A stretch of DNA of 22,921 bases, taken from a virus. The notes under the pieces are model-generated. The model saw only the letters and a program-made list of their open reading frames with translations. It was not told where the DNA came from and ran no database searches. Within the stretch, counting starts at the first letter, position 1; each line of letters begins with the position of its first letter. The stretch spans positions 1 to 22,921 of the IMG/VR virus record IMGVR_UViG_3300006920_000266. One strand, written 5' to 3'. Of the stretch, positions 1 through 22,921 are shown one piece after another. A program made the translations under genes and the position numbers.

Positions 1-1180
1 ATGCACCTAGAAGAGTTGGATCGTTAAGAAGCTTCCAATCGTGCTTATGGAAAGTGTATCCACCACGAGTAAACGACTTAAATCCAAGCTTTACAGCCAT
101 GTCTGAGTCGTTGTTGAATGCTCCAAACTGTCCTGGTAAACCAGCAGTAACACCTGTTGCTACACCTGTAGCTAACATGTCATCAATAGCTAGGTCTTGC
201 TTTCTGTTTAAGTACATAGCGTACTCGGAAGGTGCACCTTGCTTGTCAAGCTCCATGATAATATCATCAAACTCACCAAATGAATCCATTGGGTTAGCAT
301 TAGCGTTAGAAACTAAAATTCCACGATCCTCGATAGCTGAGAAGTAACCTTCAGATCCAGCAAACTCTGTATCAAAGTCTGTGTCAGAATTAGTAGCTGC
401 ACCAGACTCATTTCTCTTTTCACCGAAAAGCATCATTAACTCACGCTGATCTTCAAATCGAGCACGAGCTTCTTGCTCTGCGTACATGAACCAACGGTAC
501 TCTCCACCACCTACGTCAACCCATCCGATATTCGTTGCCTGAGATCCGTTCACTTCGTGACGACCCTTAACAATCATAAATGGATTAGAGTGACGAGTAA
601 TGTTAGACTCTCTGTAAGCTGTTGGCTGATTTGTTCCTTGTCCGTACATGTTACCAAGAACAATAAGCTCTCCATCAGTAGTAGCGTCAATATCAGTACT
701 TGCAGTAGTGTCAGTTCCGTCAAGCTTTACTAGCTTTACATTTGCTGCAGTTCCAGTGCCAAATCCGCCATTCTGAACAATGAATCGAGCTCCTGTTTCA
801 GAGTCCATAACTACGTCGTTTTCCTGAACATTTGACGTAACGTCAGAATCAGAAATTTCTACGTAGTCAGCTCCTGATCCATCAATAGCAGTGTTGCCTG
901 ATGTGTAAGCAAGCTTCTTGTGGCGACGGCCAGTCTCCCACCAGTCAATCTGGTCAGATGATCCTCCGCTGTTAATTGCTCCTGTTAGTTTAAGAAATCC
1001 AGTGATACCTTGATCACCGTAAGTCTCAACGAGGTTGGGCATTACCTCATCTTTAGTCGCTTTAATAAGCGAGTCAATAGTTGTATAGTTTTCAGACTGA
1101 ATTCTAAAATTAGAACCCGCTGCATCTAACGGAGGTAAATTACCTGTACCTGCCGTTCTATCTGTTCCTAATGTTGCCAT
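1..1180 (-). CDS. Major capsid protein, C-terminus cut by window edge
   Basis: I translated this minus-strand frame from the ATG at 1180-1178. It is open to the window edge, giving at least 393 residues with no stop. The protein starts MATLGTDRTAGTGNLPPL and runs through an acidic, Gly/Thr-rich middle. It has a long charged helix with RWFMYAEQEARARFEDQREL, then segments such as EYAMYLNRKQDLAIDDMLA and FTRGGYTFHKHDWKLLNDP near the cut. This mix, a helix-rich spine plus beta-rich insertions, and the position directly after a candidate scaffold gene, fit a HK97-fold major capsid protein that builds the icosahedral shell. The fold assignment is inference from context and composition; I recognise no diagnostic motif. 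The start lies 13 bases after the scaffold stop, so the two are probably co-transcribed from the promoter at 4850. The C-terminus lies outside the window. Confidence 0.75.
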   Translation of the reverse strand, partial: MATLGTDRTAGTGNLPPLDAAGSNFRIQSENYTTIDSLIKATKDEVMPNLVETYGDQGITGFLKLTGAINSGGSSDQIDWWETGRRHKKLAYTSGNTAIDGSGADYVEISDSDVTSNVQENDVVMDSETGARFIVQNGGFGTGTAANVKLVKLDGTDTTASTDIDATTDGELIVLGNMYGQGTNQPTAYRESNITRHSNPFMIVKGRHEVNGSQATNIGWVDVGGGEYRWFMYAEQEARARFEDQRELMMLFGEKRNESGAATNSDTDFDTEFAGSEGYFSAIEDRGILVSNANANPMDSFGEFDDIIMELDKQGAPSEYAMYLNRKQDLAIDDMLATGVATGVTAGLPGQFGAFNNDSDMAVKLGFKSFTRGGYTFHKHDWKLLNDPTLLGA

Positions 1181-1193
1181 ATTTTCTTATTTT

Positions 1194-2363
1194 TTATACT
1201 TTAAAAGTTAGTTTATTAGCCCCCTTCCCAATAAGATTTTTCATTTGTTCCACTAAGGGATTCTCTTGAGAGGCGGTTTGTGTGGGTACCTGAGCAGCTA
1301 CATTAGATGCATTCTGTACTATATTCTTTTGACCGTCACTAAGCCCCTGTCTATATGTAGAAGAAACTATAGAGTCGATATTATCGATAATAGCACGGTG
1401 TGAATTTAATGTATCAAAATCCCATGTCCCGTCTTGACGAACATATGAATCAAAGTACTCATCTAATCGAGAGTTCTTATTCACAAGTTCTTGTTTGTAT
1501 CGGTCATCCAATCCGAAAGTGAAGGTTTTCTCATTACCAAGATCAAATTCTAATCCTGTTAATGCATCCGCTTCTGATCTCATCTCTGAGACCCAATCCT
1601 CCGTTATAAAGCTTGTATCAGCTTGTTCAGCAGCTTGTTCTTGAACTTCAGGAGCCATATATTTCATACGCTCTCCTTCAATTTTTTCTTTAGCTTTAGC
1701 TGCATCTACCTTCATTTGAAGGCCGCCAACTTTAACTTCTTGTTCAGTATACATGTCTGGATCTAACTTGTATCTGCTCTGAACTAGAGTAGTAACCTCG
1801 TCTGCTGTTAGATTAGGATATTGTATCGCTGTATCTACTTTTAACATCGTCATATCATCCATTTCGGTTGTATTTAACGACTGATAAGTAAACCACTCTT
1901 GTGGAGATCGTCCAGTTTCTTGGACAAATCTAGCAATAGCATCCACTCTCTCATCTAGAGGTTGGGGTGTTGCGACAATATCGTCAAAAGAAGCTACGTC
2001 TTTACCCAGCCTTTCGCTGAGATATGAAAAAACTGCTCCTTCGATTTCGTTGTCGCTGTATTGTATAGGTTCAGGCTGTGTAGCCTGATTTAATTCTTGA
2101 GTTTGGGGTTGTACGCTCTCAGTTTGTTGAGGGGGTTCAACCGCTTCTTCCATTTGCTGTTGAGGTTCTGCAGGCACTTCTGGTGCAGATTGTGGCTCAA
2201 CCTGCGGAAGAGGTTGTTCTTGTATACGATCAGAAACTACTTGAGACTCCTGTTGTGGAGCCTCTTCAGTTACTGTTTCTGTTTGATTGTTTTGCGTAGA
2301 CGCAACAATTTCTTCGGGTGAGTTGAATACTTCAAACCCCCCAATACTTTGTTTATTTTCCAT
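1194..2363 (-). CDS. Putative capsid scaffolding protein
   Basis: The protein has 389 residues. Residues 1-100 are an extreme low-complexity Glu/Gln/Pro tract (repeated EEAPQQ, EPQQQ and PQTQEL type words), so they are probably disordered. Residues 105-260 are helical and charged, with predicted coiled-coil character (for example AAKAKEKIEGERMKYMAPEVQEQ in outline). The last third is mixed, and the end (about 365-389) is LVEQMKNLIGKGANKLTFKV-like and basic. An acidic, elongated, helical protein encoded just upstream of the major capsid gene, with a short basic C-terminus that could contact capsid, is the usual pattern for a phage scaffold that guides procapsid assembly and then leaves. No protease motif is visible. 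Alternative: a minor head or ejection protein. The function is inferred from position and composition only. Confidence 0.5.
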   Translation of the reverse strand: MENKQSIGGFEVFNSPEEIVASTQNNQTETVTEEAPQQESQVVSDRIQEQPLPQVEPQSAPEVPAEPQQQMEEAVEPPQQTESVQPQTQELNQATQPEPIQYSDNEIEGAVFSYLSERLGKDVASFDDIVATPQPLDERVDAIARFVQETGRSPQEWFTYQSLNTTEMDDMTMLKVDTAIQYPNLTADEVTTLVQSRYKLDPDMYTEQEVKVGGLQMKVDAAKAKEKIEGERMKYMAPEVQEQAAEQADTSFITEDWVSEMRSEADALTGLEFDLGNEKTFTFGLDDRYKQELVNKNSRLDEYFDSYVRQDGTWDFDTLNSHRAIIDNIDSIVSSTYRQGLSDGQKNIVQNASNVAAQVPTQTASQENPLVEQMKNLIGKGANKLTFKV

Positions 2364-2387
2364 TATATTAAATTAGTTGTTGTTTTA

Positions 2388-2786
2388 TTAGCTTTGTCCA
2401 CGACCTCTAATGCCGCCTAGGTATAGTATAGCTTTATCTGAGTCTGTAGCATCTACAGACGTAAACTTACCGTATACTATTGCTCCTACAGTAATTTCCA
2501 TAGCTACGCTTGTTGTATTTACCGCTTCATAAAAACCAGCATCGTGAGTAGTATTCAAAAGAGCTCCCGCAGAAGTATAGTGCTGAGTTCCATCTGAAGC
2601 ATTTGCTCCTAAATACTCATATATACCTTCACCCTTTACGGTAAAAGTATCATCAGAACCATCACGATCAGCCCCCATATTTTGAATTGCAATAATATAT
2701 CTATTATCTGGAGCTGTAAAAGCCCCATTGTTGGTGTCAATTACTACAACTCCTGCTTTTCCTAAATAGTCGCTTGGATGTGCCAT
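2388..2786 (-). CDS. Small structural protein, possible head decoration
   Basis: This is a 132-residue, beta-rich, acidic protein starting MAHPSDYLGKAGVVVID. It alternates hydrophobic strands (RYIIAIQNMG, VAMEITVGAIVYGKFTSV) with Gly/Asp/Thr loops and ends in a short GGIRGRGQS tail. It is the fifth gene of a block of small beta-rich proteins between the basic-protein cluster and the scaffold. Its strand pattern recalls its upstream neighbours, but it lacks their N-terminal TATLTLSSADI-type motif, so it is at most a distant relative. Decoration or head-completion proteins usually occupy this place. No signal peptide or catalytic motif is visible. The role is inferred from neighbourhood. Confidence 0.6.
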   Translation of the reverse strand: MAHPSDYLGKAGVVVIDTNNGAFTAPDNRYIIAIQNMGADRDGSDDTFTVKGEGIYEYLGANASDGTQHYTSAGALLNTTHDAGFYEAVNTTSVAMEITVGAIVYGKFTSVDATDSDKAILYLGGIRGRGQS

Positions 2787-2798
2787 GTCTTTATGTTA

Positions 2799-3218
2799 TT
2801 ATGTTCCTGAGCCTCCGAAGACTACAGAAGAATTATCGTTTCCAAATACACCGTACTCAATAAGAGTATCTACCTTAGTAGCGTATACAGCATGAGTTTT
2901 GTCTGGTGCGATAGGAACAAAAGCAAACTCTCCACCACCAATCTTAGCAGTTAAAGCACTATCGCTCTCGGTTTCATTACGCACGTATATATAGTTTTCT
3001 AACTCAGAAGCAAGGTTCTGAATGTATAAGTAAGCTCTATCGTTTTTATCATTAGCTAAATACACGATCATGTCGTTAGTATCAGCAGCAGTTCCTTTTA
3101 CTTTAGCTCTAATTAAACTGCCTGAATCTACAGAAGCAGAAAAACTTTCAGCTAAAGCCAAGGGCGTAGACAAAACATTGCTACTACTCATTGATAAACC
3201 TATTGTGATATTTGCCAT
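2799..3218 (-). CDS. Decoration-like beta protein, fourth member of tandem family
   Basis: The protein has 139 residues. The N-terminus (ITIGLSMSSSNVLSTPLALA) and the central DRAYLYIQNLASE correspond to the TLSSADITGHNFNM and KVYIRNTS segments of the genes to its right. GGGEFAFVPIAP and DTLIEYGVFGND match their PGDWxFxPY and xVEFAVFSQ strands. It is therefore a diverged paralogue of the 3996-4406 and 4417-4830 products. The start codon overlaps the upstream stop by one base (TAATG). The family is beta-rich and small, with no signal peptide, and sits between small basic genes and scaffold/capsid, which suggests capsid decoration or fibre subunits. The paralogy is visible in sequence; the role is inferred. 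Confidence 0.65.
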   Translation of the reverse strand: MANITIGLSMSSSNVLSTPLALAESFSASVDSGSLIRAKVKGTAADTNDMIVYLANDKNDRAYLYIQNLASELENYIYVRNETESDSALTAKIGGGEFAFVPIAPDKTHAVYATKVDTLIEYGVFGNDNSSVVFGGSGT

Positions 3219-3985
3219 TATTCGTGTATTAACATGTATTCTAGCGTTACGTCAGTATGAACACTAGGTTTAACATATATGTCTGATATAGATTTCGTAC
3301 CATTTACTGTAGTCACAATAGTTAAATCTCCATTTCCAGCAGTGTTAAACTGAATTTCTCCAGAAGCCTCTCCTGAGTCTATTTCTAAATCATTTCTAGA
3401 ATATCTAGATACAAATGTTACAGTGGCAGAAGAGACGCTAGTAACCCAATTCGGGAATTGTGCATTATCAATCTGAGTTGCTATATTAGCTACCGTTGAA
3501 TTTGCAGCTGTAATTGTAACACCATCAAACACTACAGTATCTCCAGCAGCCCAAGTGTTAGTAACCTCACAGGTAAAAGTTTCTTTTGTTCCGCCATTGG
3601 CATTCCAAGGGAAGAAAGTAAAGTCACCTGCATAAAGTCTTCCTATTTCTGTTAATCCTGTTATTGTAGGATCTGTAGCGTCATGAGCACCGTCAGCTGT
3701 ATGACCAGTTAAATAAATAGTAACATACTCTGCCGCAACAGTAGATGTGTTTTTTATATATACTTTATTTGCTCCGTTGGTAGTATAGTCATCACCTCTA
3801 AAAAGAAGGCTAGTATCAATAACACCAGAGCCACTAAAAGACAATGTTTTTCTTGCCAACCCAGAAGTTTCTGACAAGCCAGTTCTAGTCCCAGCCTTAG
3901 TTAAGGTAGAAGAGGTGGCAATTGCAAGATTATTGCTCAATAAATCTGAACTGGTTATTGTTAATGTTGCCGTTGTTATTGCCAT
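3218..3985 (-). CDS. Decoration-like protein with an inserted second domain
   Basis: The protein has 255 residues. Residues 1-132 follow the tandem family: an N-terminal ATLTITSSDLLSNNLAIA strand pair, KVYIKNTS at about 74-81, and RLYAGDFTFFPW at about 116-127. The family's final strand reappears at the very end as DVTLEYMLIHE (245-255). Between them, roughly residues 133-232, is about 100 extra residues with the pattern GDTVVFDGVTITAANSTVANIATQI followed by an aromatic strand and ATVTFVSR. This pattern is typical of small beta-alpha modules in phage tail and fibre proteins. It therefore looks like a domain inserted in the terminal hairpin of the decoration fold, probably displayed outward. 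The proposed function, a capsid-surface adhesin, is inference. Confidence 0.65.
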   Translation of the reverse strand: MAITTATLTITSSDLLSNNLAIATSSTLTKAGTRTGLSETSGLARKTLSFSGSGVIDTSLLFRGDDYTTNGANKVYIKNTSTVAAEYVTIYLTGHTADGAHDATDPTITGLTEIGRLYAGDFTFFPWNANGGTKETFTCEVTNTWAAGDTVVFDGVTITAANSTVANIATQIDNAQFPNWVTSVSSATVTFVSRYSRNDLEIDSGEASGEIQFNTAGNGDLTIVTTVNGTKSISDIYVKPSVHTDVTLEYMLIHE

Positions 3986-3995
3986 GTTCTATATA

Positions 3996-4406
3996 TTACG
4001 ATGCTGTTGACTGAGATAAAACACCATATTCAATGCTTACATTTGTTGCAATTGTCGTTACTTGAATATCGAGAGTGCCTCCGTAAGGTATAAGCAACCA
4101 GTCTCCTGGATAGAGTCTTCCAACAATTATATTCCCTTCTAATTCAACAAGAATGTGATCGCTAACCCCTTCGCTAGTGTTCCTAATGTATACTTTATGT
4201 GCTACCGCACCAGTAACATAAATGCTATCAGCTACAACAACTGTGTCAGTTTGTGCTGAAGCATACTTTCTGCTAGTAATACCCGTAAACTCATCCAATC
4301 CTGTTGAAGATGCAGCCTTAGTTAAAGTAGCTGTCTGAGTCATGTTAAAATTATGACCCGTTATATCGGCACTGCTTAATGTTAATGTTGCTGTTGTTGT
4401 TGCCAT
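3996..4406 (-). CDS. Decoration-like beta protein, tandem paralogue
   Basis: This 136-residue protein is a close paralogue of the next gene to its right (4417-4830) over its full length. Shared features are MATTTATLTLSSADITG at the N-terminus, LTKAASSTGLDEFTG at about 28-42, HKVYIRNTS in the middle, GRLYPGDWLLIPYGGTLDI near 95, and a C-terminus ending VLSQSTAS. It is beta-rich, Thr/Ala/Ser-rich and nearly free of Cys, and has no signal sequence. The spacing of 10 bases on each side and similar leader sequences point to recent gene duplication within the operon. Capsid decoration is the best guess from position before scaffold and capsid genes; a fibre or neck role is also possible. Confidence 0.65.
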   Translation of the reverse strand: MATTTATLTLSSADITGHNFNMTQTATLTKAASSTGLDEFTGITSRKYASAQTDTVVVADSIYVTGAVAHKVYIRNTSEGVSDHILVELEGNIIVGRLYPGDWLLIPYGGTLDIQVTTIATNVSIEYGVLSQSTAS

Positions 4407-4416
4407 AGTTTTTTTA

Positions 4417-4830
4417 TTATGATGCTACTGATTGAGAAAAAACTGCAAATTCTACTTTCATCCCAACAGCACTAGTATCAATATCAATATCTAAAGTTCC
4501 GTCATAAGGGAAGAATGCCCAATCCCCTGGGTAAAGAAAACCCATAAGTACATTACTACCACCCAACTCTACTGTTACAAAATCACTTGTTCCAGCTGAA
4601 GAATTCTTTATATATACTTTATGAGCAGCAGTTGTGTCAACATAATCTGCTGCTGCAACAATGTTAGTTGCAGTTTGAGCAGCTGCGTATACAACAGTAG
4701 TAACGCCAGTAAATTGATCTAAACCAGTGTTGCTTGCCGCTTTCGTTAAAGTAGATGTCTTTGTTAGACTTAAAGCGTCTCCCGTAATATCAGCACTATT
4801 AAGTGTTATTGTAGCTGTAGTTGTCGCCAT
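4417..4830 (-). CDS. Decoration-like beta protein, first gene of capsid block
   Basis: This 137-residue paralogue of 3996-4406 is first in transcription order after the promoter box at 4850-4857. It contains ITLNSADITGDALSL, HKVYIKNSSAGTSDFVTVEL, and FLYPGDWAFFPYDGTLDIDI, and ends VFSQSVAS. The PGDW motif with an aromatic strand after it is the most constant part of the family in this window. As the promoter-proximal gene of a short unit that also holds scaffold and major capsid, it should be abundantly expressed, as expected for a capsid-coating protein. The biochemical role is unknown. The start is supported by the AT-rich leader and by the N-terminal identity with the neighbouring paralogue. 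Confidence 0.68.
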   Translation of the reverse strand: MATTTATITLNSADITGDALSLTKTSTLTKAASNTGLDQFTGVTTVVYAAAQTATNIVAAADYVDTTAAHKVYIKNSSAGTSDFVTVELGGSNVLMGFLYPGDWAFFPYDGTLDIDIDTSAVGMKVEFAVFSQSVAS

Positions 4831-4849
4831 TTTAAATGTTATTTATATG

Positions 4850-4857
4850 CAAATATA
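4850..4857 (-). promoter_or_regulatory. Bacteroidota-type -7 box TATATTTG before capsid block
   Basis: On the minus strand the 31-base gap between 4862 and 4830 reads TATATTTGCATA, an exact match to the Bacteroidota -7 consensus TAnnTTTG. The leader to the ATG at 4830 is 19 bases. The same box plus CATA occurs before the portal gene (13182-13189), also about 20 bases from the start codon. No clear TTG -33 element is visible, because the upstream sequence is the lysine-codon-rich end of the preceding gene. It probably drives a separate decoration-scaffold-capsid transcript. Confidence 0.6.
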
Positions 4858-4861
4858 GTGA

Positions 4862-5116
4862 TTATTTCTTTTTCTTTTTTTTCTTGATTTTGTATCTAGA
4901 CACTCTACCCTTAGTGCGTTTTTCTTTAGCTGCTCGTGCTTTTTCAGAAGGACTAAGCTCAGACCATGTAGCAGGAGTTTTTGAAGATATTCTTTTAGTT
5001 GGACGAAAAGTTCTATCCTTACCTTTATATCCCTTTTTGCCTTTGGGTGTTCTCCACTTTTCTTTAAACCAACGCTTAAGAGCTAACCCTTTTTTCGTTT
5101 TACGAACTTTAGGCAT
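4862..5116 (-). CDS. Small very basic phage protein, KRWFKEKW family
   Basis: The protein has 84 residues, with roughly 40 percent Lys plus Arg. It contains ALKRWFKEKWRTPKGKKGYK, then FRPTKRISSKTPATWSELSP and a charged C-terminal helix ending in a run of seven lysines. The order LKRWFKEKW, RPTKR(I/V)S, KTP, EL resembles a small domain of unknown function found in marine phages and large algal viruses (I believe DUF5872-like, without the Cys residues of the canonical form). It is the last of four consecutive tiny basic genes, overlapping its upstream neighbour by one base (TAATG). Its charge suggests nucleic-acid binding, perhaps in the capsid interior. That role is inference; the family's biochemical role is unknown to me. 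Confidence 0.7.
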   Translation of the reverse strand: MPKVRKTKKGLALKRWFKEKWRTPKGKKGYKGKDRTFRPTKRISSKTPATWSELSPSEKARAAKEKRTKGRVSRYKIKKKKKKK

Positions 5117-5298
5117 TACTTCTTTTTCTTATTACCCCAGTTTGCAGCACCTACTTTGCGGCATTTAGCTAAAGCCCCAGAAGCATAAGCAGAAGGCCAA
5201 ACCTTATATCTACCTTTTACCTTATGGTAACAAGCATCTTTAGTCGACCCTCCTTTTTTGTATTTTACTACTTTTTTTTTCTTAACTGCTCTTGGCAT
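5116..5298 (-). CDS. Small basic phage protein with DACYHKVKGRYKVWPSAYAS core
   Basis: The protein has 60 residues. A lysine-rich head (MPRAVKKKKVVKYKKGG) leads into a conserved-looking core with Cys at about 23 and 45, the string HKVKGRYKVWPSAYASGALA, then GAANWGNKKKK. This core is one I recognise as recurrent in marine phage and virus sequences, always in short basic proteins and without assigned activity. The gene overlaps the 5282-5470 gene by 17 bases and the 4862-5116 gene by one base. Two Cys with aromatic and basic residues could bind zinc or nucleic acid, but there is no classical finger. Co-localisation with three other basic genes suggests a common virion role. Confidence 0.7.
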   Translation of the reverse strand: MPRAVKKKKVVKYKKGGSTKDACYHKVKGRYKVWPSAYASGALAKCRKVGAANWGNKKKK

Positions 5299-5470
5299 GG
5301 CTAGCTAGCTTAAATGTTGCTTTTTTTACAGCACCAGGATGCGGTGCGTAGTCACCTACCATTAAATAATACCTACCGCTTTCTTCCATCCAATGATGAC
5401 CTTTAGGAGGATCAACAGATACTTTCTTGTTAGACACCTTGAGTTTAGGGTTTTTCTTTACGGTTTTCAT
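5282..5470 (-). CDS. Small basic phage protein with PPKGHHWMEESGRYYLM core
   Basis: The protein has 62 residues. The N-terminus MKTVKKNPKLKVSNKKVS is basic. The core is DPPKGHHWMEESGRYYLMVG followed by DYAPHPGAVKKATFKLASHA. The His/Trp/Tyr-rich core between lysine tracts looks structured and recurs in marine phage small proteins. It has no signal peptide, membrane segment or catalytic motif. The start codon overlaps the stop of the upstream 5470-5790 gene, and its own end overlaps the next gene by 17 bases, so it belongs to the same coupled cluster. The function is unknown; being in the basic cluster, a structural or DNA-associated role is plausible. Confidence 0.65.
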   Translation of the reverse strand: MKTVKKNPKLKVSNKKVSVDPPKGHHWMEESGRYYLMVGDYAPHPGAVKKATFKLASHAKSS

Positions 5471-5790
5471 CAGCTTTTCTTTCTACATTTCCATTTACGT
5501 AATGCTAACGCTTTTCTAGTAGGACGACCTTTACTATCTTTCATAGGACCTTTCATACCTCCCATTCTAGCACAAAACGACTTGCGTCTTTTGGCAGCCT
5601 TAGAACCACGTTTTACCTTTCCAGTAACAGCCATCTTTAGCTTACTGCCTGGGTTGGCTCTACGATACGAAGCTACACCTTTTCTGTTTAGTCCACCTTT
5701 AGGATCTTTACCTTCTTTTCGTGTCCAAGCAGGAGTTTTACCTCCTTTCTTCATTTCTTTTGTTTTATGTGGACACTTGCAAGCTTTCAT
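5470..5790 (-). CDS. Basic phage protein, DUF6321-like
   Basis: The protein has 106 residues and is strongly Lys/Arg-rich. An N-terminal Cys/His segment (MKACKCPHK) is followed by KTPAWTRKEGKDPKGGLNRKGVASYRR, with PGSKLKMAVTGKVKRGSKAAKRRKSFCARMGGMKGPMKD-type sequence at about 48-85 and a C-terminal PTRKALALRKWKC. The string KRRKSFCARMxGMKGPMKD, then GRPTRKALALRKWKC, is the hallmark of a small domain of unknown function seen in marine phages and giant viruses (I believe DUF6321). It is the first and longest of the four basic genes. The start overlaps the upstream thioredoxin-like stop by one base (TAATG). Basic charge and Cys residues suggest nucleic-acid contact; this is unproven. Confidence 0.75.
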   Translation of the reverse strand: MKACKCPHKTKEMKKGGKTPAWTRKEGKDPKGGLNRKGVASYRRANPGSKLKMAVTGKVKRGSKAAKRRKSFCARMGGMKGPMKDSKGRPTRKALALRKWKCRKKS

Positions 5791-6128
5791 TAGAACGCAC
5801 TCATTATAATTTCATCAACAGCCTCTTGAACCTCACCCTGAGTAGCCTCAAGCTGCATCATAATATTTGCTTGAAATCTCTCAACCTCCTCACCGTCATT
5901 AAATACAATAACTGTAGGAACTACGACGATCTTATGCTTTGCCTGTAGGTCTGGTTCAGAAACTATGTCTACACGCCTGCCCTTACAATCACTAAGCTCA
6001 TCTAACCAATCCACACTGTTAGCCGCATTAAAGCTAGCGTTAAACTCAACAACGCACACCCCTGAATCTGGTATAGTCATACCAAGAGATGTCATTGCGA
6101 ATAAACATATGTAGAATAATGATTTCAT
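5790..6128 (-). CDS. Secreted thioredoxin-fold protein lacking the CxxC site
   Basis: The protein has 112 residues. Residues 1-19 (MKSLFYICLFAMTSLGMTI) look like a signal peptide. CVVEFNASFNAANSVDWLDEL (about 25-45) matches the thioredoxin beta strand plus active-site helix, but the WCxxC position reads ASFNAA, so there is no redox cysteine pair. KHKIVVVPTVIVFNDGEEVERFQANI (about 64-89) is the cis-proline loop (P71) with the following strands. The C-terminal helix runs to the end. The protein is probably exported to the periplasm and structural or binding rather than an oxidoreductase. It is coupled to both neighbours by TAATG overlaps, between membrane/envelope genes and the basic cluster. 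The fold assignment is good; the role is unknown. Confidence 0.7.
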   Translation of the reverse strand: MKSLFYICLFAMTSLGMTIPDSGVCVVEFNASFNAANSVDWLDELSDCKGRRVDIVSEPDLQAKHKIVVVPTVIVFNDGEEVERFQANIMMQLEATQGEVQEAVDEIIMSAF

Positions 6129-6412
6129 TATTTTAGTTTGTCTATTTTTTCTTCAATACGATCTAAATCGGTTTTAAGCTCTGATACATCTTCTTGAGTA
6201 GTCATAATAGTCTGCCTTACTAGCTGATCCTTCATATCGAACTCCATGCGTGTAATCTCTGGATCTGCTGGCTCTGGTAACTCCATAGCTAAAGCTATGT
6301 CTGCTTGAAGAGCAAACCACATTCCAATAAGGGCTGCTAGCCCTGCTGCTCCCATACCTATTGTTTTTAGGTCTAGCGTTACTTTAGTATCCTCTCCAAT
6401 TTGTTTAGCCAT
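6128..6412 (-). CDS. Single-pass membrane coiled-coil protein, holin-like candidate
   Basis: The protein has 94 residues. A short polar N-terminus is followed by one hydrophobic segment at about 17-38 (LKTIGMGAAGLAALIGMWFAL). An acidic Pro-rich linker (MELPEPADPEITRMEFDM) follows, then a heptad-like helix to the end (EDVSELKTDLDRIEEKIDKL). One transmembrane segment plus a soluble coiled coil fits a small phage membrane protein, such as a holin-type, spanin-like or virion membrane-interaction factor. No lipoprotein Cys is present. It lies between an outer-membrane barrel gene and a secreted thioredoxin-like gene, overlapping both by one base (TAATG), so an envelope function is likely. It is not near the putative lysin (18669-19193), which weakens a simple holin call. 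Confidence 0.6.
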   Translation of the reverse strand: MAKQIGEDTKVTLDLKTIGMGAAGLAALIGMWFALQADIALAMELPEPADPEITRMEFDMKDQLVRQTIMTTQEDVSELKTDLDRIEEKIDKLK

Positions 6413-7512
6413 TACAGTATTACATAGTTTAGTCCGACAGAAAAGTCATGCCATTCTCGGTTCCAATACTTATTGTATTTACCTTCTAAGAAAACACCAA
6501 GACTCTTATTTAATCTCCAACCAAAGATAAGGCCTGCACCGTAATCTATCCACTGCCCCCCTTCGGTGGTTTCAAAGTAAGAATACTCGTCATCTGTCTT
6601 AAGATGATAAGGCATTACGCTCACCCAGTTGTGCATCCAAAACTCCTTAGAATACTTGTAGTAGTCGTATCCGACAACCACAGAGTAGTTCCACACATTA
6701 GGTAATTCGTTTCTTTTCTTAGCCACATAATCATTAATAACTTCAGGTATAACAACCTGCTCCCACACATCAACGCTATTAGCTACAAGTTCTCCGTCTG
6801 GAGAAAAGTATTCGCCAGATTGCACATCTACAACATACCCCTCTTGTATAGCAAGACTTGTGTAGTGTATGTTATTGTTTGACAAAACCCACTCCTCTAA
6901 AGGATTATATCCATAAGGCTCTGATATACGTTGAGCAACCCCAAGGTTAAAACTGAGGCGGTCATTAGCATTAATCCTTAACCGTTGAGATCCTTCAAAG
7001 TACTCTACATCAGCAAAGCCGTCTTGTAAATACTCAGCTTTAGCTATCCAGTTCTTAGCTACGTATCGTAAGAAATAGTCTTGATCTAGAAAGTTTCTAC
7101 CCTGCTGTCTTCGCCAATCAGCTTCAAACAGAAACTCAAAGCCTTTTACTTTACCTATAGTAGCAGCATCACTATATGATTTCTCTGTTCCATCATAAAA
7201 TACATTGGCTCTATTCTCGTATCCGAATCTAGCAATCTTACGCACACCAGCTGTAAATGAATAATCGAAAGGAGTCTCTAGTACATCTGTCTGCAGCCCA
7301 TTTGTTACAGAATAGATGTTGTTATCAGCTATGGAGTTACCACCACTAAAAGCTGTGTAAAATGTAGCAAACTTAAAGGTCTTCTTTAAAGTTTGACTTT
7401 TTGCATCTAAAGTTGTACCTAATAAAAAAACTACAAGCATTATAAAGCAATACAGAATAAATTCAAATCGCTTTGTTTTGTTTTCAATATTGTTTGTTTC
7501 TAATGACATCAC
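6412..7512 (-). CDS. Putative outer-membrane beta-barrel protein
   Basis: The protein has 366 residues. Residues 18-34 are a strongly hydrophobic segment (FILYCFIMLVVFLLGTT) followed by a possible cleavage region near LDAKSQ (about 35-40). The mature part is built of alternating amphipathic strands rich in Tyr, Trp and Phe (YTAFSGGNS, FDYSFTAGVRKIARFGYENRANV, FEFLFEADWRRQ, YFLRYVAKNWIAKAEYL, VWNYSVVVGYDYYKYSK). It ends with SLGVFLEGKYNKYW and DFSVGLNYVIL, a typical outer-membrane barrel C-terminal strand. It is too large for a small OmpA-type barrel and looks like 12 or more strands. It shares an operon with a T9SS cargo gene (7888-10092), overlapping its neighbours by 1-4 bases. A phage-encoded barrel could alter receptor access or surface display. 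Alternative: a virion protein with a beta-rich fold. Confidence 0.6.
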   Translation of the reverse strand: MMSLETNNIENKTKRFEFILYCFIMLVVFLLGTTLDAKSQTLKKTFKFATFYTAFSGGNSIADNNIYSVTNGLQTDVLETPFDYSFTAGVRKIARFGYENRANVFYDGTEKSYSDAATIGKVKGFEFLFEADWRRQQGRNFLDQDYFLRYVAKNWIAKAEYLQDGFADVEYFEGSQRLRINANDRLSFNLGVAQRISEPYGYNPLEEWVLSNNNIHYTSLAIQEGYVVDVQSGEYFSPDGELVANSVDVWEQVVIPEVINDYVAKKRNELPNVWNYSVVVGYDYYKYSKEFWMHNWVSVMPYHLKTDDEYSYFETTEGGQWIDYGAGLIFGWRLNKSLGVFLEGKYNKYWNREWHDFSVGLNYVIL

Positions 7513-7691
7513 ACTTCAAAACCAAAGTTTAAGATCATAAATCTAAATCTTTTACAATGACCTTTCTTTTCACAAGCAGGACATGGACAGAATGAAATCT
7601 CAAGAAGGGTTACTGTACCTAACCTTAAGTTAATCTCATACTTTTCTTTTTTGTTTCCAGCATTCCAGCTGTTTATCCAATCTATTTTCAT
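7509..7691 (-). CDS. Small Cys-cluster protein, unknown
   Basis: This 60-residue protein is not recognised. The only notable feature is SFCPCPACEKKGHCKRF, with Cys at 35, 37, 40 and 46 plus His 45, spaced like a small zinc site. The N-terminus is charged (MKIDWINSWNAGNKKEKYE) and the C-terminus is aromatic. It overlaps the downstream barrel gene by four bases (ATGA) and the upstream gene by one base, so it is translated as part of the same message. The strict overlaps support it as a real gene. The function is unknown. Confidence 0.55.
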   Translation of the reverse strand: MKIDWINSWNAGNKKEKYEINLRLGTVTLLEISFCPCPACEKKGHCKRFRFMILNFGFEV

Positions 7692-7891
7692 TACGCTAAA
7701 ATTACACGGTTATAAAATTCTAAATCTATATCTTTAATAGGATTGATAAAGTTAACACGACAATACCTATTAATTTCTTGCCTCTTAGTCTTACTGTTTG
7801 TTACGCAAACATTAGCAGCTTGGTATTGAGCGTTCTTCGTTAAAAGCTTATCAACACGCTTCTTTGTTGTTTTGTTTGTTTTATAACTCAT
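7691..7891 (-). CDS. Small basic hypothetical phage protein
   Basis: This 66-residue basic protein has a Lys/Thr-rich head (MSYKTNKTTKKRVDKLLTKN) and a central QAANVCVTNSKTKRQEINRYCRVNF. It ends in IKDIDLEFYNRVILA. The pattern of an Asn/Gln helix, KRQEINRxCR and xDxEFY recurs in short marine phage proteins as I recall them, with no assigned role. It has no signal peptide or membrane segment, unlike the genes on both sides. Its start overlaps the stop of the T9SS cargo gene as ATGA. Function unknown. Confidence 0.55.
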   Translation of the reverse strand: MSYKTNKTTKKRVDKLLTKNAQYQAANVCVTNSKTKRQEINRYCRVNFINPIKDIDLEFYNRVILA

Positions 7892-10092
7892 GATTTAATT
7901 ATTATTTTATTTATACGACCAATAACAATATTATATACTCCGTTAGGTAAATCAGTCATGTCAATTCTTTTATTTAAAGTAGCTGGTATAACAACTTGCC
8001 CTAAAGAATTATATATAATAGCTTTTATATTTATAGGAGATTGAATATAAAGAATATTATTTACAGGATTAGGGTATACACTATATACATCATGTATATC
8101 ATACACACCTTGTGGCCATCCCTGCTCACAGTATGAATAAAGATCTATACATGTCTCATCCCAACCAACTTCACAGCAATATGGATCAATATCTATAATC
8201 CATGCATAGCATCCGTCGTTGTACCAATATGGTACACCAGGCCCTGTAATGCATCCAGCGTCATATAAACACTCATCTTCATTAGATGTATTAGCTAACT
8301 CATTGTAATTAAATGCATTAGGGTCCATACAATCAACAACTACTTCAATACAAGAGTCTTCAATCTCTGTATTAGCGTCTGGATTGTAATTAAATGCGTC
8401 TGGATTCATACAACCATACACAAAAGGAATGCATCCACCGTTCTCTGTATTAGCATCTGGGTTGTAGTTAAACTGCGTAGGATCGGTACAACCAAATATT
8501 ACTGGGATACATTCACCAGAATCAGTAGCTAAAGCATTGTAGTTAAAAGCTGTTGGATCTTGACATCCCAACACTTCAAGCTCATCACAAACTCCATCTC
8601 CATCGTAATCATTTACGCAGCTATTATTACAGTCATAATACTCTACTGGATAGTTACAGTCAGAATTTGTGTTAGCTTCGGCATCGTAGTTACAAGCCAA
8701 TTCATCCGTACACCCGTATATATAAGGTATACAGCCATCTCCACAGAAAGGAGTGAAATGATATACCGTCCAGTTCGGACCTGTAAATGGCTGAAGTGCT
8801 CCCTGTCCGTTGTTTATAAATGGATTGCTACCTTCAGACAACAAAGTATCTCCCGCTTCATTAAGAACATATACAGAGTTGTGTAGCGTTTGGAATGCAA
8901 GCTCTTGAGATGATTGCTGTTGATTACCAGCTTGAAAGTAGTATATATCCACCTCTTCGTCTGAATCAAGCATAATATCCCATGACTGATTAAACTCTCC
9001 AGGACCCACAGTAAATAACCACTGCTGTTCTCCCTGTACCATACCTATCTTAGAGTTACCCCATCCATCAGCAGCATCGTCTTCTAGTATTATCTGTATG
9101 CTGCACGGACCTACAAGGTCTGCTATGGTTGCCATGCTGTCGTAATTTAGGGCTTCTGGATCTGTGCATCCCCACGTATGCAGAGTTTCGCACGTATCTG
9201 GCAACACAGCCTCTGGGTTGTAGTCTACATAATCATCATCCATGCATCCATAGATAGGCGGTGCTGGGGGACAAGGGTCAGGGAATATAGCCCCAGAATA
9301 CATCGTATTCCCGTCATCAAATGTCGTAAATGCAAGATCCTCTAGCTCCCATAAAACACTATCGCAAGATGTTATAACGCAAGCTCCGTCCTGACCTCCA
9401 GAAGCATATCCATTAAGCCCGTCACCAAACTCATCTACTAAGATTAACTCAAAACCTAAGCTAACACAAAAGTCATAACTGTATGTAACTAACTGGTCGC
9501 CAAAGTCAAACTCGCCAGGTATAACTTGATCGTAAAACTCACCATTTGCTATATTAACTAAAGTAAAACCAGTCTCGCCAGGCCACGTATCTAATGTTAA
9601 GTCCATAGAAACTAGAGTCTCAGCAGAATCACATTCAAATACATTACAGCTACCATTATCAATATTAGCCCATGGATTGTAATTATTTGCAATAGGGTCG
9701 GTACATCCAGGAAGAGGCGGTATACATGGTAGAAGTGTAAAAGGTATGGTGTCTAGTGCTGAATCAAAGTCATATACCGCTGTATCTAAACCACAAGTGT
9801 TACTTATTCTGTACCATCCTTCTCCAAATCCACAGCATATACCGTCACCAAATGCGTCCATCATTACAAACTCATAATCCCCCGATGGTAAAAACACCAT
9901 ATGATTCTGTAAAGTGTTATTCTGAAGCGGGGGGCTTACAGCCACGACGTTTGAATCACTGAGTATTTGCCAAGAGCTTTCTCCAGCATACTGATCTGTT
10001 TGAATTTGTACATCCACCCAACTTCCTTGACCTAATAAAGATGTTGCTAACATCCAAAATAAAAATACTAATAGATAAGATTTGTTTTTCAT
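7888..10092 (-). CDS. Secreted modular protein with T9SS type A sorting domain
   Basis: The protein has 734 residues. Residues 1-21 are a signal peptide (MKNKSYLLVFLFWMLATSLLG). Three beta-domains each carry a DxFGDG-like loop (near 79-84, 220-225 and 338-343, the last as DDAADGW). Cys-rich modules of the form GCTDPxAxNYNPxA start at about 129, 282, 308, 460, 509, 534, 560 and 587. A Cys cluster with DPYCCEVGWDETC lies at about 612-656. Residues 668-734 form a T9SS type A C-terminal sorting domain: VYPNPVNNILYIQS, IYNSLGQVV, IDMTDLPNGVYNIVI and a Lys-rich end. Proteins of this design in Bacteroidota leave through the Sec system and then T9SS, and are anchored to or released from the surface. 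It overlaps the next gene by four bases (ATGA) inside a phage late operon, so the host is expected to have T9SS. Possible roles: receptor masking, superinfection exclusion, or adhesion of infected cells. Confidence 0.85.
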   Translation of the reverse strand: MKNKSYLLVFLFWMLATSLLGQGSWVDVQIQTDQYAGESSWQILSDSNVVAVSPPLQNNTLQNHMVFLPSGDYEFVMMDAFGDGICCGFGEGWYRISNTCGLDTAVYDFDSALDTIPFTLLPCIPPLPGCTDPIANNYNPWANIDNGSCNVFECDSAETLVSMDLTLDTWPGETGFTLVNIANGEFYDQVIPGEFDFGDQLVTYSYDFCVSLGFELILVDEFGDGLNGYASGGQDGACVITSCDSVLWELEDLAFTTFDDGNTMYSGAIFPDPCPPAPPIYGCMDDDYVDYNPEAVLPDTCETLHTWGCTDPEALNYDSMATIADLVGPCSIQIILEDDAADGWGNSKIGMVQGEQQWLFTVGPGEFNQSWDIMLDSDEEVDIYYFQAGNQQQSSQELAFQTLHNSVYVLNEAGDTLLSEGSNPFINNGQGALQPFTGPNWTVYHFTPFCGDGCIPYIYGCTDELACNYDAEANTNSDCNYPVEYYDCNNSCVNDYDGDGVCDELEVLGCQDPTAFNYNALATDSGECIPVIFGCTDPTQFNYNPDANTENGGCIPFVYGCMNPDAFNYNPDANTEIEDSCIEVVVDCMDPNAFNYNELANTSNEDECLYDAGCITGPGVPYWYNDGCYAWIIDIDPYCCEVGWDETCIDLYSYCEQGWPQGVYDIHDVYSVYPNPVNNILYIQSPINIKAIIYNSLGQVVIPATLNKRIDMTDLPNGVYNIVIGRINKIIIKS
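8269..8715 (-). repeat. Tandem GCxDPxAFNYNPxA coding repeats
   Basis: Within the T9SS cargo gene, residues 460-608 hold five Cys-framed repeats starting at 460, 509, 534, 560 and 587. The last four are spaced 25-27 residues apart. The DNA echoes this: variants of a TTGTAATTAAATGC word recur near 8300, 8385, 8465 and 8535. Three more copies (129, 282, 308) are dispersed between the larger domains. The closely spaced copies may expand or contract by recombination. Confidence 0.75.
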
Positions 10093-10097
10093 AATTA

Positions 10098-10265
10098 TTA
10101 ATCTTTTAATATAATCGGATCAATAGAAGGATGAGTTATAGTTATTGATTGTATCTGTTTTTCAGATATAACAACAGAAGGAGAAAAATAAATAAAATCT
10201 AATGAAACCCCTAATATAGTAGAGCTGACAGTTTTATCTATATTTTTAGAAACAGTTACACTCAT
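10098..10265 (-). CDS. Short 55-residue hypothetical protein
   Basis: A minus-strand frame runs from the ATG at 10265 to TAA at 10098. It reads MSVTVSKNIDKTVSSTILGV, then a beta-like hydrophobic stretch LDFIYFSPSVVISEKQ, ending ITITHPSIDPIILKD. It fills the otherwise empty 170 bases between the 10262-10729 gene and the T9SS cargo gene, and its ATG overlaps the upstream stop as ATGA, the coupling seen throughout this operon. Gene density and the exact overlap support it. No family is recognised; beta-rich content would suit a small virion component. Without it this would be the largest gap in the late operon. Confidence 0.55.
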   Translation of the reverse strand: MSVTVSKNIDKTVSSTILGVSLDFIYFSPSVVISEKQIQSITITHPSIDPIILKD

Positions 10266-10729
10266 CGTCTAACTCTTCTATTTAAATCTCTAGGATCTTT
10301 CAATCTGGATACATTGTCTGCTTTTGCTACATCCTCATTAACAGTAAATGTCCCTCTCAATATTGTTGTATGAGTATCTGCAGCAGTAGTGCTTGGAACT
10401 ATTTCTTGCAAATCATAGACATATCTTCCAGCTGGGACTCCTCTCATAGTAGTAGCCGTAGCAGTAATAGTAAGATTACCGTTGTCATCAACAACAAAAG
10501 GTTCAAACAAATTATCTACCTGCCTCCCTAAATTAGGACTACCTATAACAGGTGAATCAGAAACACTTCTATTATTCCAAACTTGCATCAAAAAAGAAAA
10601 ATTTGATGTAGATAAAGTTTTTGCTGTTCCTGAAGAATCTTTTAAAGTTAAGGTTAAAGAAAAAGTATCACCTCTTCTACAGGTAATATCTAGTCTTTCT
10701 GATACGTCAAGATTTACTTTACTTGCCAT
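10262..10729 (-). CDS. Putative neck/baseplate-type structural protein, Ig-like
   Basis: The protein has 155 residues. The N-terminal half reads VSERLDITCRRGDTFSLTLT, then LKDSSGTAKTL and FSFLMQVW. This is an RGDTFxLxLxLKDxxG pattern like the N-terminal domain of baseplate upper proteins (BppU_N type) and other Ig-like phage tail modules. A second part holds LTITATATTMRGVPAGRYVYDLQE and LRGTFTVNEDV, the closing strands of the sandwich. The C-terminus is basic (RLKDPRDLNRRVRR). It directly follows the portal gene in transcription order, overlapping its stop by one base (TAATG), which suits a head-tail connector, neck or tail protein. The fold is likely; the exact virion position is inference. 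Confidence 0.55.
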   Translation of the reverse strand: MASKVNLDVSERLDITCRRGDTFSLTLTLKDSSGTAKTLSTSNFSFLMQVWNNRSVSDSPVIGSPNLGRQVDNLFEPFVVDDNGNLTITATATTMRGVPAGRYVYDLQEIVPSTTAADTHTTILRGTFTVNEDVAKADNVSRLKDPRDLNRRVRR

Positions 10730-13161
10730 TACATTGGTGTTAATAGTGATTGCAACATAGAATTACCTTGTTGAGCTTCTGAGGGCTCAGGAAGTTCTCC
10801 TCTTCGGTCTTTTCTTTGCGATATTAATTTACTTTGTTTTGCAGCTTGTTTTTCTACTCTCTCATCTTTTCTATCTTCTTTTAAAACTTCAAGCTTTTCT
10901 TTAAACTCTTGCTCTTCAGTTCTAAACCCAAGAGTCGCTTGAGCTTTTATCATTTCAATTTCTTTGTTAAACTCATGTTGCATTTGAGCTAACTGCATTT
11001 CTAATTGAGATTTAAGTTGCATTTTCTGAGATTCAATTTGAGCTTCCATTTGGATTTCTTGCTGACGCATTTGCGAAGCCATTTGAGATGCTTGTTGGGC
11101 TTGTTCTGATTGCATTTGAGAATTTTGTTGAGCAACCTGTTGCTGCATCTGAATTCTCTTTTTACGTCTAGTTATAAGCAATCTTTCAGCTTGATTTATA
11201 TCCTTTAAATCTCTGATAGCCATAGCATCCTCTAAATCAATCTCTTTCTGACTCAAAGCTATCTGTATGTTTTGCTCCAAGAAAGCTCTATCTTTATCCT
11301 CCATGTTCTTATGAACCTGAACCCCAAAATTATACATTGGGATGTCATTAAACGCAGATAAAACATTCATATTAGACTCGCCTACAGCATTTTTGTAAAC
11401 ATCCATAATAACAGACTCTTCTGGTAGAATCTGCAAACATTTAACTATGTCGCTACAAACCTTTTTATAGAGAATAATAGCAGAGTTAGTTATATCATAT
11501 GTAGCATTATTTGAAGCAGCAATAGCTTGTTGTTGAACACCAACTAAAGCCTCTCCTTTTGGAGTGCTAGCATCAACAACCTCATTGATTCCTGTTACGT
11601 CACGAATCATTCTTAGGTAGTGGTTATATAAACCAATAAGCTCATTAATATTTCGAATGCTATTACCTATTTCACGAATAGGAGGATTTTGGAAGCCTCC
11701 CTCTGGATTCTTACTCCTATAGTAGAATACACCAGTTTGCTCATAAATATCATGGAGATCTAAAGGTTGTAATTCACCGCCTTTACCTAGCTGAACATTT
11801 TCTAACCCTTCAATATCTATCATTAAGCCATCAGGCTTTGCTTTAGCTATAGACTGTTGAATTTTTAAGTGGGTTAACTGAAGCATATCAGCAAACCCTA
11901 TGCAACTATCCACCATAGACTTAGGTGTCATATCCATAATGTTAGTAGCAACTACAGAATAAGAAAGATTAGCTTTACTTATGTCATGTATGTTTTTGGG
12001 TACATTGTGAGCTCTACCGTAACCAAATAATTTTTTTGTACCTAAAATATAATATCCTTTATAGACATTAGTTACTTCCATCTTATGAGGAGTTCTTTCG
12101 AAAACACTATTTTTCTTCTCTTTGTAAGAAAATCCTTGATAGAAAAAATTATTATTGCCGTGCACATTGCCTTTCTCTTCATAATACATGCAGTCAGTTG
12201 ATAAGAATTCAAATTCTAAAACATCAACCATGTATTCATCATAGTCGTAAACAGTTTTACCTAAAGTGGTATCATATTTAGAAGTACTAGAAGAAGTGCC
12301 TTTTATTTTTTTAGATATTTCTTCGTAGTCTTTTTCATTAAGCTCATCACCAGCTATTCTTTTTAACTCTTGAATAGGCATACTCTTAATATGTCCCGCA
12401 TATGTTAAATCAGAAAATGACGGATCTTCTGTTTGGCTATGAATAAAATCTTTAGGATCTATATATTTTGTAACTATACCGTAGTTAGGGTCATTTGTTC
12501 TTTTAACAACAGATATACCTATAGCTGCTAAATCATTAACGCATCTTCTAAAAGTGTTATCATTAAAGTTATTCCAAGATAACGTCATATTGGTAGCAAT
12601 TTGAGCTGCTACCTCAGCATCACTTTTTATATTATTAGCTAAAAATATTTCTGACTCCTCTAAAGAGTCTGGTAACTGCTCTGGATCCATGTCTAAAACA
12701 ATCCCAGTTTGCTCTTTGAAGTCTAACAATTCCTGCTTTGCAGCAATTTGTTCCTCAAGTTTCTTTTTAGCTTTATCTTTTTCAGACGAAGACAGAGGAT
12801 CTATTGCTTCAAGATTTGGGTAAGGATCTCTTGCTAAGATTTTATTTACTACAATCTTAACGAATTTAGGTAAAATAGGTACTGGAGTGTAGTCAATATT
12901 TATAAGACTACCATCCCCTGAATTAGGATCTAAATTATTTAATAGTTTTTTATATATGTTTGTGTCCTGAGTACCATTAGCATACTTCCTGTTTTTCTCA
13001 AACAGATCATACCTTCTCCTGAAAATAGAATTAGAGTCACTTTTTTTACCCCACTGAGACTCTATAGCTTTGGCATATCTTAAACCATATGATTTAGATT
13101 CTTTTTCTTGCTGAGGAGCTAGCGGATCAGGAAAGTTTTTTGAACCTCTGTAATTTTTCAT
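10729..13161 (-). CDS. Portal protein with long Gln-rich C-terminal coiled coil
   Basis: The protein has 810 residues. After a charged start, about 90-130 (FVKIVVNKILARDPYPNLEA) and the following helices resemble the clip and wing entry of large phage portals. About 395-560 (SVVATNIMDMTPKSMVDS, QSIAKAKPDGLMIDIEGL, FYYRSKNPEGG, LRMIRDVTGINEVVDASTPKGEA) contains the helical stem region; the VTGINE(V/L) motif followed by a QQQA helix is typical of portals. Residues about 665-785 form a Gln/Met/Glu-rich coiled coil, which would be the barrel and crown reaching into the capsid. The portal is a dodecameric channel for DNA packaging and ejection. The gene follows terminase after a 33-base gap with a promoter box at 13182-13189. 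At 810 residues it is at the long end for portals, in keeping with the long coiled-coil tail. Confidence 0.85.
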   Translation of the reverse strand: MKNYRGSKNFPDPLAPQQEKESKSYGLRYAKAIESQWGKKSDSNSIFRRRYDLFEKNRKYANGTQDTNIYKKLLNNLDPNSGDGSLINIDYTPVPILPKFVKIVVNKILARDPYPNLEAIDPLSSSEKDKAKKKLEEQIAAKQELLDFKEQTGIVLDMDPEQLPDSLEESEIFLANNIKSDAEVAAQIATNMTLSWNNFNDNTFRRCVNDLAAIGISVVKRTNDPNYGIVTKYIDPKDFIHSQTEDPSFSDLTYAGHIKSMPIQELKRIAGDELNEKDYEEISKKIKGTSSSTSKYDTTLGKTVYDYDEYMVDVLEFEFLSTDCMYYEEKGNVHGNNNFFYQGFSYKEKKNSVFERTPHKMEVTNVYKGYYILGTKKLFGYGRAHNVPKNIHDISKANLSYSVVATNIMDMTPKSMVDSCIGFADMLQLTHLKIQQSIAKAKPDGLMIDIEGLENVQLGKGGELQPLDLHDIYEQTGVFYYRSKNPEGGFQNPPIREIGNSIRNINELIGLYNHYLRMIRDVTGINEVVDASTPKGEALVGVQQQAIAASNNATYDITNSAIILYKKVCSDIVKCLQILPEESVIMDVYKNAVGESNMNVLSAFNDIPMYNFGVQVHKNMEDKDRAFLEQNIQIALSQKEIDLEDAMAIRDLKDINQAERLLITRRKKRIQMQQQVAQQNSQMQSEQAQQASQMASQMRQQEIQMEAQIESQKMQLKSQLEMQLAQMQHEFNKEIEMIKAQATLGFRTEEQEFKEKLEVLKEDRKDERVEKQAAKQSKLISQRKDRRGELPEPSEAQQGNSMLQSLLTPM

Positions 13162-13181
13162 TTATCTAGGTGTGTATTATG

Positions 13182-13189
13182 CAAATATA
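13182..13189 (-). promoter_or_regulatory. Bacteroidota-type -7 box TATATTTG before portal gene
   Basis: The minus strand in the 33-base gap between terminase and portal reads TATATTTGCATA, matching TAnnTTTG exactly and sharing the CATA flank with the box at 4850. The leader to the portal ATG (13161) is 20 bases. There is no convincing -33 TTG, since upstream sequence is the terminase 3' end. It probably boosts late structural transcription independently of terminase. Confidence 0.6.
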
Positions 13190-13194
13190 AGAAA

Positions 13195-15318
13195 TTAGCC
13201 GATGACTTCATATCGTCTAAAAAACTTACGTTCAGTGAAATCTGTTTTCTTTTTCTTTTTTGTTTTTTGAGACGCAAGAAGAGCCAAACCAGAGCTTATA
13301 GTAAGGTCAAATTTTGTTCTTTTATCTATCTTATAACCTATCCAATCCTCTAATGTTTTGTTAAAATACATGCTTCCCATCTCGCCAGTTTCTCTATTAA
13401 CTCCAACATGGTTGTGTATGTACGACTCTATAGCATGTGCATGTGCTTGAATTACGTCCTGCGAGTTAGAAGGTATTCCTTTTGTTTTTGATTTTATAGT
13501 AGAAGTGTTTGCAGCCATTAAGTGGGCTGGCCTATCCATTAAGTAACCATCGTAACCTCTTGACTCAAAATGCCTTGCAATACCATACTTATTATTCTCG
13601 ATCAATATAGGATAGCCATAAAATACTGCAGCCATCAATACATCTTCATAAAAAATTTTAGCAAGAGGCGGTCTGGCTGCATACTCTACAACAAACATAT
13701 TTGATGGTTGATCCATATGAAACTTATTGTATATATGTAAAGCACCCTTAGAGCCTCTGCCGTCAACAGTAGCGTCTAGGTCATAAGAGTCAACACCTCC
13801 GCAACCTCTGTCTGCATTTGGAGCGATTTTTTTACCGCTTTCAATTTTCTTTTTATTCCTTAGTTCAGCTGGTGGCATCCAAGCAACTTTAAACCTACCA
13901 TTAGGATCTGGACTAAATATCACCTCTGTATCTTTTTTACCTTCTTTCCATATAAAATTACCTCTAACGATAGGATTTGGAAACAACTCATCATTGTGTT
14001 CTACCTGCTCATATATCTGCCCAACATTAAACAAACTACCTTCTATACTATCTCTGAAAGCTTCGTCTTCTGTAAAAGGGAATTGACGTATAACTTCGTT
14101 AAGTTCGGATGCATCATCCTTTAGGGTTTCTCTTTCATTTTTTAAGAATGTTTTAGCTCCATTATGAATTGGATCAGAATCAATACCTTCAATAACTTTA
14201 ATAGGATCTTCAATAACAGGCTGTCCGTACTTATCAAAGAACCCTTCTAAAGACTCATATGCTGGTATAAACAATCTGTAGAGACCAGTTCTAGTCCTCC
14301 CATTTGCGTTCCTCTCCAAAGGATTCGAATCCTCCCATAGATTTTTGTATTGACTGCCTCCCTTGTCCATTGGATTTACTGTGCTTCCGACTAGTGCTTT
14401 TCCGACGATTTTTCTTCCGACGATCAAACAAGTCCTCTGAATCCTCCATGCGTCTCTTATGTCTGTAGGTCTTTCCCATTTTCCTGCTTCATCTAAATAC
14501 AACAAGTGTAGTTTTTCACCGTCGTATGCGTTATTAGTTGTGTTTTTCCAGTTTATAACTGTATTAAGAGCCTCTCCAGTTTGAGAGGTCTTATTGTTTT
14601 TTGTTATACGTTTTGACGGCTCTCTAAAAGCTAGCTCCATACGTGGATTGGTAGTACCGTCTTGTATAGGCTTAAAGAAGAATGGATAGTTTCTAAACAT
14701 ATAAACTACCTTCTTCATAAAAATATTCTCCTGAGCATCCTTACCAGTTTTCGATTGTATACCCATAAGTTTGTCTTTAACTTGGGTTGCTTCGTCAACA
14801 AGTACAGCAGAGCATATATTAGTATACCCAGAACGACGGCACTTAGTATAAAGCTGACCAATGCAACGTGGATCAGTTTCGCATGCAGCCATGTGTAGAA
14901 AGATTTCACGTTGAAAGTTAAGAAAGTATGGGTAGCCAATATCTAGCTTGGTCCACTGCAACATCATGTAATGCCGCCCCGTAATATATGTAGCTGTACC
15001 GTTGTTATAAAACCAAAAACCCTCACGCCTACGCCTAAACTCCTCCTCGATATATGGGCGAAACTTCTCTCTGAACTCCCTTGGCATTTCCGACCACTCA
15101 TCCATAGATTTAATACGAGACAATTCCTTCGGCATAGGTATCCTTCTCCACACCTGCATAGAGTTTGATTCTTTATATCCGCTAATGTCTTTCTTCTTCG
15201 GCCTTTTTGGAAGGCAAATGAGTAGCCCACCGAGTTCGATAAGCTCACCTTCCGTACCGTTGGGACAAATCTTAACAGCAGGTTCTTCATAATCCTTTAC
15301 ATCTAATAAGACGTTCAT
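13195..15318 (-). CDS. terL: Terminase large subunit
   Basis: The protein has 707 residues, the motor that packages phage DNA into proheads and cuts concatemers. The ATPase half shows a degenerate Walker A, KCRRSGYT at 159-166, an adenine-side motif QRE near 136-138, Walker B LHLLYLDEAGKWE at 270-282 with D276 and E277, and the coupling motif GSTVNPM at 311-317. The nuclease half is RNase H-like: GGVDSYD with D510, LIENNKYG with E574, and KFDLTISSGLAL with D671 as third acidic ligand candidate. The C-terminus is Lys-rich. Length and motif layout resemble the large terminases of Bacteroidota podoviruses and crAss-like phages, but I cannot place it in a lineage without an alignment. It starts five bases after the basic HNH-like gene, which suggests one message from there. 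Confidence 0.9.
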   Translation of the reverse strand: MNVLLDVKDYEEPAVKICPNGTEGELIELGGLLICLPKRPKKKDISGYKESNSMQVWRRIPMPKELSRIKSMDEWSEMPREFREKFRPYIEEEFRRRREGFWFYNNGTATYITGRHYMMLQWTKLDIGYPYFLNFQREIFLHMAACETDPRCIGQLYTKCRRSGYTNICSAVLVDEATQVKDKLMGIQSKTGKDAQENIFMKKVVYMFRNYPFFFKPIQDGTTNPRMELAFREPSKRITKNNKTSQTGEALNTVINWKNTTNNAYDGEKLHLLYLDEAGKWERPTDIRDAWRIQRTCLIVGRKIVGKALVGSTVNPMDKGGSQYKNLWEDSNPLERNANGRTRTGLYRLFIPAYESLEGFFDKYGQPVIEDPIKVIEGIDSDPIHNGAKTFLKNERETLKDDASELNEVIRQFPFTEDEAFRDSIEGSLFNVGQIYEQVEHNDELFPNPIVRGNFIWKEGKKDTEVIFSPDPNGRFKVAWMPPAELRNKKKIESGKKIAPNADRGCGGVDSYDLDATVDGRGSKGALHIYNKFHMDQPSNMFVVEYAARPPLAKIFYEDVLMAAVFYGYPILIENNKYGIARHFESRGYDGYLMDRPAHLMAANTSTIKSKTKGIPSNSQDVIQAHAHAIESYIHNHVGVNRETGEMGSMYFNKTLEDWIGYKIDKRTKFDLTISSGLALLASQKTKKKKKTDFTERKFFRRYEVIG

Positions 15319-15323
15319 TTAAT

Positions 15324-15566
15324 TTATCTACGCTTAGAACCTTTTAGTCTAGACTTTTCTTTTCTGCCTCTGTTTTTAGACTTAGGTTCTATTTTTATTT
15401 TTTTTCCTTTGTGATGGATATCTTTACCATCACCCTTTTTTACGCTACCGTTTTTTTCTGCTTTTCTCCTGCGTTTATTTCGAGCAGCACGATTCTTCTT
15501 CTCTTTATCTGAAGATTGGAACTTTTTATATTCCTTTTTATAGTTTCGTTTTTTTACAACTCTCAT
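15324..15566 (-). CDS. Extremely basic, HNH-like remnant protein
   Basis: The protein has 80 residues, about 45 percent Lys plus Arg. The string KAEKNGSVKKGDGKDIHHKG, followed after a short gap by KSKNRGRKEKSR, matches the minimal core of a small phage HNH-type protein (GDGKxxHHKDG ... SKSKNRSR). The metal and catalytic layout is incomplete: there is one HH pair, no CxxC pairs, and the usual Asn-rich loop is missing. It overlaps the upstream complete HNH gene by four bases (ATGA) and lies directly before terminase. It may assist DNA cutting or bind DNA at packaging. Activity as a nuclease is doubtful. Confidence 0.6.
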   Translation of the reverse strand: MRVVKKRNYKKEYKKFQSSDKEKKNRAARNKRRRKAEKNGSVKKGDGKDIHHKGKKIKIEPKSKNRGRKEKSRLKGSKRR

Positions 15567-15925
15567 TCCTGTTGCAAGTTACGAATATTTCTCCTTTCGT
15601 GTGTTACAGCCCTGTGGCAATTTGCACATCTTGGCTCGCACTTATCTATCTCCTTCTGTATTGTTTGTATGGAGTAAGATTGATTCCCCATATCTGAGAC
15701 ATTAGATCTCTTCTCACCTCTTACATGATCAAAGTCTAAAAGAACTGGATTGTTTTCCCCGCAGTCTACACACGATAACATGCTTTTAACAAAAGCTATA
15801 TACTCTTTGTTTTTCTTTCTTTGCTCTCTATTTCTTTTTTTACTACGATCCTTAACTTTTTGTTTGTTAGCCTCGTAGTGACGCTTTGCTGCTGCAGCCT
15901 GATCCTTAGCGTCTTTATATGCCAT
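15563..15925 (-). CDS. HNH endonuclease
   Basis: The protein has 120 residues. A basic helical N-terminus (about 1-48) precedes a compact HNH/beta-beta-alpha-metal domain: CVDC at 52-55, VLLDFDHVRGEK at 61-72 with the catalytic D64 and H67, then CEPRCANCHRAVTHERR at 96-112 with the second Cys pair (C100, C103) and H104. The two CxxC pairs hold a structural zinc, and the central DHV with the C-terminal CHR completes the nuclease site. HNH proteins encoded beside terminase often work with the packaging motor in cutting genome ends. The gene overlaps both neighbours by 1-4 bases. A free-standing homing nuclease is an alternative, but tight operon packing argues against it. Confidence 0.85.
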   Translation of the reverse strand: MAYKDAKDQAAAAKRHYEANKQKVKDRSKKRNREQRKKNKEYIAFVKSMLSCVDCGENNPVLLDFDHVRGEKRSNVSDMGNQSYSIQTIQKEIDKCEPRCANCHRAVTHERRNIRNLQQE

Positions 15926-16209
15926 TACTTAGAAAACCTTTCAGCGAATCCGCCAGTATAATCTTTAGATTGGTCAATCTCCCCGTTGTCTTTAAGGTCC
16001 TTAACCATTTGCTCTAAACGTTGCCTTTCTATAATAAGCTCCTTGCAGTCTGTAGCAGTTTGCTTGATAGATTGAAGCTCTGCTTTTCTAGCGGATCCGT
16101 TTATTTCAGGATCAACAGGCTTCTTTATTTCCTCTATCATGTTGTCTATAGCTACCTCCATACTTCTCATTAATCTCTGTGAGGCCGATATGGTAGTAAA
16201 CTTACTCAT
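15925..16209 (-). CDS. Helical protein, candidate small terminase partner
   Basis: The protein has 94 residues and is predicted to be almost entirely alpha-helical: ASQRLMRSMEVAIDNMIEEIKK, a short Pro loop (PVDPEING), then SARKAELQSIKQTATDCKELI and ERQRLEQMVKDLKDN. It ends with a polar tail DYTGGFAERFSK. It is not a recognisable helix-turn-helix. Position two genes before terminase and next to HNH suits a small terminase or another packaging oligomer, because small terminases are short helical coiled coils; that is inference from context only. The stop overlaps the HNH start by one base, and its own start overlaps the upstream gene by eight bases. Confidence 0.55.
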   Translation of the reverse strand: MSKFTTISASQRLMRSMEVAIDNMIEEIKKPVDPEINGSARKAELQSIKQTATDCKELIIERQRLEQMVKDLKDNGEIDQSKDYTGGFAERFSK

Positions 16210-16462
16210 TTATATCAAAGTCGTACACCCATACAGGAGTTTTCTCTCCTACATAACTTCCAGCGACATTGTACTCAAAGTGCTCTACAGCATCTTCCAT
16301 TTCCATGCCTTCTTCTACAAGTATATCCAAACATTTACTTACACTGTATACAGCTTTTGGTTCTACACCAAATGTCACTCCTATAACAGCATCATCAAAT
16401 CCATCAGCCAATAAGCATTCATGATCTTCTAGTTGTACCCACAATTCTGATTTATCAAACAT
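16202..16462 (-). CDS. Conserved-type hypothetical phage protein
   Basis: The protein has 86 residues and is acidic. The core is CLLADGFDDAVIGVTFGVEP, then AVYSVSKCLDILVEEGMEMEDAVEHFEYNVAGSYVGEKTPVWV in outline. The pattern, an LADGFDDAxIG entry, a helix-loop-helix with EGMxxEDAxExFEYN and a final PVWV strand, is one I recall from many small uncharacterised phage proteins. It has no catalytic motif, signal or membrane segment. It overlaps the downstream gene by eight bases and sits directly after the GroES-like gene. Function unknown. Confidence 0.6.
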   Translation of the reverse strand: MFDKSELWVQLEDHECLLADGFDDAVIGVTFGVEPKAVYSVSKCLDILVEEGMEMEDAVEHFEYNVAGSYVGEKTPVWVYDFDINE

Positions 16463-17053
16463 TTAATTTAATTTATACATTAAGTCTTCAGCACGAGTAC
16501 GATAATACTCTTTGCCGTCTATTTTAATTCTATAATCTCTATTTTCTTTGAAGCCCACCACATCTCCAGGCTCTAAATCCATGTAATCTGCTTCTTCACA
16601 TAAATAAGCTATTCTCCCTCTTGTAGGTAGCTTTTCTTTTAAAGAAACTAACTCTATTAAATCAGATTTAACTTTATCTTCCTCCTCTACCGCCTCTAGT
16701 AAGCACCATCCAGCAAGACACCTTATCTTACCGTCTTCTTGACTTTTATAAGCTATAGCTTGATTGTTAACAGCGTGATCAGGATTGTATATAACTGAAT
16801 AATGATTATCTTCTCCTGTAAATGCCTGACCACCGTCTAGGACAACAAGGTGATGAAAATAAAGGGTATCTCCAGTTTTAACACCAGTATCGTACTTAAT
16901 AGGGGAACAAACAACTGAGCCTTCTGTAACTCTATGTTCAAACTCGCTACCCTCGTGTCTTGTGTCAATATAAAGCTCTAAACCACTCTTAGTAGTTATT
17001 GTGTCATTGATTCTTTTTTCTAAATCAACAACGAAAGTCCAAAAAGTTTTCAT
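16463..17053 (-). CDS. GroES-like co-chaperonin with two tandem domains
   Basis: The protein has 196 residues. The first half (about 5-121) shows a GroES-like arrangement: VDLEKRINDTITTKSGLELY, RVTEGSVVCSP, then VKTGDTLYFHHLVV and a closing IRCLAGWCLLEAV. The second (about 115-196) repeats it in shorter form: RGRIAYLCEEADYMDLEPGDVVGF, then KIDGKEYYRTRAEDLMYKL, very like the GroES ending GDxVxF...KIDGEEYxxxREDDIL. The mobile-loop region of the first copy is around 20-45. Phage GroES homologues (T4 gp31 type) cap host GroEL to fold the large capsid protein; this one may do the same. Two linked domains in one chain are unusual, since bacterial GroES is a single domain of about 95 residues. It starts in an AT-rich leader with no Shine-Dalgarno sequence. 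Confidence 0.75.
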   Translation of the reverse strand: MKTFWTFVVDLEKRINDTITTKSGLELYIDTRHEGSEFEHRVTEGSVVCSPIKYDTGVKTGDTLYFHHLVVLDGGQAFTGEDNHYSVIYNPDHAVNNQAIAYKSQEDGKIRCLAGWCLLEAVEEEDKVKSDLIELVSLKEKLPTRGRIAYLCEEADYMDLEPGDVVGFKENRDYRIKIDGKEYYRTRAEDLMYKLN

Positions 17054-17064
17054 TTAATTTAATT

Positions 17065-17316
17065 TTAATACCCTCCGCCACCTCCAGAACTAGGCATTGA
17101 AGAAGGGGCGGTATTAGCCCGCAATTGCTGTATTATAGTTCGTACAAATACTTCAGTCCTTCTGTTTAAAGGTGTTAAGCTGTCGTGGGGTGTTTGTTTA
17201 TGGTACGCTCCAGTCATAGGACCTTGAATATCATGAATGTGATAAGCCCCAATATACGTGCTACCATCTGGTAATGCAAATTCTCCTCCAGAAGTATACA
17301 ATTCTGTTCTAACCAT
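17065..17316 (-). CDS. Small phage protein with GGEFALPDG...YHIH motif and Gly tail
   Basis: The protein has 83 residues. The N-terminal part TSGGEFALPDGSTYIGAYHI, then HDIQGPMTGAYHKQTPHDSL, resembles a recurrent marine-phage motif (GGEFxLPDGxxYxGxYHIHxxxGPMxGAxH). The middle NRRTEVFVRTIIQQLRANT is helical and the C-terminus is Ser/Pro then GGGGGY. His-rich loops could bind a metal. The flexible Gly tail suggests a structural or linker role. It lies between the GroES-like gene and a small hypothetical gene with gaps of only 2-11 bases. Function unknown; the family resemblance is from memory. Confidence 0.6.
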   Translation of the reverse strand: MVRTELYTSGGEFALPDGSTYIGAYHIHDIQGPMTGAYHKQTPHDSLTPLNRRTEVFVRTIIQQLRANTAPSSMPSSGGGGGY

Positions 17317-17318
17317 AA

Positions 17319-17558
17319 TTAAAAATCTAAATCAAATTCAAGCATACAAGGTATATCATCTACAGCTTTCCATAAAGTTTGAATGCTTTCTTCATCTTGT
17401 AAATACACTAAATATCTGTTTTTGCCATATCTATGCAGATAACCCTCATCTTGCACTATAGTGCTAACTTTTGACGGTCCCACTCTCATACCTATATAAT
17501 ATGCCATAGCATCTTTGGGATCTCTCCCAATAATAATTTTCCTAATAACTCCTTCCAT
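17319..17558 (-). CDS. Small hypothetical phage protein
   Basis: The protein has 79 residues. It begins MEGVIRKIIIGRDPKDAMAY, followed by YIGMRVGPSKVSTIVQDE, a YGKNRYLVYLQDEES strand and a closing TLWKAVDDIPCMLEFDLDF. The strand-helix pattern and the xKxIIGxDPKDAMAYxxGM opening recur in small phage proteins of unknown role as I recall them. It has no signal peptide and no Cys cluster. Spacing is two bases to the next gene and five from the previous one, so it is co-transcribed with the GroES-like and packaging genes. Confidence 0.6.
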   Translation of the reverse strand: MEGVIRKIIIGRDPKDAMAYYIGMRVGPSKVSTIVQDEGYLHRYGKNRYLVYLQDEESIQTLWKAVDDIPCMLEFDLDF

Positions 17559-17563
17559 TTTAT

Positions 17564-17872
17564 TTAATCTTCCAGTTCAATGCCCGTGCCATCTAAAAGA
17601 TCGTCTATATCCTTATATCCATTTGTTTCATCAGGACTTTCTTCATCGTGCCAAGTAGCATCTATAAAATCAATTACACTTATTAATTCATCTCTATCCT
17701 CTATATTGTAGTTGTATAGAGCACTCATTCTAGGTAAACCTTCTTCATCATTGTCTTCTACGCAACCTAAAACAACTAAAGAAATAACTCTGTCGCTGCC
17801 ATATTCCTTAGTTAAGCTTTCTATATCAAAACATATTCTTTGAATCCGTAGTAAAAACTCTTCTCTTTTCAT
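17564..17872 (-). CDS. Acidic hypothetical protein at strand switch
   Basis: The protein has 102 residues and is markedly acidic. A helical start (MKREEFLLRIQRICFDIESL) is followed by VISLVVLGCVEDNDEEG, then YNIEDRDELISVIDFIDATW, and a low-complexity acidic end (DEESPDETNGYKDIDDLLDG, then TGIELED). I do not recognise a family. Its start codon is 11 bases from the start codon of the plus-strand winged-helix gene at 17884. If both are active, their promoters must overlap the opposite gene. Acidic small proteins are often DNA mimics or inhibitors, but nothing here proves that. Confidence 0.55.
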   Translation of the reverse strand: MKREEFLLRIQRICFDIESLTKEYGSDRVISLVVLGCVEDNDEEGLPRMSALYNYNIEDRDELISVIDFIDATWHDEESPDETNGYKDIDDLLDGTGIELED

Positions 17873-17879
17873 AAATTTG
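17872..17879 (+). promoter_or_regulatory. Candidate TAnnTTTG box for plus-strand winged-helix gene
   Basis: The plus strand reads TAAATTTG four bases before the ATG at 17884, a match to the Bacteroidota -7 consensus. With the usual distance, transcription would start at or next to the ATG, giving a leaderless or nearly leaderless message. A TTTG at 17839-17842 is too far upstream (29 bases) for a normal -33 box. The first base of the box is also the first base of the minus-strand start codon at 17872, so transcription in the two directions would interfere. Confidence 0.35.
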
Positions 17880-17883
17880 TTGT

Positions 17884-18306
17884 ATGCCTAAAAGTAAAAT
17901 ATCTAAAAAAACTTTGTTTAGAGACTTCTCCCTGCAAGATAAGAAATATATTCTTAGGAACTATCTCAAGAACATAAAGACGGTAAAAAGAAAAATAAAT
18001 AAAGAGTATGATATATCATTCTCTATGGTAGAGTTTTTGTTATGGGGTTATGATCTACAGTTCTTTACTATTAAGTATGCAGCAAAAAGTATAGGGATGA
18101 ACGAAAACAATACAGCTAATAGGTTTATATACCCTTTAGTTAATAAAGGATATCTATATAAACATTTCGACAAGCTTACACCATCACAAACTTTTGAGGA
18201 TCACTTATTCCGTGAAGAAACCAAAATGAACTATAGAGTAAGGTATGCCCTAACTCAAAAAGCTAGACTTCTAGTTCAAAGAGTGTATAAAGAATTAGGC
18301 GGTTAG
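17884..18306 (+). CDS. Winged-helix DNA-binding protein, MarR-like
   Basis: The protein has 140 residues and is basic. After a Lys-rich head, about 45-98 forms a winged helix: SFSMVEFLLWGYDLQFFTIK, AAKSIGMNENNTANRFIYPL as recognition helix region, then VNKGYLYKHFDKL as the wing start. The end YRVRYALTQKARLLVQRVYK matches the RYxLTxKGRxLVxxxY dimer helix of MarR-type regulators. It is the only plus-strand gene inside the minus-strand block. It is divergent from 17564-17872 (11-base gap) and convergent with the nuclease gene (no gap), so its transcript runs against late genes. This suits a regulator expressed at another time than the late genes, perhaps an early-late switch or a repressor. Target and ligand are unknown. 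Confidence 0.7.
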   Translation: MPKSKISKKTLFRDFSLQDKKYILRNYLKNIKTVKRKINKEYDISFSMVEFLLWGYDLQFFTIKYAAKSIGMNENNTANRFIYPLVNKGYLYKHFDKLTPSQTFEDHLFREETKMNYRVRYALTQKARLLVQRVYKELGG

Positions 18307-18666
18307 TTACCTTTTGCCTCCGTGATACTCAACAGCGTGACCCTCTTCTATAAGTTGTTTGTTTAGGTTCTTCATTGTTAAAGAATCTGGACAAGCAAAA
18401 TCTATCTCTCCTAAGCATCTACCAAACTTTCCTACGCCATGAGATATGACTTGTACTTCTGTCGCTGTGTCTAACAACTCAGCTACCCTTTGTTTGGCCG
18501 CTAGGCCTCGTTTTTTTTCCTCAAGATCTCTTGTTCTGGACTCTGGGGTATTGATCCCCATAAACCTAATGCGTTTTTTTATCTTTACATCAAACCCTAG
18601 ATCTATGCTAGCATCTATGGTGTCTCCGTCAATAACTCTAAGAACCTCTATATTGTATGTATACAT
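18307..18666 (-). CDS. Staphylococcal nuclease-like (TNase) enzyme
   Basis: I chose the ATG at 18666, giving 119 residues MYTYNIEVLRVIDGDTIDAS onward. An upstream ATG at 18729 would add 21 residues that lie wholly inside the preceding gene and have no family character, and 18666 falls two bases after that gene's stop. SNase-fold motifs are VIDGDTI (metal-binding Asp), IRFMGINTPES (catalytic Arg and Glu; the second metal Asp of IDTPE is Asn here) and GKFGRCLGEI (second catalytic Arg). The C-terminus NKQLIEEGHAVEYHGGKR is the usual final helix and GxAVxYxGGKR end. It is a Ca-dependent nuclease of DNA or RNA. With no signal peptide it acts inside the cell, perhaps degrading host nucleic acid. 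The Asp-to-Asn change could alter metal use. Confidence 0.8.
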   Translation of the reverse strand: MYTYNIEVLRVIDGDTIDASIDLGFDVKIKKRIRFMGINTPESRTRDLEEKKRGLAAKQRVAELLDTATEVQVISHGVGKFGRCLGEIDFACPDSLTMKNLNKQLIEEGHAVEYHGGKR

Positions 18667-18668
18667 AA

Positions 18669-19193
18669 TTAATGTGGTTGTGAAGCCCCTACAAATGTGG
18701 CTACATCTAGAGGGGTTAATAGTAAGCACTCAGAAAAGTCCCTATAAACAATAGTTACTTCTTCCCCCTCTTTGACTGCTTTGGCGATTTTCGGGTAGAC
18801 TCTTGTGTACGCTTGCGTCGACCTTCCGATGAAACCGTTTTTCTTGATATTGTTGTTTTCTTGCGTATCACCCAATAGTAGACATCCCGCAGTGTCCTCA
18901 TCAGTATTACCACAATGAAGAAGAATATATTTAAAATTAGGGACATCACAGACTTCAAGCATCCCCATATGTATATCAGCAAATCTTTTACGGTACTTGG
19001 CGTGGTATCCACCTTCATTTCTAAATTTGATTTGATACTCTCCTTCAGGTATACAAGTTTCTCCGTAAACTTTTGTTTCACGGCTCTCATCTTCGAGAGT
19101 ATAGCATAAAAATTTTCTTTCATCTGTTATATCAAATAGTATCCCGTTAGTTGAATCCTCTCCTTTGTTGAATCTTATTACTTCGAGTTTCAT
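18669..19193 (-). CDS. DUF5675-type protein, putative endolysin
   Basis: The protein has 174 residues. The core matches DUF5675: CYTLEDESRETKVYGETCIP and EGEYQIKFRNEGGYHAKYRK at about 30-68, then HMGMLEVCDVPNFKYILLHC, GNTDEDTAGCLLLG at about 75-108, and a final TRVYPKIAKAVKEGEEVTIVY near 130-150. The conserved His, Cys and Gly-Cys-Leu residues resemble the catalytic pocket of L,D-transpeptidase-like folds. The family is common in phages near lysis genes and is thought to act on peptidoglycan, but its reaction is not settled to my knowledge. About 22 residues after VTIVYRD (FSECLLLTPLDVATFVGAS) extend beyond the usual end. An open frame with a membrane segment is nested inside (18755-19123). 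Confidence 0.7.
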   Translation of the reverse strand: MKLEVIRFNKGEDSTNGILFDITDERKFLCYTLEDESRETKVYGETCIPEGEYQIKFRNEGGYHAKYRKRFADIHMGMLEVCDVPNFKYILLHCGNTDEDTAGCLLLGDTQENNNIKKNGFIGRSTQAYTRVYPKIAKAVKEGEEVTIVYRDFSECLLLTPLDVATFVGASQPH

Positions 19194-19278
19194 TTTTTAA
19201 TTTATTTAATCTGATTTTTTCAGCTTCTATCGCTGGGTCTTTTCTTTTCTTTATGGGGTTAAAGTAATGTTTATTCAA
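19147..19278 (-). CDS. Possible 43-residue basic protein from TTG start
   Basis: A minus-strand frame opens with TTG at 19278, immediately after the TAA of the 19279-19923 gene, and ends with TAA at 19147 inside the start of the DUF5675 gene (47-base overlap). It reads NKHYFNPIKKRKDPAIEAEK, then IRLNKLKNETRSNKIQQRRG and FN. This is a plausible basic amphipathic helix, and it would occupy the otherwise empty 85 bases at 19194-19278. Against it: no ATG, no clear Shine-Dalgarno sequence beyond AGG, and small size. Abutment with the preceding stop would allow coupled restart. Confidence 0.3.
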   Translation of the reverse strand: MNKHYFNPIKKRKDPAIEAEKIRLNKLKNETRSNKIQQRRGFN

Positions 19279-19923
19279 TTACCTGCAGCTAGGGTGTCTT
19301 GAGTTTCTTTCACAGAAGTCTTGCATAAAGTTTACAATACCTGCATCTCCCTTATCCTTTGATAAACCTCTACTTCCAGCAACATCTCCTTTACCTCCTC
19401 CAGGAACTCCTTTCCCTCCTACGTTTTTAGCAATATTTACTTTTCTAAACTCTCCTTTTTTTGGGGTTTTTTCTTCAATATTTATAAAATAATCTAAGAA
19501 AGATGGATCTGACATCAATAAATTTCTAAACTCTCTAGTTTCTGTATTACTTAATGGCCTACCTGCAAGCTCCGAAAGCTGATCATCAGTCATTCCTCGA
19601 ACTGTAGTTGCTGGATTGTACTGACTCGATTCAGGATCAAGAGATGTTACACGTATTTTACCGTCTTTGGTTTTAAATGCTCTGAAATTTGGTTGTGATG
19701 TTTCTCTTTCTTCTGGAGATGATACAGAAAATATATCATCCATAAACGCTTGACCAGTTTTTTGCTCTGGTACATCTGAAAACCTTAACATATCTAATAA
19801 AGTATTAACATCATACTTTCTTTCACCCTTCTCACCTGTATACTCAATAACATCTAATGCTGTTAGCATTTTTGGGTCTTCATGCATCCCACCATGATCG
19901 TACCTTTTAATAGGCCTATACAT
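19279..19923 (-). CDS. Hypothetical virion-associated protein
   Basis: The protein has 214 residues. The N-terminus MYRPIKRYDHGGMHEDPKML carries a YDHGGMH motif like the MEHGGVHGD of the next gene upstream, so the two are probably related in function. The middle has charged helices and NPATTVRGMTDDQLSELAGR. The C-terminal part is Gly/Lys-rich (GGKGVPGGGKGDVAGSRGL) and probably flexible, ending with a CERNSRHPSCR Cys pair. No enzyme motif is visible. HGGxH motifs with Gly/Lys-rich tracts are what I associate with structural or ejected proteins of marine phages. The start overlaps the preceding stop by one base. The function is inferred weakly from neighbours. Confidence 0.6.
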   Translation of the reverse strand: MYRPIKRYDHGGMHEDPKMLTALDVIEYTGEKGERKYDVNTLLDMLRFSDVPEQKTGQAFMDDIFSVSSPEERETSQPNFRAFKTKDGKIRVTSLDPESSQYNPATTVRGMTDDQLSELAGRPLSNTETREFRNLLMSDPSFLDYFINIEEKTPKKGEFRKVNIAKNVGGKGVPGGGKGDVAGSRGLSKDKGDAGIVNFMQDFCERNSRHPSCR

Positions 19924-20858
19924 TATCTACCACCTAACATAGAAGAACCTTTCGCCATTCCCCTACCCATCGCTTCAATAGCTTCTTGAGATAAACCTTG
20001 TTCAGATTCTTCAGGAGACTTAAAGAATAGCTTTCTAAAGAATTCGCTTCTATCCCAAAGTTTACCAAAATGCTTTTGATACACTTCGTCTGGTATACCA
20101 TCTAATAACTCAGAATACTCTTCAGGGTTATTCATTATTTGTTTAGAGCTAATAGTTTGTGTAGCATCACTACTTACTCCATAGTGATCTTTTATAGACC
20201 TCTGTAAAGCTTTATTTCTTAACCTCTCCTCTCTAGTTCCTCCCTCACCAAATCTTTCGTCATATTTTTGTTGTTTTATCGCCTCTTGATCCATGAATGC
20301 TTCATTTTCTAAACCTTGCATTTCTTTTCTAAAAGGTTTACCACCTTTTAGCATTTCAACTAGCTTTTGTAAAATGTTTGGGGGATCTCCATGAACGCCT
20401 CCATGCTCCATTAACTTAAAGTCGGCACCAGTAATGGAACCATCATTATTACGGTCCATATGTTTAGACTGAGCTTTAGAAAGCCCTCCTTTCATATACT
20501 TGTTTACTTTATACGCTCCTCCTCCTGCAGCTACTGGCACTGGATTAGCTCCAGATCTTGCTGCTTGTCTTTTATTAATAATACTTTGGCCTATAGAAAC
20601 ACTAGGATTCAAAGCACCAACCATTGGATTGTTAACCTTATTAAAACCCACAGCCATACTATTCATAGGGTTGGTAACCATATCAGAAGTAGAGTCATAT
20701 GGGCTAAACTGTAAATTATTCATAGGTTTAGCCATAGGTGCAGGCTGATTGGCTTGTTTATTAGCATTTTGTCTTGCAATGAGATTTGCGAAGAAGTCTT
20801 TCGGTAAAGCCATCCCGCCCATAAGCATCTTTTGAGGGTATTTTCTTTGTACTTTCAT
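19923..20858 (-). CDS. Probable virion protein with EF-hand-like loop
   Basis: The protein has 311 residues. The first 110 are low-complexity Asn/Pro/Met/Ala (NKQANQPAPMAKPMNNLQF and similar). KYMKGGLSKAQSKHMDRNND at 120-139 leads into a 12-residue Ca-binding-type loop, D135-N137-D139-S141-T143-D146 (DRNNDGSITGAD), then FKLMEHGGVHGDPP. It resembles a single EF-hand or dockerin half. Residues 165-240 are charged helices, and the end is Gly/Ser/Met-rich. It lies between the decoration-like 20860-21339 gene and the 19279-19923 gene, sharing the HGGxH motif with the latter. A role in the virion, perhaps calcium-stabilised, is inference. Confidence 0.6.
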   Translation of the reverse strand: MKVQRKYPQKMLMGGMALPKDFFANLIARQNANKQANQPAPMAKPMNNLQFSPYDSTSDMVTNPMNSMAVGFNKVNNPMVGALNPSVSIGQSIINKRQAARSGANPVPVAAGGGAYKVNKYMKGGLSKAQSKHMDRNNDGSITGADFKLMEHGGVHGDPPNILQKLVEMLKGGKPFRKEMQGLENEAFMDQEAIKQQKYDERFGEGGTREERLRNKALQRSIKDHYGVSSDATQTISSKQIMNNPEEYSELLDGIPDEVYQKHFGKLWDRSEFFRKLFFKSPEESEQGLSQEAIEAMGRGMAKGSSMLGGR

Positions 20859-20859
20859 A

Positions 20860-21339
20860 TTAACTAGCTATAAATATTTCTACTGTTACTGAAGCTCCTG
20901 CTGGATCAATAAGCAATGACTCTAACTCATGCATTGACGTATCTATGTTTGCATTTGTGTCGTTAATAGCTATAGCATCAGTAGTAGCCCCCATAATAAA
21001 GCTTTTTCCAGCTCCAATAAGAATTGTTGCTGATTCATTAGCAGCCCCGTCTCCACCATCTGTTGTGCCTACTTGTAAAGACAAATTTACAGGATTCGAG
21101 GAATCTAGGTTTGTTAGCCTTATGTACTTTACATCACCAACATCTATACTGCCAGCTGCACCAGTGCTATCATCTGCTGTACTAGCAAACGTCGCTACTG
21201 TAGTATCTTGGTTTGCAGGGCAAGTAACTATTCTGTGAAACACCTGAGTAACAGAAGCTACAGATAGGGTGTTTGTAGACCCTCTGTCAGCACCATTTAA
21301 GGTTAGTTCCTCTGTTATCGTTACGTTTAGTGTCGCCAT
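20860..21339 (-). CDS. Decoration-like beta protein, distant copy
   Basis: This 159-residue, Thr/Ala/Ser/Asp-rich, beta-rich protein has one Cys. ATLNVTITEELTLNGADRGS at the start, VGDVKYIRLTNLDSSNPVNL in the middle and ILIGAGKSFIMG later echo the layout of the capsid-block family (strand, KVYIKNTS strand, GDWxFxP strand). The last strand is SVTVEIFIAS instead of xVEFAVFSQ. It therefore looks like a remote member of that family placed 16 kb away. A TATATTTG box lies 14 bases upstream, so it may head a separate late transcript. The sequence relationship is weak and needs profile comparison; a virion-surface role is inferred. Confidence 0.6.
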   Translation of the reverse strand: MATLNVTITEELTLNGADRGSTNTLSVASVTQVFHRIVTCPANQDTTVATFASTADDSTGAAGSIDVGDVKYIRLTNLDSSNPVNLSLQVGTTDGGDGAANESATILIGAGKSFIMGATTDAIAINDTNANIDTSMHELESLLIDPAGASVTVEIFIAS

Positions 21340-21353
21340 AATCTATTTATTTA

Positions 21354-21361
21354 CAAATATA
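21354..21361 (-). promoter_or_regulatory. Bacteroidota-type -7 box TATATTTG before 159-residue gene
   Basis: The minus strand in the 27-base gap 21340-21366 reads TATATTTG, 14 bases from the ATG at 21339. A TTG lies about 15 bases further upstream, short of ideal for a -33 element but the only such element near the minus-strand boxes of this window. The box is identical to those at 4850 and 13182. Confidence 0.55.
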
Positions 21362-21366
21362 AGATA

Positions 21367-21519
21367 TTATCCACTACAACTTTCGCACTCATCTGGAGCA
21401 TCGATATTACACTTGATCTCACCAGATGTAATCTTTTCTTCTTGCTTTTTTAGAGTTTCCTTATTTAAGAAGCTAGGTTCTTCAAAACGGTCTTTGTAGT
21501 AGTTTTTTTCTTTGGCCAT
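21367..21519 (-). CDS. 50-residue Cys-tailed phage protein
   Basis: A minus-strand frame from ATG at 21519 to TAA at 21367 reads MAKEKNYYKDRFEEPSFLNK, then ETLKKQEEKITSGEIKCNID and APDECESCSG. The composition is clearly protein-like: a charged helix followed by a compact CNI...CESC tail with Cys at about 37, 45 and 48, which could bind a metal or form a disulphide. The frame fills the gap between YkgJ-like and decoration-like genes and has its own candidate promoter box at 21541-21548. Similar short proteins ending in a CxxC cluster occur in marine phages in my recollection; the function is unknown. Confidence 0.6.
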   Translation of the reverse strand: MAKEKNYYKDRFEEPSFLNKETLKKQEEKITSGEIKCNIDAPDECESCSG

Positions 21520-21526
21520 ATGGTTA

Positions 21527-21554
21527 TTTTATTAGACCAACAAAGATAATAAAA
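21527..21554. repeat. AT-rich inverted repeat in short spacer
   Basis: TTTTATTA (21527-21534) and TAATAAAA (21547-21554) are perfect 8-bp arms around a 12-base loop in the spacer between the YkgJ-like and 50-residue genes. It overlaps the promoter box at 21541, so it may be an operator-like element or a weak stem. It has no T-run on the minus strand, so it is not a convincing terminator. Confidence 0.3.
21541..21548 (-). promoter_or_regulatory. Candidate -7 box TATCTTTG before 50-residue gene
   Basis: The minus strand reads TATCTTTG, a match to TAnnTTTG, with a 21-base leader to the ATG at 21519, close to the 19-20 bases at 4850 and 13182. It lies inside an AT-rich inverted repeat. No -33 TTG is visible. 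Support is weaker than for the TATATTTG boxes because only one base set matches and the flank differs. Confidence 0.4.
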
Positions 21555-21578
21555 GAGGCGGTTAGCTATATAGGGGGA

Positions 21579-21878
21579 TCACCCCTCATACTCATCTAGA
21601 TCAACTTTGTATTTAGGGTCTAAACCCTCCTTATCGATAAGATCATGACATGATTTTGTATTAAGAACAACCCATTCTTTAAAAGACATGCTCTCCTTAA
21701 TCCCCCTAACCGCTTCATATGACTCATCTACCCTGCATATCATTGGGCGGGTCTCATATATAGAGCACCCGTTGTTGTCATCTAGGTGTATACATCCCCC
21801 ATCTCCTCGATCTGGCATTATACCTAGTTTTCCTGATTGCATACAGCAAGCACCGCATCCACTACACTTGAATTTCAT
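21579..21878 (-). CDS. YkgJ-like Cys-cluster protein
   Basis: The protein has 99 residues. Cysteines lie at 5, 8, 11, 12, 29, 38, 48 and 77: KCSGCGACC, then GGCIHL, NNGCSIYETRPMICRVDE and KSCHDL. CxxCxxCC followed by CxIYxxRPxxCR is the hallmark of the YkgJ (UPF0153) family, thought to bind zinc or iron-sulphur. Cellular members are somewhat longer; this is a compact form. It is the first gene of the leftward block, next to the divergent spacer, so it may be expressed early. A phage copy could alter host metal use or modify a protein; no reaction is established. It ends 59 bases before the start of the 50-residue gene. Confidence 0.8.
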   Translation of the reverse strand: MKFKCSGCGACCMQSGKLGIMPDRGDGGCIHLDDNNGCSIYETRPMICRVDESYEAVRGIKESMSFKEWVVLNTKSCHDLIDKEGLDPKYKVDLDEYEG

Positions 21879-21911
21879 TTAAATATAATTATCCCGTATA
21901 CTACTTTGATA

Positions 21912-21936
21912 AAACTACTTAGTAAGCCAGTAGTTT
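21912..21936. repeat. 8-bp inverted repeat near YkgJ-like gene
   Basis: AAACTACT (21912-21919) and AGTAGTTT (21929-21936) are perfect inverted arms with a 9-base loop, 34 bases upstream of the YkgJ-like start. It may be a regulator binding site or a leader hairpin. A further copy of the TAGTAG word occurs near 22450 and 22480. Confidence 0.45.
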
Positions 21937-22036
21937 CATCCCCTCACTCCCCAAAATAAAACATTTCGGAGACTTCGTAAGCTGACTCGCCAAATATGCT
22001 TGTAAAGTTACTACTTTTTTTTTTAAAAGTCAACCA

Positions 22037-22051
22037 TAAAGTATCACTTTA
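22037..22051. repeat. Small hairpin TAAAGT-ATC-ACTTTA
   Basis: Perfect 6-bp arms with a 3-base loop lie just after the T-run in the divergent spacer. The geometry is the same as in the rightward hairpin series, but it is isolated here and could be chance. Confidence 0.35.
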
Positions 22052-22152
22052 AGTTTTAACTGCTTCTTGTTGTGCATCAGTAGCTTATTATGTTTTTTTT
22101 TGATGAGGCAAAAATTTTAGAGATCGCAAAACCCGCAAAAAAATGGCAGAAA

Positions 22153-22184
22153 TGTACATGGTGGGGATTATATATATATGTACA
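22153..22184. repeat. Inverted repeat flanking an AT run
   Basis: TGTACAT (22153-22159) and ATGTACA (22178-22184) are 7-bp inverted arms separated by 18 bases that include a TATATATAT run. An easily melted AT stretch framed by inverted repeats, next to ACGCA repeats, fits either an operator or an origin-opening element. This is inference from layout alone. Confidence 0.4.
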
Positions 22185-22190
22185 CGCTAG

Positions 22191-22348
22191 CATGACGCAC
22201 CCGAAACGCATCTCATGACCCACCCCCTCACGCATTATGCACGCAATCGCCATACTTTTCAGCTTTAGCATAGCTACATATTGGGAAAGTACCTAGCTAT
22301 CAAGTCAATCAGCATCATTATATGTAATATAATGGCTTTTTTTACGCA
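22191..22348. repeat. ACGCA iteron-like repeats and CATGACxCACCC pair
   Basis: ACGCA occurs at 22195, 22206, 22230 and 22241, as two pairs each spaced 11 bases, about one helical turn, and again at 22344. CATGACGCACCC (22191-22202) and CATGACCCACCC (22214-22225) form a near-perfect 12-base direct repeat. The patch is C-rich in an otherwise AT-rich window. Repeats phased on the helix beside an AT run are typical of replication or regulator binding sites. Confidence 0.4.
22316..22343 (+). terminator. Intrinsic-terminator-like hairpin in spacer
   Basis: CATTATA-TGTAA-TATAATG (22316-22334) is a perfect 7-bp stem followed by GC and seven T residues (22337-22343) on the plus strand. The stem is AT-rich, hence weak. 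As it lies upstream of the rightward gene and downstream of no plus-strand gene, it could end a small leader RNA or act as an attenuator. Confidence 0.4.
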
Positions 22349-22361
22349 CTGGCACGAAAGC

Positions 22362-22389
22362 AAGAGCTCTTTGGTATTGGTACAATACC
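22362..22389. repeat. Two adjacent hairpins upstream of rightward gene
   Basis: A perfect 10-base palindrome AAGAGCTCTT (22362-22371) is followed after one base by GGTATTG-GTA-CAATACC (22373-22389), a perfect 7-bp stem with a 3-base loop. They open the hairpin-dense stretch that continues through the rightward gene. Confidence 0.55.
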
Positions 22390-22436
22390 CTTCCCCCTCT
22401 TATACCATCACTTCAACCCCTCATTCCTGAATAGAT

Positions 22437-22454
22437 ACTATAACAAGTTATAGT
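22437..22454. repeat. 8-bp hairpin with 2-base loop
   Basis: ACTATAAC-AA-GTTATAGT is a perfect 8-bp stem in the presumed leader of the rightward gene. The tight two-base loop makes a stable hairpin in single-stranded DNA or RNA. Confidence 0.55.
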
Positions 22455-22490
22455 AGTTCCTCAACCCTCCAAACCCTTTAGTAGTTTTAG

Positions 22491-22522
22491 TAATATATCT
22501 CTTCACTTGTGAAGATATATTA
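22491..22522. repeat. Long imperfect inverted repeat before rightward gene
   Basis: TAATATAT and CTTCAC on the left pair with GTGAAG and ATATATTA on the right around a TT loop, a 14-bp stem with a two-base bulge (CT at 22499-22500). It lies 38 bases before the ATG at 22560. The size and symmetry suit an operator for a dimeric regulator or a leader hairpin. Confidence 0.55.
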
Positions 22523-22559
22523 CGTAAAACAACTTAATATCAACATCAAATCCAAACCA

Positions 22560-22921
22560 ATGGAAAACAATTTCAAATTCCTCCTAAAGGAGACAACTAC
22601 AGCAGTGAACAGGGTTCACTCTATCCCAAGCCAAGAGAACAAAGCGAATGCTTTGGTATTCCTCAAAACAATAACTCAACTTGTTGAGGACATGAAGGTA
22701 GAATCTCCAAAGGAGATTAAGAAGAAGCAGTTAGCCAAGCTAACTAAGGCTGAGTTACTAGCTATGCTAGTTGATGATGAAGATGATGAGCCGAAGGCTA
22801 CTAAGCCAAAGGCTAAGACCTCTAAGCCAAAGGCTAAGAGAAAGAAGAAAGCCAAGCATGACAACGGCTCCCTAGCTAGAAAAGCTAGAAAGACTAGAAC
22901 ACCTAACCAAAGGTTAGATGA
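22560..22921 (+). CDS. Lys-rich, histone-like protein, cut by window edge
   Basis: A plus-strand frame from the ATG at 22560 is open to the window edge (120 codons). Residues 1-50 are helical (MENNFKFLLKETTTAVNRVH, then ANALVFLKTITQLVEDMKV). About 50-75 is a charged linker (SPKEIKKKQLAKLTKAELLA). An acidic patch DDEDDEPK follows, then repeated KPKAK units (ATKPKAKTSKPKAKRKKKAK) like histone H1-type tails, and a further basic part. It has no Shine-Dalgarno sequence. Unlike the leftward genes it prefers AAG, GAG and CTA codons, because these complete the hairpins described separately. It is the first gene of a rightward unit, so it may be early and may bind nucleic acid. Family not recognised. 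Confidence 0.7.
   Translation, partial: MENNFKFLLKETTTAVNRVHSIPSQENKANALVFLKTITQLVEDMKVESPKEIKKKQLAKLTKAELLAMLVDDEDDEPKATKPKAKTSKPKAKRKKKAKHDNGSLARKARKTRTPNQRLD
22581..22917 (+). repeat. Dense array of about twelve short hairpins inside coding sequence
   Basis: Perfect stems (arms joined by loop) are: CTCC-TAAA-GGAG 22581-22592; AGTGAAC-AGG-GTTCACT 22604-22620; CAAAGC-GAAT-GCTTTG 22640-22655; CTCAAC-TT-GTTGAG 22675-22688; AATCTCC-AAA-GGAGATT 22702-22718; AGTTAGC-CAA-GCTAACT 22729-22745; ACTAGC-TAT-GCTAGT 22757-22771; AGCC-GAA-GGCT 22789-22799; AGCC-AAA-GGCT 22804-22814; the same again at 22825-22835 with outer CTCT/AGAG pairing; CTAGCT-AGAAA-AGCTAG 22872-22888; CTAACC-AAA-GGTTAG 22903-22917. 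Arms differ from hairpin to hairpin, so structure is repeated, not sequence. Centres are mostly 25-35 bases apart, and the hairpins begin at varying codon positions. Confidence 0.85.

Follow-up and report, generated by a model that had tools for sequence, protein, structure and literature searches.

The rightward early region of the viruses studied here begins with an array of about 10 to 25 short perfect inverted repeats that occupies the leader and the first gene. The array unit consists of arms of 6 to 9 bp and a loop of 2 to 4 bases, closed by a 5′-C or T and a 3′-G or A. Comparison of homologues shows that the stems are maintained at the nucleic acid level, and that the loops and exact arm sequences are free. 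The reading we favor, tentatively, is that the repeats function, or at any rate fold, as DNA hairpins at the start of the early region.

Short perfect stems in the first early gene and its leader

The DNA analyzed (the window) is the 22,921-base uncultured virus record IMGVR_UViG_3300006920_000266, positions 1 to 22,921. Its terminase and portal match phage families, and the nearest named matches to the terminase are from Flavobacterium and Cellulophaga phages. The viruses with the array are uncultured and form a group with a relationship to Bacteroidetes phages. The contig ends inside the first early gene, so the window shows the array only in part. Strand is given below for the motif, the hairpin core and the gene; the inverted repeats have none assigned.

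22161–22179, + strand, motif GTGGGGATTATATATATAT, candidate early promoter or replication start; hairpins start just downstream
22200–22209, + strand, CCCGAAACGC, core conserved in the first leader hairpin, present in the window without the full stem
22316–22334, leader hairpin, 8 bp stem, loop gta
22373–22389, leader hairpin, 7 bp stem, loop gta
22436–22455, leader hairpin, 9 bp stem, loop aa
22477–22537, long imperfect palindrome, centered on the 22500–22515 stem
22560–22921, + strand, first rightward (early) gene, small Lys-rich protein, cut by the contig end
22581–22592, 5 bp stem, loop aa, in the first early gene
22604–22620, 7 bp stem, loop agg, in the first early gene
22640–22655, 6 bp stem, loop gaat, in the first early gene
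22675–22688, 6 bp stem, loop tt, in the first early gene
22702–22718, 7 bp stem, loop aaa, in the first early gene
22729–22745, 7 bp stem, loop caa, in the first early gene
22757–22771, 6 bp stem, loop tat, in the first early gene
22872–22888, 6 bp stem, loop agaaa, in the first early gene
22903–22917, 6 bp stem, loop aaa, spanning the codons of the conserved N-Q-R-L motif

The original prediction reported eight perfect stems of at least 6 bp with loops of 2 to 5 bases in 362 bases of this gene, and all eight were found, with stems of 6 or 7 bp. Shuffled sequences that preserved the protein and codon use (n = 2000) lost the stems, with a mean of 0.75 and a maximum of 5 (P < 0.0005). The expectation of 0.35 stems given earlier was too low, yet the conclusion of an excess holds. 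The loops had been described as mostly three bases ending in AA, which is only partly correct (agg, gaat, tt, aaa, caa, tat, agaaa, aaa). The array had also been presented as a feature of coding sequence. It is present in the gene but is not confined to it: the leader (22180–22559) holds four stems of at least 6 bp compared to a null of 0.37 (P = 0.001), and in the window the array extends into the 5′ leader from about 22316. Leader and gene together contain 12 stems versus 0.85 expected. In several relatives the first leader hairpin is AATCCG-AAA-CGGATT.

It is very improbable that the array is a by-product of a repetitive Lys/Ala-rich protein and chance. The KPKAK repeats do produce AGCC-AAA-GGCT hairpins, as proposed at the outset, and these short hairpins are also present in the window gene. 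The protein repeat cannot account for the array because the protein-preserving shuffles lose the stems and because hairpins are also found in the noncoding leader. The codon shuffles refute chance or the repeat protein as the explanation. Leftward genes sampled by eye had been described as free of the pattern, and 9 of the 11 tested have no stem excess. Two leftward structural genes (window 2–2363) have a weak excess of 6-bp stems (4 versus about 1.1, P 0.01–0.02).

An N-terminal helical hairpin is predicted in the protein of the first early gene. The protein matches no known family, and a structure search with the helical hairpin returned no significant match. Homologues were looked for in isolated phages and bacterial genomes, and none were found. 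Long palindromes of the GTAATATATCTC..GAGATATATTAC type (window 22477–22537) precede early genes in all lineages read, array-free ones included.

The array locus in related phages

A cluster of this kind, with 8 to 14 stems per 400 bases, lies in the same place in L023, L049 and L057, three relatives identified by terminase. Their first early genes are homologous to that of the window, with proteins only about 25% identical to the window protein. The L049 gene has 16 stems versus 1.1 in codon shuffles, and the L057 gene has 13 versus 2.0. An array in the same place is found in dozens of related uncultured phage contigs, where the leader contains about 10 hairpins and the first early gene as many as 17. 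Across 59 homologous loci, most of them on contig fragments and not mutually independent, an excess is seen in nearly all, and gene stem counts reach 17 compared to 1 to 2 expected. The mean hairpin density is 12 to 26 per kb between −500 and +600 around the gene start versus 1.5 to 2 per kb outside, and it declines by about +1.5 kb. The onset is sharp and lies 25 to 50 bases downstream of the motif GTGGGGATTATATATATA. The core of this motif occurs once in each of the 8 genomes or contigs checked, and GC skew switches sign at the motif in some genomes. Hairpins at the start codons of early genes in general were looked for, and none were found beyond the first genes.

On four contigs joined from pieces, stem density peaks at the array in G010 and G003; the array is weaker in G001 and absent from G007. 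Both G007 and G015 retain the motif and the gene, and the gene has no stems. These two genomes keep the protein without the stems, so the protein does not require them. Loss of stems from a homologue that keeps the protein had been named beforehand as evidence against selection on the nucleic acid; it occurs in these two, and nearly all other homologues have the excess. Such natural variants with and without stems make the array directly testable. A phage sigma factor was considered as the gene distinguishing genomes that lack the array from those that have it and was rejected, as only G007 of 15 has one. The stretches of four related sequenced phages that were covered, not all of them fully, contain no array cluster.

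In 20 of the 59 loci the contig ends within 1.2 kb after the gene start, whereas contig ends immediately upstream are very rare. The array may be hypervariable, or it may interrupt assembly. Contig L197 carries a 216-base inverted repeat with a 2-base center in the leader, from about 560 bases upstream of the gene, that could be real or an artifact of amplification or assembly. G014 (L107) and G028 each have two adjacent copies of the first early gene, and in G014 both copies contain hairpins.

Stem turnover and the nature of the hairpins

Close homologues were compared to determine how the stems change, and the covariation anticipated in the original prediction was found: fully compensated hairpin changes equal or outnumber single-pair breaks. 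Between L183 and L184, synonymous paired changes convert ACC..AGG to ACT..AGA and the stem is kept. The same LEEV residues are encoded by other codons in L173 and L176, which gives a hairpin in a different register. Aligned sites are all-or-none, with 463 perfect stems, 126 with one defect, and 1266 with two or more. In the leaders of close pairs, differences affect 25% of loop, 9% of spacer, and 5% of stem sites. The paired and often synonymous stem changes, the all-or-none sites, and the fast loops show that the nucleic acid itself is constrained, as had been claimed from the window alone, and the codon shuffles and dozens of homologues agree. Codon use and synonymous change at this locus should not be read as neutral.

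A purely mutational origin is unlikely. In that case the stretch, close to a replication start or within DNA under heavy transcription, would undergo unusually frequent template switching (quasi-palindrome correction) that makes and mends stems without function. Perfect stems can both arise and persist through template switching (PMC8794818), and in yeast quasi-palindrome mutations become more frequent with transcription and RNA–DNA hybrids (PMC3820800). Such a copying process also suits the nearly identical leaders, where loops are the fastest-changing part and are replaced several bases at a time (for example, CGTTG to TAAGA and TCA to AGG), and the three closest leader pairs, where stems differ no less than spacers. 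At larger divergence, however, the leaders show about 2.5 times less change in stems than in spacers (28/420 versus 241/1411). Neutral decay of template-switch products should leave many one-mismatch stems, but these are almost absent, which frequent correction could also explain. The two homologues with the same place and motif but no stems also argue against a purely mutational origin. Loop inversion was discarded as a hallmark of template switching: exact loop flips occur, but no more frequently than in random pairing.

The loops and closing pairs bear on whether the hairpins are DNA or RNA. Leader triloops are strand-symmetric, with 27 GNA and 27 TNC among 119 (7.4 expected each); this tendency is class-wide only and is not general among the window's own loops. 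Two-base leader loops are TT in 31 cases versus AA in 24. The loop-closing pair is C-G or T-A in about 92 to 97% of array stems and is unbiased in hairpins outside. The UUCG loop is found in 0 of 382 unique array hairpins compared to 3 of 21 hammerhead stem III loops. Single G·U defects are no commoner than chance, with 3 G·U and 11 A·C in the gene. In the leader G·U outnumbers A·C (9 versus 3), a count that is small and speaks against the DNA reading. Hammerhead stems II and III in these genomes are also wobble-poor. Because these genuine RNA stems have few wobbles too, the wobble test is too weak to exclude RNA, and its use as proof of DNA was withdrawn. Taken together, the strand-symmetric loops, the GNA/TNC triloops, the Y-R closure, and the lack of a G·U excess lean toward DNA hairpins over mRNA structure, and no single test decides.

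A role at the RNA level is possible but somewhat doubtful. The earliest mRNA would consist of small hairpins in a row, which would protect it against single-strand-specific RNases, RNA-targeting immunity or long-range pairing, or make it a decoy that captures a hairpin-binding protein. Transcription of the array is probable, given the possible promoter upstream and the adjacent hammerhead ribozymes in the same operon. The close spacing of the first hairpins to a promoter-like motif, their fading after the first genes, and the placement of the start codon within a hairpin 3′ arm in several genomes are consistent with an RNA function. The strand symmetry of the noncoding leader loops, the missing UUCG, and G·U pairs not above chance argue against it, as does a sense-strand folding energy weaker than that of the antisense strand, a comparison confounded by base composition. 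Rfam searches of the window and three relatives at gathering thresholds gave no match to the array, and the L049 search returned chance-level matches and the hammerhead only.

The DNA, RNA, and mutational readings overlap, since stems under selection could at the same time be upheld by template switching. In the favored DNA reading, the repeats would function as DNA hairpins, or at a minimum fold into them, when the stretch is single-stranded (a replication start or leading region) or negatively supercoiled, like the N4 early-promoter hairpins. They may provide folded sites at which replication or transcription starts, or act as torsional sinks. Copying on hairpin templates (template switching) probably contributes to the perfection of the stems and to the turnover of the loops, and the codons of the first gene would be fitted around the array. 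The role of the motif as a promoter or origin, the formation of the hairpins in the cell, and any function of theirs are inferences. It is possible, though we hold it with limited confidence, that the array is a new genetic element: dense, sequence-independent short DNA hairpins, kept through a coding gene, that in a clade of dsDNA phages would mark and run the beginning of replication or early expression. That dozens of tiny stems dictate the codons of a gene, at the same position in many phages, means that this position depends on the shape of the nucleic acid and not its sequence, or that a copying process continually reshapes it. We found no precedent for either among dsDNA phages.

Known systems and neighboring ribozymes

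The array was said at the outset to resemble no named system, and none of those compared matches it. Single-strand initiation sites and hairpin origins of the G4/phiX type place several adjacent DNA hairpins at a replication start. They have conserved sequence and lie in noncoding DNA, whereas the array covers a gene and the origin here is only a candidate. The phage RNAs ROOL and GOLLD, and RNA structures in the coding regions of RNA viruses, contain many conserved helices with covariation. The array stems also covary but, unlike these RNAs, consist only of small independent stems with no Rfam match, unconserved loops, and no G·U excess. The strand-specific stable loops expected of a structured RNA were not found, the leader being symmetric and UUCG absent.

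A literature search of open-licence papers found no similar element. As far as found, there is no described counterpart, and the nearest systems are the N4 early-promoter hairpins and quasi-palindrome correction. The N4 early promoters are DNA hairpins extruded by supercoiling and read by the virion RNA polymerase, and the array has similarly short stems, a 3-base loop in part of its hairpins, and a location at early transcription. In work on N4, extrusion is reported to need a loop that starts with G, ends with A and is closed by C-G, and short hairpins of this kind extrude at physiological supercoiling (PMC4496689). The array hairpins as a class tend toward this pattern, with 54 of 119 leader triloops GNA or TNC and mostly C-G closure. 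In contrast to the three N4 promoters with conserved bases, the array consists of dozens of hairpins with more than 100 different arms that cover a gene. Conserved promoter bases of the N4 type were not found, as the 248 leader hairpins contain 149 distinct inner arms. A search for a virion RNA polymerase gave no match to three giant virion proteins or to the RNA_pol family, the family search having been run without a positive control. Quasi-palindrome correction likewise makes arms perfectly complementary in one event and yields compensated changes (PMC8794818, PMC3820800). It is known as scattered mutations, whereas the array is dense and occupies one locus across a viral clade.

Hammerhead ribozymes of the RAGATH-1 type lie just downstream in the same early operons, and the geometry of their stem III is similar to that of the array. 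They are nevertheless distinct from it: their core is conserved, and some of their loops are UUCG or GNRA. We detected 32 unique hammerhead cores between early genes in L023, L049, L057, and L151–L214, sometimes two per operon (for example, L049 2430–2504, minus strand, and L162 5085–5160). These cores are RAGATH-1-like with an open stem I and fall below the Rfam cut-off, and stem I contains a G·U pair in many copies.
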